DNA from: Microbacter sp. GSS18
GTDB lineage: Bacteria; Actinomycetota; Actinomycetes; Actinomycetales; Microbacteriaceae
Direction: 5' to 3'
DNA length: 64,000 bases
NCBI GenBank assembly: GCA_029319145.1
Contig: CP119753.1
Span: 1,984,001 to 2,048,000 of the forward strand
Below the pieces are notes generated by a model. The model was not told where the DNA came from and did no database searches. It saw nothing but the letters and a program-made list of their open reading frames with translations. Positions 1 to 64,000 of the stretch are shown piece after piece; within the stretch, counting starts at the first letter, position 1, and the number at the start of each line of letters is the position of its first letter. Made by a program: the position numbers and the translations under genes.

Positions 1-833
1 ATGATGACCGCGGACATCTCCTCGACGCTCTTCGTCGACGAGTTCAGGAACGGCACGCGGTTGCGCCGATACAGGTCTTCGGCACGCCGCAGTTCGAGCG
101 TGCACTGCTCGAGGCTGGAGTATCGCGAGCTGGGACGGCGTTCGTGGCGCACCTGGCTCAACCGCAGCGGCGTGGTCGTGAGGCCGAAGCAGCGCTCGGC
201 GTACGGCGCCACCATCTTCGGCAGCGAATCCGTCGGGAAGTCGTCGTCGGTGAGCGGGTAGTTCGCCACCAGCAGCCCGTACTGCAGCGCCAGGTACATC
301 GTGGTCGGGGTCTTGCCGCAGCGGGAGGGCGCCACGATGATGATGTCCGCGATGTCGAGCGCGCGCATGCTCTGACCGTCGTCGTGCTCGATGGCGTATT
401 CGACGGCGCGCATGCGCGCCTGGTAGCGCTGCATGTCGCCGACGCCGTGGTACTGCCCCATCTGCTCCGAGGCATCCGCTCCGAGCGCCTCTTCGAGCTC
501 GGTGAGGTGGCCGGCCAGCAGATCGATCATGACCGCGCGCGCCTCGGAGAGGATCGCGCGCAGCTGCGCCTGCTTGACCGTCGTGAAGACCACCGGCGCG
601 AGACCGGCGTCGGCCGCGCGGTCGATCTCGGCGACGACGTTGCGGGCGCCGGCCTCGGTGTCGATGAACGGGATCGTCCGGTGCTCGAAGTGGATCGCCG
701 GGAAGTTCACCAGCAGAGCGCTGCCGAGCGTCTCGGCGGTGATCCCGGTGCTGTCGGAGACGAAGTACGCGGCGCGGGTTCCCGCCACCGTGGGGATGGC
801 CCCTGTCGCGATGGGGACGTTGGGATCGATCAC
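1..833 (-). CDS. ppsR: PEP synthase/PPDK regulatory kinase-phosphorylase (DUF299, PpsR family), 3' end cut by window edge
   Basis: The DUF299 family switches PEP synthase or pyruvate phosphate dikinase on and off by ADP-dependent phosphorylation and phosphate-dependent dephosphorylation of a threonine. The translation shows the family's opening motif YFVSDSTGITAE and the P-loop-like stretch APSRCGKTPTTMYLA followed by NYPLTDDD, both diagnostic. About 277 residues lie in the window against a usual 270-290, so only a few C-terminal residues are missing beyond position 1. Two in-frame starts are possible: GTG at 833, preceded by AAGGGAGA at good spacing, and ATG at 881 with a weaker GAAGGG. I prefer 833 because the family has only a short N-terminal leader. 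It is divergent from trpS. Whether the target is PEP synthase or PPDK cannot be told here. Confidence 0.9.
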   Translation of the reverse strand, partial: MIDPNVPIATGAIPTVAGTRAAYFVSDSTGITAETLGSALLVNFPAIHFEHRTIPFIDTEAGARNVVAEIDRAADAGLAPVVFTTVKQAQLRAILSEARAVMIDLLAGHLTELEEALGADASEQMGQYHGVGDMQRYQARMRAVEYAIEHDDGQSMRALDIADIIIVAPSRCGKTPTTMYLALQYGLLVANYPLTDDDFPTDSLPKMVAPYAERCFGLTTTPLRLSQVRHERRPSSRYSSLEQCTLELRRAEDLYRRNRVPFLNSSTKSVEEMSAVI

Positions 834-1094
834 CGGCTCTCCCTTCTGGGGACGAGTCAAGAACTGCGGTGAACTCACCATACGCACCCTTCACGGGGAC
901 CTTCCGGCCAAATCCGAGTGAAACTTCTCACGTTCTTGCCCTCTGCGAAGATCCGGCATCTGCGCCGCCGTCGCTCGCGCGTGCGGCGCCGCACATGCTC
1001 GCCCCTCCAGGATGTCGCCCCCGACCGCGATCCGCCAGGGACCTTCGGCCCGGCGACGCCCGTCGCACGGCGCGGCGGGCCCGACCCGGCGTGG

Positions 1095-1100
1095 CAGGAT
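1095..1100 (+). promoter_or_regulatory. -10 hexamer of a leaderless trpS promoter
   Basis: CAGGAT sits exactly six bases before the trpS ATG, so transcription should begin at or near the start codon. The same hexamer-N6-start geometry recurs at ten other genes here. There is no convincing Shine-Dalgarno sequence. Confidence 0.55.
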
Positions 1101-1106
1101 TGAGGG

Positions 1107-2111
1107 ATGCAGAAACCCCGCCTGTACTCCGGCATGCAGCCCTCGGCCGACTCGCTCCAGATCGGCAACTACATCGGGGCGCTCATGCAGTGGCGCGACC
1201 TGCAGGACTCCTATGACGCGTTCTTCTCGGTCGTCGACCTCCACGCCCTGACACAGCCGAACGACCCCGCCGAGCTGCGGGAGAAGACGCGCCGGACGGC
1301 CGCCCAGTACATCGCGGCGGGCATCGAGCCGTCCCGCTCGACGCTGTACGTGCAGTCGCACGTGCCCGCGCACGCCGAGCTGGCCTGGATCCTCTCGACC
1401 ATCACGGGCTTCGGTGAGGCCGGTCGCATGACGCAGTTCAAGGACAAGTCGCAGCGCTACGGCGCCGACGCGACCAGCGTGGGCCTGTTCACCTACCCCG
1501 TGCTCATGGCCGCCGACATCCTGCTGTACCAGACCGACATCGTGCCGGTCGGCGACGACCAGAAGCAGCATGTCGAGCTCACGCGCGATCTCGCCGAGCG
1601 GTTCAACGCGCGCTACGGCGACACCTTCCGCGTGCCCATGCCGGTGATCCAGCAGGACACCGCGCGCATCTACGACCTGCAGAACCCGACGGCCAAGATG
1701 TCGAAGTCCGCCGAGTCGGACGCGGGCGTGCTGTGGCTGCTGGACGAGCCGTCGAAGTCGGCGAAGAAGATCATGCGCGCCGTCACCGACTCCGAGGGGT
1801 CGGTGCGCTACGACCGCGAGAACAAGCCCGGTGTGTCGAACCTGCTCGTGATCTACGCGGCTCTCACCGGCCGGCAGATCCCCGCTATCGAGGACGAGTA
1901 CGCCGGCCGCGGCTATGGCGACTTCAAGAAGGGGCTCGCCGAGGTCGTCGTCGAGGAGTTCGGACCGGTCCGCGAGCGGGCCCTGGCGCTGCTGGACGAC
2001 CCCGCGGAGCTCGACCGCGTGCTGGCGGCCAACGCGGCCAAGGCCTCCGAGGTCGCGAACCGCACGCTCGCCGACGTGTACGAGAAGATCGGCCTGCTCC
2101 GCCGCCTCTGA
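1107..2111 (+). CDS. trpS: Tryptophanyl-tRNA synthetase
   Basis: Class Ic aminoacyl-tRNA synthetase that charges tRNA-Trp with tryptophan in the cytoplasm. The 334-residue length is typical of bacterial TrpS. The N-terminal ATP-binding signature appears as [15 protein letters not shown] (the HIGH-like region, in the form TIGN/QIGN seen in many TrpS). [15 protein letters not shown] follows near the middle, and KMSKS appears near residue 197. The start is the ATG at 1107, placed six bases after a -10-like CAGGAT. The gene stands alone and is convergent with the DUF559 gene. A long imperfect palindrome lies just after its stop. Confidence 0.96.
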
Positions 2112-2143
2112 GCTGGCGCCGCAGCGCACCCGCGCACCGAAGC

Positions 2144-2220
2144 GTGCAACAGCTCAGGCGGAACCGGGTGGCGCGCCGATACGCATCGCGCGCCGCGGGA
2201 GTCTGCCTGAGTTGCTGCAC
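2144..2220. terminator. 77-bp imperfect palindrome between convergent genes, probable bidirectional terminator
   Basis: The outer arms 2144-2162 and 2202-2220 pair at 16 of 19 positions by Watson-Crick, with two further G-T pairs and one mismatch. An inner stem follows: GGCGCG at 2170-2175 with CGCGCC at 2189-2194, and CGAT at 2177-2180 with ATCG at 2185-2188, closing a four-base loop. It lies between the stops of trpS and the DUF559 gene, so bidirectional termination is the simplest role. It is longer than a normal terminator and has no T tract. Confidence 0.6.
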
Positions 2221-2268
2221 GGCCGCGTACCGAAGGCTCGAGCCGGATGAAACTCGGTGGCCGGTGCC

Positions 2269-3132
2269 TCACCGGCCGTGGGCGGCGAGCGCTGCGCGCA
2301 GCACTCCGAGAACCTCGTCCGGTCGGTGCATGATCTGCGCGGCGGTGAACCGGAGCGGAACGAAGCCCTGAGCCACGAGCTCGGCGTCCCGGGCACGATC
2401 GCGCGCCTGCTGGCGCCAGTCCGAGTGGAACTCCTTGCTGTCGCACTCGATCACCAACCAGCCATCGGCGACGAGGTCCACGGTCCCCACACCCACGATC
2501 CCGACCTGCAGGTGGACGGCGCAGCCGAGGGAGCGGAGCATCAGGCGCATGAGCGTCTCGGGGCCGGACTCCGCTCGGCCGTCGATGAGTCGGCGCAGTG
2601 CACCGTACCTGCGCGGGAGGCCGGCGAACAGTTCCTCGAGGTCGCCGGACGCGATGAAGCCGGTGAACAGCGCGCTGTCGATGGACGCGACGGCCTCGCG
2701 GGGACTCTGGCAGAGCACCGCGTGCGCGAGGGCGTCGACCGGATCGACCGACAGCGCGTCCGCATGAGACGGGCGCATCAGTCGTCGCCAGTGAAGGACC
2801 GGCCCTCCTGCCCCCCGGCGCCGGAATGGCTTGCGGCGGTCATCGGGGTCCCGCATCCGGCTCATGGAGTGCGCGACGTGGACGTGAAGTCCGCCCGGGG
2901 ACTGCACGAAGACCCCGTTGTGACGCAGCAGGGTCAGGCACGTGAGGCGGCCGCCGATGCGGGCGGCCCGCACGAACGCGGCGGGAACGTCGGAGGCGAG
3001 GTATGCACCCCGCCGCACCCGCAGCACGTCGCCGGCGGCTACGGCCCGCGCGAGGCCGCGTCTGCCGAGCTCTGCCTCCATCTCAGCCCGCGATCTGATC
3101 CGGAGGAGATCGTCTGCCGGGGTCTGTCCCAT
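2269..3132 (-). CDS. DUF559 (Vsr/endonuclease-like fold) protein with AbiEi-like N-terminus
   Basis: A 287-residue protein of a kind common in Actinobacteria. The N-terminal part (roughly residues 1-70, with LARAVAAGDVLRVRRGAYL) resembles the winged-helix AbiEi-type domain that often precedes DUF559. The C-terminal 100 residues carry the restriction-endonuclease-like core: VDLVADGWLVIECDSKEFH has the acidic residues and E-x-D/K arrangement of the DUF559/Vsr fold, followed by DRARDAELVAQGF. The start ATG at 3132 lies six bases after a CACAGT hexamer, the same leaderless geometry as neighbours. The biological role of this family is unknown. No restriction or toxin partner lies next to it, so a defence role is not supported by context. 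Confidence 0.75.
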   Translation of the reverse strand: MGQTPADDLLRIRSRAEMEAELGRRGLARAVAAGDVLRVRRGAYLASDVPAAFVRAARIGGRLTCLTLLRHNGVFVQSPGGLHVHVAHSMSRMRDPDDRRKPFRRRGAGGPVLHWRRLMRPSHADALSVDPVDALAHAVLCQSPREAVASIDSALFTGFIASGDLEELFAGLPRRYGALRRLIDGRAESGPETLMRLMLRSLGCAVHLQVGIVGVGTVDLVADGWLVIECDSKEFHSDWRQQARDRARDAELVAQGFVPLRFTAAQIMHRPDEVLGVLRAALAAHGR

Positions 3133-3138
3133 GCCGCC

Positions 3139-3144
3139 ACTGTG
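3139..3144 (-). promoter_or_regulatory. -10 hexamer of leaderless DUF559 gene promoter
   Basis: CACAGT on the minus strand, six bases before the ATG at 3132. The identical hexamer and spacing precede the gene at 54483. Confidence 0.45.
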
Positions 3145-3369
3145 GGCGCCCGCGGCCGACGAGCGACGGCACACCGGGCGACCTGTGGAAGACCGGCCGT
3201 GACACTCGTCCTGTGGAGAAGACCCACGCCCGTCACCCGAACGCGCATCGTTCCGTGCTGCAACGCAGGCTGGACGCGGCCGACACGCCGAAGCCCATCG
3301 GCGCGTCGCGCGTTTCTGCCTGCAAACGTGTACGCGCGGACGAGGAGCGCATCAGGCATCCGCCGCACC

Positions 3370-3375
3370 TAGGGT
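3370..3375 (+). promoter_or_regulatory. -10 hexamer of leaderless acetyltransferase promoter
   Basis: TAGGGT ends six bases before the GTG start at 3382. This supports that GTG as both transcription and translation start. Confidence 0.5.
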
Positions 3376-3381
3376 GGTGGG

Positions 3382-3945
3382 GTGCATCCCGTCATCCTCC
3401 GCACCGCGCGACTGGAGCTGTCGGTGCCCACCGAGGCGGATGTCGACGCGATCTACGCCGCGTGCCAGGCCAAGGACATCCAGCGCTACACGACCGTGCC
3501 GTCCCCGTACGAGATGCGGCACGCCGAGGGGTACGTCGCGCAGATCCCGAAGGACTGGGCCGCGGGCGAGAACCTGACATGGGGCATCCACCAGAGCGGA
3601 CGGATGATCGGCACGATCGGGATGTACCGGATCGCCGACGGCATCGGCGAGCTCGGGTACTGGATGGCCCCGTCGTTCCGCGGCGGCGGACGGCTGCGCG
3701 AAGCAGCCACCGCCGTGATCGACTGGGGCTTCGCGAAGGAGGGCCTCGACCTCGTCCGGATCTCGTGGCGCGCGGTGGCGGGCAACGTCGGCTCGGCGCG
3801 CGTCGCGCGCGGCCTCGGGTTCCGCTACGAGGGGACCATGCGGCAGTCGCTCGTGAACGGCCACGGCCGCGACGACGGCTGGATCGCGGGACTCCTGCGC
3901 ACCGACGACCGCACGCCCCAGCCCTGGCCCGTGCTCGAGGGCTGA
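3382..3945 (+). CDS. GNAT family N-acetyltransferase (RimJ/RimL type)
   Basis: A 187-residue acetyltransferase using acetyl-CoA. The sequence begins with the RimJ/RimL pattern ILRTARLELSVPTEADVDAIYAAC. It has the acetyl-CoA loop region ELGYWMAPSFRGGGRLREAATAVIDWGF (split here by position: about residues 90-117) and the late motif VGSARVARGLGFRYEGT, typical of enzymes acting on protein N-termini or small amines. The substrate cannot be predicted. It starts with GTG at 3382, directly downstream of a -10-like hexamer, and stands alone. Confidence 0.85.
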   Translation: MHPVILRTARLELSVPTEADVDAIYAACQAKDIQRYTTVPSPYEMRHAEGYVAQIPKDWAAGENLTWGIHQSGRMIGTIGMYRIADGIGELGYWMAPSFRGGGRLREAATAVIDWGFAKEGLDLVRISWRAVAGNVGSARVARGLGFRYEGTMRQSLVNGHGRDDGWIAGLLRTDDRTPQPWPVLEG

Positions 3946-4049
3946 GTCTCTTCGGTGTACCGGGCTCACGCGGGACCGCGGGACCATCGGCACCTGCCTT
4001 CCGGCGGGCTGCGCCATAGCGTGATGGTGCCGGGCAGGATCCGGCAGGG

Positions 4050-4442
4050 GTGGTGAGCACCATGACCACGGTCTACGTGACATCCGTTCTGGTCGGCGTC
4101 GCTCTGGGGTCGGGGCTGGGGTTGCTCCTCGGACGCAAGGACTGGTCCCGCAAGCCGTCCGTGCTGCCGTGGACCGCCCTGGCACTGACCGGCGGCATCG
4201 TGCTCACCACGGCACTCGGCTTCGTGTTGCCCGGGCTGTTCGGCGCCGAGGCGCTCCTGGCCCTGGTGATCCCGGGGGTGATCGCGCTCGCGCTGTCGGC
4301 GGCGGCGCTCGTCGTGTCGATCTGGGCGGTCGCGCGGCGCCCACGAGGCGGCCTCTCATGGACGGCGCTGATCGTCACCGCGCTCCCGGCGCTGTTCTGG
4401 CTCGCGTTCCTCGGGCCGCAGATGTTCTCGGCGTTCCGTTAG
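4050..4442 (+). CDS. Small integral membrane protein
   Basis: A 130-residue protein with four likely hydrophobic helices (around residues 5-25, 35-60, 65-90 and 100-122) separated by short basic loops (GRKDWSRK, ARRPRGG), suggesting a positive-inside inner-membrane topology. No catalytic motif or known domain is recognised. The start could be GTG 4050 with CAGGGG just upstream, or ATG 4062 four codons later. It precedes the Fpg/Nei glycosylase in the same direction with a 48-bp gap, but that gene has its own leaderless promoter, so the two need not be functionally linked. Confidence 0.65.
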   Translation: MVSTMTTVYVTSVLVGVALGSGLGLLLGRKDWSRKPSVLPWTALALTGGIVLTTALGFVLPGLFGAEALLALVIPGVIALALSAAALVVSIWAVARRPRGGLSWTALIVTALPALFWLAFLGPQMFSAFR

Positions 4443-4478
4443 CGACGGCACGGCCCGCCGGGCGTCGGCGCGCCGTGC

Positions 4479-4484
4479 CAGGAT
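4479..4484 (+). promoter_or_regulatory. -10 hexamer of leaderless fpg/nei promoter
   Basis: CAGGAT ends six bases before the ATG at 4491, the same hexamer and spacing as at trpS. Confidence 0.5.
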
Positions 4485-4490
4485 GGGCGC

Positions 4491-5363
4491 ATGCCCGAGA
4501 TGCCGGAGGTGCAGGGACTCGTCGAGTTCCTGCGCGAGCGCGCCACCGGGCTCGTCGTCACCCGCGCGACCGTGGCGAACATCGCGGCGCTGAAGACATA
4601 TGAACCACCGCTGACCGCCCTGCAGGGCGCGCGGATCGCGGGCGTGGAGCGCCATGGCAAGTTCGTCGACCTGCGAGCGGATGCCGACGGCGACGAGCTC
4701 CACCTCGTGTTCCATCTCGCCAAGGCGGGCTGGCTGCGCTGGTACGACAAGCTCCCCCAGACCCTCATCAAGCCGGGCCGCACGCCGATCGCGCTGCGGG
4801 TCGGCTTCGACGACGGCTCCGGCTTCGACCTCACCGAGGCCGGCACCAAGAAGTCGCTCGCTGTCTACGCGGCCCGCTCCGTTGCCGACGTCCCCGGCAT
4901 CGCCCGCCTCGGGCCCGATCCGCTCGATCCGGCCTTCTCGCGCGACGCCTTCGCGGCGCTGCTCGCCGGCCGCCGCACCCAGATCAAGGGCGTGCTGCGC
5001 GACCAGTCGATCATCGCCGGCGTCGGCAACGCCTACTCCGACGAGATCCTGCACGCCGCGAAGATGTCGCCGTACGCCCTCGCGGCGAGCCTCGACGACG
5101 CCGAGATCGACCGGCTCTTCCACGCGATGATCGAGACGCTGACGGATGCCGTCGCCACCGCCTCGGGCAAGCCGCCCGCCGACCTCAAGGACGCCAAGCG
5201 GCGCGGGATGCAGGTGCACGGCCGACGCGGCGAGGCCTGCCCGGTGTGCGGCGACGAGGTTCGCAGCGTCTTCTTCGCCGACAACTCCCTCGAGTACTGC
5301 GCCACGTGCCAGACGGGCGGCAAGATCCTCGCCGACCGGCGCCTGTCGCGGCTGCTCAAATGA
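4491..5363 (+). CDS. Formamidopyrimidine-DNA glycosylase / endonuclease VIII family (Fpg/Nei)
   Basis: A base-excision repair enzyme that removes oxidised bases and nicks the abasic site. The N-terminus MPEMPEVQGL matches the MPELPEV active-site signature (Pro2 nucleophile, Glu3). The helix-2-turn-helix DNA-binding region includes DQSIIAGVGNAYSDEIL, and the C-terminus has the zinc finger with CPVCG and CATCQTGGK cysteine pairs. The 290-residue length fits the family. Actinobacteria carry several paralogues, so MutM versus Nei specificity is undecided. Its last 15 codons are the source of the 53-bp tandem repeats that follow the stop codon. Confidence 0.92.
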   Translation: MPEMPEVQGLVEFLRERATGLVVTRATVANIAALKTYEPPLTALQGARIAGVERHGKFVDLRADADGDELHLVFHLAKAGWLRWYDKLPQTLIKPGRTPIALRVGFDDGSGFDLTEAGTKKSLAVYAARSVADVPGIARLGPDPLDPAFSRDAFAALLAGRRTQIKGVLRDQSIIAGVGNAYSDEILHAAKMSPYALAASLDDAEIDRLFHAMIETLTDAVATASGKPPADLKDAKRRGMQVHGRRGEACPVCGDEVRSVFFADNSLEYCATCQTGGKILADRRLSRLLK

Positions 5364-5578
5364 GCCCCAGCGGCAGGATCCTCGCCGACCGGCGCCTGTC
5401 GCGGCTGCTCAAATGAGCCCCAGCGGCAGGATCCTCGCCGACCGGCGCCTGTCGCGGCTGCTCGAATGAGCCCCAGCGGCAGGATCCTCGCCGACCGGCG
5501 CCTGTCGCGGCTGCTCGAATGAGCCCCAGCGGCAGGATCCTCGCCGACCGGCCCCTGTCGCGGCTGCTGAAATGAGCC
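5317..5578. repeat. 53-bp minisatellite derived from the 3' end of the fpg/nei gene
   Basis: Four tandem units follow the genic copy, with TGAG phase points at 5361, 5414, 5467, 5520 and 5573, giving an exact 53-bp period. Units are nearly identical: the codon before the stop alternates AAA or GAA and the last unit has one C for G. They fill the whole gap up to the convergent glpK stop. The genic copy begins at GCGGC (5317), and GCGGC also occurs just after the stop, so slippage or unequal crossing over at this short homology probably founded the array. Each unit holds an 18-codon reading frame starting MSPSG, whose ATG overlaps the preceding stop (ATGA). Confidence 0.95.
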
Positions 5579-7120
5579 TCAGCGGCCGGTCGTGCCCATG
5601 AGCTCGCGGGCGTCGTCGTCGACCCAGTCCAGCGACTTCGACACCGCCTTCTTCCACATGCGGTAGCGGCGCTCGCGCTCCTCCTCGCCCATGCGCGGCT
5701 CGAACCGCACGTCCTCCTGCCAGTGGGCCCGCAGCTCGTCGCGGCTGCCCCACACCCCCGTCGCAAGGCCGGCGGCGTAGGCCGCGCCGAGCGCCGTCGT
5801 CTCGACCACCTTCGGCCGCACCACCGGGAGCCCCAGAATGTCGGCTTGGAACTGCATCAGCAGGTCGTCGCGCGTCATGCCGCCGTCCACGCGCAGCTCG
5901 TCGAGCTCGCGACCGGTGTCGGCGACCACGGCCTCGATGACATCCCGGGTCTGGAACGCCGTGGATTCCAGCGCCGCCCGCGCGATGTGGGCCTTGTTGA
6001 CGTAGCGCGTGAGCCCGACCAGCGCGCCGCGGGCGTCGGGCCGCCAGTACGGGGCGAACAGCCCCGAGAACGCCGGGACGAAGTAGGCTCCGCCGTTGTC
6101 GGCGACGCTGCCGGCGAGCTTCTCGACGTCCTCGGAGCGGTGAATGATGCCGAGGTTGTCCCGCAGCCACTGCACCAGCGACCCGGTGACCGCGATCGAG
6201 CCCTCGAGCGCGTAGCGGGCAGGCTCGTCGCCGCACCGGTAGGCGACCGTGGTGATCAGCCCCCGCTCGGAGTGCACGATGTCGGCGCCGGTTCCCACCA
6301 GCAGGAAGTTCCCGGTTCCGTACGTGTTCTTCGACTCCCCCGCCTCGAAGCGCGCCTGACCGAAGGTGGCCGCCTGCTGATCGCCGAGGATGCCGGCGAT
6401 CGGGACGTCGTTCGCGACCGACGGCAGCTGCGTGCGGCCGACGATCTCGCTCGAGGACCGGATCTCGGGGAGCATCGCCCGCGGGATCCCCCACAGCTCC
6501 AGCAGTCCGTCCGCCCAGTCGAGCGTCGTGAGGTCCATCAGAAGGGTGCGGCTGGCGTTCGTGACGTCGGTGACGTGGATGCCGCCGCGCGTGCCGCCGG
6601 TGAGGTTCCACACGACCCACGTGTCGGGCGTGCCGAAGACCACATCGCCGCGCTCGGCCGCCTCGCGGGCACCGGGGACGCGATCGAGCAGCCACGCGAT
6701 CTTCGACGCCGAGAAGTAGGTCGCGAGCGGCAGACCCGTCTGCTCCGCGAAGCGGAAGGTCCCCAGCTCCCCCGACGCCATCTCGTCGACGCGGGCCTGC
6801 GTGCGCGTGTCCTGCCATACGAGCGCGTTGTGGATGGGGCGACCGGTGCGCCGGTCCCACACGATCACCGTCTCACGCTGGTTGGTGACGCCGATGCCGG
6901 CGATGTCGGATGCCGTCAGATGTGCCCGCGACAGCGCCGCCGAGACGACGAACTCGGTGTTCGTCCAGATCTCCACGGGATCGTGCTCGACCCAGCCGGC
7001 TCGGGGCAGGATCTGCTCGTGTTCGCGCTGCGCGTCCGCGCGCGGCACGCCGTGCTCATCGAACACGATGGCGCGCGTTGAGGTGGTCCCCTGATCGATG
7101 GCCAGCACGTGCCCGGGCAC
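5579..7120 (-). CDS. glpK: Glycerol kinase
   Basis: Phosphorylates glycerol to sn-glycerol 3-phosphate with ATP in the cytoplasm; FGGY kinase family. The N-terminal phosphate-binding motif reads [38 protein letters not shown] and the FGGY-family C-terminal [19 protein letters not shown] are present. I place the start at GTG 7120, giving 513 residues, because GGAAGGAGG lies five to eight bases upstream and the protein then begins as in other GlpK. It lies 66 bp downstream of glpD in the same direction, so the two probably form a glycerol operon. No GlpF facilitator is adjacent. Confidence 0.96.
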
Positions 7121-7186
7121 GATGCCTCCTTCCCGGCGGGAGCCCCGCACGTCGTCGTCGGTGGCCCGCTGGGCGGGCGGCTGCGG

Positions 7187-8899
7187 TCAGGCTATCGCGA
7201 CCGAGGCCGGATCCCACGTCGGATCGGCGGCGTGCACGCGGGCCAGTCCCCGGACGACCTCGGCCTCGCACTCCGCGGCGTCCCACCCCAGGACCGGCGC
7301 GATCGCGTCGGCGATCTCGTGGGCGCACGCGCGGCTCGCCGACCCGGTGAAGGCGATCGACGTGCGACGCAGCAGGATGTCGTCGAGGTGGACGACGTCC
7401 TCGGCTCGGGCGAGGTGGCGCAGCTCGCCGGTGCTGTACCCGGGAAGGGTGCGCAGCGGCGCGTCGGCGTCGTCGGTGACGACGGCGTCGATGACGGCGG
7501 ACGCATACGTTCCGTAGCGGTCCAGCAGCAGCGCGGTGCGCTCGGTCCCGATGACGCCCGCGTGCGCGTCGATCCACCGGCGGCGACGGCGCTCGGTCGC
7601 GGGATGATCACGTCCCCCGCCGATGGGCAGGCCGCGCGTCGATGTGCGGCGGGGCCGGGCGAGGATCTCGAGAGCCCGGTCGGCGAGGCTCTCCGCCGAG
7701 GCGCGGAACGTCGTCCACTTGCCGCCGATGAGGCTCAGGACCCGCGAATCGGCGCCCGCCAGCGGCGCCGACTCGATGCGGTAGTCGCGCGAGACGAACC
7801 CGGGCGCGGTCTCGCCGTGGCCGGGGAGCGGGCGGACGCCCGCGAACCGGTGGACGATCTGGGAGCGATCGACCGGGATGCCGGGCAGCACGTGCCCGAT
7901 GAGGTCGATGAAGTAGTCGACCTCGGCCTCGGTGCACACGATGGGGTCTGCCATATCGTGCTCGAGGTCGGTCGTGCCCACGAGTACGCGGCCCTTCAGC
8001 GGGTAGATCAGGACGATGCGCCCGTCCTTGTGCTCGAAGAACAGCTCGCGTCCGCCGGTGGCCGCCAGCAGCTCGGGATGCTTCAGCACGATGTGCGAGC
8101 CCTTCGTCCCTCCCATGTAGCGCGTGGGGGCGTCGAGCCCGCTGTTGGTGGCGTCGACCCAGGGACCTGTGGCGTTGATCACGACCGAGGCCGCGACCTC
8201 GTACCGCTCTCCCGTCACGGCGTCCTCGAGGACGACCCGGCCGCGAGAGACCCCCGCCGCCCGCACGTAGTTCACCGCGCGCGCACGCTCGCCGCCGGCC
8301 TCGCGACCGTCGCGGAGCAGGTCCAGCGCCAGACGCTCGGGGTCGTGGAGTGACGCGTCCCAGTAGGTGGCGGTGTACTTCACAGCCGGGTTCAGCCGGG
8401 GCAGGAGGCGCAGGGAGGCGCGGCGGCCGTGGAAGGAGTGCCGCGGCACGCGGCCGCCGCCGCGGGAGAACGAGTCGTAGATCACCAGCCCGAGCTTGAT
8501 CAGCACGGCACCGCGCTCGACCCGGCGCCCGCCGCCGTGACGGAGGAAGCGCAGCGGCGCGGTGAGGACCCCGGCGAACGTCGAGAAGATGGGGATGGTC
8601 GTCTGCAGCGGACGCACGTAGTGCGGCGCGGTGCGCAGGAGCGCGTTGCGCTCGGTCACCGCCTCGTGCACGAGCCGGAACTCGCCGTTCTCGAGGTAGC
8701 GGATGCCGCCGTGGATCATGTGCGACGACGCGGCCGAGGCTCCCGAGACGAAGTCGCCCCGGTCGACCAGCGCCACGTCCACGCCCTGCAGCGCGAGATC
8801 GCGGAACGTCGCGATGCCGTTGATGCCCCCGCCGATGATCAGCACCTCGGCGTAGGGCCTGCCGGCGATCGTGTCTCGTCGATGCGCAGGATCGGTCAT
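7187..8899 (-). CDS. glpD: Glycerol-3-phosphate dehydrogenase, FAD-dependent
   Basis: Oxidises glycerol 3-phosphate to dihydroxyacetone phosphate and passes electrons to the quinone pool; a peripheral membrane flavoprotein. The dinucleotide motif VLIIGGGINGIATFRDLAL is at residues 17-36, followed by VDRGDFVSGASAASSHMIHGG, the typical GlpD FAD region. LSLIGGKWTTFRASAE occurs near residue 390, and a helical C-terminal domain follows. The start is ATG 8899 with GAAGGGGGA upstream, giving 570 residues. The frame stays open far upstream, but that part has no GlpD similarity. It is transcribed divergently from the riboflavin operon and is probably co-transcribed with glpK. Confidence 0.95.
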   Translation of the reverse strand: MTDPAHRRDTIAGRPYAEVLIIGGGINGIATFRDLALQGVDVALVDRGDFVSGASAASSHMIHGGIRYLENGEFRLVHEAVTERNALLRTAPHYVRPLQTTIPIFSTFAGVLTAPLRFLRHGGGRRVERGAVLIKLGLVIYDSFSRGGGRVPRHSFHGRRASLRLLPRLNPAVKYTATYWDASLHDPERLALDLLRDGREAGGERARAVNYVRAAGVSRGRVVLEDAVTGERYEVAASVVINATGPWVDATNSGLDAPTRYMGGTKGSHIVLKHPELLAATGGRELFFEHKDGRIVLIYPLKGRVLVGTTDLEHDMADPIVCTEAEVDYFIDLIGHVLPGIPVDRSQIVHRFAGVRPLPGHGETAPGFVSRDYRIESAPLAGADSRVLSLIGGKWTTFRASAESLADRALEILARPRRTSTRGLPIGGGRDHPATERRRRRWIDAHAGVIGTERTALLLDRYGTYASAVIDAVVTDDADAPLRTLPGYSTGELRHLARAEDVVHLDDILLRRTSIAFTGSASRACAHEIADAIAPVLGWDAAECEAEVVRGLARVHAADPTWDPASVAIA

Positions 8900-9031
8900 G
8901 CTCCCCCTTCGACGCGTCCAGGCTACGGCGGTCCGACGACGTCGCGGCCCGTCTCGCGCCCCGACGGGCCACACGCACGGCGAACGCGCAGGTTCGCATC
9001 CGCTGGAATGAATCGGCGTCTCCAGCGTTGG

Positions 9032-9037
9032 TAGGAT
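9032..9037 (+). promoter_or_regulatory. -10 hexamer upstream of the FMN riboswitch
   Basis: TAGGAT ends about 11 bases before the first riboswitch stem, placing the transcript start just ahead of it. No clear -35 box is seen. Confidence 0.45.
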
Positions 9038-9048
9038 GTGACCATCAA

Positions 9049-9204
9049 CGTGCTCCGGGGTCGGTGAGAATCCGAACCGGCGGTGACAGTCCGCGAACCG
9101 AGGCGACGCATCCGAAAGGCGTCGCCGAGGCTGATCCGGTGGAAGTCCGGGACCGACGGTGATGCGACGGTCATCCGTCGCTAGTCCGGATGGGAGGCAG
9201 CACG
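9049..9204 (+). promoter_or_regulatory. FMN riboswitch (RFN element)
   Basis: The aptamer binds flavin mononucleotide and lowers expression of riboflavin genes. The closing stem pairs CGTGCT (9049-9054) with AGCACG (9199-9204). The conserved core is present: GGGGTCGGTGAGAATCC, then CGGCGGTGACAGTCCGCGA, GGTGGAAGTCCGGGACCGAC, and GATGGGAGGCAGCACG at the 3' end. A perfect 7-bp hairpin (GCGGCGC 9207-9213, GCGCCGC 9219-9225) follows at once and may be part of the expression platform. It lacks a T run, so control may be at translation or Rho level. The riboswitch leads directly into ribD. Confidence 0.96.
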
Positions 9205-9278
9205 ACGCGGCGCTCCAGGCGCCGCAGCTTCCCGTTGCCCGGTGCCCGCGAGCAGACCGGAGACACGAGGTAGCGGAC

Positions 9279-10304
9279 ATGGCGGCCAGCCACATCGAGC
9301 GCAAGGCGATGCGCCGCGCCCTCGACATCGCGCGCCGCGGCCCGCGCGGCCTCAATCCGCAGGTCGGCGCCGTCATCCTCTCGCCCGCCGGCGACGTCGT
9401 CGCGGAGGGGTGGCACCGCGGCGCCGGCACGGCGCACGCCGAGGTCGACGCCCTGTCCAAGCTCGATCCGGGCGCCGCGGAGGGCGCGACCGCCGTGGTG
9501 ACGCTCGAGCCGTGCAACCACACCGGGCTCACCGGCCCCTGCTCCGAAGCCCTCATCGCCGCCGGCGTCGCACGCGTGGTGTACGCCACCGCCGATCCCG
9601 GCGCGCACTCGTCGGGCGGCGCTGCACGCCTGCGCGAGGCGGATGTCGAGGTGGAGGCGGGCGTCGAACTCGAAGCGGCCACCGAGCTGCTCGGCTCGTG
9701 GCTGACCGTGCAGCGCCTCGGGCGTCCGCACGTCACCGTCAAGTGGGCTCAGAGCCTCGACGGCCGCGCTGCCGCGGCCGACGGCACGAGCCAGTGGATC
9801 ACCGGCCCCGCCGCGCGCTCCGACGTGCATCGGCGGCGCGCCTCGGCGGACGCGATCGTGGCGGGCATCGGCACGGTCCTCGCGGACGATCCGGCGCTCA
9901 CCGCCCGCACGCCGGACGGCGCCCTCGCGGACGAGCAGCCGATCCCGGTGGTGCTCGGCCGTCGCGACGTTCCCGCGGATGCCGCCGTGCGGAGGCATCC
10001 GAAGCCCCTGCTCCACTACCCCGGCGACCTGCCGGCCGCCCTCGAGGACCTGCGCTCCCGCGGCGTGCAGACGGTTTTCGTCGAAGGCGGGCCCGTCGTC
10101 GCGAGCGCCTTCCTGCGACAGGGTCTCGTCGACGAGGTCGTCGCCTACATCGCCCCCGTGCTGCTGGGGGGATCCCGCCTCGCCCTCGACGACATCGGCG
10201 TGGCCACCATCGCCCAGGCGCGCCGGCTCACCGTGGCCGCCGTCGAGACCCTCGGCGACGATCTGCTGATCGTCGCCCGCCCCGTCTCGGAAGGAGACAG
10301 CTGA
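9279..10304 (+). CDS. ribD: Bifunctional diaminohydroxyphosphoribosylaminopyrimidine deaminase / reductase
   Basis: Performs the second and third steps of riboflavin synthesis after GTP cyclohydrolase II: deamination of the pyrimidine, then NADPH reduction of the ribosyl side chain. The N-terminal deaminase domain carries HAEVDAL and TLEPCNHTGLTGPC, the zinc ligands of the cytidine-deaminase fold. The C-terminal reductase domain starts near RPHVTVKWAQSLDGR. The start is ATG 9279, giving 341 residues, with GAGGTAG upstream. The frame opens earlier, but that part would lie inside the riboswitch. The stop overlaps the ribE start (ATGA), indicating translational coupling. Confidence 0.95.
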   Translation: MAASHIERKAMRRALDIARRGPRGLNPQVGAVILSPAGDVVAEGWHRGAGTAHAEVDALSKLDPGAAEGATAVVTLEPCNHTGLTGPCSEALIAAGVARVVYATADPGAHSSGGAARLREADVEVEAGVELEAATELLGSWLTVQRLGRPHVTVKWAQSLDGRAAAADGTSQWITGPAARSDVHRRRASADAIVAGIGTVLADDPALTARTPDGALADEQPIPVVLGRRDVPADAAVRRHPKPLLHYPGDLPAALEDLRSRGVQTVFVEGGPVVASAFLRQGLVDEVVAYIAPVLLGGSRLALDDIGVATIAQARRLTVAAVETLGDDLLIVARPVSEGDS

Positions 10305-10966
10305 TGTTCACCGGCATCGTCGAAGAGATCGGACAGATCACCGCGGTCACGGAGTCCGGCGACGGGGTGCGCGTGACCGTGCGTGCGCCGAAGGCGGTCG
10401 CCGACGCCGCCCACGGCGACTCGATCGCCGTGAGCGGCGTGTGCCTCACGGTCGTCGACCAGGGCGAGGACTGGTTCACCGCAGACGTCATGCGGCAGAC
10501 GCTCGACATGTCCACGCTCGCCGGCGTCGAGCCCGGACGCCCGGTCAACCTCGAACGGGCGACCGCGACCGGGGGCCGCCTGGGCGGCCACATCGTGCAG
10601 GGCCACATCGACGGGACGGGCGAGGTGCTCGAGGTTCGCCCGGGCGAGCAGTGGAGCGTCGTGCGGGTGGGCCTTCCCGCCGACCTCGCGCCGCTCGTGG
10701 TCGACAAGGGCTCCATCGCCGTCGACGGCGTGTCGCTCACCGTGAGCGCTGTCTCCCCCGCGCCCGAGGCGTTCGCCGGGGAGGACGCCGGTGCGTGGTT
10801 CGAGGTGTCGCTGATCCCCGAGACCCTCGCCGCCACCACGCTCGGCGCCCGCGTGCCCGGCGACCGCGTCAACCTCGAGACCGACATCCTGGCACGCCAC
10901 GTGCGGCGCCTGCTCGCGTTCAGCCCGACGGCAGCGGCCGTCCCGACCGAAGGAGGCTCGCGATGA
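10304..10966 (+). CDS. ribE: Riboflavin synthase alpha subunit
   Basis: Dismutates two molecules of 6,7-dimethyl-8-ribityllumazine to riboflavin and a pyrimidine. It has two lumazine-binding beta-barrel repeats: the first begins MFTGIVEEIG, the second with GHIVQGHIDGTGEV. Both copies of the SxxGVCLT/VDGVSLTV motif are present (AVSGVCLTV, AVDGVSLTV). The length of 220 residues is standard. It follows ribD and precedes ribBA, with a 4-bp ATGA overlap on each side; AAGGAGA and GAAGGAGG provide ribosome-binding sites within the preceding genes. Confidence 0.96.
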   Translation: MFTGIVEEIGQITAVTESGDGVRVTVRAPKAVADAAHGDSIAVSGVCLTVVDQGEDWFTADVMRQTLDMSTLAGVEPGRPVNLERATATGGRLGGHIVQGHIDGTGEVLEVRPGEQWSVVRVGLPADLAPLVVDKGSIAVDGVSLTVSAVSPAPEAFAGEDAGAWFEVSLIPETLAATTLGARVPGDRVNLETDILARHVRRLLAFSPTAAAVPTEGGSR

Positions 10967-12258
10967 GCCTTGCCACCATCCCCGAGGCGCTCGACGCGCT
11001 GCGCGCGGGGCGCCCCGTCATCGTCGCCGACGATGAGAACCGCGAGAACGAGGGCGACGTCATCCTCTCGGCCCAGCTCGCCACTGCGGAATGGGTCGCC
11101 TGGACGGTCCGCTGGACGAGCGGCTTCCTGTGTGCCCCGATGCCGGCGGACTGGGCGGACAGGCTCGACCTGCCCCCGATGGTCGAGAACAACCAGGACA
11201 CGCGCGGCACGGCCTACACCGTGAGCGTGGATGCCGCCGACCGCGTCTCGACGGGCATCAGCGCGGCCGACCGGGCGCACACCCTCAACGTGCTCGCCGA
11301 TCCCGAATCCACGCCGTCGAGCGTCATCCGCCCCGGGCACGTCCTGCCGCTGCGCGCCGTCGACGGCGGCGTCCGCGAGCGCGCCGGCCACACCGAGGCG
11401 GCCGTCGAGCTCACCCGCCTGGCAGGTCTCGCTCCCGTCGGCGTCATCGGCGAGGTCGTCGCCGAAGACGGCAGCATGATGCGCCTGCCGGGTCTGCAGC
11501 AGATGGGCGCCGAGTACGGCGTGCCGGTCATCACGATCGAGCAGCTCGTCGCCTACCTCGATGCGCAGGAGCCGCTCGACGGCGAGGAGCGCCCCGCCTC
11601 GCACCGGCGTCGCGTGAGCCTGCGCGCCGAGTCGCGGGTGCCGACGGTGCACGGCAGCTTCCGGCTCCTCGCCTACAAGGACCGGGTGACGGGCACCGAT
11701 CACATCGCCATCGTCTCCGGCGACCTCGACGAAGCCGCGCCCCTCGTCCGCGTGCACTCGGAGTGCCTGACGGGCGAGGCGTTCGGCTCGCTCAAGTGCG
11801 AGTGCGGCCCGCAACTGGGAGCCGCCCTCGACGCGATCGACCGGGACGGCGGGATCGTCGTCTACATGCGCGGCCACGAGGGCCGCGGCATCGGCCTCAT
11901 CAACAAGCTGCGCGCCTACAGCCTGCAGGAGCGCGGGCTCGACACCGTCGACGCCAACCTGGCGCTGGGGCTCCCCGCCGATGCGCGCGACTACGCCGCC
12001 GCCGCCGGCATCCTGGCCGACCTCGGCGTCGAGGCCGTGCGGCTGCTCACCAACAACACGGACAAGGTGGACCAGCTGCGCGAGCTCGGACTCGACATCG
12101 TCGAGCAGGTCCCGCTCCTGGTGGGCGTCGGCCCCAACAACCACCAGTACCTCGCGACCAAGCGCGACCGCATGGGCCACGTGATCGACGACGTCGACTT
12201 CGCCGACGCCATCGCCCAGATGCACGAGAACCACCTCACCGAAGGAGAGACCCGATGA
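10963..12258 (+). CDS. ribBA: Bifunctional DHBP synthase / GTP cyclohydrolase II
   Basis: Supplies both riboflavin precursors: 3,4-dihydroxy-2-butanone 4-phosphate from ribulose 5-phosphate (N-terminal RibB domain, about residues 1-205) and the opened pyrimidine from GTP (C-terminal RibA domain, about 215-420). RibB motifs include VIVADDENRENEGD and GHVLPLRA. RibA has the zinc cysteines in HSECLTGEAFGSLKCECG and the catalytic GHEGRGIGLINKLRAYSLQ. The 431-residue length fits the fused actinobacterial form. GAAGGAGG precedes the ATG, which overlaps the ribE stop. The ribH start overlaps its own stop. Confidence 0.96.
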   Translation: MSLATIPEALDALRAGRPVIVADDENRENEGDVILSAQLATAEWVAWTVRWTSGFLCAPMPADWADRLDLPPMVENNQDTRGTAYTVSVDAADRVSTGISAADRAHTLNVLADPESTPSSVIRPGHVLPLRAVDGGVRERAGHTEAAVELTRLAGLAPVGVIGEVVAEDGSMMRLPGLQQMGAEYGVPVITIEQLVAYLDAQEPLDGEERPASHRRRVSLRAESRVPTVHGSFRLLAYKDRVTGTDHIAIVSGDLDEAAPLVRVHSECLTGEAFGSLKCECGPQLGAALDAIDRDGGIVVYMRGHEGRGIGLINKLRAYSLQERGLDTVDANLALGLPADARDYAAAAGILADLGVEAVRLLTNNTDKVDQLRELGLDIVEQVPLLVGVGPNNHQYLATKRDRMGHVIDDVDFADAIAQMHENHLTEGETR

Positions 12259-12737
12259 GCGGGAAGGGATCGCCGCAGACCGCGGGGGTCGTCGACGGAG
12301 CGGGCCTGGATGTCGTGATCGTGGCCGGAACCTGGCACGACGGGATCACCGACGGCCTCATCGCCGGCGCCGAGCGCACGCTCGCGGCCGCCGGGGCGTC
12401 GTGGCGGCTCGTGCGCGTTCCGGGTTCGTTCGAGCTTCCGGTCGTCAGCAAGGCGGCTCTCGAGGCCGGCGCCGACGCCGTGGTGGCCCTCGGCGTCATC
12501 ATCCGCGGCGGCACACCCCACTTCGAGTTCGTGTCGTCGGCCGCGACCGAGGGGCTCACCCGCGTCGCGCTGGACACCGGCAAGCCGGTCGGCTTCGGCG
12601 TGCTGACCCTCGACGACGAGCAGCAGGGCCTGGACCGCGCCGGTCTTCCGGGCTCGAAGGAGGACAAGGGACAGGAGGCCGCCGACGCCGCCCTGCGGAC
12701 GGCGATCATCCTGAGAGAGCTGCGCGCGGCAGCCTGA
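12255..12737 (+). CDS. ribH: 6,7-dimethyl-8-ribityllumazine synthase
   Basis: Condenses the butanone phosphate and pyrimidine intermediates into lumazine, the penultimate riboflavin step; it forms icosahedral or pentameric shells. Conserved motifs: VPGSFELPVV, the GVIIRGGTPHFEFV active-site loop with its histidine, and PVGFGVLT. The length of 160 residues is standard. It is the last gene of the operon, coupled to ribBA by ATGA. A short inverted repeat at 12767-12790 follows. Confidence 0.96.
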   Translation: MSGKGSPQTAGVVDGAGLDVVIVAGTWHDGITDGLIAGAERTLAAAGASWRLVRVPGSFELPVVSKAALEAGADAVVALGVIIRGGTPHFEFVSSAATEGLTRVALDTGKPVGFGVLTLDDEQQGLDRAGLPGSKEDKGQEAADAALRTAIILRELRAAA

Positions 12738-12766
12738 CAGCCTGCTCGGTCCGTTCGCAGCCGAAG

Positions 12767-12790
12767 CACCGGCGACCATCGCCGCCGGTG
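12767..12790 (+). terminator. Candidate terminator after the rib operon
   Basis: CACCGGC at 12767-12773 pairs with GCCGGTG at 12784-12790 around a 10-base loop. It is 30 bases after the ribH stop, with no T tract, so only a weak call. Confidence 0.35.
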
Positions 12791-12867
12791 AGTGCGAGCC
12801 GGCGTGGACAGCGACCGGATCGGCGATCGCAGCGCCTTCGGGGCGCCTTCGCTTGCGCGCGTCGCCT

Positions 12868-13557
12868 TCAGCCGATGCGGTCCCAGATCTGACGGCTTCC
12901 GTCGCCGAAGACGAACATCAGCTTGGTCCCGGCCGCCTGATAGTGGGCGTACGGCTGATAGCCCCAGCCCTCGTCGAGCAGGATGAGGTCGCCCCGCACG
13001 CGCCAGCGGCCGCGCGCGGTGACCTCGACGCCGCTGGACACGGTGCCCATGCTGCCGGCGCTGCCTCCGTTGGCGGACTGGAACGTGCCGTCGCCGGCCA
13101 CGGCGAGGAAGTAGTCCGACGCCATCGTGAATTCCCCCGATGCCATCGTCTCGGTGCGACGCCACTGGCCCACCAGGTCCGGATCGAGGCCCTCGGGGAC
13201 CTCCTCGGCAGGAGGGATGGGGATGCGGCCGGTCGGCGGCTCTCCGCTCGCCTCGCGCACCGGCTTGTCGGCATCCGCCGGGTGGAAGGCCATCGGACCG
13301 CCCCCGGCGTCGAGGGCCACCCCGTCGGGGATCGCGGCACCCAGCAGCGGCACCGCACCGCCCAGGGTCGGGTCCACGAGCTCGCCGGAGAACCGCCCGC
13401 CGCTGACGGTCCCGACCACGCGGTACTCGTAGCCGGCGACGTTCAGGGAGCCTTCCGCGCGGTCGCCCTGACGCTCGAGCGTCAAGGTGGCGGCGGCGCC
13501 CGAGACCACGCCCTCGTACACGCCCGAGAAGGCACCCGCCGGCTCACCGTCGTCCAT
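12868..13557 (-). CDS. Uncharacterised soluble beta-rich protein
   Basis: A 229-residue protein with no signal peptide or membrane segment. The N-terminal half (about residues 8-80) alternates short polar and hydrophobic stretches such as GVYEGVVSGAAATLTLERQG and YRVVGTVSGGRFSGELVD, as in lipocalin-like or META-like barrels. The C-terminal half (about 135-229) starts DLVGQWRRTETM and ends with GRWRVRGDLILLDEGWGYQ, again a barrel-like pattern of the kind seen in stress or extracellular-sensing proteins. No function is claimed. The start at ATG 13557 is supported by GGGGGAG six bases upstream. It is divergent from the membrane-protein gene at 13685. Confidence 0.6.
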   Translation of the reverse strand: MDDGEPAGAFSGVYEGVVSGAAATLTLERQGDRAEGSLNVAGYEYRVVGTVSGGRFSGELVDPTLGGAVPLLGAAIPDGVALDAGGGPMAFHPADADKPVREASGEPPTGRIPIPPAEEVPEGLDPDLVGQWRRTETMASGEFTMASDYFLAVAGDGTFQSANGGSAGSMGTVSSGVEVTARGRWRVRGDLILLDEGWGYQPYAHYQAAGTKLMFVFGDGSRQIWDRIG

Positions 13558-13672
13558 CGTCGACTCCCCCGACCCGTCGGCCACTCCCACGGGGCCGACG
13601 CTCGCCATTATCGCGAGGCCTGTCGGATCCGCGCCACCCCTTCCGCCGACAGGACGTGGGCGCCGGGCCCAC

Positions 13673-13678
13673 TAGTCT
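13673..13678 (+). promoter_or_regulatory. -10 hexamer of leaderless promoter
   Basis: TAGTCT ends six bases before the ATG at 13685. Confidence 0.5.
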
Positions 13679-13684
13679 CGACGC

Positions 13685-14038
13685 ATGGAGATCCTTCGCC
13701 ACGTCGTCGTGCTGGTCCACCTCGTCGGCTTCGCCGTTCTGTTCGGAGCCTGGGTCAATGAGGCGGTGCACCGCCGCGTCCGCTTCACGCGCCTCATGAA
13801 CTGGGGTCTGCTGATCGCCGGCGTCGCCGGCATCATCCTCGCCGCCCCGTTCGGCATCGAGTGGGAGCTGAACTACGTCAAGCTGACGGTGAAGCTCGTC
13901 ATCCTGCTGGTGATCGGCGCGCTGCTGGGCATCGGCATGGCGCGCCAGCGCAAGACCGACGCGCTCCCGCCGGTGCTCTTCTGGTCGGTGGGCACGCTGA
14001 CCTTCGCCAACGCCGCCATCGCGGTGCTGTGGCGCTGA
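13685..14038 (+). CDS. Small four-helix membrane protein
   Basis: A 117-residue protein consisting almost wholly of four hydrophobic segments (about residues 5-25, 38-58, 65-87 and 96-115). The cytoplasmic-type loop RRVRFTRLMN and the segment ARQRKTDALPP separate them. The spacing of histidines in the first helix (LRHVVVLVHLVG) is notable but no metal or haem function can be asserted. A leaderless promoter precedes it, and a strong bidirectional terminator follows. Confidence 0.65.
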   Translation: MEILRHVVVLVHLVGFAVLFGAWVNEAVHRRVRFTRLMNWGLLIAGVAGIILAAPFGIEWELNYVKLTVKLVILLVIGALLGIGMARQRKTDALPPVLFWSVGTLTFANAAIAVLWR

Positions 14039-14055
14039 CCTCCGTCCGAAACGAC

Positions 14056-14089
14056 CGGATGCCGCGAGCCCTGGGGCTCGCGGCATCCG
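14056..14089. terminator. Bidirectional terminator hairpin
   Basis: A perfect 15-bp stem: CGGATGCCGCGAGCC (14056-14070) pairs with 14075-14089 around a CTGG loop. It sits between convergent genes ending at 14038 and 14111 and is followed by CATTT on the plus strand. Confidence 0.8.
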
Positions 14090-14110
14090 TCATTTCGCGC
14101 AAGGGCTCAC

Positions 14111-14932
14111 TCAGTCCAGGAACAGCGCACGCAGGCGTCGCGTGGTGAACACCAGGCCGAAGGCGATCATCACGAGGTAGTACGCCACGTGCCACAGCAG
14201 GTCGATCGACAGGATGCCGGTGGTGAGGCCCCGGACGAGTTCGACGCCGTGCCACAGCGGGAAGGCCATGATGACGCTCTGGACCCATTCGGGGTAGATC
14301 GCGATGGGGTACAGCGTGGCCGAGAACAGGAACATCGGCAGCAGCACGATGTTGATCCAGTCCATGTGCTGGAACGTCTTCATGTAGCTCGTGACGGCCA
14401 TGCCGACGCTGGCGAACCCGAAGGCGATGAGCAGCACGGCCGGCAGCGCCAGCACCGCGGTCCAGGCGAGGTTCAGCCCGAGCACCTGCATGATGACCAT
14501 GAAGCCGGTCGCGTACAGCAGTCCGCGCAGCAGCGCGTACAGGATCTCGCCGAGGGCGACGTCGAGCGGGCCGAGCGAGGTCGCCAGCATGCCCTCGTAG
14601 AGCTTGCCGTAGTTGAGCTTGAAGAAGACGTTCCACGTCGAGTCGTAGATCGCGCCGTTCATCGCGGCGACGGCGAGCAGGGCCGGAGCGATGAAGGCGG
14701 CGTAGGACACCGAGATCCCCTGCGACGTCTCGACGTCGCCGATCATGGAGCCCAGGCCGATGCCCATCGACGCGAGGTAGAACACAGGCTCGAAGAAGCC
14801 CGACAGCACGACCACCCAGCTCGACGAGCGGGCGGCGATGAGGCCCCGCTGGATCACCGCCTGCGGATTGCCCGCCCACAGCGCGCGGACGCCGCCGCCG
14901 CGGGGCGGCGCCTGAACCTGGACCGCGCTCAC
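14111..14932 (-). CDS. ABC-2 type exporter permease (second subunit)
   Basis: A 273-residue membrane protein of the ABC-2/DrrB-NodJ type with six predicted helices. It contains the typical ABC-2 region FLFSATLYPIAIYPEWVQ near residue 205. It begins with GTG at 14932, whose sequence overlaps the stop of the upstream permease (GTGA), so it is translationally coupled. With the other permease and the ATPase it should form one exporter in which each permease supplies half of the channel. The substrate is unknown; the family exports antibiotics, polyketides and lipids. Confidence 0.88.
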   Translation of the reverse strand: MSAVQVQAPPRGGGVRALWAGNPQAVIQRGLIAARSSSWVVVLSGFFEPVFYLASMGIGLGSMIGDVETSQGISVSYAAFIAPALLAVAAMNGAIYDSTWNVFFKLNYGKLYEGMLATSLGPLDVALGEILYALLRGLLYATGFMVIMQVLGLNLAWTAVLALPAVLLIAFGFASVGMAVTSYMKTFQHMDWINIVLLPMFLFSATLYPIAIYPEWVQSVIMAFPLWHGVELVRGLTTGILSIDLLWHVAYYLVMIAFGLVFTTRRLRALFLD

Positions 14933-15828
14933 TTCGCCAGCCGCTTTCCGAAGAGCCGCCACGACAGCACGAGCCCGACGGCTGTGAGGACCAGCAGGTA
15001 GACGATGTGGACAGCGATCATCGCCGGGTCGACCTCCTTGCCGTACGCGACGACGCGTCCGAGCTCGGCGGCGTGCCACAGCGGCGAGATCCAGCCGATC
15101 CACTGCAGCCACAGCGGCAGCACGGCCAGCGGGTAGAACGTGCCCGAGAACAGGAACATGGGCATGAACACGAATCGCTGCACGAGAGCGAACTGCCCCT
15201 TGTCGTCCTCGATCGAGGCGGCGTAGGCCATGAGCGGAACGCCGAATGCGAGTCCGCCGAGGACACCGATGACGATCATCAGCCACGCTGTGGCCGGGGT
15301 GGTCGCGCCGGGCTGCAGCCACAGGAAGAACAGCATGATGAAGGCGAAGTACAGCACGACGGTCACGGCCATGCGGGCCATCGCGCCGACCATGACGCCG
15401 TTGGCGATCTGCCGCGACGACAGCGCAGAAGCGCTGAACCCGAAGAAGTACCGCCGCCACTTGAACCCCGCCATGACCGGGTAGGTGAACTCTTCGGTGG
15501 CGACCGAGATCGCCGAGGTCATGAGCAGCGCGGGGGCGACGAACACCAGGTAGGGCACGCTCTGGCCGCCGTCGTCGACGGGCTGCTGGATGAGCGCGGC
15601 GAGACCCACGGCGAGCCCCAGCAGGTACAGCACGGGCTGGCCGAAGGCCCCGACGATGATCGTCCACCCGTACGCGCGCATGGCTCGCACCATGTGCTCG
15701 GTGACGTACCACGTGCCGCGGGCGCGCGGGCGGCGCCCCCACTCCATGGCCTCGGCGCGCAGCTCGTCGAGAGTCGGGGTCGCGGTCGCGGCGGCCGCGC
15801 CGGGTGCCGCAGGATCGTTCGCGCTCAT
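14929..15828 (-). CDS. ABC-2 type exporter permease (first subunit)
   Basis: A 299-residue permease homologous in layout to the next gene: an N-terminal amphipathic stretch (TPTLDELRAEAMEWGRRP), then six hydrophobic helices. The ABC-2 signature FLFSGTFYPLAVLPLWLQ is near residue 225, closely parallel to the FLFSATLYPIAIYPEW of its partner. The start ATG overlaps the stop of the ATPase gene (ATGA) and its stop overlaps the start of the second permease, so the three genes form a tight operon. Confidence 0.88.
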   Translation of the reverse strand: MSANDPAAPGAAAATATPTLDELRAEAMEWGRRPRARGTWYVTEHMVRAMRAYGWTIIVGAFGQPVLYLLGLAVGLAALIQQPVDDGGQSVPYLVFVAPALLMTSAISVATEEFTYPVMAGFKWRRYFFGFSASALSSRQIANGVMVGAMARMAVTVVLYFAFIMLFFLWLQPGATTPATAWLMIVIGVLGGLAFGVPLMAYAASIEDDKGQFALVQRFVFMPMFLFSGTFYPLAVLPLWLQWIGWISPLWHAAELGRVVAYGKEVDPAMIAVHIVYLLVLTAVGLVLSWRLFGKRLAK

Positions 15829-16766
15829 TCGATCAGCGACCGTCCGGTCAGGCGCAGGAAGACGTCCTCGAGGCTCGATCGCCGCACGAGGCTCGTGACC
15901 GGATGCAGGCCGCGCGCCGTGAGCTCCTCGAGCGCCGTCTCGCCGTTGTGCGCGTAGACGAGGATGCGGTCGGGCAGCACCTCGATGCGGTCGCCGATGC
16001 CCGTGAGCTGCGCGGCGACCTGCTGGTTGCGATCCGAGCCGAACCGCACCTCGAGCACCTCGCGGCTGGAGTGCTCGCGGATGAGCGACGCGGGCGTCCC
16101 CTCGGCCATGATGCGGCCCTTGTCGACCACGATGAGGCGATCGCACAGCTGCTCGGCCTCGTCCATGTAGTGGGTCGTGAGCACGAGCGTCGTGCCGCGC
16201 TCCTTGAGGCGGAACAGCCGATCCCACAGCACGTGACGGGCCTGGGGGTCCAGGCCCGTGGTCGGCTCGTCCAGCAGCAGGATGCGAGGGTCGTTGATGA
16301 GGCCGCGGGCGATCGTGAGGCGCCGCTTCATGCCGCCCGAGAGCTGGTCGACCTTGGACTTCGCCTTGTCCTCGAGCTGCGCGAACGACAGCAGCTCGTC
16401 GGCCTTCTGCGCGCACACGCGGCCGGGAAGACCGAAGTAGCGACCGTAGATGTAGAGGTTCTCGCGTGCGTTGAGCTCGCCGTCGAGGTTGTCCTGCTGC
16501 GGCACGACCCCCAGTCGCGAGCGGATCTCGGGCCCGTGACGGTCGGGGTCCAGGCCCAGGATGCTCAGGTCGCCGCCCGTCCGGCTCGACACCGCGCCGA
16601 TCATCTTCATCGTCGTCGACTTGCCGGCCCCGTTCGGGCCGAGCAGCCCGAACGACTCCCCCGGAGCGACCTCGAACGACAGGCCGTCGACGGCGAGGAA
16701 GTCCGGCTTGCCCTTGGCCGTGTAGGCCTTGACGAGGCCCTCGGCTCGGATCACTGGTTCTGGCAC
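15825..16766 (-). CDS. ABC exporter ATP-binding protein (DrrA/NodI type)
   Basis: A 313-residue ATPase that powers the two permeases downstream. Walker A is [17 protein letters not shown] (about residues 41-57), the signature is [16 protein letters not shown], Walker B is [12 protein letters not shown], and the H-loop is [15 protein letters not shown]. The C-terminal extension of about 90 residues with [14 protein letters not shown] is typical of the DrrA/NodI subfamily. The GTG start at 16766 lies six bases after TAGAGT, consistent with a leaderless transcript for the whole three-gene unit. It is divergent from the single-chain ABC exporter. Confidence 0.92.
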
Positions 16767-16772
16767 CGGAAC

Positions 16773-16778
16773 ACTCTA
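16773..16778 (-). promoter_or_regulatory. -10 hexamer of leaderless ABC exporter operon promoter
   Basis: TAGAGT on the minus strand, six bases before the GTG at 16766. Confidence 0.5.
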
Positions 16779-16901
16779 TCCGCGGGCGACGACATCGCCG
16801 CATCCGCCCGACCGGCCCCCGCGCGGCGGCCGGCGCGCCTCGCGTCGGGGAGAATCGACGTGGGCGAACCGCCCGCCTCAGCCGAATCGAGGACGCGATC
16901 C

Positions 16902-18842
16902 ATGTCCACCTCCACCGCCGCACGCCGCCGCGGACGTCGAACCCCGGACGGCCCGCGCGCGAGCTTCCGCCAGCTGCTCCCGTTCCTCTTCGAGCACTCC
17001 CGCGTGCTCGTCGTCGTCGCCGTCCTCAGCGTCATCGGAGCGGTCCTGACGCTCGCCCAGCCGCTCGTCGTCGGCCAGGTCATCACGCGCGTGCAGGCCG
17101 GCGACACGCTGGGCCTGCTGGTGTGGGGGCTCGTCGCGCTCGTCGTGACGGCATCCCTCATCTCGGGCTTCCAGCACTATCTGCTCCAGCGCACCGGCAC
17201 CGCCGTGGTCTACTCGAGCCGGCGCAGCCTCATCGCCCGCATCCTGCACCTGCCGATCAGCGAGTTCGACGCGCGCCGCACCGGCGACCTCGTCTCGCGC
17301 GTGGGCACCGACACGACGCTGCTCTACGCCGTCCTGACGCAGGGACTGGCGGATGCCGTCGGCAACGCGCTCATCTTTCTCGGCGCGCTCGTGGCCATGG
17401 CGATCATCGACCCCGTGCTTCTCGTGGCGATCGTCGTCGTCATCGGGGTGTCGGTCGTGGGCGTCGTGCTGCTCAGCGGCCGCATCCGCCGCGCCACCGC
17501 GCAGCAGCAGGAGAAGGTCGGCGAGCTCGCGTCGGGCGTCGAGCGGGCGATCGGCTCGATCCGCACCGTGCGCGCCGCGGGCGCCGGCGAGCGCGAGGAG
17601 GCCGCCGTGACAGGCCTCGCGCACGAGGCGTACGGCATCGGCGTGCGCATCGCCAAGGTGTCGGCGCTCGTCGTGCCGATCGCGGGCATCGCGCTGCAGG
17701 TGTCGCTGCTGGTGGTCCTCGGGTTCGGCGGGTTCCGCGTGGCGTCGGGCGCCATCACGATCGCGAGCCTGGTGACGTTCGTGATGTTCCTGTTCATGCT
17801 CATCGCGCCGCTGGGGACGTTCTTCGGCGCGATCACGTCGGTCAACCAGGCCCTCGGTGCGCTGGGGCGCATCCAGGAGGTGCTCGACCTGCCGACCGAG
17901 ACGTCGAAGGACGCCGAGATCGCGGCATCCGTCGCGGTCGATCGCGAGCCCGAGTCGCCGGAGGCCGCAGCCGGCGAGGCACCGGCGGCGATCGCGTTCC
18001 GCGACGTGCGCTTCGCCTACCCCGAGAGCGTCGTCGCCGCGCGCCGCACCGCCGAGACGGAGGCGCGTGCGGTTCTCGAGAACGCCCACGTCGACACGTC
18101 GTCGATGCCGCTGGACGCGGACGATGCCGGCCCGGGCGCGGCGGCCGCGGCACCCGATCGCGGCGAGGTGCTGCACGGGGTCTCGTTCGACGTGCCGCGC
18201 GGCGCCCGCGTCGCCCTCGTCGGCCCGTCGGGCGCCGGCAAGTCCACCACGCTCGCGCTGATCGAGCGGTTCTACGACCCCACCGGCGGCACCATCCTGC
18301 TCGACGGGCAGGACGTGCGCACGCTCGATCGCGCCGCGCTGCGCGCGCAGCTCGGCTATGTCGAGCAGGATGCGCCGACCCTCGCCGGCACGATCGCCGA
18401 CAACCTGCGACTGGCCTCGCCCGACGCGACGGATGCCGACTGCGAGCGCGTGCTGCGGGCGGTGAACCTCGGTGACGTCCTCGACCGCAGCGAGCTCGGT
18501 CTTCAGGCGCCGGTCGGCGAGGCGGGCGTCATGCTCTCGGGCGGTGAGCGCCAGCGCCTGGCGATCGCGCGCGCACTGCTGGCTGCGCCCCCGATCCTGC
18601 TGCTGGACGAGTCGACGTCGTCGCTGGACGGCCTGAACGAGCAGCGCATGCGCGAGGCGATCGACGCCGTCGCCGCCGGGCGCACGCTCATCGTCATCGC
18701 GCACCGGCTCTCGACCGTCGTGGACAGCGACCTGATCGTCGTCATGGAGAACGGCCGCGTCGTCGGCCAGGGCACGCACTCCGACCTGGTGGCCTCGACC
18801 CCGCTCTACCGCGACCTCGCCAAGCACCAGCTGCTGGTGTGA
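16902..18842 (+). CDS. ABC exporter with fused membrane and ATPase domains (MsbA/LmrA-like)
   Basis: A 646-residue half-transporter expected to work as a homodimer. Six membrane helices occupy about residues 35-320. The nucleotide-binding domain has the A-loop at FAYPE (tyrosine 373), Walker A GPSGAGKS starting at 441, signature LSGGERQRLAIARALL from 545, Walker B ILLLDEST and the H-loop IAHRLST. Odd feature: some 46 residues (about 377-422, rich in Ala, Glu and Asp) are inserted between the A-loop strand and VLHGVSFDVP, where most relatives have fewer than ten. The substrate is unknown. It is divergent from the ABC-2 exporter operon. Confidence 0.9.
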   Translation: MSTSTAARRRGRRTPDGPRASFRQLLPFLFEHSRVLVVVAVLSVIGAVLTLAQPLVVGQVITRVQAGDTLGLLVWGLVALVVTASLISGFQHYLLQRTGTAVVYSSRRSLIARILHLPISEFDARRTGDLVSRVGTDTTLLYAVLTQGLADAVGNALIFLGALVAMAIIDPVLLVAIVVVIGVSVVGVVLLSGRIRRATAQQQEKVGELASGVERAIGSIRTVRAAGAGEREEAAVTGLAHEAYGIGVRIAKVSALVVPIAGIALQVSLLVVLGFGGFRVASGAITIASLVTFVMFLFMLIAPLGTFFGAITSVNQALGALGRIQEVLDLPTETSKDAEIAASVAVDREPESPEAAAGEAPAAIAFRDVRFAYPESVVAARRTAETEARAVLENAHVDTSSMPLDADDAGPGAAAAAPDRGEVLHGVSFDVPRGARVALVGPSGAGKSTTLALIERFYDPTGGTILLDGQDVRTLDRAALRAQLGYVEQDAPTLAGTIADNLRLASPDATDADCERVLRAVNLGDVLDRSELGLQAPVGEAGVMLSGGERQRLAIARALLAAPPILLLDESTSSLDGLNEQRMREAIDAVAAGRTLIVIAHRLSTVVDSDLIVVMENGRVVGQGTHSDLVASTPLYRDLAKHQLLV

Positions 18843-18877
18843 TCGCCGGGTCATGCGCGGAGCCGGCCCTTTCGCGT

Positions 18878-18936
18878 CGAACCGCCCCCTTCTCTCGCGT
18901 CCGCACGGGGCGGGTCGGCGAGAAGGGGGCGGTTCG
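18878..18936. terminator. Bidirectional terminator between ABC exporter and pckG
   Basis: A perfect 17-bp stem: CGAACCGCCCCCTTCTC (18878-18894) pairs with 18920-18936 around a 25-base loop. It lies between convergent stops at 18842 and 18954. Confidence 0.75.
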
Positions 18937-18953
18937 GCGCTGGGCGAGAGGGG

Positions 18954-20831
18954 TCAGGCGCGCTTGAGGCGGTAGCGCAGGGACTCCAGCTCGGCGGTCA
19001 GAGCAGCAGGGACCTTGCCGTCGAAGGTGGCGTAGAACTCCTCGGTCAGGTCGGTCTCGCGCAGCCACGACGCAGCATCGACCGAGAACAGCTCGTCGAG
19101 GTCGGCCTGCGGCACCTCGACGCCGTCGAGGTTGAGGTCCTGGGTCTGCGGCAGACGCCCGATCGGGCTGTCCTGCGCGTCGACCTGCCCCTCGACCCGG
19201 CGGATGATCCAGTCGATGACGCGGGCGTTGTCGCCGAACCCGGGCCACAGGAAGCGGCCGTCGGCGCCCTTGCGGAACCAGTTGACCTGGAAGATGCGGG
19301 GCGCCCGGTCGAAGCGCAGGTTCTGGCCGACCTTGAGCCAGTGGCCGAAGTAGTCGGCCATGTTGTAGCCGCAGAACGGCAGCATCGCGAACGGGTCGCG
19401 GCGCAACTCCCCCACGGTGCCCTCGGCGGCCGCGGTGCGCTCGGACGAGATGTTCGAGCCCATGAACACGCCGTGCGTCCAGTCGGTGGCCTCCACGACG
19501 AGCGGGACGTTGGTCGCTCGGCGCCCGCCGAACAGGATCGCGTCCAGCGGCACGCCCTCGGGACGCTCCCAGTCGTCGGCGATCTGCGGGCACTGGCCGG
19601 CCGAGACGGTGAAGCGCGAGTTCGGGTGGGCTGCGGGCCGGTCGGATGCCGGGGTCCAGGGGTTGCCCTCCCAGTCGATGAGCTCTGCCGGCGGCTCGTC
19701 GGTCAGACCCTCCCACCACACGTCCCCGTCGGGGCGGAGCGCCACGTTGGTGAAGATCGTGTTGCCCCACAGGGTCTCCACGGCGGTGATGTTGGTGGAC
19801 TCGCCGGTGCCGGGAGCGACGCCGAAGAAGCCGGCCTCGGGGTTGATGGCCCACAGGCGACCGTCCTCGCCGGGCCGCAGCCAGGCGATGTCGTCGCCAA
19901 GCGTCTCCACCCGCCACCCGGGGATCGTCGGGCGCAGCATCGCGAGGTTGGTCTTGCCGCACGCCGAGGGGAACGCCGCTGCGACGTGGTATGCCTTGCC
20001 TTCGGGGCTGATGACGCGGATCAGCAGCATGTGCTCGGCGAGCCAGCCCTCGTCGCGGCCGATGACCGACGCGATGCGCAGCGCGAAGCACTTCTTGGCG
20101 AGGATCGCGTTGCCGCCGTAGCCCGAGCCGAACGACCAGACCTCGAGGGTGTCGGGGAAGTGGACGATGTACTTCTCGTCGTTGCACGGCCACGCGACGT
20201 CGGCCTCGCCGGGCTCCAGCGGCGCGCCCACCGAGTGCACGGTCTTGACCCACGGGGCGCCGGCGGCGATCTCCTGCAGCACCTCGGTGCCGACGCGCGT
20301 CATGACCTCGATCGACGTCACGGCGTATGCGCTGTCGGTGACCTGGACGCCGATGTGCGACAGCGGGCCGCCCACGGCGCCCATCGAGAACGGCACGACG
20401 TACATCGTGCGGCCGCGCATCGAACCCTCGAACAGCGGCGTGATCGTCTGCCGGATCTCGTCGGGGGCGACCCAGTTGTTGGTGGGGCCGGCGTCCTCTT
20501 CGCGCTCGGACGAGATGAAGGTGCGCGACTCGGTGCGCGCGACGTCGCTCGGGTGGGAGCGGGCGAGGTACGAGCCGGGGCGCCACTCGGGGTTGAGCTT
20601 GATGAGCTTGCCCTCGTCGACCTGCTGGCGCAGCAGCGCGTCGTTCTCGGCGCGCGAGCCGTCGACCCAGTGGATGCTGTCGGGCTTGGTCAGCGCGGCG
20701 ATCTCATCGACCCACTCGCGGAGGGCGGCCATGCCCTCCCCCTCGACCGCGGGGACCGCGCCGAACGTGCGACGGACTCCCTCGGACGTTGCGGTCTGGA
20801 TGGGCCGGGTGAAGATGTCGGCGAGGGCCAT
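18954..20831 (-). CDS. pckG: Phosphoenolpyruvate carboxykinase (GTP)
   Basis: Converts oxaloacetate and GTP to phosphoenolpyruvate, the entry to gluconeogenesis. The 625-residue length is normal for the GTP-dependent family. The kinase loop [13 protein letters not shown] is present, as are the substrate-binding stretches [11 protein letters not shown] and FALRIAS and the late [29 protein letters not shown] lies seven bases upstream of the ATG. The promoter region shared with the divergent regulator gene carries an inverted repeat GTTCAGA-N7-TCTGAAC. This position next to a RamB-type regulator of acetate and gluconeogenic genes suggests control by carbon source. Confidence 0.96.
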
Positions 20832-20856
20832 CGCTTTGCTCCTTTGTCTGCGGGGC

Positions 20857-20877
20857 GTTCAGATTCGAGTTCTGAAC
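20857..20877. promoter_or_regulatory. Candidate operator in the pckG leader/promoter
   Basis: A perfect 7-bp inverted repeat, GTTCAGA (20857-20863) and TCTGAAC (20871-20877) with a 7-base centre, 26 to 46 bases upstream of the pckG start codon. Its place close to the core promoter suggests a repressor site. The binding protein is unknown; the adjacent RamB-like regulator is one candidate. Confidence 0.5.
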
Positions 20878-20933
20878 CAACTTTCCCGCCGCAACACCCT
20901 CTCTTGACCTCCAAAGCCGCGTAAAGAGTCGTG

Positions 20934-20957
20934 ATTCTTTCACTATGATCAAAGAAT
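20934..20957. promoter_or_regulatory. Candidate autoregulatory operator over a leaderless ramB-like promoter
   Basis: ATTCTTT (20934-20940) and AAAGAAT (20951-20957) form a perfect 7-bp inverted repeat with a 10-base centre. It encloses the -10 hexamer TATGAT (20944-20949), which ends six bases before the ATG at 20956; the right arm runs into the start codon. Binding here would block both transcription initiation and the first codon, as expected of negative autoregulation. Confidence 0.55.
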
Positions 20958-22392
20958 GACTCCCACCCGGCTGGAACTGTCGACCCTCGGCCACCGCATC
21001 CGTCATGAGCGCGTCTCGCACGGGTTCACGCTCGACGAGCTGGGCGAGCTCGTCGGCGTCGCCGGCTCCCAGCTGAGCCTCATCGAGAACGGCAAGCGCG
21101 AGCCGAAGCTGTCGCTCCTGCAGAGCATCGCGCAGGCCACCGGCGTCGACGTCGCCGACCTGCTGTCGGCCGAGCCGCCCAACCGGCGTGCGGCGCTGGA
21201 GATCGAGCTGGAGCGGGCGCAGTCCAGCTCGGTCTTCCGGCAGCTCGGCATCGCGCCGGTCAAGGTCACCAAGGGCATGAGCGACGAGACGATCGAGTCG
21301 ATCCTGGGCCTCCACCGCGAGCTGCAGCGTCGCGAGCGCGAGGCGATCGCGACCCCCGAAGAGGCGCGGCGAGCCAACACCGAGCTGCGCCTGAAGATGC
21401 GCGCGCACGACAACTACCTCCCCGACATCGAGAAACTCGCGGAGAAGCAGCTCAAGGCCGCCGGGCACACCTCCGGCGCGCTGACCCATCGCACCGTGAG
21501 CATCATGGCCGAGCAGCTGGGCTTCGAGCTCATCTACGTCAACGACCTGCCGCGGTCGACGCGCTCGATCACCGACCTCGAGCACGGCCGCATCTACCTG
21601 CCGCCCGCCTCGATTCCGGGCGGGCACGGACTGCGCTCGATGGCGCTTCAGGCGATGGCGCACCGCCTGCTCGGGCACGAGCGGCCCACCGACTACGCCG
21701 ACTTCCTGCAGCAGCGCCTCGAGATCAACTACTACGCCGCGTGCGCGCTGATGCCCGAGACGGCCTCGGTGGCGTTCCTGCAGCAGGCCAAGAAGGACCG
21801 CGACCTGGCGGTGGAGGACTTCCGCGATGCGTTCGGCGTCACCCATGAGGCGGCCGGCATGCGGCTGACGAATCTGGCGACGCGCCATCTCGGCATCCGG
21901 CTTCACTTCATGCGTGTCGGCGGCAACGGCGGCATCAATCGTGTCTACGAGAACGACGACCTGCCCCTGCCGATGGACGTCACCGGCGCGATCGACGGCC
22001 AGATCGCGTGCCGCAAGTTCTCGGCGCGCGCGGCCTTCTCGGAGCAGAACCGCACGACCGAGCACTACCAGTACACCGACACCCCCGCCGGCACGTTCTG
22101 GGACTCCACGCAGACGGGCACCACCGCCGACGGCGAGTTCTCGATCACGGTGGGCGTCCCCTTCGACGACGCCCGGTGGTTCCGCGGCCGCGAGACCCAG
22201 AACCGCGCCGTATCGACGTGCCCGGACGAGGCCTGCTGCCGCCGCGCGCCCTCTCAGAGCATCGAGCGCTGGCAGGGCAAGGCCTGGCCCAGCGCCCGCG
22301 TGCACATGCAGATGTTCTCGCCGCTCCCCCGCGGCGCGTTCCCCGGCGTCGACGACAACGACGTCTACGCGTTCCTCGAGCGGCACGCGTAG
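20956..22392 (+). CDS. ramB: RamB-like regulator of acetate/gluconeogenic metabolism (XRE HTH + IrrE/ImmA-like domain)
   Basis: A 478-residue transcription factor. An XRE helix-turn-helix fills about residues 8-65 (LGHRIRHERVSHGFTLDELG, LSLIENGKREP). It is followed by an IrrE-type region (MALQAMAHRLLGHERPTDYADF, keeping an H-x4 pattern near the usual HELGH site) and the short-chain fatty acyl regulator C-terminal domain with CPDEACCRRAPSQ, likely metal-binding cysteines. In Corynebacterium glutamicum RamB represses acetate genes and acts on pck. The gene's position divergent from pckG fits that role. The symbol rests on architecture and context, not on a measured regulon. Its transcript looks leaderless. 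Confidence 0.8.
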   Translation: MTPTRLELSTLGHRIRHERVSHGFTLDELGELVGVAGSQLSLIENGKREPKLSLLQSIAQATGVDVADLLSAEPPNRRAALEIELERAQSSSVFRQLGIAPVKVTKGMSDETIESILGLHRELQRREREAIATPEEARRANTELRLKMRAHDNYLPDIEKLAEKQLKAAGHTSGALTHRTVSIMAEQLGFELIYVNDLPRSTRSITDLEHGRIYLPPASIPGGHGLRSMALQAMAHRLLGHERPTDYADFLQQRLEINYYAACALMPETASVAFLQQAKKDRDLAVEDFRDAFGVTHEAAGMRLTNLATRHLGIRLHFMRVGGNGGINRVYENDDLPLPMDVTGAIDGQIACRKFSARAAFSEQNRTTEHYQYTDTPAGTFWDSTQTGTTADGEFSITVGVPFDDARWFRGRETQNRAVSTCPDEACCRRAPSQSIERWQGKAWPSARVHMQMFSPLPRGAFPGVDDNDVYAFLERHA

Positions 22393-22405
22393 GCGCGGCG
22401 GCGCG

Positions 22406-22579
22406 TCAGGCGTCGTGGATGCCGCCGCGGATCGCCGCGACGAGCTCGGGCGTCGGCTCGGTGATGCCGTGCACCTCGGCTGCGTGGGTCGCGGCCGCGG
22501 CGAGCACCTCGTCGTCCGTCGCCCCCGAGACCACGCCCTCGCAGCCGGGCACCACCGTGTCGCATTCGAACGTGCGCAT
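22406..22579 (-). CDS. DUF1059 small protein
   Basis: A 57-residue protein starting MRTFECDTVVPGCEGVVSG, which matches the DUF1059 pattern (short, two cysteines in C-x6-PGC arrangement, then a helix ending in H-x-HG, here HAAEVHG). The family's function is unknown; a small metal-binding role is plausible from the cysteines and histidines. CAGGAGC lies seven bases upstream of the ATG. It follows a second, related small gene in the same direction, with a 15-bp gap. Confidence 0.75.
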   Translation of the reverse strand: MRTFECDTVVPGCEGVVSGATDDEVLAAAATHAAEVHGITEPTPELVAAIRGGIHDA

Positions 22580-22594
22580 GTTCTGCTCCTGTCG

Positions 22595-22750
22595 TCAGGA
22601 CACCGGCCGGGCCATCGACCGCGCGTCGTCCTCGGAGAGGTCCATGTCGTGCACCGAACTCGCGTGCGCGCGGGCAGTGGCGACGACCGCCGCCAGGTCC
22701 GCCCCGCGCAGCACCGCGCCGCACGGGCATTCGATCGTCTGGCCGTCCAT
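22595..22750 (-). CDS. DUF1059-like small cysteine protein
   Basis: A 51-residue protein beginning MDGQTIECPCGAVLRG, with a CPC motif and a following helix ARAHASSVHDM. The layout parallels the neighbouring DUF1059 protein (cysteine pair, helix, histidine), so the two look like diverged tandem copies. GAGGAGAG precedes the ATG. No function is known. It is divergent from the SARP regulator gene, whose GTG start lies 62 bp away. Confidence 0.65.
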   Translation of the reverse strand: MDGQTIECPCGAVLRGADLAAVVATARAHASSVHDMDLSEDDARSMARPVS

Positions 22751-22812
22751 GGGGCTCTCCTCGTCTTTGTGGCATCCTGTCCGACAGGCGTTGGCGGATC
22801 ATTGGGGAAATC

Positions 22813-23562
22813 GTGGCACGCATCTTCGTGACCGGGGGCGTGCGGTGCGAGGGTCCCGACGGATCGTTCGCGGATGCCGACCTGCCCGGCGCGCAGGGAC
22901 GCGCGGCGTTCGGCATCCTGGTCCTCGAGCGGCGGCCCCTCACGCGCGATGCTCTGGCCGATCTGGTGTGGGGCGAGGCCCTGCCGGCGCAGTGGAACGG
23001 CGCGCTCACCTCGATCCTGTCGAAGGTCCGCCGGCTCGTCACGGGCACCGGCCTCGACGGAGGCGCCGTGGTCGCCTCGGCGGGCGGGACGTGCGCGATC
23101 CATCTGCCCGCCGATGCGTGGGTGGATGTCGAAGAGGCGGGCCGCCGGCTCGACGCCGCCGAAGGGGCGCTGCGCCGCGGCGACGCGGTGTCGGCGACCA
23201 CGGACGCGACCGTCGCCTCGGCCGTGCTGCGCCGCCCGCTGCTGCCGGGACTCTCGGGCGACTGGATCGAGGCGCGCCGCGCCCAGCACGACGACGCGCT
23301 GCAGCGCTGCCTGCTCGTCCTCGCGACCGGATGGAACGCCCGCGGCAATCACGATCTCGCCGCGATCATCGCCGCCGACGCGGTCTCTCGGGACGCGCTG
23401 CGCGAGCGGGCTCACCGCGAGCTGATCCGCGCCGAGCTCGGCCGCGGCGACCGCGGCGCCGCGCTGCGCGCCTACGACCGGTGCGTGCGCGTGCTGGACG
23501 ACGAGTTGGCGATCGCCCCCGATCCCGCCACGCGGGCGCTCATCGCGCACCTCGATTCCTGA
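22813..23562 (+). CDS. AfsR/SARP family regulator (BTAD domain)
   Basis: A 249-residue protein with the small SARP layout. An OmpR-type winged-helix DNA-binding domain fills about residues 1-95 (RRPLTRDALADLVWGEALPAQW, then LTSILSKVRRLV). A helical BTAD domain follows (about 105-245, with DDALQRCLLVLATGW, RERAHRELIRAELGRGD and ALRAYDRCVRVLDDEL). It lacks the ATPase and TPR parts of AfsR. SARPs usually activate secondary-metabolite clusters, but none is visible nearby. It may instead control the divergent DUF1059 pair. It starts with GTG 22813. Confidence 0.82.
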   Translation: MARIFVTGGVRCEGPDGSFADADLPGAQGRAAFGILVLERRPLTRDALADLVWGEALPAQWNGALTSILSKVRRLVTGTGLDGGAVVASAGGTCAIHLPADAWVDVEEAGRRLDAAEGALRRGDAVSATTDATVASAVLRRPLLPGLSGDWIEARRAQHDDALQRCLLVLATGWNARGNHDLAAIIAADAVSRDALRERAHRELIRAELGRGDRGAALRAYDRCVRVLDDELAIAPDPATRALIAHLDS

Positions 23563-23574
23563 GGGCGCAGGCGC

Positions 23575-24642
23575 TCACGCCCCTGTGAACGTGCGATAGC
23601 GCTCGAGCGCCGCGGTGACGTCGTCGGCGTGGGCCGCCTCCGGGCGGAACAGCTCGGGGACCTCGCGTCTGACGGCGACCGCGTGCGTCCAGCGGCCGAC
23701 CACCTGACCGCTCGCGATGAGGACGGCCGCGACCATGCCGTTCTTCGATGGGCCGACGCGATCGAGCAGTTCCGGTGCGCACACGGCGCTGCGATCGGCG
23801 TACGAGAGGTAGTACTCGTCGAACGGAGGGAGGGCGATGACACCGGGCGGGCGGGGCGACCGGCGGGGACGGGGCGGCGCCGCGGTGTACCGAGCGTCAT
23901 CGCCGTCGCCCGTCACCGTCAGCCGCGTCGCGGCGGCCTCGGCCGCCCGGCGCGCAGTGCCCAGCGGCAGGCCGCTCCACCACGCGAAGTCCCCGACGCC
24001 CGCGGGCCCGTGGCCGACGATGTAGCGGGCGAAGAGCTCGGCGTGCGGGTCGGCGGGCGTCACGGCATCCCGCACCCACTCCTCGGCGAGCACGATGTGC
24101 TGCTCCCGCGCGGTGCCGTCGTCGCGGCGCGCGACCGGTCCCTGGCACACGACGCCGCGCAACGACAGCGCCACGAGCAGGTGGTAGCCGCGCTGACCCG
24201 CGGTCCCCACTCTCCCGCCGTCGAGCACCGCGAACAGCTCGTCGCGCGTGAGCCGGCCGCCGCCGCGCAGCGCCGCCCGCGTGATCTTCTCGGCCCGGGC
24301 GAAGTCGTCCCCGGCGAGACCCTCGCGGCGATGGGCCGACGCCAGGCCGCGGAACTGGCGCTCGCCCGTGATCGGCAGCATCCAGCCGAGGTCGCGCGCG
24401 GGCACGATGTGGATGGTGCCGCGCATCGTCCACGAGCGGACGATCTCGCCCCGGTCGAACGCCGCGTCGACATCGCGCACGGTGGGCGCTCCCCGCGTGC
24501 GGACGCCGAGCGCCCACCGCCCCCCGCGGAACTCCTGCGACTGGACGGCGAGCATGTGACGAGCGGCGTCGGCCACGCTCTGCGCGGGTGCCGTCAGCCG
24601 ATGCGATCTCAGTCGCGCGTCGGGGACGGAGCGGGACGCCAT
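23575..24642 (-). CDS. AlkZ-like winged-helix DNA-binding protein (DUF1006/HTH_42)
   Basis: A 355-residue protein of the family that includes the interstrand-crosslink glycosylase AlkZ of Streptomyces. It opens with ASRSVPDARLRSHRLTAP, contains the conserved MLAVQSQEFRGGRWAL and the TMRGTIHIVPARDLGWML stretch of the winged-helix module, and ends with an LPPFDEYYLSYADR motif. Catalytic glutamines of AlkZ (QxQ) correspond to the AVQSQE segment here. The start is ATG 24642, six bases after CAGGAT, so leaderless. A glycosylase role is inferred from the family; paralogues without tested activity are common. Confidence 0.78.
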   Translation of the reverse strand: MASRSVPDARLRSHRLTAPAQSVADAARHMLAVQSQEFRGGRWALGVRTRGAPTVRDVDAAFDRGEIVRSWTMRGTIHIVPARDLGWMLPITGERQFRGLASAHRREGLAGDDFARAEKITRAALRGGGRLTRDELFAVLDGGRVGTAGQRGYHLLVALSLRGVVCQGPVARRDDGTAREQHIVLAEEWVRDAVTPADPHAELFARYIVGHGPAGVGDFAWWSGLPLGTARRAAEAAATRLTVTGDGDDARYTAAPPRPRRSPRPPGVIALPPFDEYYLSYADRSAVCAPELLDRVGPSKNGMVAAVLIASGQVVGRWTHAVAVRREVPELFRPEAAHADDVTAALERYRTFTGA

Positions 24643-24648
24643 GCACCC

Positions 24649-24654
24649 ATCCTG
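24649..24654 (-). promoter_or_regulatory. -10 hexamer of leaderless AlkZ-like gene
   Basis: CAGGAT on the minus strand, six bases before the ATG at 24642. Confidence 0.5.
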
Positions 24655-24687
24655 CCCGCCGCCGCCGACACCCGCCCGCACGCGCGA

Positions 24688-24722
24688 GGACCCCGCCACA
24701 CGGAGATGCCGTGGCGGGGTCC
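24688..24722 (-). terminator. Terminator of gabD
   Basis: A perfect 12-bp stem, GGACCCCGCCAC (24688-24699) and GTGGCGGGGTCC (24711-24722), begins 15 bases after the gabD stop. Confidence 0.7.
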
Positions 24723-24736
24723 CGGGCGAGCGAGGC

Positions 24737-26206
24737 TCAGAACGGGTTGGGCGTGAGGGTGTACTTCGTCTGGAGGTACTCGTGGATGCCCTCGGCGCCG
24801 CCTTCGCGGCCGAGGCCCGACATCTTCCAGCCGCCGAACGGCGCCGCGGCGTTCGAGACGACGCCCGCGTTGAGCCCCATCATCCCGGTCTCGAGCCGCT
24901 CGATCATTCGCTGGCCGCGTGCGAGGTTCTCGGTGAACACGTATGAGACGAGCCCGTACTCGGTGTCGTTGGCGATCCGCACCGCGTCGTCCTCGTCCTC
25001 GAACGGGACGATCGCGAGGACCGGGCCGAAGATCTCCTCGCGGAGGATGTCGCTGCCCTCGCGCACGTCGGCGACGACGGTCGGAGCGTAGAACGTGCCC
25101 GCCCCCTCGATGGCCTCGCCGCCCGTGGTCACCTGGGCGCCGCGCTCGACCGCGTCGCCGACGAGGGCGGCGGCCTTCGCCACCGCGCGGTCGTCGATGA
25201 GCGGGCCGATCGTCACGCCGTCCTCGGTGCCGCGGCCGACCTTGAGCCCCTTGACGCGGTCGGTGACGCGGCGGGCGAACTCGTCGACGACGTCGCGGTG
25301 CACGATGAAGCGGTTGGCCGCAGTGCAGGCCTGCCCGATGTTGCGGAACTTCGCCGCCATCGCGCCGTCGACCGCCTTGTCGAGGTCGGCGTCGTCGAAC
25401 ACGATGAACGGCGCGTTGCCGCCGAGCTCCATCGACGTGCGCAGCACCCCCTGGGCGGCCTGCTCGAGCAGACGCTGGCCGACCGGGGTGGAGCCGGTGA
25501 ACGAGAGCTTGCGCAGACGAGGGTCGCGGATGATCGGCTCGGACACGGCCCCCGACGTCGACGTCGTGAAGACGTTCACGACGCCCTTGGGGAGCCCGGC
25601 GTCTTCGAGCAGCTTGGCGAAGTACAGCGTCGTCAGCGGCGTGAGCTCTGCCGGCTTGATCACGACGGTGCAGCCGGCGGCGAGGGCCGGTGCGATCTTG
25701 CGGGTCGCCATCGCGAGTGGGAAGTTCCACGGCGTCACCAGGAAGCAGGGTCCGACGGGGTGCTGCGACACGATCATGCGGCCGGTGCCCTCGGGGTTGG
25801 GGCCGTAGCGGCCCTGGACGCGGGCCGCCTCCTCGCTGAACCAGCGGACGAACTCGGCGCCGTACGCGACCTCGCCGCGCGCCTCGGCGAGGGGCTTGCC
25901 CATCTCGATCGTCATGAGGAGCGCGAAGTCCTCCTTGCGCTCCATCAGCAGGTCGAAGGCACGCCGCAGGATCTCGGCGCGCTCGCGCGCAGGGGTCGCC
26001 GCCCACGATGGGAAGGCCTCGACCGCCGCGTCCAGCGCGGCCATGCCGTCCGCCGGCGTCGCGTCGGCGATCGTCTTGACGACCTCGCCGGTCGCCGGGT
26101 CCTGCACGGTGAGCGTGCGGCCGCCGTCGGCGGCCAGCCACTCGCCTCCGATGAACAGCCCGTCGGGCACGCTCGCCAGCAGGTCGCTCTCACGGTTGTC
26201 GGTCAT
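24737..26206 (-). CDS. gabD: NAD(P)-dependent succinic semialdehyde dehydrogenase
   Basis: Oxidises succinic semialdehyde to succinate. It is 489 residues, aldehyde dehydrogenase superfamily. Conserved points: the cofactor region TPWNFPLAMATRKIAPALAAG, FTGSTPVGQ, the general base in SMELGGNAPF, and the catalytic cysteine in NIGQACTAANRF. The start is ATG 26206 with GAGGGAG upstream. In the homoprotocatechuate pathway the HpaI aldolase releases pyruvate and succinic semialdehyde, so this enzyme completes the route to the TCA cycle. It has its own promoter region, which carries the regulon operator ATCGTATACGAT. GabD-type versus other semialdehyde dehydrogenases rests on sequence pattern plus context. 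Confidence 0.85.
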   Translation of the reverse strand: MTDNRESDLLASVPDGLFIGGEWLAADGGRTLTVQDPATGEVVKTIADATPADGMAALDAAVEAFPSWAATPARERAEILRRAFDLLMERKEDFALLMTIEMGKPLAEARGEVAYGAEFVRWFSEEAARVQGRYGPNPEGTGRMIVSQHPVGPCFLVTPWNFPLAMATRKIAPALAAGCTVVIKPAELTPLTTLYFAKLLEDAGLPKGVVNVFTTSTSGAVSEPIIRDPRLRKLSFTGSTPVGQRLLEQAAQGVLRTSMELGGNAPFIVFDDADLDKAVDGAMAAKFRNIGQACTAANRFIVHRDVVDEFARRVTDRVKGLKVGRGTEDGVTIGPLIDDRAVAKAAALVGDAVERGAQVTTGGEAIEGAGTFYAPTVVADVREGSDILREEIFGPVLAIVPFEDEDDAVRIANDTEYGLVSYVFTENLARGQRMIERLETGMMGLNAGVVSNAAAPFGGWKMSGLGREGGAEGIHEYLQTKYTLTPNPF

Positions 26207-26252
26207 GGGGACTCCCTCGTCACAGATCGGATGCGTCGGCATCCTTTCCTAG

Positions 26253-26264
26253 ATCGTATACGAT
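26253..26264. promoter_or_regulatory. Regulon operator, copy 1 (upstream of gabD)
   Basis: ATCGTATACGAT, a perfect 12-bp palindrome 47 bases upstream of the gabD ATG. It fits the T-N-GT-AC-N-A half-site rule of FadR/FCD-type GntR regulators, and near-identical sites lie at three other island promoters. Confidence 0.7.
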
Positions 26265-26359
26265 TTGGTGCTCTCGTGGTCCATTGTTTCTCGCGACGGC
26301 CATCGACACCTTCGCCCGAGTGGCGAAAGAGGACATCCGACTGTACGTTCCGTACGGCC

Positions 26360-28270
26360 TCAGGCGGTGAGCGCGTCCGCGCGCTGAGCGACCATGCACC
26401 GGTCGAAGAACTCGCTGAGCTCGGCGGTCGCCGACAGCGGCAGCACCGTCGCGACGTACTGGTCGGGCCGCACGACCACGACCGCTCCCCGTCGATCGAT
26501 GCCGCGCTCGGCGAAGATGTCGGCGTCGGTCCACGCATTGGGCGCGCCCGCGTAGACCTTCTCCCAGTCGGTCAGCCCCAGCGGACCGGTCCGGGGCAGG
26601 AACACCGCGGGAACCCGCGTGATGTCGACATCCTCGAAGGGCTGCTGGTAGACCGCCTTCACATCGAAGACGGCGTCGACGTCGGCGCCGTCCGGCGTGA
26701 AGCGCGCCAGCGGAGACCCGGGCGAGGCCAGCCACTCGGCCCAGTCGGCGAGAGCCGATGCCTCGCCGGCGGCGGGCGCATCGGCGAAGGCGTAGATCCG
26801 CCACCGGCCGTCGGCCTTGGCGTGGTGCCCGAGGTGGACGACGTTGCCGTCGCACACGCGGACGACCTCGACGCTCTTGAAGCGCTTGCCGATCGGGAAG
26901 CCGTCGGCGAGGGCCTGGTGCTCACCGGCCGATTCGATCATCGACGGGCCGTACTGCGTCATGAAGCCGGACGGGAACTCGGCCGTGCCCAGGTAGAACG
27001 TCGCGAGCTCGTTCGGATCCGTGATCTCCTCGGGCTTGCGGGCCATGAGCGTCGACCACTCGCGGTCGAAGTCGATGAGCTGCTGCGCGACGGGCTGACG
27101 CTCCGCCGAGTACGTCGACAGCAGGGAGGCCGGGCTGAGGCCGGTGAGGACGTGCCCGAGCTTCCAGCCGAGATTGAAGCCGTCCTGCATCGAGACGTTC
27201 ATGCCCTGCCCCGCCTTGGCGCTGTGGGTGTGGCACGCATCGCCGGTGAGGAAGACGTGCGGTGCACGACCTTCGCCCTCGGGCACGTCGTCGAACTTGT
27301 CGGTGACGCGGTGCCCGACCTCGTAGACGCTGTGCCACGCGACCTCGCGCACGTCGAGCGTGTAGGGGTGCAGGATCTCGTTCGCCTTGCCGATGATCTG
27401 CTCGATCGAGGTCTTGCGCACGGCATGGTTGTCGTCGGCCGCGACCTCGCCCAGGTCGACGTAGATGCGGCTGAGGTACCCGCCCTCGCGGGGGATGTGC
27501 AGGATGTTCCCCGCCTCGGCGTTGATCGCGCACTTCGTGCGCCAGTCGGGGAAGTCGGTGTTGACCAGGACGTCCATGACACCCCACGCGTGCGCGGAGA
27601 TCCCGCCGATGTGCTTGCGGCCGATCGCCTCGCGAACGCCGCTGCGCGCGCCGTCCGACCCGACGACGTACGTGGCGCGGATCGTGCGCTCCTGGCCCGC
27701 GCGCTCACCGGTGGTGTGGCGCACGCGCACCTCGACCGGGCGCTCGCCGGACTCGTGGACGGTGAGGCCCAGGAACTCGACGCCGTAGTCGGGGCGGATG
27801 CGGCCCGGGCCGTTGGCGGCGGCCTCGGCGAAGTAGTCGAGCACGCGCGCCTGGTTGACGATGAGGTGCGGGAACTCGCTGATCTTCAGCGCGTAGTCCT
27901 CGGTGCGGGCCGTGCGGATGATGTTCTGCGGGTTCTCGGGATCGGGACCCCAGAAGTTCATGTAGGCGATGTTGTAGGCCTCGGCGACGATGCGCTCGGC
28001 GAAGCCGAACGCCTGGAACGTCTCCACACTGCGCGGCTGGATGCCGTCCGCCTGGCCGAGGACGAGCCGGCCGTCGCGCTTCTCGATGACCCGCGTCACC
28101 ACGTCGGGGAATTGCGACATCTGGGCCGCCAGGAGCATGCCCGCGGGGCCGGAGCCGACGATGAGCACGTCCATCTCGTCGGGAAGGTCGACGGGGCGGT
28201 CGATGCCGGTGCCCGCGGCGTCCTGCACACGGGGATCGGCGGACACGTAGCCGTGGTGGTGGAACTGCAT
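26360..28270 (-). CDS. FAD-dependent aromatic monooxygenase (phenol 2-monooxygenase / 3-hydroxybenzoate 4-monooxygenase type)
   Basis: A single-component flavoprotein hydroxylase of 636 residues, adding a hydroxyl to a phenolic ring with NAD(P)H and O2. FAD motifs: GSGPAG at residues 39-44, DG at 206-207 and GD at 343-344 (LTGDACHTHSAKAGQGMN). A thioredoxin-like C-terminal domain from about 460 is typical of this subgroup. Asp75 and His135 fall at the positions reported for the substrate pocket of 3-hydroxybenzoate 4-hydroxylase MobA, and Lys246 and Tyr270 sit one residue from its Lys247 and Tyr271. Context (HpaD, HpaE, HpaH, HpaI) makes a hydroxyphenylacetate the likelier substrate. ATG 28270 follows GAGGAGGAGA. 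Confidence 0.8.
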   Translation of the reverse strand: MQFHHHGYVSADPRVQDAAGTGIDRPVDLPDEMDVLIVGSGPAGMLLAAQMSQFPDVVTRVIEKRDGRLVLGQADGIQPRSVETFQAFGFAERIVAEAYNIAYMNFWGPDPENPQNIIRTARTEDYALKISEFPHLIVNQARVLDYFAEAAANGPGRIRPDYGVEFLGLTVHESGERPVEVRVRHTTGERAGQERTIRATYVVGSDGARSGVREAIGRKHIGGISAHAWGVMDVLVNTDFPDWRTKCAINAEAGNILHIPREGGYLSRIYVDLGEVAADDNHAVRKTSIEQIIGKANEILHPYTLDVREVAWHSVYEVGHRVTDKFDDVPEGEGRAPHVFLTGDACHTHSAKAGQGMNVSMQDGFNLGWKLGHVLTGLSPASLLSTYSAERQPVAQQLIDFDREWSTLMARKPEEITDPNELATFYLGTAEFPSGFMTQYGPSMIESAGEHQALADGFPIGKRFKSVEVVRVCDGNVVHLGHHAKADGRWRIYAFADAPAAGEASALADWAEWLASPGSPLARFTPDGADVDAVFDVKAVYQQPFEDVDITRVPAVFLPRTGPLGLTDWEKVYAGAPNAWTDADIFAERGIDRRGAVVVVRPDQYVATVLPLSATAELSEFFDRCMVAQRADALTA

Positions 28271-28335
28271 GGGTCTGTCTCCTCCTCGGACGCCGATGTC
28301 GAGGTCACGCTGCGACGTTGCTTGCGGCCGGTCAG

Positions 28336-28360
28336 GGTATGTTCTATATTCGAACATACC
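28336..28360. promoter_or_regulatory. Probable IclR operator, site 1
   Basis: A perfect 9-bp inverted repeat, GGTATGTTC (28336-28344) and GAACATACC (28352-28360) with 7 central bases, in the gap between the divergent monooxygenase and iclR genes. A second GTTC-N7-GAAC lies exactly 20 bp away. Confidence 0.65.
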
Positions 28361-28375
28361 GTTCTACTACTGAAC
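28361..28375. promoter_or_regulatory. Probable IclR operator, site 2
   Basis: GTTC (28361-28364), 7 bases, GAAC (28372-28375). It has the same core and spacing as site 1, displaced by 20 bp, or about two helical turns, so two dimers could bind on the same DNA face. Confidence 0.5.
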
Positions 28376-28377
28376 AG

Positions 28378-28388
28378 ATCGTATACGA
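28378..28388. promoter_or_regulatory. Regulon operator, copy 2 (monooxygenase-iclR gap)
   Basis: ATCGTATACGA, matching 11 of 12 bases of the palindrome upstream of gabD. It abuts the IclR-type sites, so this promoter region may read two regulators. Confidence 0.65.
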
Positions 28389-28450
28389 AGCGCAGCGCCT
28401 CGCACAAGACCCCGGCGTCGATGCGACGATGCCAGACCGCAGGAGAACCC

Positions 28451-29161
28451 GTGCCCGCATCCGAGACCTCCTCCCCCGCCTCGCAGACGCTGAGCCGCGG
28501 CATCCGCATCCTCGAGGTCCTCGCCGAGGCGCGCGAACCCCTCGCGATCGACGAGATCGCCCGTCGGCTCGGCGTTCACCGCTCGGTCGCGTACCGCCTG
28601 CTGCGCACCCTCGAGGACCACGGCCTCGTCACGCGCGACAGCGCCGGGCGCGTCGTGCTGGGCGCGCGCATGGCGGCGCTCGCGGCCGGTGTCGCGCACG
28701 ATCTGCAGGCCGAGGCGCTTCCCGAGCTCACCGCGGCGGCGAACGAGCTCGGCATGACGTGCTTCCTCGCCGTGCTCGATCGCGACGAGTGCATCACGCT
28801 CGCCAGCGTCGAGCCGCGCCACGCCGTCGCCTCGGTCGCCCAGCGCCCCGGCTCGCGGCATCCGGTCACCGTCGGCGCCCCCGGCAAGGCGATCCTCAGC
28901 CTGCTCGCCCCCGAGGAGTGGCCCGCCGACGTCGGCGAGCGGCTGCGCACCGAGGTCGCCGAGGCCGCAGCCCGCGGCTACGCGACCAGCCACGACGAGG
29001 TGATCCCGACGGTGCAGGCCGTCTCGGTGCCGCTGCCGCTGCGCGGCCGGCGTCCGGCCGCCATCGCCGCGATCCATGTCGCGAGCCCCGACGATCCGGG
29101 CGCGATCGCCGCGCGCCTTCGCCGATCCGCCGACGCGATCCTCGCCGCGCTCGGCGGCTGA
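28451..29161 (+). CDS. IclR family transcriptional regulator
   Basis: A 236-residue regulator. The N-terminal winged helix covers about residues 15-75 (LSRGIRILEVLAEAREPLAIDEIA, HRSVAYRLLRTLEDHGLV). The ligand-binding IclR domain follows, with SRHPVTVGAPGKAILSLL and the late VSVPLPLRG. IclR proteins commonly activate or repress aromatic-acid genes in response to the pathway substrate. The GTG start at 28451 follows AGGAGAACCC. It is divergent from the monooxygenase gene, and the gap holds two GTTC-N7-GAAC palindromes that are its likely targets. Confidence 0.88.
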   Translation: MPASETSSPASQTLSRGIRILEVLAEAREPLAIDEIARRLGVHRSVAYRLLRTLEDHGLVTRDSAGRVVLGARMAALAAGVAHDLQAEALPELTAAANELGMTCFLAVLDRDECITLASVEPRHAVASVAQRPGSRHPVTVGAPGKAILSLLAPEEWPADVGERLRTEVAEAAARGYATSHDEVIPTVQAVSVPLPLRGRRPAAIAAIHVASPDDPGAIAARLRRSADAILAALGG

Positions 29162-29179
29162 ACCCCGACGCGCGCAAGA

Positions 29180-29222
29180 GAGAGCCGCCCCGGGGTGGAC
29201 CCCCGCCCCCGGGACGGCTCTC
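29180..29222. terminator. Bidirectional terminator between iclR and the MHS transporter gene
   Basis: GAGAGCCG (29180-29187) pairs with CGGCTCTC (29215-29222), with further CCCGGG pairing inside after one mismatch. It lies between convergent stops at 29161 and 29243. Confidence 0.65.
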
Positions 29223-29242
29223 GGCCGGTGGCAGGACCCGCG

Positions 29243-30625
29243 TCAGGCCTTCGCGAGACCGCGGATCGGGCTCACGCTCTGCTCCTGCTCGTGGTCGGGG
29301 CCGAGCGGGATGCCGGTGCGGTCGCGCAGCAGCAGCGTCGCGACCAGGCCGACGAGCGTGGCGCCGGCGAGGTACCACGTGACGCCGGTGGTCGAGCCGG
29401 TCGACTGCACGATCGCCTGCGCGATGGTGGGGGCGAACGCGCCGCCGACGATCGCACCGATCGCGTACGAGATCGACACGCCCGAGAAGCGGATGGATGC
29501 CGGGAACAGCTCGCTGTAGAGCGCCGCCTGAGGACCGTAGGTGAACCCGAGACCGATGGCGAGGAACCCGAGCGCGAGGAAGATCAGTCCCACGTTGGCG
29601 GTGTTCACGAGCGGGAAGAGCGCGAAGACGCCGATCAGCTGCAGGACCCAGCCGATGATGTACGTCGTGCGGCGGCCGATGCGGTCGCTGATGAATCCGG
29701 CGAACCACGTCGAGACGAGCCAGACGACGGCGGAGCCCGTGACGGCCCACAGGATGTCATCGCGCGTGATGGCGACGGGGCCCTCGGGGTCGGTGGCGTA
29801 GCGCTGGATGTAGCCGCCGGTCGTCATGTAGCCGACGGCGTTGTTCCCGGCGAACACGAGGGCCGCCACGATGACGAGCACCGCGTGCTTCTTGAACAGC
29901 TGCACGATCGGCATCTTCGTCTGCTCCTTGCGCTCGGCGATCTCGGCGAACACCGGGCTCTCCTCGACGCGGCGGCGGACCCAGTAGCCCACCACGATCA
30001 GGACGAAGCTCAGCAGGAACGGCACGCGCCAGCCCCACTCGAGGAAGGCGTCGCCGGGGGCGATGAGCGCCATGAGGCCCATGATCCCGGAGGCCAGCAG
30101 CAGACCCAGCGGCACACCGATCTGCGGCGACGCCCCGAACAGGCCCCGCTTGGCCTTGGGCGCGTGCTCCACGGCCATGAGGACGGCGCCGCCCCACTCG
30201 CCGCCCGCCGAGATGCCCTGCAGGACACGCAGCAGCACGAGGAGGATCGGTGCGGCCATGCCGATGGCCGCGTACGTCGGCAGCACGCCGACGAGGGTCG
30301 TGGCGGCGCCCATCAGGATCAGCGTCAGCATCAGGACGACGCGGCGGCCGTACTTGTCGCCGTAGTGGCCGGCGAGGAAGGCCCCGAGCGGCCGGAAGAG
30401 GAAGCTGATGCCCACCGTGATGAACGACAGGATCTGCGCGAAGCCCTCGCCCGCGGGGGCGAAGAAGAGCTGGGCGAAGACCAGGCCGGCCGCGAAGGCG
30501 TAGATGAAGAAGTCGTACCACTCGACCGTGGTGCCGACGACCGTGGCGAAGACGACGCGACGACGGTCGGTCGTCGACGCGATGGTTCCGGTGGGAGTGA
30601 ATCCCTCGTGCTGTGGTGCGCTCAT
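29243..30625 (-). CDS. MHS-family major facilitator transporter (KgtP/ShiA-like)
   Basis: A 460-residue, twelve-helix proton symporter of the metabolite:H+ symporter family. Signatures: TVVGTTVEWYDFFIYAFAA at the first helix, FRPLGAFLAGHYGDKYGRR in the loop between helices 2 and 3, and LLRVLQGISAGGEWGGA in helix 4, all characteristic of MHS members that import organic and aromatic acids. The start ATG 30625 follows GAAGGAG; codons upstream in the same frame lie in the regulatory gap. It is divergent from the FAH-RraA gene, with one operator between them, so it is probably the uptake system of the aromatic substrate. Confidence 0.88.
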   Translation of the reverse strand: MSAPQHEGFTPTGTIASTTDRRRVVFATVVGTTVEWYDFFIYAFAAGLVFAQLFFAPAGEGFAQILSFITVGISFLFRPLGAFLAGHYGDKYGRRVVLMLTLILMGAATTLVGVLPTYAAIGMAAPILLVLLRVLQGISAGGEWGGAVLMAVEHAPKAKRGLFGASPQIGVPLGLLLASGIMGLMALIAPGDAFLEWGWRVPFLLSFVLIVVGYWVRRRVEESPVFAEIAERKEQTKMPIVQLFKKHAVLVIVAALVFAGNNAVGYMTTGGYIQRYATDPEGPVAITRDDILWAVTGSAVVWLVSTWFAGFISDRIGRRTTYIIGWVLQLIGVFALFPLVNTANVGLIFLALGFLAIGLGFTYGPQAALYSELFPASIRFSGVSISYAIGAIVGGAFAPTIAQAIVQSTGSTTGVTWYLAGATLVGLVATLLLRDRTGIPLGPDHEQEQSVSPIRGLAKA

Positions 30626-30704
30626 GCGCTTGACTCCTTCGTCCGTGGGTGTGACTGCGATGTCCGGCAGCGATCGTTTCTTGATGCTTGCCTCGATGTT
30701 CGGG

Positions 30705-30716
30705 ATCATATACGAT
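30705..30716. promoter_or_regulatory. Regulon operator, copy 3 (transporter/hpa operon gap)
   Basis: ATCATATACGAT, the gabD palindrome with one substitution and identical to the copy at 46512. It lies between the divergent transporter and catabolic operon starts. TTGATG at 30681-30686 is a plausible -35 for the plus-strand operon, which would put the operator on its -10 region. Confidence 0.7.
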
Positions 30717-30746
30717 TTCGAATACGACGCAAGAGCGAGGGAGCTC

Positions 30747-32240
30747 ATGACCATCGACACGACACCGGCGACCGCTTCGGATCAGCGATTCGCCGCACTG
30801 CCCGCCCGCCCCGGCAAGATCATCGCGGTGCACCTCAGCTACGTCTCGCGCGCCGAGCAGCGCGGGCGCCGCCCCGCCGATCCCTCGTACTTCTTCAAGC
30901 CGTCGAGCTCGCTCGCGGCATCGGGCGAGGTCATCGAGCGCCCCGCCGGCACCGAGCTGCTCGCGTTCGAGGGCGAGGTCGCCCTGGTCATCGGCGAGCC
31001 GGCGCGGAACGTCACCGTCGAGGACGCCTGGTCCCACGTCGCGTGGGTCACGGCCTCGAACGACTTCGGCCTGTACGACCTGCGTGCCAACGACCGCGGC
31101 TCGAACGTCCGCTCCAAGGGGCGCGACGGCTACACCCCGGTGGGCCCCGGCCTGATCGACGCGAGCATCGTCGACCCCGCCGCGCTGCGCGTGCGGACGT
31201 GGGTCAACGGCGAGATCGCGCAAGACGACACCACCGAGGAGCTCATCTTCCCGTTCGCGCAGATCATCGCCGACCTGGCGCAGCACTTCACACTCGAGAC
31301 CGGCGACGTCATCCTCACCGGAACCCCGGCGGGCTCGTCGGTCGTCGTCCCCGGCGACGTCGTCGAGGTGGAGGTCGACGCGCCCACGGCACCCGGTTCG
31401 CCCACGTCAGGGCGCCTCGTCACGACCGTCGCCGAGACGCCGGCTTCGTTCGACCCCGAGATCGGCTCGCTCCCGGACGTCGACGACACCCAGCGCGCCG
31501 AGGCGTGGGGTTCGCGCGAGGCCGCAGGGCTCCCCCCTGTGCGCCGCGGGATCTCCCCCGAGCTGCGTCAGAAGCTCGAGAAGGCCCCCGTCGCGGGGCT
31601 GTCGCAGCAGCTGCGCAAGCGGGGCCTGAACAACGTCTCGCTCGACGGCATCCGCCCCATGCATCCGGGCGCCAAGCTCGTCGGCACCGCCAAGACGCTG
31701 CGGTTCGTGCCGAACCGCGAGGACCTCTTCCGCTCGCACGGCGGCGGCTACAACGCGCAGAAGCGCGCGTTCGACGCCGTCGACGCCGGCGAGGTCATCG
31801 TCATCGAGGCCCGCGGCGAGCGCGGCTCGGGCACGCTCGGCGACGTCCTGGCGATCCGCGCCCACGCGCGCGGCGCCGCCGGCATCGTCACCGACGGCGG
31901 CGTGCGCGATCACGACGCCGTCGCCGCGGTCGGCATCCCCGTCTACTCCGCCGGAGCACACCCGGCGGTGCTCGGCCGCAAGCACGTGCCGTGGGACACC
32001 GACCTGACGATCGCGTGCGGCGGCGCCACCGTGCAGCCCGGCGACGTCATCGTCGGCGACGCCGACGGGGTCATCGTGATCCCGCCGGCCATCGCCGAGG
32101 AGGTCGCGGACGCTGCACTCGCGCAGGAGGACGAAGACGCCTGGATCGCCGCCAAGGTTGCGGAGGGGCATCCGGTCGGCGGCCTCTTCCCGATGAACGA
32201 CGAATGGCGCCGCCGCTACGACGAGGAGACCGGACGATGA
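30747..32240 (+). CDS. Fusion of fumarylacetoacetate hydrolase (HpaG-like) and RraA/pyruvate-aldolase domains
   Basis: A 497-residue two-domain enzyme. The N-terminal FAH domain (about 22-235) keeps the metal ligands Glu75, Glu77 and Asp106 (E-x-E and +29) and the lysine in SKGRDGYTPVGPG, as in HpaG/YcgM-type isomerase-decarboxylases. The C-terminal domain (about 275-480) is RraA-like and keeps the D-X20-R-D motif of class II pyruvate aldolases and oxaloacetate decarboxylases (Asp366, Arg387, Asp388, in TDGGVRD). E. coli HpaG has two FAH lobes. Here one lobe is replaced by an RraA domain, which could supply the decarboxylase step. GAGGGAGC precedes the ATG. Its stop overlaps gntR by ATGA. Confidence 0.85.
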   Translation: MTIDTTPATASDQRFAALPARPGKIIAVHLSYVSRAEQRGRRPADPSYFFKPSSSLAASGEVIERPAGTELLAFEGEVALVIGEPARNVTVEDAWSHVAWVTASNDFGLYDLRANDRGSNVRSKGRDGYTPVGPGLIDASIVDPAALRVRTWVNGEIAQDDTTEELIFPFAQIIADLAQHFTLETGDVILTGTPAGSSVVVPGDVVEVEVDAPTAPGSPTSGRLVTTVAETPASFDPEIGSLPDVDDTQRAEAWGSREAAGLPPVRRGISPELRQKLEKAPVAGLSQQLRKRGLNNVSLDGIRPMHPGAKLVGTAKTLRFVPNREDLFRSHGGGYNAQKRAFDAVDAGEVIVIEARGERGSGTLGDVLAIRAHARGAAGIVTDGGVRDHDAVAAVGIPVYSAGAHPAVLGRKHVPWDTDLTIACGGATVQPGDVIVGDADGVIVIPPAIAEEVADAALAQEDEDAWIAAKVAEGHPVGGLFPMNDEWRRRYDEETGR

Positions 32241-32917
32241 GCGGGCAGACCGTGGGCACCACGGCGTCGAGCAAGTCCGAGCTCGCATATGCCTGGATCC
32301 GTGAGCGGATCGGGCGCAGCGAGTACGGACCGGGCTACCGTCTGGTGCTCGGCACCATCGCCGACGCGCTCGACATGAGCGTCGTCCCGGTGCGCGAGGC
32401 GGTCAGGCGCCTCGAGGCCGAGGGCCTGGTGACCTTCGAGCGCAACGTCGGCGCGCGCGTCGCCGTGATCGACGAGAGCGAGTACGTCTTCACGATGCAG
32501 ACGCTCGGCGTCGTCGAGGGCGCGGCCACGGCGCTGTCGGCGCCGAACCTCACAGGCGCCGACCTCGACCGCGCGCTCGAGGTGAATCGCCGCATGGAGC
32601 GGCTGCTCGACGACTTCGACGCGCACACCTTCACGCTGCTGAACCAGCAGTTCCACTCCGTGCTGTACGAGCCGTGCCCCAACCCGCACATCCTCGACCT
32701 CGTCCACCGCGGCTGGAACCGGCTGTCCGGCATCCGCGACTCGACGTTCGCGTTCGTCCCCGGACGCGCGCACCACTCGGTCGAGGAGCACGCCGAGATC
32801 GTCGACCTCATCCGCTCGCACGCCGACCCCCTCGAGATCGAGATGGCCGCCCGCCGCCACCGCTGGCGCACCATGGACGCCTTCCTCGCCTCTCGCCACC
32901 CCGACACCCACGCCTGA
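32237..32917 (+). CDS. GntR family regulator, FCD (FadR-like) subfamily
   Basis: A 226-residue regulator: a winged helix at about residues 12-75 (GYRLVLGTIADALDMSVVPVREAVRRLEAEGLVTFERN, residues about 33-70) and an all-helical FCD effector domain with the metal-binding pattern N/Q...H-x3-H (LNQQFHSVLYEPC, HHSVEEHAEIVD, AARRHRWRTMD). It is translationally coupled to the FAH-RraA gene and placed inside the operon. FCD regulators bind palindromes of the form T-N-GT-N-AC-N-A, which is the rule met by the four ATCRTATACGAT sites of this island. It is therefore the best candidate for the island repressor. Confidence 0.88.
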   Translation: MSGQTVGTTASSKSELAYAWIRERIGRSEYGPGYRLVLGTIADALDMSVVPVREAVRRLEAEGLVTFERNVGARVAVIDESEYVFTMQTLGVVEGAATALSAPNLTGADLDRALEVNRRMERLLDDFDAHTFTLLNQQFHSVLYEPCPNPHILDLVHRGWNRLSGIRDSTFAFVPGRAHHSVEEHAEIVDLIRSHADPLEIEMAARRHRWRTMDAFLASRHPDTHA

Positions 32918-32938
32918 ATCCTCCGAAGGAGCAACACC

Positions 32939-34498
32939 ATGACCGACACCACCCTGGTCGCATCGCAGCGACACGTCCCCGACGACCTGCCCACCCGCAT
33001 CCAGCACTACATCGACGGAGAGTTCGTCGACTCGGTGGACGGCGACACGTTCGACGTGCTCGACCCGGTCTCGAACGAGACGTACCTGCAGGCCGCGGCC
33101 GGTAAGAAGGCCGACATCGACCTCGCCGTCGCCGCCGCCACGCGCGCCTTCACCGAGGGGCCGTGGCCCCGGATGCTGCCCCGCGAGCGCAGCCGGATCC
33201 TCCACCGCATCGCCGACATCGTCGAGTCGCGCGACGCGCGCCTGGCGGAGCTGGAATCCTTCGACTCGGGCCTGCCGATCACGCAGGCGCTCGGCCAGGC
33301 GCGCCGCGCCGCCGAGAACTTCCGCTTCTTCGCGGACCTGATCGTGGCGCAGGCCGACGACACCTACAAGGTGCCCGGCCGCCAGATCAACTACGTCAAC
33401 CGCAAGCCGATCGGCGTCGCCGGCCTCATCACGCCGTGGAACACGCCCTTCATGCTCGAGTCGTGGAAGCTGGGCCCGGCGCTGGCCACCGGCAACACCG
33501 TCGTCCTCAAGCCCGCCGAGTTCACGCCGCTGTCGGCTTCGCTGTGGGCGGGCATCTTCGAAGAGGCGGGTCTGCCGAAGGGCGTGTTCAACCTCGTGAA
33601 CGGTCTCGGCGAAGACGCCGGCGACGCGCTGGTGAAGCACCCGGACGTCCCGCTCATCTCGTTCACGGGCGAGAGCAGCACCGGCCAGCTCATCTTCGGC
33701 AACGCCGCCCCGTACCTCAAGGGCCTGTCGATGGAGCTCGGCGGCAAGAGCCCCGCCGTCGTGTTCGCCGACGCGGACCTCGACGCCGCGATCGATGCCA
33801 CCATCTTCGGCGTGTTCTCGCTGAACGGCGAGCGCTGCACCGCCGGCAGCCGCATCCTGGTCCACCGCGACGTCTACGACGAGTTCGTCGAGCGCTACGC
33901 CGCGCAGGCGAAGCGCGTCGTGGTCGGCTATCCGCACGACCCGAACACCGAGGTCGGCGCACTCGTGCATCCCGAGCACTACGAGAAGGTCATGAGCTAC
34001 GTCGAGATCGGCAAGACCGAGGGCCGCCTCGTCGCCGGCGGCGGCCGCCCCGCCGGCTTCGACGAGGGCAACTTCGTCGCCCCGACGGTGTTCGCCGACG
34101 TCTCGCCGGATGCGCGCATCTTCCAGGAGGAGATCTTCGGCCCGGTCGTGGCGATCACGCCGTTCGACACCGACGAAGAGGCACTGGCCCTGGCCAACAA
34201 AACCAAGTACGGCCTCGCCGCCTACATCTGGACCAACGACCTCAAGCGCGCCCACAACTTCGCGCAGTCGGTCGAGGCGGGCATGGTGTGGCTGAACTCG
34301 AACAACGTGCGCGACCTGCGCACGCCGTTCGGCGGAGTCAAGGCCTCGGGCCTGGGCCACGAGGGCGGCTACCGCTCGATCGACTTCTACACCGACCAGC
34401 AGTCGGTGCACATCACGCTGGGCAAGGTCCACAACCCGACCTTCGGCAAGCAGGAGCACCACGAGGCCACCGACCTCGACGACCCGGACCCCCGCTGA
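32939..34498 (+). CDS. hpaE: 5-carboxymethyl-2-hydroxymuconate semialdehyde dehydrogenase
   Basis: Oxidises the ring-cleavage product of homoprotocatechuate to the dicarboxylate with NAD. It is 519 residues, aldehyde dehydrogenase superfamily. Motifs: LITPWNTPFMLESWKLGPALA at the cofactor site, FTGESSTGQ, the general base in MELGGKSPAVVF and the catalytic cysteine in NGERCTAGSRI. The RQINYVNRKPIGV region is typical of HpaE. GAAGGAG lies ahead of the ATG. It sits 21 bp after gntR and 72 bp before hpaD, matching the order of hpa operons. Confidence 0.9.
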   Translation: MTDTTLVASQRHVPDDLPTRIQHYIDGEFVDSVDGDTFDVLDPVSNETYLQAAAGKKADIDLAVAAATRAFTEGPWPRMLPRERSRILHRIADIVESRDARLAELESFDSGLPITQALGQARRAAENFRFFADLIVAQADDTYKVPGRQINYVNRKPIGVAGLITPWNTPFMLESWKLGPALATGNTVVLKPAEFTPLSASLWAGIFEEAGLPKGVFNLVNGLGEDAGDALVKHPDVPLISFTGESSTGQLIFGNAAPYLKGLSMELGGKSPAVVFADADLDAAIDATIFGVFSLNGERCTAGSRILVHRDVYDEFVERYAAQAKRVVVGYPHDPNTEVGALVHPEHYEKVMSYVEIGKTEGRLVAGGGRPAGFDEGNFVAPTVFADVSPDARIFQEEIFGPVVAITPFDTDEEALALANKTKYGLAAYIWTNDLKRAHNFAQSVEAGMVWLNSNNVRDLRTPFGGVKASGLGHEGGYRSIDFYTDQQSVHITLGKVHNPTFGKQEHHEATDLDDPDPR

Positions 34499-34570
34499 CC
34501 CGGAGGCGGCGGCGACCTCATCCCGCCGCCGCCTCCGCACCATCCACCACTGACAAGCAAGGACGCTGAC

Positions 34571-35734
34571 ATGACCGACCGCACTGAAAAGACCCTGACC
34601 TCCTCCGGCTTCTACGTGAGCCAGGAGGCGCCCATCCACACCGACAATCCCATCCCGACGCCCTCCTCCCCCGCGCCCGACATCCTGCGCTGCGCCTACA
34701 TGGAGCTGGTCGTGACCGACCTGACGGTGTCGCGGAACTTCTACGTCGACGTCCTCGGCCTCTACGTCACCGAAGAGGACGACACCGCGGTCTACCTCCG
34801 CTCGACCGAGGAGTTCATCCACCACAACCTGGTGCTGCGTCAGGGCCCCGTCGCCGCGGTCGCGGCGTTCTCGTACCGCGTGCGCAGCGAGGCAGACCTC
34901 GACAAGGCGGTGGCGTTCTACACCGAGCTCGGCTGCCGCGTGGAGCGCAAGGCCGACGGCTTCACCAAGGGCATCGGCGACTCGGTGCGCGTCACCGACC
35001 CGCTGGGCTTCCCGTACGAGTTCTTCTACGCCACCGACCACGTCGAGCGCCTGTCGTGGCGGTACGACCTGCACACGCCCGGCGAGCTGGTGCGCCTGGA
35101 CCACTTCAACCAGGTGACCCCCGACGTCCCGCGCGCGACGAAGTTCATGCAGGACCTCGGCTTCCGCGTCACCGAGGACATCCAGGACGAGGCGGGCACC
35201 GTGTACGCCGCGTGGATGCGCCGCAAGCCCACCGTGCACGACACGGCGATGACCGGCGGCGACGGCCCGCGCATGCACCACGTCGCTTTCGCCACGCACG
35301 AGAAGCACAACATCCTCGCCATCTGCGACAAGCTGGGTGCCCTCCGCATGTCGGACCGCATCGAGCGCGGCCCCGGCCGCCACGGCGTATCGAACGCGTT
35401 CTACCTCTACCTGCGCGACCCCGACGGCCACCGCGTCGAGATCTACACGCAGGACTACTACACCGGCGACCCCGACAACCCGGTCGTCACGTGGGACGTC
35501 CACGACAACCAGCGCCGCGACTGGTGGGGCAACCCCGTCGTCCCGACCTGGTATACCGAGGCCTCGCTGGTGCTCGACCTCGACGGCAACCCGCAGCCGG
35601 TCGTCGCCCGCACCGACGACTCCGAGATGGCGGTGACCATCGGCGCCGACGGCTTCTCGTACACGCGCGCCGACGACACCGAGTCGATGCCCGACTGGAA
35701 GCTCGGCGAGTACAAGCTCGGCCACCAGCTGTAG
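34571..35734 (+). CDS. hpaD: Homoprotocatechuate (3,4-dihydroxyphenylacetate) 2,3-dioxygenase
   Basis: Extradiol ring-cleavage dioxygenase of the vicinal oxygen chelate fold, 387 residues. Metal ligands His178 (RLDHFN), His237 (MHHVAF) and Glu290 (HRVEIYT) have spacings 59 and 53, identical to H155, H214 and E267 of the Brevibacterium fuscum enzyme. The other active-site residues also align with the same offset of 23: Trp215, His223, Arg266, His271 and Tyr280 correspond to W192, H200, R243, H248 and Y257. This makes the assignment strong. Fe(II) is the likely metal. Two large hairpins separate it from hpaH. Confidence 0.95.
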   Translation: MTDRTEKTLTSSGFYVSQEAPIHTDNPIPTPSSPAPDILRCAYMELVVTDLTVSRNFYVDVLGLYVTEEDDTAVYLRSTEEFIHHNLVLRQGPVAAVAAFSYRVRSEADLDKAVAFYTELGCRVERKADGFTKGIGDSVRVTDPLGFPYEFFYATDHVERLSWRYDLHTPGELVRLDHFNQVTPDVPRATKFMQDLGFRVTEDIQDEAGTVYAAWMRRKPTVHDTAMTGGDGPRMHHVAFATHEKHNILAICDKLGALRMSDRIERGPGRHGVSNAFYLYLRDPDGHRVEIYTQDYYTGDPDNPVVTWDVHDNQRRDWWGNPVVPTWYTEASLVLDLDGNPQPVVARTDDSEMAVTIGADGFSYTRADDTESMPDWKLGEYKLGHQL

Positions 35735-35753
35735 CCGGCATCCCCGGCATCCA

Positions 35754-35804
35754 TGTCCCACTTTTCGCCGCCTGCGCCCTGGGCGCGCGGCGAAAAGTGG
35801 GACA
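35754..35804 (+). terminator. Intra-operon hairpin 1 between hpaD and hpaH
   Basis: A perfect 18-bp stem: TGTCCCACTTTTCGCCGC (35754-35771) with 35787-35804. The loop itself contains GCGCCC-T-GGGCGC. It begins 20 bases after the hpaD stop. It may attenuate or stabilise the upstream mRNA, since co-directional genes continue beyond. Confidence 0.6.
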
Positions 35805-35826
35805 CGATGCCGAGGGGCGAAGGGCC

Positions 35827-35879
35827 GTGTCCCACTATTGGCCGCCTGGCGGCGGCCGGAGCGACAAGAAGTGGGACAC
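35827..35879 (+). repeat. Intra-operon hairpin 2, sharing its arm word with hairpin 1
   Basis: GTGTCCCACT (35827-35836) pairs with AGTGGGACAC (35870-35879), enclosing a second GC-rich stem (GGCCGCC with GGCGGC/GGCC). The word TGTCCCACT of hairpin 1 is reused, so the gap has four copies of it, two per strand. Confidence 0.6.
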
Positions 35880-35924
35880 GGAACGAGATATGAGGCGGGG
35901 CTCCGCCGGAGAAGAGGAAGACGG

Positions 35925-36710
35925 ATGCTGACACCCGAGCAGATCGCCGAGATCGCCGACGAGCTGGCCGAAGCGGACCGGAACCACAGCGTGATCCCGC
36001 GGATCACCGCCCGGTACCCCGAGGCCACGGTCGAGGACTCCTACGCGATCCAGGGCGTGTGGCGCGACAAGAACCTGGCCGCGGGGCGCCGCCTGGTGGG
36101 TCGCAAGATCGGCCTGACCTCGAAGGCGATGCAGCAGGCGACAGGCATCAGCGAGCCCGACTACGGCGTCATGTTCGACGACACCGTGTACCCGACGGGC
36201 GCCGAGATCCCCGTCGACCACTTCTCGAACGTGCGCATCGAGGTCGAGCTCGCGTTCGTCCTCAAGACGCCGCTCGAGGGCCCCGACTGCACGCTCGAGG
36301 ACGCGCTCGCCGCGATCGACTACGCGGTGCCCGCGCTCGAGGTGCTGAACTCCCACATCGAGCTCGAGGGTCGCACGATCGTCGACACCATCAGCGACAA
36401 CGCCGCATACGGCGCCATGGTCCTCGGCGATGTGCACCGCAGCCCGGACGAGGTCGACCTGCCGTGGGTGCCGGGCGTGCTCGCGCGCAACGGCGAGATC
36501 GAGGAGACCGGCGTCGCCGCCGGCGTGCTCGGGCACCCCGCGACGGGGGTCGCGTGGCTGGCGAACAAGTTCCACCAGCACGGCGCGCGTCTGGAGGCCG
36601 GGGAGATCATCCTGGCAGGCTCGTTCACGAGGCCGATGTGGGTCTCGCGCGGTGACACCGTGCACTGCGACTTCGGACCGATGGGAACCATCTCATGCCG
36701 CTTCGTCTGA
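35925..36710 (+). CDS. hpaH: 2-oxohept-3-enedioate (2-oxo-hepta-4-ene-1,7-dioate) hydratase
   Basis: Adds water to the C7 oxo-diacid before aldol cleavage; Mg-dependent, FAH-fold hydratase of the HpaH/MhpD family, 261 residues. Recognisable segments: VEDSYAIQGVWRDKNLAAG, GRKIGLTSKAMQQATGI, PDYGVMF, and the metal ligands in RIEVELAFVL (E-x-E). The start ATG 35925 follows GAAGAGGAAG. Its 3' end overlaps hpaI by 16 bases, so these two are translationally linked, as the consecutive enzymes of the pathway should be. Confidence 0.92.
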   Translation: MLTPEQIAEIADELAEADRNHSVIPRITARYPEATVEDSYAIQGVWRDKNLAAGRRLVGRKIGLTSKAMQQATGISEPDYGVMFDDTVYPTGAEIPVDHFSNVRIEVELAFVLKTPLEGPDCTLEDALAAIDYAVPALEVLNSHIELEGRTIVDTISDNAAYGAMVLGDVHRSPDEVDLPWVPGVLARNGEIEETGVAAGVLGHPATGVAWLANKFHQHGARLEAGEIILAGSFTRPMWVSRGDTVHCDFGPMGTISCRFV

Positions 36711-37498
36711 CCCCGACCTTCCGCGACGATCTCGCGAACACAGACCGGGCCCTCGCGGGCATGTGGGTGTGCACGGGCTCGCCGCTCGTCGCCGAGATCG
36801 CCGCCGGCTCGGGTCTGGACTGGCTGCTGATCGACATGGAGCACGCCCCCAACGGCCTGGAATCGGTGCTCGCGCAGCTGCAGGCCGTCGCCGCGTACCC
36901 GATCACGCCGCTGGTCCGCGTGCCCTCGAACGACCAGGTGCTGATCAAGCAGGTGCTGGACCTCGGCGCGCAGAACATCCTCGTGCCGATGGTGAACAGC
37001 GCCGAGGATGCCGAGGCCGCCGTCCAGGCCGTGCGGTATCCCCCGCGCGGGCGCCGCGGCGTCGGCTCGGCGCTCGGCCGCTCGGCCCGCTGGAACCGTG
37101 TCGACGGCTACCTCGCGGATGCCGACGCGCACGTGTCGCTGTTCGTGCAGGTCGAGACCGCCGCGGCCGTGACCGCCGCCGCGGAGATCGCGGCGGTCGA
37201 CGGCGTCGACGGCGTGTTCGTCGGCCCGAGCGACCTGGCCGCCTCGATGGGGCTGCTCGGCGCGCAGACGCATCCCGATGTCGTCGCCGCGGTCCGGGCG
37301 ACGTTCGACGCCGTCCGCGCCGCCGGCAAGCCCGTCGGCGTCAACGCCTTCGACCCGGCGACCGCAGACGCCTACGTCGAGGCCGGGGTCTCGTTCATCC
37401 TGGTCGGCGCCGATGTCGCGCTTCTCGCGCGCGGCTCCGAGGCTCTCGCGGCGCGCTTCATCCCCGAGGCCGACACCACGCGGCGCGCGGGGTACTGA
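36695..37498 (+). CDS. hpaI: 4-hydroxy-2-oxoheptanedioate aldolase
   Basis: Class II metal-dependent aldolase that splits 4-hydroxy-2-oxoheptanedioate to pyruvate and succinic semialdehyde. It is 267 residues, HpcH/HpaI family. Motifs: WVCTGSPLVAEIAAGSGLDW, LLIDMEHAPNGLES with the acid and base residues, VRVPSNDQVLIKQVLDLGAQ, the metal glutamate in VQVETAAAV and the aspartate in VGPSDLAASMG. It overlaps hpaH. An 11-bp-stem hairpin follows. Succinic semialdehyde is then handled by the gabD product of the same island. Confidence 0.93.
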   Translation: MPLRLTPTFRDDLANTDRALAGMWVCTGSPLVAEIAAGSGLDWLLIDMEHAPNGLESVLAQLQAVAAYPITPLVRVPSNDQVLIKQVLDLGAQNILVPMVNSAEDAEAAVQAVRYPPRGRRGVGSALGRSARWNRVDGYLADADAHVSLFVQVETAAAVTAAAEIAAVDGVDGVFVGPSDLAASMGLLGAQTHPDVVAAVRATFDAVRAAGKPVGVNAFDPATADAYVEAGVSFILVGADVALLARGSEALAARFIPEADTTRRAGY

Positions 37499-37516
37499 CG
37501 CGCCAGGACGATCGTT

Positions 37517-37554
37517 GCGGCGAGGCGGTGGAGCGGATGCTCACGCCTCGCCGC
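37517..37554 (+). terminator. Hairpin after hpaI, attenuator or terminator
   Basis: GCGGCGAGGCG (37517-37527) pairs perfectly with CGCCTCGCCGC (37544-37554), 18 bases after the hpaI stop. No T tract follows. Confidence 0.6.
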
Positions 37555-37691
37555 AGTCGTTCGCGCTGGGTCATCACCGGCGCGCTCACCGTCAAGCCCG
37601 AGCGGGGACGGCGGCGAAGAATAAGAGCGCCTGCGGCGCTGCGGCACGATCCGCAGCACCGGGAACAGCTTGCGAACAGAAAGAGACGCCG

Positions 37692-39119
37692 ATGTCCGAT
37701 TCCCCTTCCGTCCTCGACGAGGTCGAGGTCCTCGATCGCGTCCAGGCCCCCGCCGGAGAAGGCCGCGAGATCCTCGACGCCGCCACCCGCGAGGTGATCG
37801 GGCGTGCACCCGTGCACACCGTGGAGGACCTCGACGACGCCATCGCGCGCGCCAAGGCCGCCCAGCCGGCGTGGGAGGCCCTCGGCCACCCCGCCCGCCA
37901 GGAGCTGCTGCTGAAGGCGGCCGACGCGATCGACGCGAACGCCGAGGCCCTCGCGCGCATCCTCTCGCGCGAGCAGGGCAAGCCCCTCAACGGCCCGGGC
38001 GCCCGCTTCGAGGTCGGCGCGTGCTCGACATGGCTGCGCTCGGCGGCGAACACGCCGCTCGACCCCGAGGTGCTCGTCGACGACGAGTCCGGCCACGCGA
38101 CGCTCATCTACAAGGCGATCGGCGTCGTCGCGGCGATCGGCCCGTGGAACTGGCCGCTCATGATCGGCATCTGGCAGATCGGCCCGGCGCTGCGCATGGG
38201 TGACACCGTCGTGGTCAAACCGAGCGAGAACACGCCGCTGAGCGTGCTGGCGATGCTCGCGATCATGAACGAGGTGCTCCCCGCGGATGTCCTGATCGGC
38301 GTGTCGGGCGGGCGCGACGTCGGCGCGCGGCTGGCGGCGCACCCCGACATCGACAAGGTCATGTTCACCGGCTCGACGGCGACCGGCCGCAAGATCATCG
38401 AGGGCTCCGCCGGCAACCTCGCCCGCCTCACGCTCGAGCTCGGCGGCAACGACGCCGGCATCGTGCTGCCCAGCGCGGACCCGCAGGCGATCGCACAGGA
38501 TCTCTTCTGGGGCGCGTTCATCAACACCGGCCAGACGTGCGCGGCCCTCAAGCGCCTCTACGTGCACGACTCGATCTACGAGGACGTCATCGCCGCCCTC
38601 GCCGCCGTCGCGGAGCAGACGCCGATGGGCCCGGGGCTGGACGAGGACAACGTGCTCGGCCCGCTGCAGAATCCGCAGCAGTTCGACATCGTCAGCCGCC
38701 TGGTCGAGGATGCCAAGGCCAACGGCGGCCGCATCGTCACGGGCGGCGCGCCGGCGGCCGACCTCGGCGACCTCTTCTACCCGATCACGATCGTGGCCGA
38801 CGTCGCCGACGGCATCGCCCTCGTGGACGAGGAGCAGTTCGGTCCGGCCCTGCCCGTGGTCCGCTACACCGACGTCGAGGACGCCATCGCCAGCGCGAAC
38901 CGGCTCGACGTGGGCCTCGGCGCCTCGGTGTGGGCCGGCACGCGCGAGGAGGCGCTGTCTCTGGCGACCCGCATCCAGTCGGGCACCGTGTGGATCAACT
39001 CGCACGGCGGCCTGCACCCCCAGGTGCCCTTCGGCGGCGTGAAGTCGTCGGGATACGGCCTGGAGTTCGGGGCCGAAGGTCTCAAGGCGGTGGCCGTGCC
39101 GCAGATCATCAACGGCTGA
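37692..39119 (+). CDS. NAD-dependent aldehyde dehydrogenase
   Basis: A 475-residue aldehyde dehydrogenase. Cofactor and active-site elements: AIGPWNWPLMIGIWQIGPAL, FTGSTATGRK, the general base in TLELGGNDAG and the catalytic cysteine in NTGQTCAALKRL. The sequence is not of the HpaE or GabD type, so it likely oxidises an aldehyde feeding the pathway, for example one produced by the GMC oxidoreductase encoded just downstream. The hairpin between hpaI and this gene suggests separately tuned expression. The substrate is inferred only from position. Confidence 0.85.
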   Translation: MSDSPSVLDEVEVLDRVQAPAGEGREILDAATREVIGRAPVHTVEDLDDAIARAKAAQPAWEALGHPARQELLLKAADAIDANAEALARILSREQGKPLNGPGARFEVGACSTWLRSAANTPLDPEVLVDDESGHATLIYKAIGVVAAIGPWNWPLMIGIWQIGPALRMGDTVVVKPSENTPLSVLAMLAIMNEVLPADVLIGVSGGRDVGARLAAHPDIDKVMFTGSTATGRKIIEGSAGNLARLTLELGGNDAGIVLPSADPQAIAQDLFWGAFINTGQTCAALKRLYVHDSIYEDVIAALAAVAEQTPMGPGLDEDNVLGPLQNPQQFDIVSRLVEDAKANGGRIVTGGAPAADLGDLFYPITIVADVADGIALVDEEQFGPALPVVRYTDVEDAIASANRLDVGLGASVWAGTREEALSLATRIQSGTVWINSHGGLHPQVPFGGVKSSGYGLEFGAEGLKAVAVPQIING

Positions 39120-39145
39120 CACACTCCAGGACGAAGGGAACAACG

Positions 39146-40690
39146 ATGTCCATCAAGACAGCGATCGTCGTCGGCGCAGGCTCTGCGGGTGCGGTCGTCG
39201 CCCGCAGGCTTATCGACGCCGGCGTCGAGGTGACGCTGCTGGAAGCAGGCGGCGAAGACACCAATCCGGCGATCCACGACCCCGCCCGCATGGGCGAGCT
39301 GTGGCACAGCGCGGATGACTGGGACTACTACACGGTCCCCCAGGAGCACGCGGCCGGGCGCCGCCTGCACCTGCCCCGCGGCAAGGTGCTCGGCGGGTCC
39401 CACGCGCTCAACGCCATGATCTGGGTGCGGTGCCCTCCGGCCGACTACGACAACTGGGCAGCGCTCGGCAATGAGGGCTGGGCCTGGGACGACGTGCTAC
39501 CGGTGTACAAGGCGATCGAGGACTTTTCGGGCGGCGCGTCCGACCTCCACGGCGTCGGCGGCCCGCTTCCGGTCACCGACGACTACGAGCTCGCGCCGAT
39601 CCAGGCGTCGATCCTCGATGCGTGCGTCGAGGAGGGCCTCGAACGCAACCCTGACTACAACGGCGAGAGCATCGACGGCGCGTCGCAGCAGCAGGTGACC
39701 ATGAAGGACGGCGTCCGCGCCAACACCTGGACGACCTACCTCAAGCCCGTCCGCGATCGTCTGACGATCGTCACCGGCGCGCACGTCCACTCGGTCATCG
39801 TCGAGGACGGCACCGCCGTCGGCGTCCGCTACCGCGCCCAGGGCGAGGACACCGAGCTGCGCGCCGATGAGGTCGTCCTCGCCGCCGGCGCCCTGGACTC
39901 CCCCGCGATCCTGCTGCGCTCGGGCATCGGTCCGGCGGCGGAGCTCGAGGCCCTCGGCATCCCGGTGATCCTCGATGCGCCCGCGGTCGGCAAGAACCTG
40001 CACGACCACTTCCTGTCGCCGGTCATCTTCACCACGACCGCGAAGAAGGTGGGACCGCCCGCGCCGGGCACCTCGGTGACCCAGAGCCACCACTTCTGGA
40101 AGAGCCTGCCCGAACTCGAGGTGCCCGACACCCAGCCGATCCACTTCTCGGTGCCGATGTTCAACGACTACCTCGAGCCGATCATCGACGACGGGTTCTC
40201 GCTGATGGCGGGGATCGTCAGCCCCAAGAGCCGCGGCAGCGTGACGCTCTCGGGCCCGGGGCTGGACGACGAGCTGCTCATCGACCCCGCCACGATGGAG
40301 GACCCGGAGGACGTCCGCTCGATGGTCGCGTCGGTGGCCAAGTGCCGCTCGATCGGCCGTCAGCCGGCGCTCGCCGACGAATGGGGAGCCGTCGAGGTGT
40401 ACCCCGGCACCGACGTCTCGGACGACGAGCTGGAGGACTGGGTCCGCCGCACCGTGGTGACCTATCACCACCAGGTCGGCACGTGCCGCATGGGCGTCGA
40501 CGACGAGGCCGTGGTCGACCCGCGTCTGCGCGTGCGCGGCATCGACGGGCTGCGCGTCATCGACGCGTCGATCATGCCGCAGGTGACGACGGGCAACACG
40601 AACGCGCCGGCTGTGCTCATCGGCGAGCTCGGCGCGCGCTTCCTCATCGAGGATGCCGCGCTCGTGCCCGCGGCGGCGACGACCGCCTGA
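39146..40690 (+). CDS. GMC family oxidoreductase (choline/alcohol dehydrogenase-like)
   Basis: A 514-residue FAD enzyme. The ADP-binding motif is IVVGAGSAGAVVARRLIDAG near the N-terminus. GMC signatures follow: GKVLGGSHALNAMIWVR and GALDSPAILLRSGIG, with the C-terminal catalytic histidine region YHHQVGTCRMG and NTNAPAVLIGE. GMC enzymes oxidise alcohols such as choline, aryl alcohols or polyethylene glycol. Beside an aldehyde dehydrogenase it would turn an alcohol into an acid in two steps. In this island an arylethanol is attractive but unproven; choline to betaine is the standard alternative. A strong terminator follows. Confidence 0.87.
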   Translation: MSIKTAIVVGAGSAGAVVARRLIDAGVEVTLLEAGGEDTNPAIHDPARMGELWHSADDWDYYTVPQEHAAGRRLHLPRGKVLGGSHALNAMIWVRCPPADYDNWAALGNEGWAWDDVLPVYKAIEDFSGGASDLHGVGGPLPVTDDYELAPIQASILDACVEEGLERNPDYNGESIDGASQQQVTMKDGVRANTWTTYLKPVRDRLTIVTGAHVHSVIVEDGTAVGVRYRAQGEDTELRADEVVLAAGALDSPAILLRSGIGPAAELEALGIPVILDAPAVGKNLHDHFLSPVIFTTTAKKVGPPAPGTSVTQSHHFWKSLPELEVPDTQPIHFSVPMFNDYLEPIIDDGFSLMAGIVSPKSRGSVTLSGPGLDDELLIDPATMEDPEDVRSMVASVAKCRSIGRQPALADEWGAVEVYPGTDVSDDELEDWVRRTVVTYHHQVGTCRMGVDDEAVVDPRLRVRGIDGLRVIDASIMPQVTTGNTNAPAVLIGELGARFLIEDAALVPAAATTA

Positions 40691-40702
40691 GGCCGCACGC
40701 CG

Positions 40703-40737
40703 ACAAGGGCCGGGATCCTGAGGATCCCGGCCCTTGT
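40703..40737. terminator. Strong terminator closing the hpa operon
   Basis: A perfect 16-bp stem, ACAAGGGCCGGGATCC (40703-40718) with 40722-40737, around a TGA triloop, 13 bases after the GMC stop. Confidence 0.85.
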
Positions 40738-40918
40738 GGCGATACCTCATTCGCGCGCCCTGCACCTGCACCCCACCCACCGCTATGCCAGTCGGACCTC
40801 CGGTGGTTCGCGCCGAGGTCGGTGCTCATGCCGTTCGCACTTCTTCGGCGTGTGTCGCCGCGCCGAATGCCCAAGCGATCGGATGTATCAGCGCCGGCTC
40901 CTCGCGCCTCTACTCCGC

Positions 40919-42007
40919 ATGGACAAGAACACCGGCGGTGTCGAACCGCCTCTCACCGAACGCGCACTCCGCAAAGCAGAACTGAGCATCCGGCGCCACG
41001 AGGCCGCGCCTCCGACGCCGATCACGGCGAGCTTCGACATCGCCACCGATACCCACGGCAAGCCGAAGGTCGCCGTCGAACAGACCGCGGACGGTCGATG
41101 GCGCGTGAACGTGTCCGTCGCTCGCGCTCGGACGGCTCTGATCGAGCGCGCGGCGCCGGAACTCGTCCGGGTCACGAAGCGGAAGCTGACGGCAGGTCTG
41201 TCACGCATGAACCCCGACGAGCTCGCACCCTCCATTCCCGCGGACCGCGACGATGTCGCGATCACTCCGAAGCTGCCGAAGGGGCTGCGGGGCGTTCGGG
41301 CGTTCAGAGACGACCGCGACATCCGGCCGACGACCGTCTTCAACCCGGATGGGCGATGGGTCTACTACGACGAGCACTATCCCTGGCGCTGCGTGGTCCG
41401 CATGACGCGTCCATCCGGGTGGAGCGGCAGCGGCGTGCTCATCGGGCCGCGGCACGTGCTGACAGCGAGCCACTGCGTCGACTGGACGCCCGGCTGGCTC
41501 CGCGTCGACGTCCTCTACACGAACGGCAGCTCGCTGGCGGCCGCGTACGGAACACACGCCTACTACGCCCAGAAGGTGACCGCCGCCAACTACAGTTCCA
41601 CGAACATGGACGACGACTACTCGGTCATCGTCCTCGATCAGCGTCTGGGCGACACGTACGGGTGGTTCGGCGCGCGCACGTACTCGGACTCGTGGGATGA
41701 CGAGGTGCTCCCCTGGCGCAACATCGGGTACCCCCAGGACTTCAGCTGGACCGGCGAGCTGGCGACATACCAGCGCGACTTCGCGCTTGACGAGGACGAC
41801 TTCGACTCCGACAGCGGAGGGCGAGTGCTCCTCAGCGACACGTTCGACAATTGGCCCGGTCAGTCCGGCAGCCCCGTGTTCGGCTTCTGGTCGGACGGCC
41901 CATACGTCGTCGGCGTCACATCGGGTGAAAGCAGTGCGAACAACTTCGTCGCGGGCGGCGAGCGCCTCACCGGTCTCGTCCGTCGGGCAAGGCAGGATCA
42001 CCCGTAG
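40919..42007 (+). CDS. Trypsin-like serine protease (S1, V8/glutamyl endopeptidase-like)
   Basis: A 362-residue protein with a chymotrypsin-fold domain from about residue 145. The triad is His185 (LTASHCVDW), an Asp in the run 231-233 (MDDDYSVIVLD) and Ser317 (GQSGSPVFG). Cys158 and Cys186 could form the usual disulfide next to the histidine. The N-terminal 130 residues are charged and helix-prone (TERALRKAELSIRRHE), perhaps a propeptide. Odd: no signal peptide is visible from ATG 40919, nor in the short extension from the in-frame ATG 40883. Upstream sequence up to 40736 is open but looks non-coding. It interrupts an otherwise catabolic region. Confidence 0.8.
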   Translation: MDKNTGGVEPPLTERALRKAELSIRRHEAAPPTPITASFDIATDTHGKPKVAVEQTADGRWRVNVSVARARTALIERAAPELVRVTKRKLTAGLSRMNPDELAPSIPADRDDVAITPKLPKGLRGVRAFRDDRDIRPTTVFNPDGRWVYYDEHYPWRCVVRMTRPSGWSGSGVLIGPRHVLTASHCVDWTPGWLRVDVLYTNGSSLAAAYGTHAYYAQKVTAANYSSTNMDDDYSVIVLDQRLGDTYGWFGARTYSDSWDDEVLPWRNIGYPQDFSWTGELATYQRDFALDEDDFDSDSGGRVLLSDTFDNWPGQSGSPVFGFWSDGPYVVGVTSGESSANNFVAGGERLTGLVRRARQDHP

Positions 42008-42147
42008 CGGCATCCCGTCCAAACGACCAGTCGAGGCGAAGACTCCGACCCCGGCTGGAGTGTCGACGATCACACGATGCTCATGCGCTCCAGAGCCCGT
42101 AGGCGGCATGCCGCTTGCGGGGATTGCCCGCACCGAGAAGAAATCGA

Positions 42148-42183
42148 AGGAGGGCCCGGCGTCCCCCGACCCCGGACCCTCCT
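42148..42183. terminator. Terminator between protease and SDR genes
   Basis: AGGAGGG (42148-42154) pairs with CCCTCCT (42177-42183), with CCGG pairing inside after a mismatch. It lies 15 bases beyond the stop of the minus-strand SDR gene, in a convergent gap. Confidence 0.55.
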
Positions 42184-42197
42184 GCTTCGCGTGCGCG

Positions 42198-42920
42198 TCA
42201 GCGCAGCGAGTACCCGCCGTCGATGAGCAGATCGGTGCCGTGGCAGTAGCCGGCCTCATCCGACAGCAGGTACAGCGTTCCCGCGGCGATCTCCTCGATG
42301 GCGGCGAACCGCCCCGGGACCGTGCCCGGCAGCCACTGCGGATGCATCGCGGTGTCGGCCTCGAGGAACGGGGTCGACACGTACCCCGGCGAGACGGTGT
42401 TCACCCGCACGCCGCGCGGGCCCCACTCCACCGCCAGCGAGCGCGCCATCGCGGTCACGCCCGCCTTGGCGGTGTTGTAGGCGACGGTCTTCTGCGGCAC
42501 GTTGACGACGCGATTGCCCGACATGGACGCGATCGCGACCATGCTGCCCGTGCGCGCCGTGAGCATGGCCGCCGAGAACGCCCGGAGCGTCAGGAACACG
42601 CCGCGCAGGTTCACCGCGATCACCGCATCGAAGTCGTCGATCGCGACCGTCTCGGCCGGCGCGTCGGCGCCGCGGATGCCGGCGTTCGCCACGACATGGT
42701 CGATGCGCCCGTCGGTGGCGGCGAGCACTTCGGCGGCGGCGGCCGTCACCGACAGCGCATCCGCGACGTCGCACTCGACGAACTCCCCCGGCCCGCCGGC
42801 TTCGAGGTCGAGGCCGAACACGCGCGCGCCCTCGTCGAGGAGGGCCTGCGCGATGCCGCGGCCGATGCCGCTGGTCGTCCCGGTGACGGCCGCGACGCGG
42901 CCGTCGAATCGCCCGCCCAC
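42198..42920 (-). CDS. Short-chain dehydrogenase/reductase
   Basis: A 240-residue classical SDR. The cofactor motif is TGTTSGIGRGIA near residue 14; NAG in VVANAGIRG; the catalytic serine in AIASMSGNR; YNTAKAG gives the Tyr-x3-Lys pair. It ends with the usual SDR C-terminus HGTDLLIDGGYS. Aspartate at DLEAGG after the second strand favours NAD over NADP. It starts with GTG 42920, two bases after the stop of the NTF2-like gene, so it is part of the four-gene minus-strand operon with MoaF-family and zinc dehydrogenase genes. Substrate unknown. Confidence 0.88.
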   Translation of the reverse strand: MGGRFDGRVAAVTGTTSGIGRGIAQALLDEGARVFGLDLEAGGPGEFVECDVADALSVTAAAAEVLAATDGRIDHVVANAGIRGADAPAETVAIDDFDAVIAVNLRGVFLTLRAFSAAMLTARTGSMVAIASMSGNRVVNVPQKTVAYNTAKAGVTAMARSLAVEWGPRGVRVNTVSPGYVSTPFLEADTAMHPQWLPGTVPGRFAAIEEIAAGTLYLLSDEAGYCHGTDLLIDGGYSLR

Positions 42921-42922
42921 GC

Positions 42923-43312
42923 CTAGGCCTCGAGTGCCCGGGCGACCGGGACGGTGTCGGTGATCTGCTCGAACCCCGTGACCGCGCCGTCCTCGAGGCG
43001 CCAGATGTGGGTCACGCGTGCCGTGAAGGGGCGCCCGGTGACGCGGTTGGTTCCGGAGTAGGTCCCCAGGCCCACGACGGTCGAGCCGCCGTCGATGACC
43101 TCGTCGATCGCGAGCGTGAAGCCCTCCCAGTCGGCCTGGATGCGGGCGAAGACGTTCTCGGCGACCGCCTGCGGGCCGATGTACGTGCCGGCGTAGGGGA
43201 ATCCCGCCGCCTCGGTCCAGCGCACGTCGGAAGCCAGCGGCGCCAGCATCCCCTCGATGTCTCCCCGGTCGGATGCCGCGTAGTGCGCGCGGATGATGTC
43301 TGCGTTTCCCAT
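42923..43312 (-). CDS. SnoaL/NTF2-like protein
   Basis: A 129-residue cone-fold protein: MGNADIIRAHYAASDRGDIEGMLAPLASDVRWTE (residues 1-34) is the typical SnoaL-like opening, with a later strand GRPFTARVTHIWRLEDGAVTGFEQ. Members include ester cyclases, isomerases and hydratases, and many are of unknown role. Placed between an SDR and a MoaF-family protein in a tight operon, it may act on a ring or side chain of the same substrate, but no residue here fixes a reaction. Confidence 0.82.
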   Translation of the reverse strand: MGNADIIRAHYAASDRGDIEGMLAPLASDVRWTEAAGFPYAGTYIGPQAVAENVFARIQADWEGFTLAIDEVIDGGSTVVGLGTYSGTNRVTGRPFTARVTHIWRLEDGAVTGFEQITDTVPVARALEA

Positions 43313-43322
43313 GTCTCTCCTG

Positions 43323-44129
43323 TCAGACGGGCTGGACGTCGGGGTAGACGACCGCGCCCAGGGGGTAGATGTGACCGCCCGCGCGCGAGTGCTCGGATTC
43401 GCCCTCGCCGTTGAGGCCGAGGAAGATGCCGGTGGTGCGCAGCTGGTAGCCGAGGTCGTGGAGCCACACGCTCGCCACGGCGATGCGGAACTCGCGGAAG
43501 CAGAACAGGTAGAGCCCGTCGGCGAACTTCCACACCGTCGACAGGTCCGTGTCGCCGTGACCGCGCTGGACGCCCTCGATGCACTGCCAGCTGTAGCGCT
43601 GGCTCGACAGGTACACGTGCTCGTACAGGTGGTGCGGGCTGTAGCGGTAGACGTTCCGCTTGCCGATCAGGTCGCGGCTGGGGCCCGGCACCTCACCGGT
43701 GGGCTCGCCGCCGTTGGTGACGCCCGCCCAGAAGCGCTGCGTCACCTGCGGGGTGCCCTCGACGGCCTCGTCGGAGATGTGGCTGAGGATCACCATCGCG
43801 CGGTGGGTCGTCGTGGAGTAGATCAGCGTGATCGCGGAGCGCTCGCGGCTGGTCAGGGGCAGGTTGACGAACACGACGTCGTCGCGGACGGCGACGGCGT
43901 CATACGGGTCGACGGTGCCCTCTGCGGCCTCGATCGCACCGGAGGCCTCCCACGTCACATGGTCGTCGGCGAAGGTCAGGTCGATCTCGGTCCCGTCCTC
44001 GAGCGCGACCGAGATCGCGCGTCCCGCCAGCGGGACGTTCGGGAGGCGGTAGGTGTCGATCCCCGCGGCGAACTCGTCGTACGTGCGCCATTCGTCGAGT
44101 GCGGGGTCGGCTGCTGCCAGGTCGGTCAT
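43323..44129 (-). CDS. MoaF family protein (monoamine-regulon type, not molybdopterin)
   Basis: A 268-residue protein with two consecutive beta-barrel-like halves. The N-terminal half (about 5-110) includes GRAISVALEDGTEIDLTFADD and VFVNLPLTSRERSAITLIY. The C-terminal half begins about residue 150 with PSRDLIGKRNVYRYSPHHLYEHVYLS and has WQCIEGVQRGHGDTD. These match the MoaF N- and C-terminal domains. The Pfam wording 'molybdenum cofactor biosynthesis' comes from a name clash; moaF was named from the Klebsiella monoamine regulon. Its start overlaps the stop of the zinc dehydrogenase (ATGA). A role in arylamine or aryl-alcohol breakdown would fit; the reaction is unknown. Confidence 0.75.
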   Translation of the reverse strand: MTDLAAADPALDEWRTYDEFAAGIDTYRLPNVPLAGRAISVALEDGTEIDLTFADDHVTWEASGAIEAAEGTVDPYDAVAVRDDVVFVNLPLTSRERSAITLIYSTTTHRAMVILSHISDEAVEGTPQVTQRFWAGVTNGGEPTGEVPGPSRDLIGKRNVYRYSPHHLYEHVYLSSQRYSWQCIEGVQRGHGDTDLSTVWKFADGLYLFCFREFRIAVASVWLHDLGYQLRTTGIFLGLNGEGESEHSRAGGHIYPLGAVVYPDVQPV

Positions 44130-45259
44130 CGGTTTCCTCCATCGTTCATTCGGGGATCCAGGACGGCCTTGAGGACGCCGTCCGCGCGCGATTCGATGCG
44201 ATCGAACGCGGTGGCGACCTCGTCGAGGCCGAAGCGGTGGGTGACGAGGTCCTCGAACGGGAACCCGTCGCGGGCCAGGAGCGCGATCGCGGGCTCGAAG
44301 CCGCCCGCCGACAGGAAGCTCGGCAGGACGTCGATCTCGCGCGTGAGAAGGTCCTCGTCCGCGAACAAGCCGATCTCGACGTGCGCCCCGCAGGCGCCGG
44401 CGAGCACGGCGCGCCCGCCGCGACGCACGAGGCGGACGGCGTCCTGCTGAGCCGAGGCGACGCCGGCGATCTCGATCGCGACATCGGGCAGGCGGCCTGC
44501 GAAGGCCTCGCGGACGGCTCCGAGCAGATCATCGGTCTCGCGCAGGTTGACCACGGCGTCGGCGCCGAACGCGCGGCACAGCTCGAGGCGCGAGGCGCGG
44601 GTGCCGATCGCGACGACGCGGCCGGCGCCGGCCGCGCGGGCCGCGGCGACCGTGAGGATGCCGACCGGGCCGGGGCCGATCACCACGACGTCCTCGCCCG
44701 GGGCCACCCGTCCCCGCGCGATCGCGCGGTGCGCGACCGCCAGCGGCTCCACCAGCACCGCGCGCTCCCACGGCAGCTCCGCCGGGAGTCGGTGAATGAC
44801 GGCCTCCTGGGGCGCCCACAGGTACTCTGCGTAGCCGCCCCACAGGCCGGGGGCCTCGGTGCGCGGGATGTTGACGCCGTATTGGCGACCGCGGTCGAGC
44901 CCGGTGGCCATGTCGTCGCGCTCGCACAGGTTGTAGCGGCCCTCGCGGCACCGCGCGCAGGCACGGCACGGCAGCAGCATCTCGACGGCGACGTGGTGGC
45001 CGATCGACAGCCCGCGCGACGCGGCCGCACGGTCTCCGAGCGCAGCGACCTCTCCGACGAACTCATGGCCGGGGACGAGCGGGAACGGGTCGCCGATGTG
45101 GCCGGCGAGCAGGTGGAGGTCGGTGGCGCAGATGCCCACCAGGGCGACGCGGATCACGACGTCGTCCGGGCCCGGTGCGGGCACCGGCTGGCTCTGCAGG
45201 GTGATCTCCCCGATGCGGGGGAAGACGACCTGTCTGCTCTGTGCGATGTACTCGGTCAC
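44126..45259 (-). CDS. Zinc-dependent alcohol dehydrogenase (MDR family)
   Basis: A 377-residue medium-chain dehydrogenase. Catalytic zinc ligands are in GICATDLHLL (Cys) and PGHEFVGEV (His, Glu). The structural-zinc cysteines form CRACARCREGRYNLC. The Rossmann motif GPGPVGILTVAAARAAGA precedes the NAD-binding part. I choose GTG 45259 because GAGGAG lies ten bases upstream and the protein then begins like its relatives; frames opening at 45283 or 45310 add basic residues without similarity. It is the first gene of a four-gene operon with MoaF-family, NTF2-like and SDR genes. Confidence 0.87.
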   Translation of the reverse strand: MTEYIAQSRQVVFPRIGEITLQSQPVPAPGPDDVVIRVALVGICATDLHLLAGHIGDPFPLVPGHEFVGEVAALGDRAAASRGLSIGHHVAVEMLLPCRACARCREGRYNLCERDDMATGLDRGRQYGVNIPRTEAPGLWGGYAEYLWAPQEAVIHRLPAELPWERAVLVEPLAVAHRAIARGRVAPGEDVVVIGPGPVGILTVAAARAAGAGRVVAIGTRASRLELCRAFGADAVVNLRETDDLLGAVREAFAGRLPDVAIEIAGVASAQQDAVRLVRRGGRAVLAGACGAHVEIGLFADEDLLTREIDVLPSFLSAGGFEPAIALLARDGFPFEDLVTHRFGLDEVATAFDRIESRADGVLKAVLDPRMNDGGNR

Positions 45260-45494
45260 GTCTGCGGGACTCCTCACGCGCATCCGCCGCCTGTGATGCG
45301 GAGCGCTCATCCATGCTGTTCGCAGGCGCGCCCCGCCCTCAATCGCCGCGACGGCTTCGCGCAGGGAGAGTCAAATCCTCTGCCCGCACCGGCAAGGGCG
45401 GCTGCGCAGGCGGCACGATCGGGCCGTGGTCAGGCGTGCGCGACGGGCAGGCCTGGCCCGCCATCGCGCGGAATCACGCGGAAGGTACGGACAT

Positions 45495-45518
45495 CATCCG
45501 GCCGTGTCCCGCCGGATG
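45495..45518 (-). terminator. Terminator after the AraC-type gene
   Basis: CATCCGGC (45495-45502) pairs perfectly with GCCGGATG (45511-45518), eight bases beyond the minus-strand stop at 45526. Confidence 0.6.
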
Positions 45519-45525
45519 CAACCGC

Positions 45526-46491
45526 TCAGTTGGCGGCGCGGTAGACGCTCGGCGACACCGAGAACGCGGTCTTGAAGGCGCGGCTGAAGTGGGCGGCGTC
45601 GACGAAGCCGGCCCGTGCGGCGATCTCGGCGACCGAGCGCTCGGCGAAGAGCGGATCGACCAGTTCGCGGCGGGTCTGCTCGAGGCGTCGCTCGCGGATC
45701 CAGGTCGACACGGTCTTGCCCTGCTCCTGGAACAGTCCGTGCAGGTGCCGCGTGGAGATGAAGTGCGCGGCGGCGATCGAGGCTGGGCTGAGATCGGTCG
45801 AGCCGAGGTTCTGGTCGATGTAGCCGCGGATGCGGTGGAGCAGTTCGCGATGCGGATCGGCTGCCGCGGCGCGGTCCAACCCCAGTTCGCGACTGAACAC
45901 GGTCGTGACGAGGTCGAGCGCGCTGTGGACGAGCCGCGTGCCCGTGGGTCCTGCCAGCTGGTCGAGGTTGACGGCCAGCTGGCTGAGGAAGGGTGTCACG
46001 ACCGGCGCAAGCCCGGCGTCACCGGCGATCCGGACCGCCGTCATCTCGCCGACGAGCTCGGGCGGAAGCGTGAGGAAGTGCCGCGGGAACATCACGACGA
46101 CGGCGCGGAAGTCCTCTTCGAAGGCGAGGGTGTAGGGACGGCTCGTGTCGTAGACCGCGAGATCGCCAGGACGCAGCGCCGCCTCACGCTTGTCCTGCAC
46201 CAGCAGGCACTGACCGGCGAGCATGAGGCTCACCTTGAAGTAGGGCTGATCCCCGCGGGCGATGAGGCCAGGAGTGCGCTCGACGACGTGATCGGTCGCC
46301 CGGATGTCGGTGATGTGCACCTGGTCGGCCCCGGCGGCGCGCATGAGTCCGCGGAAGCGGTCGGGATGGTCGCTGCTGATCTGGAGCGGCACGAAGGAAT
46401 CGCTCACGGCCGCGCGGAACTCGCTGATGTTCCTCGCGACGTTGGTCGCAACGGTCTCGGACGTCATCGTCGCAGTCATGGGCGTCATCAC
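45526..46491 (-). CDS. AraC family regulator, FeaR-like
   Basis: A 321-residue regulator with an N-terminal AraC-binding-2 domain (about 30-190: FVPLQISSDHPDRFRGLMRA, FKVSLMLAGQCLLVQDKREA, LRPGDLAVYDTSRPY) and a C-terminal double helix-turn-helix (about 220-318: SPASIAAAHFISTRHLHGLF and SVAEIAARAGFVDAAHFSRAFK). The domain set is that of FeaR and NphR, activators of aromatic amine or phenol catabolism. The operator ATCATATACGAT lies 21 bases upstream of its start, joining it to the island regulon. It may activate the flanking dehydrogenase operon or the ABC importer. Confidence 0.87.
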   Translation of the reverse strand: MMTPMTATMTSETVATNVARNISEFRAAVSDSFVPLQISSDHPDRFRGLMRAAGADQVHITDIRATDHVVERTPGLIARGDQPYFKVSLMLAGQCLLVQDKREAALRPGDLAVYDTSRPYTLAFEEDFRAVVVMFPRHFLTLPPELVGEMTAVRIAGDAGLAPVVTPFLSQLAVNLDQLAGPTGTRLVHSALDLVTTVFSRELGLDRAAAADPHRELLHRIRGYIDQNLGSTDLSPASIAAAHFISTRHLHGLFQEQGKTVSTWIRERRLEQTRRELVDPLFAERSVAEIAARAGFVDAAHFSRAFKTAFSVSPSVYRAAN

Positions 46492-46511
46492 CTCAAGCTC
46501 GGGTGATCCAC

Positions 46512-46523
46512 ATCATATACGAT
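46512..46523. promoter_or_regulatory. Regulon operator, copy 4 (AraC-type gene promoter)
   Basis: ATCATATACGAT, identical to the copy at 30705. Read on the minus strand it contains TATGAT, a good -10 hexamer for the AraC-type gene, so bound protein should block that promoter. Confidence 0.7.
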
Positions 46524-46543
46524 CGAGTGCCCGTGGGCCAGAA

Positions 46544-46582
46544 AAAAGTCGGGACCCGTCCGGCTGACAGCGGACGGGCCCC
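46544..46582 (-). terminator. Rho-independent terminator of the ABC importer operon
   Basis: CCCGTCCG (46555-46562) pairs with CGGACGGG (46571-46578), extended by GGG/CCC outside one mismatch. On the minus strand the stem is followed by a run of six T, a textbook intrinsic terminator 17 bases after the last gene. Confidence 0.85.
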
Positions 46583-46598
46583 GATCGGCAGAGGCCGG

Positions 46599-47285
46599 TC
46601 AGCCCAGGTACGCCTGGCGCAGCATGGCGTCGTCGGCCAGCAGCTCGTCGGGCGAGCCCTGGTAGGACACGTGCCCTCCGGTGACCACGAGCGCGCTCTT
46701 GGCCACTCCGAGCGCGAGGTGGGCGAACTGCTCGACCAGGAGGACGCCGACACCGGATGCCGCGATCTGCTCGATCGTCGGCATGAGGCGCAGGAAGACC
46801 ACGGGCGCCAGCCCCAGTGACATCTCGTCCAGCAGCAGGTACTTCGGCTTCGATGCGAAGGCCCTCGCGAGGACCACCATCTGCTGCTCGCCGCCCGAGA
46901 GCAGCACCGTGGCGTTGTCGATGCGCTTCTCCAGCTCGGGGAACAGCGCCAGCGCCTCGTCGAAGTCGGCGCGCGTGCGGGCCGTGAGCTTGAGGTTCTC
47001 GCGCACCGTGAGCGAGGGGAAGATCATGCGGCCCTGCTCGACGTGCTTGATGCCGGCGAGCGAGCGCTTGCGGCGCGAGAGCTTCCGCACGTCGCGGCCG
47101 TCCATCGTGATGTCGCCGCTGACGGTGGTCACGACTCCCGAGACCGCCTCGAGCAGGCTCGTCTTCCCGGCGCCGTTCGGGCCGACCAGCGTGGTGATCT
47201 CCCCGGGCGCGACCTCGACGGACACGTCCGAGATGACCGGTCCGATGCCTCGGCGCACCGTGACGCCTTCGAGAACCAGGCTCAT
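46599..47285 (-). CDS. Branched-chain-type ABC importer ATPase (LivF-like)
   Basis: A 228-residue ATPase, LivF subtype: Walker A LVGPNGAGKTSLLEAVSG near residue 34, GIKHVEQGRMIFPSLTVREN, the signature LLSGGEQQMVVLARAF, Walker B YLLLDEMSLGLAPV and LLVEQFAHLAL. Its ATG overlaps the stop of the fused permease-ATPase gene (ATGA). It is the last gene of the importer operon, followed by an intrinsic terminator. Substrates of this family range from branched amino acids to aromatic acids; the island context favours an aromatic or dicarboxylic compound. Confidence 0.9.
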   Translation of the reverse strand: MSLVLEGVTVRRGIGPVISDVSVEVAPGEITTLVGPNGAGKTSLLEAVSGVVTTVSGDITMDGRDVRKLSRRKRSLAGIKHVEQGRMIFPSLTVRENLKLTARTRADFDEALALFPELEKRIDNATVLLSGGEQQMVVLARAFASKPKYLLLDEMSLGLAPVVFLRLMPTIEQIAASGVGVLLVEQFAHLALGVAKSALVVTGGHVSYQGSPDELLADDAMLRQAYLG

Positions 47286-49102
47286 GACAGCATCTCCGTC
47301 TCTCCCATGTAGGCCTTCAGGACCTCCGGATCCGACAGGACCTCCTCCTGGGGTCCCGCGGCGAGGACTTCGCCGAAGTTCAGCACGACGAGGTTCGAGC
47401 ACACGCTCCGCACGAGGTCGAGATCGTGCTCGATGATGAGCAGCGTCACGCCGAACAGCTTCGGGACGGCCCGCAGACGGTCGGCGAAGGCCACGTGCTC
47501 CTCGTGCGACAGTCCGGCGGCGGGCTCGTCGAGCAGCAGCAGCTCGGGCCCTGCCGCGACGCCCGCGGCGACCTCGATGAGCCGGCGTGTCCCCACGTCG
47601 ACGACCTGCAGCGGCGTTCGCGGGTGCGGGCAGCCGAACAGGCGCAGCACCTCGTCGATGCGTTCGGCGTCGGCGCCCGCGCCGGCGACGAACCGCATGT
47701 AGGCGCCGACCGTCATCGTGGCCGGCACACGGTCCTGCTGGAACGTGCGGCGCAGCCCCGCGCGGGCGATCTGATGCGGCGCGAGGACGTCGAGCTCGCG
47801 CCCGGCGAGCCGCACGGTGCCCTCGTGGTGGGGCAGGAATCCCGTCAGCGCGTCGATGAACGTCGACTTCCCGGCTCCGTTGGGTCCGATGAGGCCCAGG
47901 ATCTCGCCTTCGTGCAGCTGCATGCGCACGTCCGACAGCGCGGTCACGGCTCCGAAGCGCACGGTGAGCCCTTCGACGTCGAGCAGCACGCGATCGGATG
48001 CCTGCGGCAGGTCGGCCCCGAGGGGTTCGAGCGATGCGAGCGTCGAGTCGCCGTCCGCGCCGCCCCGGCGACGGCGGCGCCGGATGAGGGCGTTGCGGAT
48101 GTCGTTGCCGAGGTTGGAGTTCGTCGTCAGCGCCTGGATGCCGAGCGCAGCATATGCGATGCTCGCCCACTCCAGGGGGATGCTGAACTGCTTGAAGATC
48201 TCGGGGATGAGCACGAACAGGATGCCGCCCAGCAGGGCCATCTCGAGCAGGTGCGCCCCGACTGCGATCGACAGCACGTAGAGGCCGAGCGAGTTCAGGG
48301 TCTGGAAGGTGATGTAGTTCGCGGTCGTGATCTGGCCGACGATGAGTCCGCCCGCGATGCCGCCCAGGAACGCGCTCACGGTGAACGCGCTGAGCTTGGC
48401 CATGGTCACGCTCATGCCCGCCGAGGCGGTGCCGCGCTCGGAGAACGCGACCGAGCGCCACGCGGCGCCCCACCGGCTTCGCTGCAGGTAGAACACGCCG
48501 ATCGCGAGGATGACGACGACCGCGACGACGAAGAAGAAGTACGCGCGGTTGCCCGTCAGGTCCCCTGCCCCCGGGATGCCGAACGGACGCTGGACGCGGA
48601 CGTTCGTCCACTGGTCGGGGAACGACACCTTCTGGAGCGTCATGTCCATCGCCGCCGCGACGCCGAGCGTGACCACCGCGAGGTTGACGCCGCGCAGGCG
48701 CAGCGCCGGAAGCCCCACGACGAATCCGAGTGCCGCCGCCGCGATGCCGCCGACGATCATCGCGACGATGAAGGCGACCCCGCCGAGAGCGTCGGGGAGG
48801 CCGGTCTGGGTCATCAGGAAGTCCAGCACCCAGCCGCCGACGGCGGCGAACGAGAGCTGGCACAGCGCGATCATGCCGGCGGTGCCGGTCACGAGTCCCA
48901 GCCCCATGAGCGAGACCATGGCGGTGAGGACCGACGTGGCGATCAGCAGCCAGTAGTCGGGCAGGGCGAAGCCGAGTCCGAGCGCGACGACGACGGAGCC
49001 GAGTGCGATCGCCCACGGCGTCCACGTCCTCCCCTCCGCGGGGCGCACTGCGCCCGGGCCGACGGCGGTCGTTGTCGTGGTGTGCACCTCAACGGGCGAC
49101 AT
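47282..49102 (-). CDS. Fused ABC importer permease (LivM-like) and ATPase (LivG-like)
   Basis: A 606-residue fusion. The first 350 residues form a LivM-type permease with about ten helices (for example MGLGLVTGTAGMIALCQLSF and LRGVNLAVVTLGVAAAM). After a basic, then polar linker (RRRRRRGGADGDS), a LivG ATPase starts near residue 365: Walker [34 protein letters not shown] and Walker B LLLLDEPAAGLSHEEH. LivM and LivG are usually separate genes; fusion fixes their 1:1 ratio. The signature loop reads VDVGTRRLIEVAAGVAAG instead of a clear LSGGQ, which may mean weak ATPase activity in this subunit. Confidence 0.88.
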   Translation of the reverse strand: MSPVEVHTTTTTAVGPGAVRPAEGRTWTPWAIALGSVVVALGLGFALPDYWLLIATSVLTAMVSLMGLGLVTGTAGMIALCQLSFAAVGGWVLDFLMTQTGLPDALGGVAFIVAMIVGGIAAAALGFVVGLPALRLRGVNLAVVTLGVAAAMDMTLQKVSFPDQWTNVRVQRPFGIPGAGDLTGNRAYFFFVVAVVVILAIGVFYLQRSRWGAAWRSVAFSERGTASAGMSVTMAKLSAFTVSAFLGGIAGGLIVGQITTANYITFQTLNSLGLYVLSIAVGAHLLEMALLGGILFVLIPEIFKQFSIPLEWASIAYAALGIQALTTNSNLGNDIRNALIRRRRRRGGADGDSTLASLEPLGADLPQASDRVLLDVEGLTVRFGAVTALSDVRMQLHEGEILGLIGPNGAGKSTFIDALTGFLPHHEGTVRLAGRELDVLAPHQIARAGLRRTFQQDRVPATMTVGAYMRFVAGAGADAERIDEVLRLFGCPHPRTPLQVVDVGTRRLIEVAAGVAAGPELLLLDEPAAGLSHEEHVAFADRLRAVPKLFGVTLLIIEHDLDLVRSVCSNLVVLNFGEVLAAGPQEEVLSDPEVLKAYMGETEMLS

Positions 49103-49952
49103 CCCACACCTCCTTGCGCTGGTTCCACAGCAGGAACAGGACGATCACCAGCAGCGGCACCCAGTCCCGCAGCAGGGTGATCTCGGGGAACGAGGTCAGG
49201 ACGCCCTGCAGGGCGCCGACCAGCAGACCGCCGACGATGGTGAGCCAGAGGTTCGAGAACGCTCCGACCAGAGCCGCGGCGGCCGCGGGGATCAGCAGCA
49301 CGATCATCGAGGTCGCGCTGGCGGCCTGGGCGTTGCCGACGACCGAGATGAACAGGCCCGACAGCGCTCCGGCGGCGGCCCACACCATCAGCTGCAGGCC
49401 CTTGACGTTCACGCCGAGCAGCTCCGCGGCGGTCTGGCGGTCCGAGATCGCGCGCAGGCGCACCCCGAGCGGCGTGAGCTTGAGCACGACCGTCGCGAGG
49501 GCCGCCACCGCGATGGCGAGCATCAGCATGAGCGCGCCGACCTTCGTGACCGCGATCGTGCCGACGTTGAACAGCGGACCGATCACGAGCGGCGGATTCG
49601 CCTGGGGGCGGGTGCCGAAGACGATGAACGACAGCGACATCAGGCCGAGGAGCGTCGCGACGGTCACCGCGGACCGCGCCGTCGTGCTCGACTCGCCGAG
49701 CCACGTCGAGATGACCCACCCGAGCAGGCACGAGATCGCGGCGCTGGCGAGCATCGCGATGATCACGATCGCCCAGTCGGGCAGCCCCAGCGGCACGAAG
49801 CGCAGCGAGAGGTAGGCGCCGAAGACGCCGACGGCGACCTGCGAGAAGTTGATCACGCGGGTGAGCGTGGCCATGAGCGTGAGCAGCACGCCGAAGACGG
49901 CGAAGAGGGAGCCCGCGCTCAGGCCGACGACGAGAGAACCGAGGATGTCCAC
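49089..49952 (-). CDS. Branched-chain-type ABC importer permease (LivH-like)
   Basis: A 287-residue permease with seven or eight helices. The opening GLSAGSLFAVFGVLLTLMATLTRVINFSQVAVG (about residues 10-42) is characteristic of LivH, as is the later TPLGVRLRAISDRQTAAELLGVNV cytoplasmic loop. Its 3' end overlaps the fused permease-ATPase gene by 14 bases. A 17-bp stem hairpin separates it from the binding-protein gene. Confidence 0.9.
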   Translation of the reverse strand: MDILGSLVVGLSAGSLFAVFGVLLTLMATLTRVINFSQVAVGVFGAYLSLRFVPLGLPDWAIVIIAMLASAAISCLLGWVISTWLGESSTTARSAVTVATLLGLMSLSFIVFGTRPQANPPLVIGPLFNVGTIAVTKVGALMLMLAIAVAALATVVLKLTPLGVRLRAISDRQTAAELLGVNVKGLQLMVWAAAGALSGLFISVVGNAQAASATSMIVLLIPAAAAALVGAFSNLWLTIVGGLLVGALQGVLTSFPEITLLRDWVPLLVIVLFLLWNQRKEVWDVAR

Positions 49953-49981
49953 GTCACTCCTTCGTTGTGGCGGTGTCGGAT

Positions 49982-50020
49982 GACCCGGTGCGCCGCGGGG
50001 ATGCCGCGGCGCACCGGGTC
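49982..50020 (-). terminator. Intra-operon attenuator hairpin between binding protein and permease genes
   Basis: A perfect 17-bp stem: 49982-49998 with CCGCGGCGCACCGGGTC at 50004-50020, five-base loop. It follows the binding-protein stop by 13 bases. Partial termination or 3'-end protection here would give more binding protein than membrane subunits. Confidence 0.7.
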
Positions 50021-50033
50021 GGGTGCCGACCGG

Positions 50034-51257
50034 TCAGCTGCCGGCCGGGACGGTGGTGTACTCCCAGCCGAGCTCGTCGCCGACCAGGAGCGGGCCGAGC
50101 GACTCCCACTCGTTGGTGCCGGCGCGCAGCACCACCGGGTAGGCGGCGTTGTTGGGCTGGTGGAACTCCGCGTCGCCGAAGATGTACGGCGCCTGCGCCA
50201 TCGGCGAGTCGATCGGCTCGGTCATGCCCTTGGCGGCGGCGGTGAAGCTCTCACGCGTGATGTCGCCGTCGATGGACTCGAGGATGTCGATGAAGTACTT
50301 CGCCGCGAGGTAGCCGCCCTGCGAGAAGGAGGTCTTCGGGACGCCGTGGGCGTCCATCGTCTCGGACCAGTCGGCGACGGCCTCGATGCTCATGTCGCCG
50401 TAGGGCGCCCACTCGGCCGGCAGGTAGATGTCGCCCCCGTAGGCGGCGGATGCTGCGAACTGGTCGGAGTACGCCGACGTCAGTACCAGGAACGGCAGCG
50501 AGATGCCCTGGTTGGCCGCCTCGCCCAGGAACCCGAGCACGGCGTCGCCCACCTCGTTCATGAAGACGGCGTCGCACGTCTGCCCCTTGAGGTTCGAGAC
50601 GTTGCCGGCGTAGCTCGCCTGGCCGCGCACGAGCGATGCGTCGAGGTAGGCGAGCTCGTTGCCGGTGGCCGCGCTCCACGACGCGAACGCCTGCTCGTAG
50701 GCGGACTTCGCGGCCGCCTCGTCGGGGACGATCACGGCGCAGATGTTCTCGAAGCCGAGCTCCTCGGACCCGTAGGTGAGTGTGGCGAAGGCGTCGAAGA
50801 AGGGACCGGTGTTGGTCGGCGCGATGTTCGGCGTGGCGAAGCAGTACGGGTCGACGCCGGTGCCCTGGATGGACACGATGCCGTTGTCCTCCCACGTGGC
50901 GTGGTTGACGGCGCAGTCCAGCAGCGACGAGCTGCCGACGAGGGCGACGGCACCCGACGACAGCGCGTCCTGCGCGGCGGTCGCCGAGGCTGCCGGGTCG
51001 GTCTTGTCGTCGAAGACGTCGTACTGGATCGGGCGGCCGTCCAGGCCCCCCGCGGCGTTGTAGTCGTCGAAGACCGCCTGCACCGCCTGCGGCGCCTCGG
51101 GGAAGAACGTCAGGCCGCTGAGAGCCGCGACCGTGATGGGCTCGCCGGTCGCGGCATCCGAGCCACCGCCCGTGTCACTGGACGAGCAGCCGGCGAGGGC
51201 GAGTGCGGCGACCGCGACGGCTCCGGCCGCGGCGAGCATTTTCCGTGGGATGTGCAT
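50034..51257 (-). CDS. ABC importer substrate-binding lipoprotein (LivJ/LivK-like)
   Basis: A 407-residue secreted lipoprotein. The signal peptide MHIPRKMLAAAGAVAVAALA leads to the lipobox LALAGC with cysteine 24. The mature protein has the two-lobed type I fold: PITVAALSGLTFFPEAPQAV, GGLDGRPIQYDVFDD, ALVGSSSLLDCA and late SFSQGGYLAAKYFIDIL. Low similarity to classic LivJ in the ligand lobe leaves the substrate open. It is the first gene of the importer operon, facing away from the NIPSNAP-like gene. Confidence 0.9.
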   Translation of the reverse strand: MHIPRKMLAAAGAVAVAALALAGCSSSDTGGGSDAATGEPITVAALSGLTFFPEAPQAVQAVFDDYNAAGGLDGRPIQYDVFDDKTDPAASATAAQDALSSGAVALVGSSSLLDCAVNHATWEDNGIVSIQGTGVDPYCFATPNIAPTNTGPFFDAFATLTYGSEELGFENICAVIVPDEAAAKSAYEQAFASWSAATGNELAYLDASLVRGQASYAGNVSNLKGQTCDAVFMNEVGDAVLGFLGEAANQGISLPFLVLTSAYSDQFAASAAYGGDIYLPAEWAPYGDMSIEAVADWSETMDAHGVPKTSFSQGGYLAAKYFIDILESIDGDITRESFTAAAKGMTEPIDSPMAQAPYIFGDAEFHQPNNAAYPVVLRAGTNEWESLGPLLVGDELGWEYTTVPAGS

Positions 51258-51380
51258 GTGTGTGCCTCTCAGGTGAGCGCGGGACGGCAGCGTCCCGGGG
51301 GCGAATCGGCATCGATCTGAGCCCAGGCTAGAAACAGAGCGCTCCCGCCCCTTGTCCTACGAGGAACAGCACTTGACTTC

Positions 51381-51403
51381 GCGGGAACGCTCGCCGTTCC
51401 CGC
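51381..51403 (-). terminator. Palindrome upstream of the binding-protein gene; terminator or operator
   Basis: GCGGGAACG (51381-51389) pairs perfectly with CGTTCCCGC (51395-51403), centre CTCGC. It may terminate the NIPSNAP-like gene ending at 51461 or act as an operator for the importer operon. Confidence 0.45.
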
Positions 51404-51460
51404 CGAAGATCACGCCCGCACGCCGCTCCACGACAGCACGGCGCGGGGGCGCCCGATCGG

Positions 51461-51763
51461 TCAGTCCTTGATGTCCGAGACGAGGCGGATGTCGGTGGAG
51501 GCGATGCGCTGCGGCTCGCCTGCGAAGGCCGCGGCGCGCGCGTCCGAGGCCCTCCACGCCGCGTCGAGCTCCTGGAACGCCTCGGCGTCGCACTCGGCAC
51601 TGACCGCCCACAGGAACTCGTTCGTCTCGCGGATGCCGTACGCGAACTCGATCGCGAAGCCGGCCGCGGGCCGGGCATCGGGCATCCACTTGTCGTACCA
51701 CGCGAGGAAGGCGTCATACTCCCCGTCGACGAGGGTGTAACGGCGCAGCTGGATCGTCTTCAT
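51461..51763 (-). CDS. NIPSNAP-like / dimeric alpha-beta barrel protein
   Basis: A 100-residue protein starting MKTIQLRRYTLVDGEYDAFLAWY, the usual opening of NIPSNAP-like ferredoxin-fold proteins, with ETNEFLWAVSAECDAEAF in the second half. Small proteins of this kind are frequent in catabolic clusters; some are isomerases or hydrolases and most are unassigned. The start is ATG 51763, six bases after CAGGAT, so leaderless. It is divergent from the ThDP enzyme. Confidence 0.72.
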   Translation of the reverse strand: MKTIQLRRYTLVDGEYDAFLAWYDKWMPDARPAAGFAIEFAYGIRETNEFLWAVSAECDAEAFQELDAAWRASDARAAAFAGEPQRIASTDIRLVSDIKD

Positions 51764-51769
51764 ACCCCC

Positions 51770-51775
51770 ATCCTG
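51770..51775 (-). promoter_or_regulatory. -10 hexamer of leaderless NIPSNAP-like gene
   Basis: CAGGAT on the minus strand, six bases before the ATG at 51763. Confidence 0.5.
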
Positions 51776-51792
51776 CCCCGCGCGGGCTCGGC

Positions 51793-51798
51793 TAAGAT
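51793..51798 (+). promoter_or_regulatory. -10 hexamer for the ThDP enzyme gene, with a leader hairpin
   Basis: TAAGAT on the plus strand would start a leader of about 110 bases. The leader opens with a perfect 8-bp hairpin, CCGGCGCA (51807-51814) and TGCGCCGG (51819-51826), around GGGG. Confidence 0.4.
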
Positions 51799-51915
51799 CG
51801 ACATGTCCGGCGCAGGGGTGCGCCGGTGCTCGAAAAATGGGCACGCAGCCGCGCATCGCAGCGCGCGCGAGACACATACGGCCTCATATCCGTCCCTGTC
51901 TCGGAGGACTACTGC

Positions 51916-53568
51916 ATGCCCACCGTCTCCGCGCACGTCGCGCTGACCCTCGCCCGCCACATCGACCACGTCTTCGGGGTCATGGGCAACGGCAACGCCT
52001 ACGTGCTCGACGCGCTCGAGCGCGCCACGCGCGTGCGCTTCACCGCCGTCCGCCACGAAGCCGGCGGCGTCGTGGCCGCCGACGCCTACCACCGCGCCTC
52101 CGGGCGTCTCGCCGGCGCGACCGCGACATACGGCGCGGGCTTCACCAACACGCTCACCGCCCTCGCCGAGGCGGTGCAGGCGCACGTGCCGCTCGTCCTC
52201 GTCGTGGGCGACGAGCCCACGTCGGGACCGCGTCCGTGGGACGTCGACCAGATCGCCATGGCCTCGGCCGTCGGGGCGCGCACGTACACGGTCGGGCGCA
52301 CGGATGCCGCGGCCACGACGATGATCGCGATCGAGCACGCCCTGACCTACCGCGTCCCCACGGTGCTCGCGGTGCCCTACGACGTGGCCCGCCTCGACGC
52401 GGGCGACGTGCCCGAGGTCCCCGAGCCCCGCCTTCCCCCTCCCGTCGCCCCCGCCGGAGCCTTCGCCGCTGGCGCGATCCGCGAGATCGCGGAGGCGCTC
52501 GCGGCCGCCGAGCGGCCGCTGCTGCTGGCCGGACGAGGGGCCTGGATCTCCGGCGCCGGCGACGCGCTGGGCGGCATCGCGGACGCCACGGGCGCGGTGA
52601 CCGCCTCGACCGCACTCGGGCGCGGGATCTTCCCACGCGGCGAGTACGACCTCGGCGTCACGGGCGGATTCGGCGCGGCGGGGGCGATGGCCCTCGTGCG
52701 CGAAGCGGACGTCGCGGTGGTGTTCGGGGCGTCGCTGAACCAGTTCACGATGCGCTTCGGCGAGCTGTTCGCCCCCGGGACGCGCGTGTTCCAGGTCGAT
52801 GTGGCGCCCGCGGCGACCCACCCGCACGTCGGGGGCTTCGTCCGCGGCGACGCCGGGATCGTCGCCCGCCTGATCGGCGACGAGCTGCACCGGATCGGCG
52901 CCCGTCCCAGCGGCTGGCGCGAGTCGGTCGATCTCGCACCCCTGCGGGCCTACCACCCGGGCGACGGGGTCGCCGCCGACGGACGCCTGGACCCGCGGTC
53001 CGTCGCGACGCGCATCGGCGAGCTGCTCCCCGACGACCGCGTCGTGGTGTCGGACGGCGGGCACTTCATCGGCTGGGCGAACATGCACTGGCCGGTCGCG
53101 TCGCCCGACCGCATGATGATGGTCGGCACCGCGTTCCAGTCGATCGGACTCGGGTGGCCCTCGGTCCCCGGGGCCGCGCTGGCGCAGCCGGACGCGACCA
53201 TCGTGCTCTCGACCGGCGACGGCGGCGGCCTCATGGCGCTCGCCGATCTCGAATCGGCGGTGCGCGTCGCGGGCGGCCGGGGTGTCGCCGTCGTCTGGAA
53301 CGACGCCGCCTACGGGGCCGAGGTGAACCTCTACGGGCTGAAGGGGCTCGCGCGCGAGCCGATGCTGATCCCGCAGGTCGACTTCGCCGCGCTGGCGGCG
53401 GGCGTGGGCGCCGAAGGCGTCACGGTGAGCACGATCGAGGACCTCGAGCGCCTCGCGACGTGGACCTCCGAGCCGGTCGCGAGGCGGCGCTTCCTCGTGC
53501 TGGACTGCCGCATCTCGGGCGACGTGATCGCGCCATACCAGCAGGAGATCATCCGCGTGAACTCGTGA
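51916..53568 (+). CDS. Thiamine diphosphate-dependent enzyme (acetolactate synthase/benzoylformate decarboxylase-like)
   Basis: A 550-residue ThDP enzyme with the three-domain layout of the acetohydroxyacid synthase/decarboxylase family. The cofactor-activating glutamate is Glu48 (AVRHEAGGVVAADAY). The ThDP motif starts at Gly434-Asp435 (STGDGGGLMALADL) and closes with Asn462-Asp463 (WNDAAYGAEVN). The central domain (about 185-320) shows no clear FAD-binding pattern. The start ATG 51916 follows GGAGGACT. As it borders the aromatic island, a 2-oxo acid decarboxylase of the phenylpyruvate or phenylglyoxylate type is possible; sulfopyruvate or acetolactate enzymes are alternatives. Confidence 0.82.
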   Translation: MPTVSAHVALTLARHIDHVFGVMGNGNAYVLDALERATRVRFTAVRHEAGGVVAADAYHRASGRLAGATATYGAGFTNTLTALAEAVQAHVPLVLVVGDEPTSGPRPWDVDQIAMASAVGARTYTVGRTDAAATTMIAIEHALTYRVPTVLAVPYDVARLDAGDVPEVPEPRLPPPVAPAGAFAAGAIREIAEALAAAERPLLLAGRGAWISGAGDALGGIADATGAVTASTALGRGIFPRGEYDLGVTGGFGAAGAMALVREADVAVVFGASLNQFTMRFGELFAPGTRVFQVDVAPAATHPHVGGFVRGDAGIVARLIGDELHRIGARPSGWRESVDLAPLRAYHPGDGVAADGRLDPRSVATRIGELLPDDRVVVSDGGHFIGWANMHWPVASPDRMMMVGTAFQSIGLGWPSVPGAALAQPDATIVLSTGDGGGLMALADLESAVRVAGGRGVAVVWNDAAYGAEVNLYGLKGLAREPMLIPQVDFAALAAGVGAEGVTVSTIEDLERLATWTSEPVARRRFLVLDCRISGDVIAPYQQEIIRVNS

Positions 53569-53641
53569 CGGCATCGGCGGGAGCGTCGTATCACGCCCGC
53601 GCCCGCCGGGGAAGCGCCCCCGCGCCGGCGGATGCGTCTGC

Positions 53642-53647
53642 CACTCT
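53642..53647 (+). promoter_or_regulatory. -10 hexamer of leaderless transglutaminase-like gene
   Basis: CACTCT ends six bases before the ATG at 53654. Confidence 0.4.
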
Positions 53648-53653
53648 GGCGGA

Positions 53654-54451
53654 ATGCAGAGAGACGTCACGAGCCGCATCGTCCTGAATGTCACCGAACC
53701 GGCCGAGCTGGTGCTGTCGGTCGCCGTCGCACGCCAGTACGCGCCCGCCGACGAGTCGCTCGTCGTCACGCTCGGCGGAGAGCCGCTCGAGGTCTCGGAA
53801 TGGGAGGACGCCCACGGCACCCGACTGCATCGCGTCGCGCCGGGGGTCGGCGAGCTGATCGTCGAGTACGCGGCACGCCTCGACGGCCACGCCGCTCCGC
53901 TGGGGGGCGAGCCCGTCGATCGGGTCGTCTACAGTCGGCCGAGCAGATACGCCGAGTCGGACGCGCTGGCGCCGACCGCCGCCGCCGAGTTCGCTGATCT
54001 CGAGGGCAACGCGACGCTGCTGACCGCGGTGTCGTCGTGGGTCGGCACGCGCCTGGCCTACGTGCCGGGCTCGAGCCTGCCGACCGACGGCGCCCAGCGC
54101 ACCCTCCTCGCGCGCAAGGGCGTGTGCCGCGACTTCGCGCACCTGTGCGTCGCTCTGCTGCGCGCGACAGGGGTGCCTGCACGGCTCGTGTCGGTCTACG
54201 CGCCCGGGCTGGACCCCATGGACTTCCACGCCGTCGCCGAGGCGTGGATCGGCGGCGCGTGGTGCGTGGTCGATGCCACGACACTCGCGCCCCGCCAGAC
54301 GCTGGTGCGGATCGCGACGGGGCGGGATGCCGCCGACACGGCGTTCCTCACGATCCTCTCCGGCCGCACCGAACTGGTCGACATGACGGTCACGGCGGTC
54401 GCCGACGATCTGCCGACCGACGACCTGGATCGTCTCGTGTCGGTCTCGTGA
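53654..54451 (+). CDS. Transglutaminase-like (papain-fold) protein
   Basis: A 265-residue protein. The N-terminal 130 residues are beta-rich (RIVLNVTEPAELVLSVAVARQ). The transglutaminase-like core follows with the Cys-His-Asp triad: GVCRDFAHLCVALLRATGVPARLVS, MDFHAVAEAWIGG and WCVVDATTL. Bacterial members are peptidases or cross-linking enzymes of unknown substrate. No signal peptide is seen. The next gene follows after 31 bp in the same direction but has its own leaderless promoter. Confidence 0.85.
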   Translation: MQRDVTSRIVLNVTEPAELVLSVAVARQYAPADESLVVTLGGEPLEVSEWEDAHGTRLHRVAPGVGELIVEYAARLDGHAAPLGGEPVDRVVYSRPSRYAESDALAPTAAAEFADLEGNATLLTAVSSWVGTRLAYVPGSSLPTDGAQRTLLARKGVCRDFAHLCVALLRATGVPARLVSVYAPGLDPMDFHAVAEAWIGGAWCVVDATTLAPRQTLVRIATGRDAADTAFLTILSGRTELVDMTVTAVADDLPTDDLDRLVSVS

Positions 54452-54470
54452 CCGTCTCCCGCCCACGTGG

Positions 54471-54476
54471 CACAGT
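54471..54476 (+). promoter_or_regulatory. -10 hexamer of leaderless membrane-protein gene
   Basis: CACAGT ends six bases before the ATG at 54483. The same hexamer and spacing as at the DUF559 gene. Confidence 0.45.
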
Positions 54477-54482
54477 GGTCGC

Positions 54483-55028
54483 ATGAGGAAATGGGTGGTC
54501 CGGTTCGCGTCGCTGCTGGTGTTCAACGTCGTCGTGCTGCTGCTCATCGGGTGGTTCACGCCGGCCCGCGTGGGCTGGTCGGCGCTGTGGGCGGGCATCG
54601 TGCTGACGGTGATCGCGATCTGGATCAAGCCGCTCGTGCATCGCTGGTTCGCCTCGATGGCCGCCAAGTCCGCCCACCAGCGCACGAAGGCCGGCGAGAA
54701 GCTCGTCGAGTTCATGCTCGCGGTGGCGGTGGCGTTCCTGGTGTGGGTGGCCACCGTGCTCCTGTCTGGCGTGAGCGTCGGGGGCTGGTTCTGGGGCTGG
54801 ATCCTGCCGCCGGTCCTCCTCCTCATCGGCTGGGCGATCTACGACGCCGTCGACGACCGCATCGAGGGGCACGCGGGCGACCTGTACGACCGAGCGCTCG
54901 GACGCGAGGGGACGGATGCCGCCGCCGCGGCATCCGTCACTCCCGAGGCCGCCGCCGGCCGCCGCGAGCTGAAGGACGGCCTCACCGACGAGCAGCGCCG
55001 CATGCTCGACGACCTCGGCAACGGCTGA
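54483..55028 (+). CDS. Membrane protein of unknown function
   Basis: A 181-residue protein with four hydrophobic segments (about 7-25, 32-50, 78-98 and 103-122) and a hydrophilic C-terminal tail of about 55 residues ending TDEQRRMLDDLGNG. The tail has an Ala-rich linker (TDAAAAASVTPEAAAG). No catalytic residues or named family are recognised. It is convergent with the proton-ATPase gene. Confidence 0.65.
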   Translation: MRKWVVRFASLLVFNVVVLLLIGWFTPARVGWSALWAGIVLTVIAIWIKPLVHRWFASMAAKSAHQRTKAGEKLVEFMLAVAVAFLVWVATVLLSGVSVGGWFWGWILPPVLLLIGWAIYDAVDDRIEGHAGDLYDRALGREGTDAAAAASVTPEAAAGRRELKDGLTDEQRRMLDDLGNG

Positions 55029-55044
55029 GCCTCCTGGAACGGCA

Positions 55045-55125
55045 TCCGAAACTCGGATCCGCACGCAAAACTCGGATCAGGTGCGCCCGACGCTCCGAAT
55101 CGCGGCTGATTCTCCGAGATTCGGA
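55045..55125. repeat. 81-bp intergenic element, copy A
   Basis: It shares 58 of 81 positions, ungapped, with the element at 57747-57827. Both begin TCCGA and end ATTCGGA, giving imperfect terminal inverted repeats (10 of 11 positions in this copy). The right half overlaps the last codons of the proton-ATPase gene, so the element also encodes its C-terminal residues. Confidence 0.75.
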
Positions 55126-57584
55126 CTCCGCGGACGCCGACGGTCCAGCCACGCGTAGGCCGCGAGCTTCACCTGGTCCTCGACGAGGAACCACAGCAGC
55201 GACCAGCCCCACACCACCCCGATGAGCGCCCACGGCAGGGGCGCCATGAGGAATCCGGTCGCCGCGATGATCGTGGCGATGATCTGGGCGATCACGACGG
55301 CGCCCAGCAGGAGCCACGACGGCCCCGGGCTGGTCCAGAACCGGCCGCGCGTGCGCGCGACGAAGACCGTCAGGTGGCCCGACACCGACAGCTTCAGGAA
55401 CACCATCGTCTGGATCACGAGGAGCCCGGCCGCGCCCGACAGGCCGAACACCGTCCACGCGAGCCACATCAGCCCGAGCGTCTCGATGACGCCGACGGTG
55501 CCGAGGCTGCCCGACACGGTGAGGACGCTGCGCATGTCCCAGCGCACCGGCTTGTCGGCGCCCTTCGCCCGGTCGTAGGCGATCGACAGCAGCGCGCCGT
55601 CGTTGAGCAGGGCGAGGATCACGATCATGATCGCCGACACCGGCCGCACCCCGAGGGCGATGACCGACACCGAGACGAGCAGGAGCACGCGGATCGTCTC
55701 GGCGATGCGGTACACGGTGTAGCTGGTCATGCGGCCGAAGATCTCGCGGGCCAGCCGGATCGCCGAGACGATGACCGACAGGCCGGGCTTGAGCAGCACG
55801 ACGTCGGCGGCGGCCCGCGCCGCATCCGTCGCCCCCGACACCGCGATGCCGGCGTCGGCCTGCTTCAGGGCGGGGGCGTCGTTGACGCCGTCGCCGGTCA
55901 TGCCGACGATGTGGTCCCGCGACTGCAGGGCGCGCACGATGAGGTACTTGTGCTCGGGGAACACCTGGGCGAAGCCGCCGGCCTCCTCGACGAGGTCGGC
56001 CGTTTCGTCGGGCACGGCGGTCTTCGCGTCGACGGACTCCGGCAGGCGCCGGGCGTCCTGCAGGTCGCCGGGGATGCCGACCTGTCCGGCGACCTCGCGC
56101 CCGATCGCGAGGGCGTCGCCGGTGATCATCTTCACCTCGACCCCGAGCGCCCGCGCGTCGCGGATGGTCTCGGCCGAGTCGGGGCGCGGCGGATCCGCCA
56201 GCGGGAGGACGCCCAGCAGCGACCACGGGGCGTCCGGTCCTTCGGCCGCGGCGACGGCCAGCGCCCGGTCGCCGTGCGCCGCGAAGCCGGTCACGGCCTC
56301 TTCGGCGGCCGTCCGGACGTCGGCATCCGTCGTCTCGCACAGCGAGATGACCGCCTGCGGCGCGCCCTTCGTCACGCGCAGCACCGAGCCGCCCGACGTC
56401 TCGTACTCGGCCTGGGTGCGCTTGGTGACGGGGTCGAAGGGCGTGAACGCGGTGCGCCGGTACGCGTCGAGCCCGTCCGGCGCCGCCGCCACGGCAGCGG
56501 CGTCGATCGGGTCCTTGCTGCCGGGCTGGGTCGCGAGAGCCGCCGCGCCCAGGATCCGCTCGGCGGAGACATCGGGCGCGAGCCAGGGCTCGCCGACGGT
56601 GATGCGGTTCTGCGTCAGCGTGCCGGTCTTGTCAGAGCACAGCACGTCGATGCTGCCGAGCTCCTCCACCGCCGGCAGATGGCTCACGACGGCGCTCTGC
56701 GCCGCAAGCTGCCGCGCGCCGACGGCCATCGTGACCGACAGCACGGCGGGCATGGCGACCGGCACCGACGCGATGATGACGACGAGACCGAAGTCGATCG
56801 CCGACAGCCAGCCGCTCCCCCGCAGCAGCGACACCGCGGTAGTGAGCACGACGAGCACGAGCGCTGCGTAGATCAGCAGCCGCCCGATGCGCAGCACGAT
56901 CCGCTGGACGTGGCTCGTGGTGCCCGCCGACGCCACGAGCGCCGTCGTGCGGCCGATGTAGCTGGCGGCACCGGTCGCGATGACCATGGCGTCGGCCTGG
57001 CCGTGCACGAGCACGGACCCGGAGTACAGCTCGTCGCTGTCATCGCGGGCAACCGGCAGGGATTCCCCGGTCAGTGCGGACTGGTCGACCGAGACGTCCT
57101 CCCCGTCGAGGATGCGAAGGTCGGCCGGCACGATGTCGCCGAGTGCGACGTGGACGACGTCGCCGACGACGAGCTCGGCGACGGGCACGTCGGTCCAGGC
57201 GCCGTCGCGGCGCACGCGCGCCGACGTCGCCAGCGTCTTCTTCAGCGCCGCGATCGTGTCGGCCGCCTGATGCTCCTCGTAGAACGCCACGAGCCCGTTC
57301 ATGACCAGCAGCGCCCCGATGATCGCAGCATCCGGCCAGTGCCGCAGGACGAGCGACAGCACCAGCGCGATCTCGATGAGCCACGGGATGGGCGCCCAGA
57401 AGTAGCCGAGGAACACCAGCACGGGGTTGCGGGCGGTCTCTTCGACGGCGTTGGGGCCGTTGCGGGCGAGCCGGTCGGCGGCCTCGGCCGCGGTGAGCCC
57501 CTCGGGGGCGGAACCCAGCCGATCCGGCAGGTCGCCGAGGGGGATTCGTACGAGGTCGTCGGGAGCGAGCTCGGTGTCCGTCAT
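55077..57584 (-). CDS. Proton-pumping P-type ATPase (P3A, plasma-membrane type)
   Basis: An 835-residue P-type ATPase that pumps protons outward. TGES is at residues 172-175; the phosphorylated Asp318 is in CSDKTGTLTQNR; the hinge reads MTGDGVNDAPALKQADAG. The helix-5/6 region LNDGALLSIAYDRAK matches the P3A pumps of plants, fungi and some bacteria, rather than Ca or heavy-metal pumps. ATG 57584 follows GGAGGACC. Odd: the last fifteen or so residues (from RSPNLGESAAIRS) fall inside an intergenic repeat element, suggesting a recently altered C-terminus, the part that is autoinhibitory in eukaryotic relatives. Confidence 0.92.
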   Translation of the reverse strand: MTDTELAPDDLVRIPLGDLPDRLGSAPEGLTAAEAADRLARNGPNAVEETARNPVLVFLGYFWAPIPWLIEIALVLSLVLRHWPDAAIIGALLVMNGLVAFYEEHQAADTIAALKKTLATSARVRRDGAWTDVPVAELVVGDVVHVALGDIVPADLRILDGEDVSVDQSALTGESLPVARDDSDELYSGSVLVHGQADAMVIATGAASYIGRTTALVASAGTTSHVQRIVLRIGRLLIYAALVLVVLTTAVSLLRGSGWLSAIDFGLVVIIASVPVAMPAVLSVTMAVGARQLAAQSAVVSHLPAVEELGSIDVLCSDKTGTLTQNRITVGEPWLAPDVSAERILGAAALATQPGSKDPIDAAAVAAAPDGLDAYRRTAFTPFDPVTKRTQAEYETSGGSVLRVTKGAPQAVISLCETTDADVRTAAEEAVTGFAAHGDRALAVAAAEGPDAPWSLLGVLPLADPPRPDSAETIRDARALGVEVKMITGDALAIGREVAGQVGIPGDLQDARRLPESVDAKTAVPDETADLVEEAGGFAQVFPEHKYLIVRALQSRDHIVGMTGDGVNDAPALKQADAGIAVSGATDAARAAADVVLLKPGLSVIVSAIRLAREIFGRMTSYTVYRIAETIRVLLLVSVSVIALGVRPVSAIMIVILALLNDGALLSIAYDRAKGADKPVRWDMRSVLTVSGSLGTVGVIETLGLMWLAWTVFGLSGAAGLLVIQTMVFLKLSVSGHLTVFVARTRGRFWTSPGPSWLLLGAVVIAQIIATIIAATGFLMAPLPWALIGVVWGWSLLWFLVEDQVKLAAYAWLDRRRPRSPNLGESAAIRSVGRT

Positions 57585-57746
57585 GCGCAGGTCCTCCGAT
57601 TCTCAGGCCGGAAGGCGTGGTGCGCGTCGTCGCCACGTCTAATCCCCACGCTACGCGCGCTCGCCGGCGGCGCCAGGGACGTCAGTCCCCTCACGGCGAA
57701 GCCATAGGCGCCGCACGGATTCGTGGCGCGAAGCATCCGTACGGGC

Positions 57747-57827
57747 TCCGAGATTCGGATCCGCGGGCGAGATTCGGGACATGCGACGCGAACGCTCCGA
57801 ATCCGGGCGTGTTCCCCGAAATTCGGA
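57747..57827. repeat. 81-bp intergenic element, copy B
   Basis: The partner of copy A, lying between the proton-ATPase start and the folD stop. Nine of eleven terminal bases are inverted repeats. It lies 30 bases beyond the folD stop and may serve as its terminator. Confidence 0.75.
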
Positions 57828-57856
57828 TGCTGCGCGCGGCCCGTCGCGCGGACGGC

Positions 57857-58738
57857 TCAGCCGGCGGCGCGCTCGGCGGCCTCCACGACGTTCGTCATCA
57901 GCAGCGCGACCGTCATCGGGCCGACGCCCCCGGGATTGGGCGAGAGCCAGCCGGCGACCTCCGCGACGTCGGGGTGGATGTCGCCGTAGACCTTGCTCTT
58001 GCCGGTCTCGGGGTCGTCCTCGCGCGTGACGCCGACGTCCAGCACGGCCGCGCCGGGCTTGACGTCCTCGGCGCGCACGATGTGCTTCACGCCCGCCGCG
58101 CCCACGATGACGTCGGCCTGGCGCAGGTGGTGGCCGAGGTCCACGGTGCCGGTGTGGGTGAGGGTCACGGTGGCGTTGTACTCGCGGCGGGTCAGCAGCA
58201 GTCCGATCGAGCGGCCGATCGTGACACCGCGGCCGACCACGACGACGTGCTTGCCCGCGAGGTCGTAGCCGTTGCGCACCAGCAGCTCGATGACGCCGCG
58301 CGGCGTGCACGGCAGCGGCGACGTGATGGGCGTGTTGACGTTGAGCACGAGCCGGCCGAGGTTGGTCGGGTGCAGGCCGTCTGCGTCCTTGTCGGGGTCG
58401 ATGCGCTCGAGGATCGCGTCGGTGTCGAGGTGCTTGGGCAGCGGAAGCTGCACGATGTAGCCGTGGCATGCGGGGTCGGCGTTGAGCTCGTCGATGAGCG
58501 CCTCGACGTCGGCCTGCGTGGCGTCGGCGGGAAGCTCCTTCTGGATGGAGTTCATGCCGATGGCCTCGGACTGACGGTGCTTCATTCCGACGTACAGCTG
58601 CGATGCGGGGTCGGCGCCGACGAGGACCGTCGCGATGCCGGGCGTGATGCCGCGCTCCTTCAGCGCCGCGACGCGCGCCGTGAGCTCTTCCCTGATCGCG
58701 GCCGAAGCCGCCTTGCCGTCCAGAACCTGTGCCGTCAT
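57857..58738 (-). CDS. folD: Methylenetetrahydrofolate dehydrogenase / methenyltetrahydrofolate cyclohydrolase
   Basis: Interconverts methylene-, methenyl- and formyl-tetrahydrofolate. It is 293 residues, of normal length. Motifs: [23 protein letters not shown] with the catalytic lysine in the YVGxK region, [13 protein letters not shown], the NADP site [17 protein letters not shown] and the end [14 protein letters not shown]. The start ATG 58738 follows AGGGAGGAAG; codons upstream in frame lack similarity. It is downstream of glyA in the same direction, separated by 177 bp; both enzymes handle the same one-carbon pool. Confidence 0.95.
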
Positions 58739-58915
58739 GATCTTCCTCCCTGAAGCGCGCACCCCATCATCGGCGTCGCACGGCGCCGGCGGCGTCGCGT
58801 CTTCCGATGAGCGGATGCCGATGCCCGGCGTTCGTCGTCGAACCGCCATCCTGAATACCTATGCTCATAGGTATTCTACGGTCGGTCGCGGCGAATCGCC
58901 AGCCTCGATGCCCGC

Positions 58916-60190
58916 CTACTGCGTGAGCCCCGGGTACAGCGGGAACGCCGTCGCGAGGGCGTCCACCCGCGCGCGGAGGGCCGCGATGTCGGCACCGGGC
59001 TGCAGCGCGAGGGCGATGATGTCGGCGACCTCGGTGAACTCCACGTCGCCGAATCCGCGGGTCGCCAGCGCCGGTGTGCCGATGCGCAGGCCCGACGTGA
59101 CCATCGGCGGCCGCGGGTCGTTGGGCACGGCGTTGCGGTTCACGGTGATGTGGATCTCGTGCAGCAGGTCCTCGGCCTGCTTGCCGTCGATCTCGGCGTC
59201 GCGCAGGTCCACCAGCACCAGGTGCACGTCGGTGCCGCCGGAACGCACCGAGACGCCGGCGCCCGCGACGTCCGGCTGCGCGAGCCGATCGGCGAGGATC
59301 GCCGCGCCGCGCACGGTGCGCTCCTGCCGCTCGCGGAACTCCGGGGTCGCCGCCAGCTTGAAGGCGGTGGCCTTGGCCGCGATGACGTGCATGAGGGGCC
59401 CGCCCTGCTGGCCCGGGAACACCGCGGAGTTGATCTTCTTGGCGATGTCGGCGTCGTTGGTCAGGATGAAGCCCGAGCGGGGGCCGCCGATGGTCTTGTG
59501 CACCGTCGAGGACACCACGTGCGCGTGCGGCACCGGCGAGGGGTGGACGCCCGCGGCCACGAGCCCGGCGAAGTGGGCCATGTCGACCCACAGCAGCGCG
59601 CCCACCTCATCGGCGATCGCGCGGAACGCGGCGAAGTCGAGCTGCCGAGGGTAGGCCGACCAGCCCGCGATGATCACCTTCGGCTGGTGCTCGAGCGCGA
59701 GACGGCGCACCTCGTCCATGTCGACGACGCTGGTCTCGGGGTTCACGCCGTATGCGACGACGTTGTAGAGGCGGCCCGAGAAGTTGATCTTCATGCCGTG
59801 CGTGAGGTGTCCGCCGTGATCGAGCGAGAGGCCGAGGATCGTGTCGCCGGGGCGCGCGATGGCGTGCAGGACGGCCGCGTTGGCGGATGCGCCCGAGTGG
59901 GGCTGGACGTTGGCGAACTCGGCCCCGAACAGCGCCTTCGCGCGCGCGATCGCGAGCTCCTCGGCGACGTCGACCTCTTCGCATCCGCCGTAGTAGCGGC
60001 GACCCGGATAGCCCTCGGCGTACTTGTTCGTCAGCACCGAGCCCTGCGACTGCAGCACCGAGACCGGGACGAAATTCTCGGACGCGATCATCTCGAGGAA
60101 CGAGCGCTGGCGCGTCAGCTCGCGCTCGAGGACCTCGGCGATCTCGGGGTCGACCTCGGCGAGCGGGGCGTTGAAGTGCGGATCGGTCAT
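58916..60190 (-). CDS. glyA: Serine hydroxymethyltransferase
   Basis: A PLP enzyme transferring the serine hydroxymethyl group to tetrahydrofolate, giving glycine; 424 residues. Motifs: [52 protein letters not shown], and the PLP lysine in [25 protein letters not shown] lies six bases upstream of ATG 60190. The long leader contains a ZTP riboswitch, which would raise expression when the purine intermediate AICAR, and hence ZTP, accumulates under folate shortage. Confidence 0.96.
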
Positions 60191-60238
60191 GGCGATCTCC
60201 TTGACTGCGGCTATGCGGGGGTCCGTGGCGGGGGACGT

Positions 60239-60316
60239 ATCGGCCCAGGCGTGCGGTCGAATGCCGTAGTCGGTCGCTCCCCGGTGGTCACCCACCTCAA
60301 CGCCAGTCGCGACACG
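60239..60316 (-). promoter_or_regulatory. ZTP riboswitch (pfl motif) upstream of glyA
   Basis: The minus strand reads GCGACTGGCGTTGAGG, then TGGGTGACCACCGGGGAGCG, then after a variable stem GACCGCACGCCTGGGCC. These are the conserved blocks of the pfl motif in the right order: G-ACTGGCG, the paired GTGG/CCAC around A-rich joining bases, GGGGAGC, and CCGC-CGCCTGGGC forming the pseudoknot side. ZTP riboswitches regularly precede glyA, folD and purine genes. A -10 hexamer lies just upstream. The downstream leader of about 48 bases to the glyA start is the likely expression platform. Confidence 0.9.
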
Positions 60317-60319
60317 ACG

Positions 60320-60325
60320 AGCATA
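60320..60325 (-). promoter_or_regulatory. -10 hexamer for the ZTP riboswitch-glyA transcript
   Basis: TATGCT on the minus strand, a few bases before the riboswitch's 5' side. Confidence 0.5.
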
Positions 60326-60378
60326 ACGGATGCGGTCCGCTCGCGACCGGCCGACGGCGGCGGTAGGCTGACGTCATC

Positions 60379-60402
60379 CCTTTTGTTAGGACTCTTTACT
60401 TG
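60379..60402. promoter_or_regulatory. AT-rich candidate operator/promoter of the hexosaminidase-nagA operon
   Basis: A short AT-rich tract with TTTTGTTAGGA and CTCTTTACTT lies just ahead of the GGAGG and the GTG start. The TTAGGA/TTTACT halves loosely resemble ROK-family sugar-repressor sites, but symmetry is poor, so this is only a candidate. Confidence 0.3.
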
Positions 60403-60410
60403 GAGGCTCG

Positions 60411-61937
60411 GTGTCGCCCCTCTCGCTGGTCCCCGCCCCGTCGTCGCTCGAAGCCGGCGGCACCCCCTTCCGCCTCGCCGCGCGTACGCGCCTGGAGGGG
60501 GGCGCGGATGCCGCCGCCGAGCTGTCCCGGCTGATCGAGGCGCGCACCGGTCTGCGCCTCGGCGAGCCCGACGACGTCGACGCGGCGACCGCAGCCGGGG
60601 CGATCGACCTCTCCGTCGAGCCGGGCGGCCCGGCGGAGAGCTACCGTCTTCACGTCGCCGAGGACGGTGCGCGCATCGTCGGAGCGGACGCGGCCGGGCT
60701 CTTCTACGGCGTGCAGACCCTCGCCCAGCTCATCGAGCCCGACACCGAGGGGTGGATCGTCCCGGCCGCCGAGATCGCCGACCTCCCTCGCTTCGCCTAT
60801 CGCGGGGTCATGCTCGACGTCGCCCGCCACTTCTTCGACGTGCCGACCGTCAAGGGGTTCGTCGACCGGGCGTCGTCGCTGAAGTTCAACGCGCTGCACC
60901 TGCACCTCACCGACGACCAGGGATGGCGCCTGCACCTGGACGCTCGGCCCGCTCTGACCGAGCGCGCCGCGGGGCTCTCGGTCGGCGGCGACCCGGGCGG
61001 CTTCTACACGAAGGACGACTACCGCGAGCTGGTGGCCTACGCGGCCTCGCGCCACATGATCGTCGTCCCCGAGATCGACATGCCCGGTCACACGCACGCG
61101 GTCGGACTGGCGTACCCCGAACTGGCCGAGGACCCGGTGCTCAGCGAGCACATCCTCGAGGTCGTGCGCGACTACGGCGGCCGGCCACCCGCCCCCGGCG
61201 TGCCCTACGACGGGCTGGCCGTCGGCTTCTCGTCTCTGCGCATCCGCGACCAGGCGACGTACGACTTCGTCGCCGACGTCTTCGGCGAACTCGCATCCCT
61301 CACGCCGGGCCCGTACCTGCACCTCGGCGGCGACGAGTGCCTGGGGACCGATCCGGCGGAGTTCGCGGAGTTCGTCGCGCGGGCGAGCGCCATCGTCGCC
61401 GACCTCGGCAAGACGCCCGTGACGTGGCACGAGGCCGGGGCCGCCGCCGGGCTGCATCCCGACACCGTCGGCCAGTACTGGGGGTACGTCACACCCACCG
61501 AGGGCATGGACGAGACCACGCGCGGCTTCGTCCGCCGCGGCGGGCAGGTGATCCTCTCCCCCGCCGACGCGGTCTACCTCGACATGAAGCCGAGGCCCGA
61601 CGCGGAGCTCGGCCTGACGTGGGCGAACGGGGCGACGAGTGTCCGCCGCGCCTACGAGTGGGAGCCGCGCGACCTCATCTACGGGATCTCCGAGGCCGAC
61701 ATCCTCGGCGTGGAGGCCCCGCTGTGGACCGAGACGGTGCGCACGCCCGCCGACATCGACGCGCTGGCCTTCCCGCGCATCGCGGCCGCCGCCGAGGCCG
61801 CCTGGTCGCCGGCCACCGGCGACAGCGATCTGCGCACGTGGGAGTCCTTCCGCGACCGGGTCGCCGGACTCGCGGGCCTGTGGGAGGGCCTCGGCATCGG
61901 CTTCGACGGCGGCGATGAGATCGCGTGGGTGCGGTGA
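60411..61937 (+). CDS. Family 20 beta-N-acetylhexosaminidase
   Basis: A 508-residue glycosidase releasing GlcNAc from chitobiose or related sugars by substrate-assisted catalysis. A GH20b N-terminal domain (about 1-115) precedes the barrel, which opens with FAYRGVMLDVARHFFDV and has LHLHLTDDQGWRL. The catalytic pair is Asp308-Glu309 in LHLGGDECLG, and the trailing tryptophans include QYWGYV and EAAWSP. No signal peptide is evident, so it probably acts on imported chito-oligosaccharides. The GTG start at 60411 follows TTGGAGG. The stop overlaps the nagA start by one base. Confidence 0.93.
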   Translation: MSPLSLVPAPSSLEAGGTPFRLAARTRLEGGADAAAELSRLIEARTGLRLGEPDDVDAATAAGAIDLSVEPGGPAESYRLHVAEDGARIVGADAAGLFYGVQTLAQLIEPDTEGWIVPAAEIADLPRFAYRGVMLDVARHFFDVPTVKGFVDRASSLKFNALHLHLTDDQGWRLHLDARPALTERAAGLSVGGDPGGFYTKDDYRELVAYAASRHMIVVPEIDMPGHTHAVGLAYPELAEDPVLSEHILEVVRDYGGRPPAPGVPYDGLAVGFSSLRIRDQATYDFVADVFGELASLTPGPYLHLGGDECLGTDPAEFAEFVARASAIVADLGKTPVTWHEAGAAAGLHPDTVGQYWGYVTPTEGMDETTRGFVRRGGQVILSPADAVYLDMKPRPDAELGLTWANGATSVRRAYEWEPRDLIYGISEADILGVEAPLWTETVRTPADIDALAFPRIAAAAEAAWSPATGDSDLRTWESFRDRVAGLAGLWEGLGIGFDGGDEIAWVR

Positions 61938-63082
61938 TGTCCACCGTCATCCACTCGGTGCGCCTCGTCGACGCGGGATCGGTGACGCCCGACGCCTGGG
62001 TGCGCTTCGACGCCGGGCGCGTGGTCGCCACCGGCACCGGATCGACGTGGGAGCCCGCGGACACCGTCGTCGACGGCTCGGGATCGGCAGGCCCCGACGC
62101 GGTGCTGACCCCCGGCTTCGTCGACCTGCACGGGCACGGCGGCGGCGGGTGCAATCACGACGAGGGCGCGGATGCCGTGCGCACGGCGCGCGCCGTCCAC
62201 CGCGCCCACGGCACGACGAGGGCGGTTCTGTCGCTGGTGACCGCCGCGATGGGCGACCTCGCCGAGCGCACCACCATGATCGCCGAGCTCGCGGCATCCG
62301 ACCCCGAGATCCTCGGCTCGCATCTCGAGGGCCCGTTCCTCGACCCCGGCCACAAGGGCGCCCACACCGAGGGGCTGCTGCGCTCGCCCCATCCCGCCGA
62401 CGTCGCGCGCCTGCTGGACGCGGGCCGCGGCACCATCCGGCAGGTCACGCTCGCGCCCGAACTCCCGGGTGCAGACGCGGCGATCGAGCGCTTCCGAGCG
62501 GCCGGCACGGTCGTCGCCGTCGGCCACACCGACGCCGATGCCGCCGACGCGCGCGCGGCGTTCGATGCCGGGGCCACTCTTCTCACACACGCCTTCAACG
62601 CCATGAACGGCATCCACCACCGCGCACCCGGCCCCGTCGCGGCGGCACTCGGCGATGACCGCGTCGTGCTCGAGATCATCGCCGACGGCATCCACGTCGA
62701 CCCGGGGCTGATCGCGGTGCTGTTCCGCGTCGCCGGGGATCGGATCGCCCTGATCACCGACGCCATGTCGGCAGCCGGAGCCCCCGACGGCGCGTACGAG
62801 CTCGGCGGCCTGGCCGTGACGGTCCAGGACGGGACCGCGCGCCTGACCGAGGGCGGGGCGATCGCCGGATCCACGCTGACGCAGGACGTCGCCCTGCGTC
62901 ATGTCGTCGACGCCGGCGTCGACCTGGCCACGGCCGTCGGCGCCCTCACCCGGACGCCCGCCCGCGTGCTGGGGATCGACGACATCGGCCGCCTCGCCGT
63001 CGGCGCGCGAGCCGACGCGGTCCTGCTGACGGCGGACCTCGCGGTGCGCTCGGTGTGGGTCGACGGCGCCGCCGTGCCGTGA
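61937..63082 (+). CDS. nagA: N-acetylglucosamine-6-phosphate deacetylase
   Basis: Removes acetate from GlcNAc 6-phosphate, opening amino-sugar use; 381 residues, amidohydrolase barrel. Metal and substrate residues: LTPGFVDLHGHGGGGCNHDEG, the glutamate in SHLEGPFLDPGHKGAH, AVGHTDAD, LTHAFNAMNGIHHR, and the catalytic aspartate in LITDAMSAAG. ATG 61937 shares its A with the stop of the hexosaminidase gene (TGATG), so translation is coupled. nagB and a kinase are not in the window. Confidence 0.94.
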   Translation: MSTVIHSVRLVDAGSVTPDAWVRFDAGRVVATGTGSTWEPADTVVDGSGSAGPDAVLTPGFVDLHGHGGGGCNHDEGADAVRTARAVHRAHGTTRAVLSLVTAAMGDLAERTTMIAELAASDPEILGSHLEGPFLDPGHKGAHTEGLLRSPHPADVARLLDAGRGTIRQVTLAPELPGADAAIERFRAAGTVVAVGHTDADAADARAAFDAGATLLTHAFNAMNGIHHRAPGPVAAALGDDRVVLEIIADGIHVDPGLIAVLFRVAGDRIALITDAMSAAGAPDGAYELGGLAVTVQDGTARLTEGGAIAGSTLTQDVALRHVVDAGVDLATAVGALTRTPARVLGIDDIGRLAVGARADAVLLTADLAVRSVWVDGAAVP

Positions 63083-63499
63083 CCGGCTGCGAGGCGGCCG
63101 CCGCATTCCCCGCGATGCGACGGCCGCGTCCCCCCATCCCCCGAGGAACGCGGGGCCGAAGGGCTTCTCCCCCGAGACACCTCTTCGACCCCGCGCGTCC
63201 TGGATCGGGACCTCCAGGACGTCATCCGCCCGACGCCGCGCCCCCCGGCCCGGCCGGCGGAACGTTCCTCCACCCCATGAGATGCACGACCGGCCGATTC
63301 ACAACGCGGTTTCGGGAAGATTGTTCGGAATCGGTCGCCGAATGCGCTCCAACACGCCCGACGACGCTGTTTCGGCCTGGCGAAACTGAGTGTCAGCCGT
63401 GAGAATGGTCCGACGGCGTGATGATCCCCCCGCATCGCGCGTCTCACGGGTGACGGTGTCGACGACGCCGACCGCCACGAGCCGACCGGAGACCCCCAT
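63083..63499. other. 417-bp gap between nagA and the sigma factor gene
   Basis: No convincing reading frame. GTCCTGG (63197-63203) and CCAGGAC (63214-63220) may form the nagA terminator. GTTTCG (63369-63374) and CGAAAC (63381-63386) form an 18-bp symmetric element about 120 bases before the sigma gene and could be its operator or a promoter feature. Base composition is less G+C-rich from about 63290 to 63420, as expected of a promoter region. Confidence 0.5.
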
Positions 63500-64000
63500 G
63501 AGCCAGGAACTGGCCGCCGAGCGCCCCACCGCCGCGCTCGGCGACGCCGACCTGGTGCTGCGCACGCGCTCCGGCGACGCCGACGCGTTCGCCGAGCTGT
63601 GGCGCCGACACTATCGATCGGGCATCGCCGTGGCCCGCTCCGTGACGTCGTCGCTGGACCCCGACGATCTCGTGCAGGAGTCCTACACCCGCATCTACCA
63701 GTCGCTCCAGAGCGGCGGAGGCCCCACCGGGTCGTTCCGCGCGTACCTGTTCACGAGCATCCGCAACACGGCCGCGACGTGGGGGCGCGCCCGCCAGGAG
63801 ACGGCGATCGACGCCATCGACGCGATGGAGGATCCGTCCACGTCCGACCAGGCCACCGCCGAGGCCCTCGATCGCAGCCTCACCAATCAGGCGTTCCGGA
63901 GCCTCCCGACGCGCTGGCAGGAGGTCCTCTGGTACACCGAGATCGAGCAGATGAAGCCCGCCGAGGTGGCGCCGCTGCTGGGCATGAAGGCGTCCGCCGT
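63500..64000 (+). CDS. ECF-type RNA polymerase sigma factor, 3' end cut by window edge
   Basis: 167 residues are visible. Sigma region 2 spans about 18-95: LRTRSGDADAFAELWRRHYR, LDPDDLVQESYTRIYQSL and SFRAYLFTSIRNTAATWGR. Region 4 begins about 130: FRSLPTRWQEVLWYTEIEQMKP followed by AEVAPLLGMKASAV, where the window ends within the recognition helix. A Shine-Dalgarno-like CGGAGA precedes ATG 63500. An anti-sigma factor would be expected downstream, but cannot be seen. ECF group is not assigned. Confidence 0.9.

Follow-up and report, generated by a model that had tools for sequence, protein, structure and literature searches.

The middle section of the homoprotocatechuate meta-cleavage pathway has been described as three steps: HpaF converts 5-carboxymethyl-2-hydroxymuconate (CHM) into OPET, and HpaG then removes CO2 from OPET to give HHDD and isomerises HHDD to 2-oxohept-3-ene-1,7-dioate (OHED) (PMC12718150). 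HpaG of E. coli (also HpcE; OPET decarboxylase/HHDD isomerase, PDB 1gtt) consists of two FAH lobes, of which the C-lobe has been assigned as the decarboxylase (PMC12718150). Acinetobacter baumannii has two FAH proteins, HpaG1 and HpaG2 (HHDDI and OPETD), together with HpaF. In this system OPETD needed its FAH partner for efficient decarboxylation, which is boosted by complex formation; decarboxylation was faster with HpaF, and OPETD and HHDDI work without CHMI, only more slowly (PMC12718150). The same paper also states, citing earlier work on E. coli, that CHM isomerises spontaneously.

The one-domain FAHD relatives are far more active as oxaloacetate tautomerases than as decarboxylases, by a ratio of about 2x10^4 (PMC10825186). 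The HMG/CHA aldolase, which has the RraA fold, decarboxylates oxaloacetate by way of a pyruvate enolate; Arg-123 stabilises this enolate and Asp-124 is a metal ligand (PMC5065237). In Corynebacterium aurimucosum the pathway genes are ordered hpaGLEDHI, where L is a regulator, and hpaF is found elsewhere in the chromosome (cauri_0890); the hpaG gene was named OPET decarboxylase in 2010 (PMC2830990).

We analyzed a stretch of 64,000 nucleotides from Microbacter sp. GSS18 (assembly GCA_029319145.1, contig CP119753.1, positions 1,984,001 to 2,048,000), referred to here as the window. The features of interest are listed in Table 1. The initial annotation of the window had recognized an FAH-RraA fusion within a homoprotocatechuate operon, and had picked out Glu75, Glu77 and Asp106 in the FAH half and Asp366, Arg387 and Asp388 in the RraA half. 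All of this is borne out. The protein is encoded by a single open frame, uninterrupted from an ATG at 30747 to a stop codon ending at 32240; both Pfam domains are present (FAA_hydrolase with 172.8 bits and RraA-like with 115.6 bits); and the neighboring genes encode GntR, HpaE, HpaD, HpaH and HpaI.

Table 1. Features of the fusion locus of Microbacter sp. GSS18, numbered from the first nucleotide of the window.
Feature	Position	Strand	Family or model
FAH-RraA fusion protein, 497 aa	30747..32240	+	NCBIfam PRK12764 family
FAH domain, residues 24-228; metal-triad residues E75, E77, D106	30816..31430	+	PF01557
RraA-like domain, residues 285-444; D366, R387, D388	31599..32078	+	PF03737
GntR/FCD regulator, start overlapping fusion stop	32237..32917	+	Pfam
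HpaE	32939..34498	+	TIGR02299, 652.8 bits (cut-off 638.35)
HpaD, 3,4-dihydroxyphenylacetate 2,3-dioxygenase, glyoxalase-fold (class I) type	34571..35734	+	TIGR02295, 428 bits (cut-off 321.4); PF00903
HpaH-like 2-oxo-hept-4-ene-1,7-dioate hydratase	35925..36710	+	TIGR02312, 341.8 bits (cut-off 351.5)
HpaI-like 4-hydroxy-2-oxoheptanedioate aldolase	36695..37498	+	TIGR02311, 310.1 bits (cut-off 368.8)
Second aldehyde dehydrogenase	37689..39119	+	PF00171; none of 25 NCBIfam rows shown at cut-off
Divergent MFS transporter	29243..30760	-	Pfam
Flavin monooxygenase, phenol-2-monooxygenase type	26360..28357	-	NF006144, 982.3 bits (cut-off 560)

The fusion matches PRK12764.1 (NF009399) over residues 9–494 with 835.2 bits (cut-off 444), and has the same full-length architecture. 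The FAH-RraA arrangement is thus already catalogued as an NCBIfam family and is not a categorically new system. The family has the generic name “fumarylacetoacetate hydrolase family protein”, which carries no function, and its model row contains no link to any hpa pathway. A protein search scored 7998 candidates, of which 7536 matched at E <= 1e-20, a set that takes in every kind of FAH or RraA relative; the best 120 of the 7536 all have both Pfam domains. Some automatic names within these 120 already point to an HpaG or HpaF role: several JGI entries are called “5-oxopent-3-ene-1,2,5-tricarboxylate decarboxylase / 2-hydroxyhepta-2,4-diene-1,7-dioate isomerase”, and P0103 bears the NCBI name “5-carboxymethyl-2-hydroxymuconate delta-isomerase”.

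The three residues of the FAH metal triad (E75, E77, D106) and the three of the RraA motif (D366, R387, D388), together with K124 and D440, are invariant in 220/220 aligned sequences, although these include many near relatives and one locus entered twice (L055, identical to L138), and are not 220 independent observations. The alignment comprises the window protein, 119 database proteins, 80 named loci, 16 other genome loci and 4 plasmid loci. One further fusion (L065), cut by the start of its contig, was counted for genomic context and excluded from the trees and residue tables. The motif D-X20-R-D is that of the class II pyruvate aldolases of the RraA fold, and its presence in an RraA-like domain places the fusion within the pyruvate-aldolase type of the RraA superfamily.

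The fusion falls below the cut-offs for both the HpaG C-lobe (TIGR02303, 156.4 bits against 276.4) and the HpaG N-lobe (TIGR02305, 107 bits against 228.65), and has no match to PF02962 (CHMI, HpaF) in the Pfam scan. The RraA half exceeds the cut-off of PRK08245, a model named “hypothetical protein” (226 against 208 bits). It reaches 94 bits with the LigK model TIGR02798 (cut-off 304.5), and its scores with the RNase E regulator models TIGR02998 (22.1 against 241.25 bits) and PRK09372 (50.6 against 136 bits) are far below the cut-offs; a function as RNase E regulator is rejected on these scores. By sequence comparison no solved structure spans both halves. The FAH half matches the C-lobe of 1gtt with 133.1 bits and the N-lobe with 65.5 bits, and has the metal triad of the C-lobe. 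The best solved structure for the RraA half is 5x15, a “putative transferase”, while the HMG/CHA aldolase/LigK structure (PDB 3noj) matches the fusion with 57.6 bits.

Within the operon, HpaE and HpaD both score above their equivalog cut-offs and lie on the same strand as the fusion, ending 3.5 kb past it. HpaH and HpaI are below the equivalog cut-offs, yet TIGR02312 and TIGR02311 are their best matches. A GMC oxidoreductase is also encoded downstream on this strand. The GTG start listed for the divergent MFS transporter overlaps the start of the fusion by 14 bases, and its true start is therefore probably further in. The flavin monooxygenase beyond it is a candidate for the ring hydroxylase feeding the operon. 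The operon has the same order (G-regulator-E-D-H-I) as that of C. aurimucosum (PMC2830990); the accessible part of that paper does not mention a fusion, and we infer that its hpaG is PRK12764.

We then analyzed the occurrence of the fusion across 246 actinomycete genomes. There are 17 genomes with a PRK12764 protein over the cut-off, and these are exactly the same 17 that have HpaD over the cut-off, falling in 9 of 103 genera. The chance of this coincidence is 10^-25.8 counted by genomes (about 1e-26) or 10^-12.4 counted by genera, in both cases ignoring kinship, since the 246 genomes are not phylogenetically independent. In four genera (g2, g29, g45 and g72) the other sampled members lack both the fusion and HpaD. 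One genome without the fusion (G142) has an HpaD-like match just short of the cut-off (294.6 against 321.4 bits), and one genome (G117) has a second HpaD over the cut-off (330.8 bits), with the fusion lying on another contig.

In the 17 loci fetched from these genomes, HpaE and HpaD adjoin the fusion in every case, and GntR was matched in 15. HpaH and HpaI are present in 12; in the remaining five, as in Embleya (L090), a DapA-family gene lies between the fusion and HpaE. In one case (L062) the product of this gene resembles TIGR02313, “HpaI-NOT-DapA” (350 against 396.7 bits), and passes the general dapA model. A second sample consisted of the best 80 named loci among the matches listed, which are likewise not phylogenetically independent. 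Counting genes on the fusion strand in those loci with enough downstream sequence to be testable, HpaE is found downstream of the fusion in 75/76, HpaD in 71/72, HpaH in 69/69 and HpaI in 68/69, with GntR between the fusion and HpaE in 72/78. The MFS transporter was matched in 63 of the 80 and the phenol-2-monooxygenase-type flavin monooxygenase in 50. The initial annotation had suggested a search for the same domain order and its confinement to hpa operons, and on these numbers the fusion is tied to such operons. All fusion loci found are actinobacterial. Adjoining separate FAH and RraA genes in an hpa operon, which would provide Rosetta-stone evidence, were absent from the fetched loci.

The partners expected from the described pathways are missing. 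The initial annotation had noted that no HpaF is encoded nearby and that the fusion may therefore cover this step, and had named a complete HpaF and a two-lobed HpaG elsewhere in the genome, expressed with this operon, as evidence against its reading. Across the 4.03-Mb host genome there is neither an HpaF (PF02962) match nor an HpaG N-lobe (TIGR02305) over the cut-off. The host genome contains three RraA matches and eight FAH matches, including the fusion in each case; the FAH search missed the host's own HpaH, so distant FAH relatives may escape it. None of the other seven FAH proteins reaches the HpaG cut-offs. For all seven the C-lobe model gives the higher score of the two, as it does for the fusion, so HpaG-lobe scores alone cannot identify the FAH half. 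The hpa operon of an E. coli plasmid, chosen as positive control because 14 control genomes had no CHMI match, gave both CHMI (170 bits) and the HpaG N-lobe (302.6 bits) over the cut-offs.

The same absence holds more widely. The HpaG N-lobe is over the cut-off in 0/17 fusion genomes, and in none of three others searched alongside, which also lack CHMI. Among the 17, CHMI was matched by Pfam in one (G208), weakly (39.9 bits) and on a different contig from both of its fusion/hpa loci. With an HMM of 12 HpaF sequences, HpaF was found in 0/101 fusion loci (at most 100 different, L055 and L138 being the same) against 14/15 non-fusion hpa loci, with the qualification that the 15 were hand-picked and that 12 of the 14 matches trained the HMM, leaving L184 and L185 as the independent ones. 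HpaF is also named by annotation in about 12–13 of these 15 loci (including L185; L184 and L182 apart), and the sole HMM miss is Deinococcus sp. NW-56. However, 15 FAH-only actinobacterial loci of LigB type had no match to HpaF with the same HMM and none to RraA, which weakens the link between the RraA half and the loss of HpaF. Furthermore, because the fusion loci are all actinobacterial, the anticorrelation with HpaF may reflect one historical event. The absence of HpaF need not stem from RraA.

Operons from other bacteria show that a two-lobed HpaG is not the general rule. E. coli, Pantoea and Erwinia have a two-lobed HpaG with HpaF; in two Pseudomonas records, as well as in Azotobacter and Providencia, there are two separate FAH genes with HpaF; and Ruegeria, two Agrobacterium, Aminobacter, Pannonibacter and Deinococcus psychrotolerans have one FAH gene with HpaF, that of D. 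psychrotolerans being over the HpaG C-lobe cut-off. The single FAH proteins have the triad E-E-E in the five alphaproteobacterial operons and E-E-D in D. psychrotolerans. The seven one-FAH records (five alphaproteobacterial and two Deinococcus) contain no HpaG N-lobe over the cut-off elsewhere, and no RraA is annotated near the one-FAH genes in the plasmid stretches covered. Thioclava (L184) has HpaD, HpaH, an HpaI-like gene, an FAH gene adjoining HpaH and a second FAH gene further off, with HpaF identified by the HMM; HpaE is not annotated within the stretch covered. The HpaD proteins of Pantoea and Erwinia are 75–77% identical to that of the window and lie beside a two-lobed HpaG and HpaF; one type of ring-cleavage enzyme thus precedes HpaF and FAH proteins in some operons and the fusion alone in others. 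Since six operons have one FAH gene plus HpaF, the smallest difference between them and the fusion operons is RraA in place of HpaF.

The origin of the FAH half was analyzed using trees of 48 and 53 FAH sequences, which included three of the seven other host FAH proteins; they are midpoint-rooted and carry a long-branch warning. The FAH halves of the fusions group together as a clade (support 100/99), and next to it stands a second clade with the 15 FAH-only proteins from other actinobacterial clusters. The HpaG1/N-lobe and HpaG2/C-lobe sequences form one clade each, and stand together across a branch with support of 98/92 and 99/94 in the two trees. On these trees the FAH half falls in neither of the two HpaG clades. 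At the metal-triad positions, 20/20 fusion, 15/15 FAH-only and 6/6 HpaG2/C-lobe sequences have E, E, D, whereas 6/6 HpaG1/N-lobe sequences have G, T/A, E/D and lack the E-E pair.

These results bear on the central suggestion of the initial annotation, namely that RraA takes the place of one lobe of HpaG as a decarboxylase. The hpa context lacking an HpaG N-lobe is supported, but the lobe swap is not: the replacement of a lobe in an ancestral two-lobed HpaG goes against both the trees and the variety of HpaG arrangements. What RraA displaces seems instead to be HpaF, because the FAH half lies outside the HpaG lobe clades and other bacteria use one FAH protein plus HpaF.

Among the enzyme genes constantly beside HpaE and HpaD, that of the fusion alone has no place in the pathway, and most likely its product carries out all three of the missing steps. 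On balance we therefore lean towards the view that actinobacteria use the fusion for the middle steps of homoprotocatechuate meta-cleavage, from CHM to OHED, where the segment is assigned from genomic context. It would occupy the same slot as HpaG, with RraA rather than a second FAH as its second domain, and probably covers the work of HpaF as well. CHM produced by HpaE would enter the fusion, undergo isomerization, loss of CO2 and a second isomerization, and leave as OHED for HpaH and cleavage by HpaI (or the DapA-type aldolase). Decarboxylation would fall to the FAH half and its E-E-D metal site, as is thought for the HpaG C-lobe, and the RraA half would use its D-X20-R-D enolate site for the enol-keto isomerization done elsewhere by HpaF, the intermediate being handed between the tethered sites.

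If this role is right, decarboxylation by FAH and isomerization by RraA is the most likely division of labor, with a chance of a little under one half. We favor it because the triad is common to the lobe assigned as decarboxylase, one FAH protein plus HpaF seems to be enough elsewhere, and HpaF is missing. The full evolutionary proposal, in which an RraA-fold domain displaced HpaF (of the tautomerase superfamily) as CHM delta-isomerase and was joined to an FAH decarboxylase that had been newly recruited and is not an HpaG, so that one chain catalyzes the three steps, is tentative. The need of A. baumannii OPETD for an FAH partner fits poorly with one FAH domain being enough. HpaF may also be partly dispensable, given the spontaneous isomerization of CHM and the slower reaction without CHMI, and this too counts against the explanation favored here. 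The coupling of two active sites on the tri-acid in the two A. baumannii FAH proteins is a parallel, although there the sites are on two FAH proteins accompanied by HpaF, and in the fusion loci on one FAH fused to RraA without it. Tethered sites would fit either division of labor.

The principal alternative reverses the two roles: RraA would be the OPET decarboxylase, acting via a metal-held dienolate, and FAH the isomerase for CHM and/or HHDD. This is possible, with a chance of about one third if the assigned role is right. Enzymes related to each half favor it: the HMG/CHA aldolase, an RraA-fold enzyme, removes CO2 from oxaloacetate by way of an enolate (PMC5065237), and FAHD proteins with the metal triad are mainly enol-keto tautomerases with a trace of decarboxylation (PMC10825186). 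R387 and D388 align with the R-D pair of the host genome's own LigK and would correspond to Arg-123 and Asp-124 of the HMG/CHA aldolase. The host LigK has Glu at the position aligned with D366 and belongs to another pathway. Reversed roles would equally explain why HpaF is not needed. Against this, a single FAH protein, with no RraA annotated nearby in the plasmid stretches covered, appears to be enough for decarboxylation in the alphaproteobacterial and Deinococcus operons, and the decarboxylase assignment of the HpaG C-lobe concerns a domain with the same metal triad (PMC12718150).

The RraA half might also be a structural or regulatory passenger, with FAH doing all the chemistry and CHM isomerising spontaneously, as is on record (PMC12718150, citing earlier E. 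coli work). Operons with one FAH protein and no RraA are consistent with this, but it is improbable in view of the complete conservation of D366, R387 and D388 in the fusions. In six stand-alone RraA relatives the R-D pair is kept in 6/6 and the first D in 3/6, and the low RNase E regulator scores also speak against a regulatory passenger. Finally, the motif might suggest that RraA is the aldolase for the last C–C cleavage, like LigK in the protocatechuate 4,5-pathway, but the LigK model score and the dedicated HpaI or DapA-type gene beside the fusion speak against this, and it is the least probable reading of all.

We found no assay, structure or mutant of a PRK12764 protein in the literature, and no description of an FAH-RraA fusion in the homoprotocatechuate pathway, of HpaF being regularly missing from its surroundings or of RraA standing in for HpaF; this applies to the open-access literature, of which coverage was partial and does not prove absence. 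The proposed role would mean that, in many actinobacteria degrading homoprotocatechuate, a single two-domain fusion does what takes two or three separate enzymes in the well-studied bacteria. It would give a function to a large conserved actinobacterial family that has a generic name only, explain how these Gram-positive bacteria break down homoprotocatechuate in the absence of HpaF and HpaG, and introduce a non-homologous substitute into a textbook catabolic route. Depending on the division of labor, it could also bring new chemistry to the RraA fold: if RraA displaced HpaF, RraA proteins would gain vinylogous enol-keto isomerization, a role that we did not find assigned to them in the literature covered.

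Some loci depart from the common pattern. In Streptomyces sp. SID10853 (L157), the exception among the named loci, the fusion occurs with HpaH and HpaI and neither HpaE nor HpaD was seen; it is preceded by a DUF3500 protein and a protein resembling HpaB. Six loci with a stand-alone RraA (L081–L086) contain no HpaD, HpaE or FAH match, and one of them (L086) has a 35% HpaI-like match. Two alphaproteobacterial stand-alone RraA loci (L180 and L181) are set among other genes, and the Gemmobacter plasmid carrying the latter has an HpaD about 45 kb from the RraA gene.

The FAH domains most closely related to the FAH half of the fusion, forming its sister clade, are stand-alone proteins, encoded at 15 loci (L066–L080). 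An HpaE-like dehydrogenase gene lies on the same strand as the FAH gene in 14 of these, the exception being L073, where the HpaE-like match is weaker and is found on the opposite strand only. In the four loci that were inspected by eye (L066, L072, L075 and L079), a LigB-type extradiol dioxygenase is encoded between the FAH and the HpaE-like dehydrogenase; this assignment was made by eye in all four and by profile scan for L066 only. Some of the four are surrounded by glutamine-synthetase-like, P450 or acetoacetate-decarboxylase-like genes. Judged by gene content, the FAH-only loci represent an uncharacterised, predicted ring-cleavage cluster.

Six fusion operons, five from the actinomycete set (L050, L052 and L062–L064) and one from Embleya (L090), gave no match to HpaH or HpaI. 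All six carry a DapA-family gene between the fusion and HpaE, and the other five copies are 66–90% identical to that of L062. This gene may encode a one-protein hydratase-aldolase.

Two further features of the window are listed below. The flavoprotein is matched in 50 of the 80 named loci (flanks of up to 7 kb) and could here take the place of HpaBC as the hydroxylase producing homoprotocatechuate. The aldehyde dehydrogenase is matched in six of the 80 and the GMC oxidoreductase in two, in 7-kb flanks that barely extend that far; the pair may have been added locally.

Further features at the hpa operon in the window
Feature	Position	Strand	Location
Phenol-2-monooxygenase-type flavoprotein	26360–28357	−	Divergent to hpa operon
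Aldehyde dehydrogenase and GMC oxidoreductase	37689–40690	+	After HpaI

Elsewhere in the source genome, four FAH genes occur in a region at 2.762–2.777 Mb of the contig (L012, L013), together with an extradiol-dioxygenase-like match (107.1 bits) at 2.771 Mb; this region probably encodes another aromatic pathway.

The fusion locus of Streptomyces sp. SID10853 (L157) and the non-fusion hpa locus of Thioclava (L184) have in common HpaH, HpaI, DUF3500, dienelactone-hydrolase, SDR and FAD-monooxygenase genes, those of L157 being partly named by eye. HpaH is adjoined by the fusion in Streptomyces, whereas in Thioclava it is adjoined by a plain FAH.

The HpaD proteins of the non-fusion loci of Pantoea (L176) and Erwinia (L187) have 75–77% identity to actinobacterial HpaD. 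Because the hpa operons around them are otherwise enterobacterial, this similarity suggests gene transfer.
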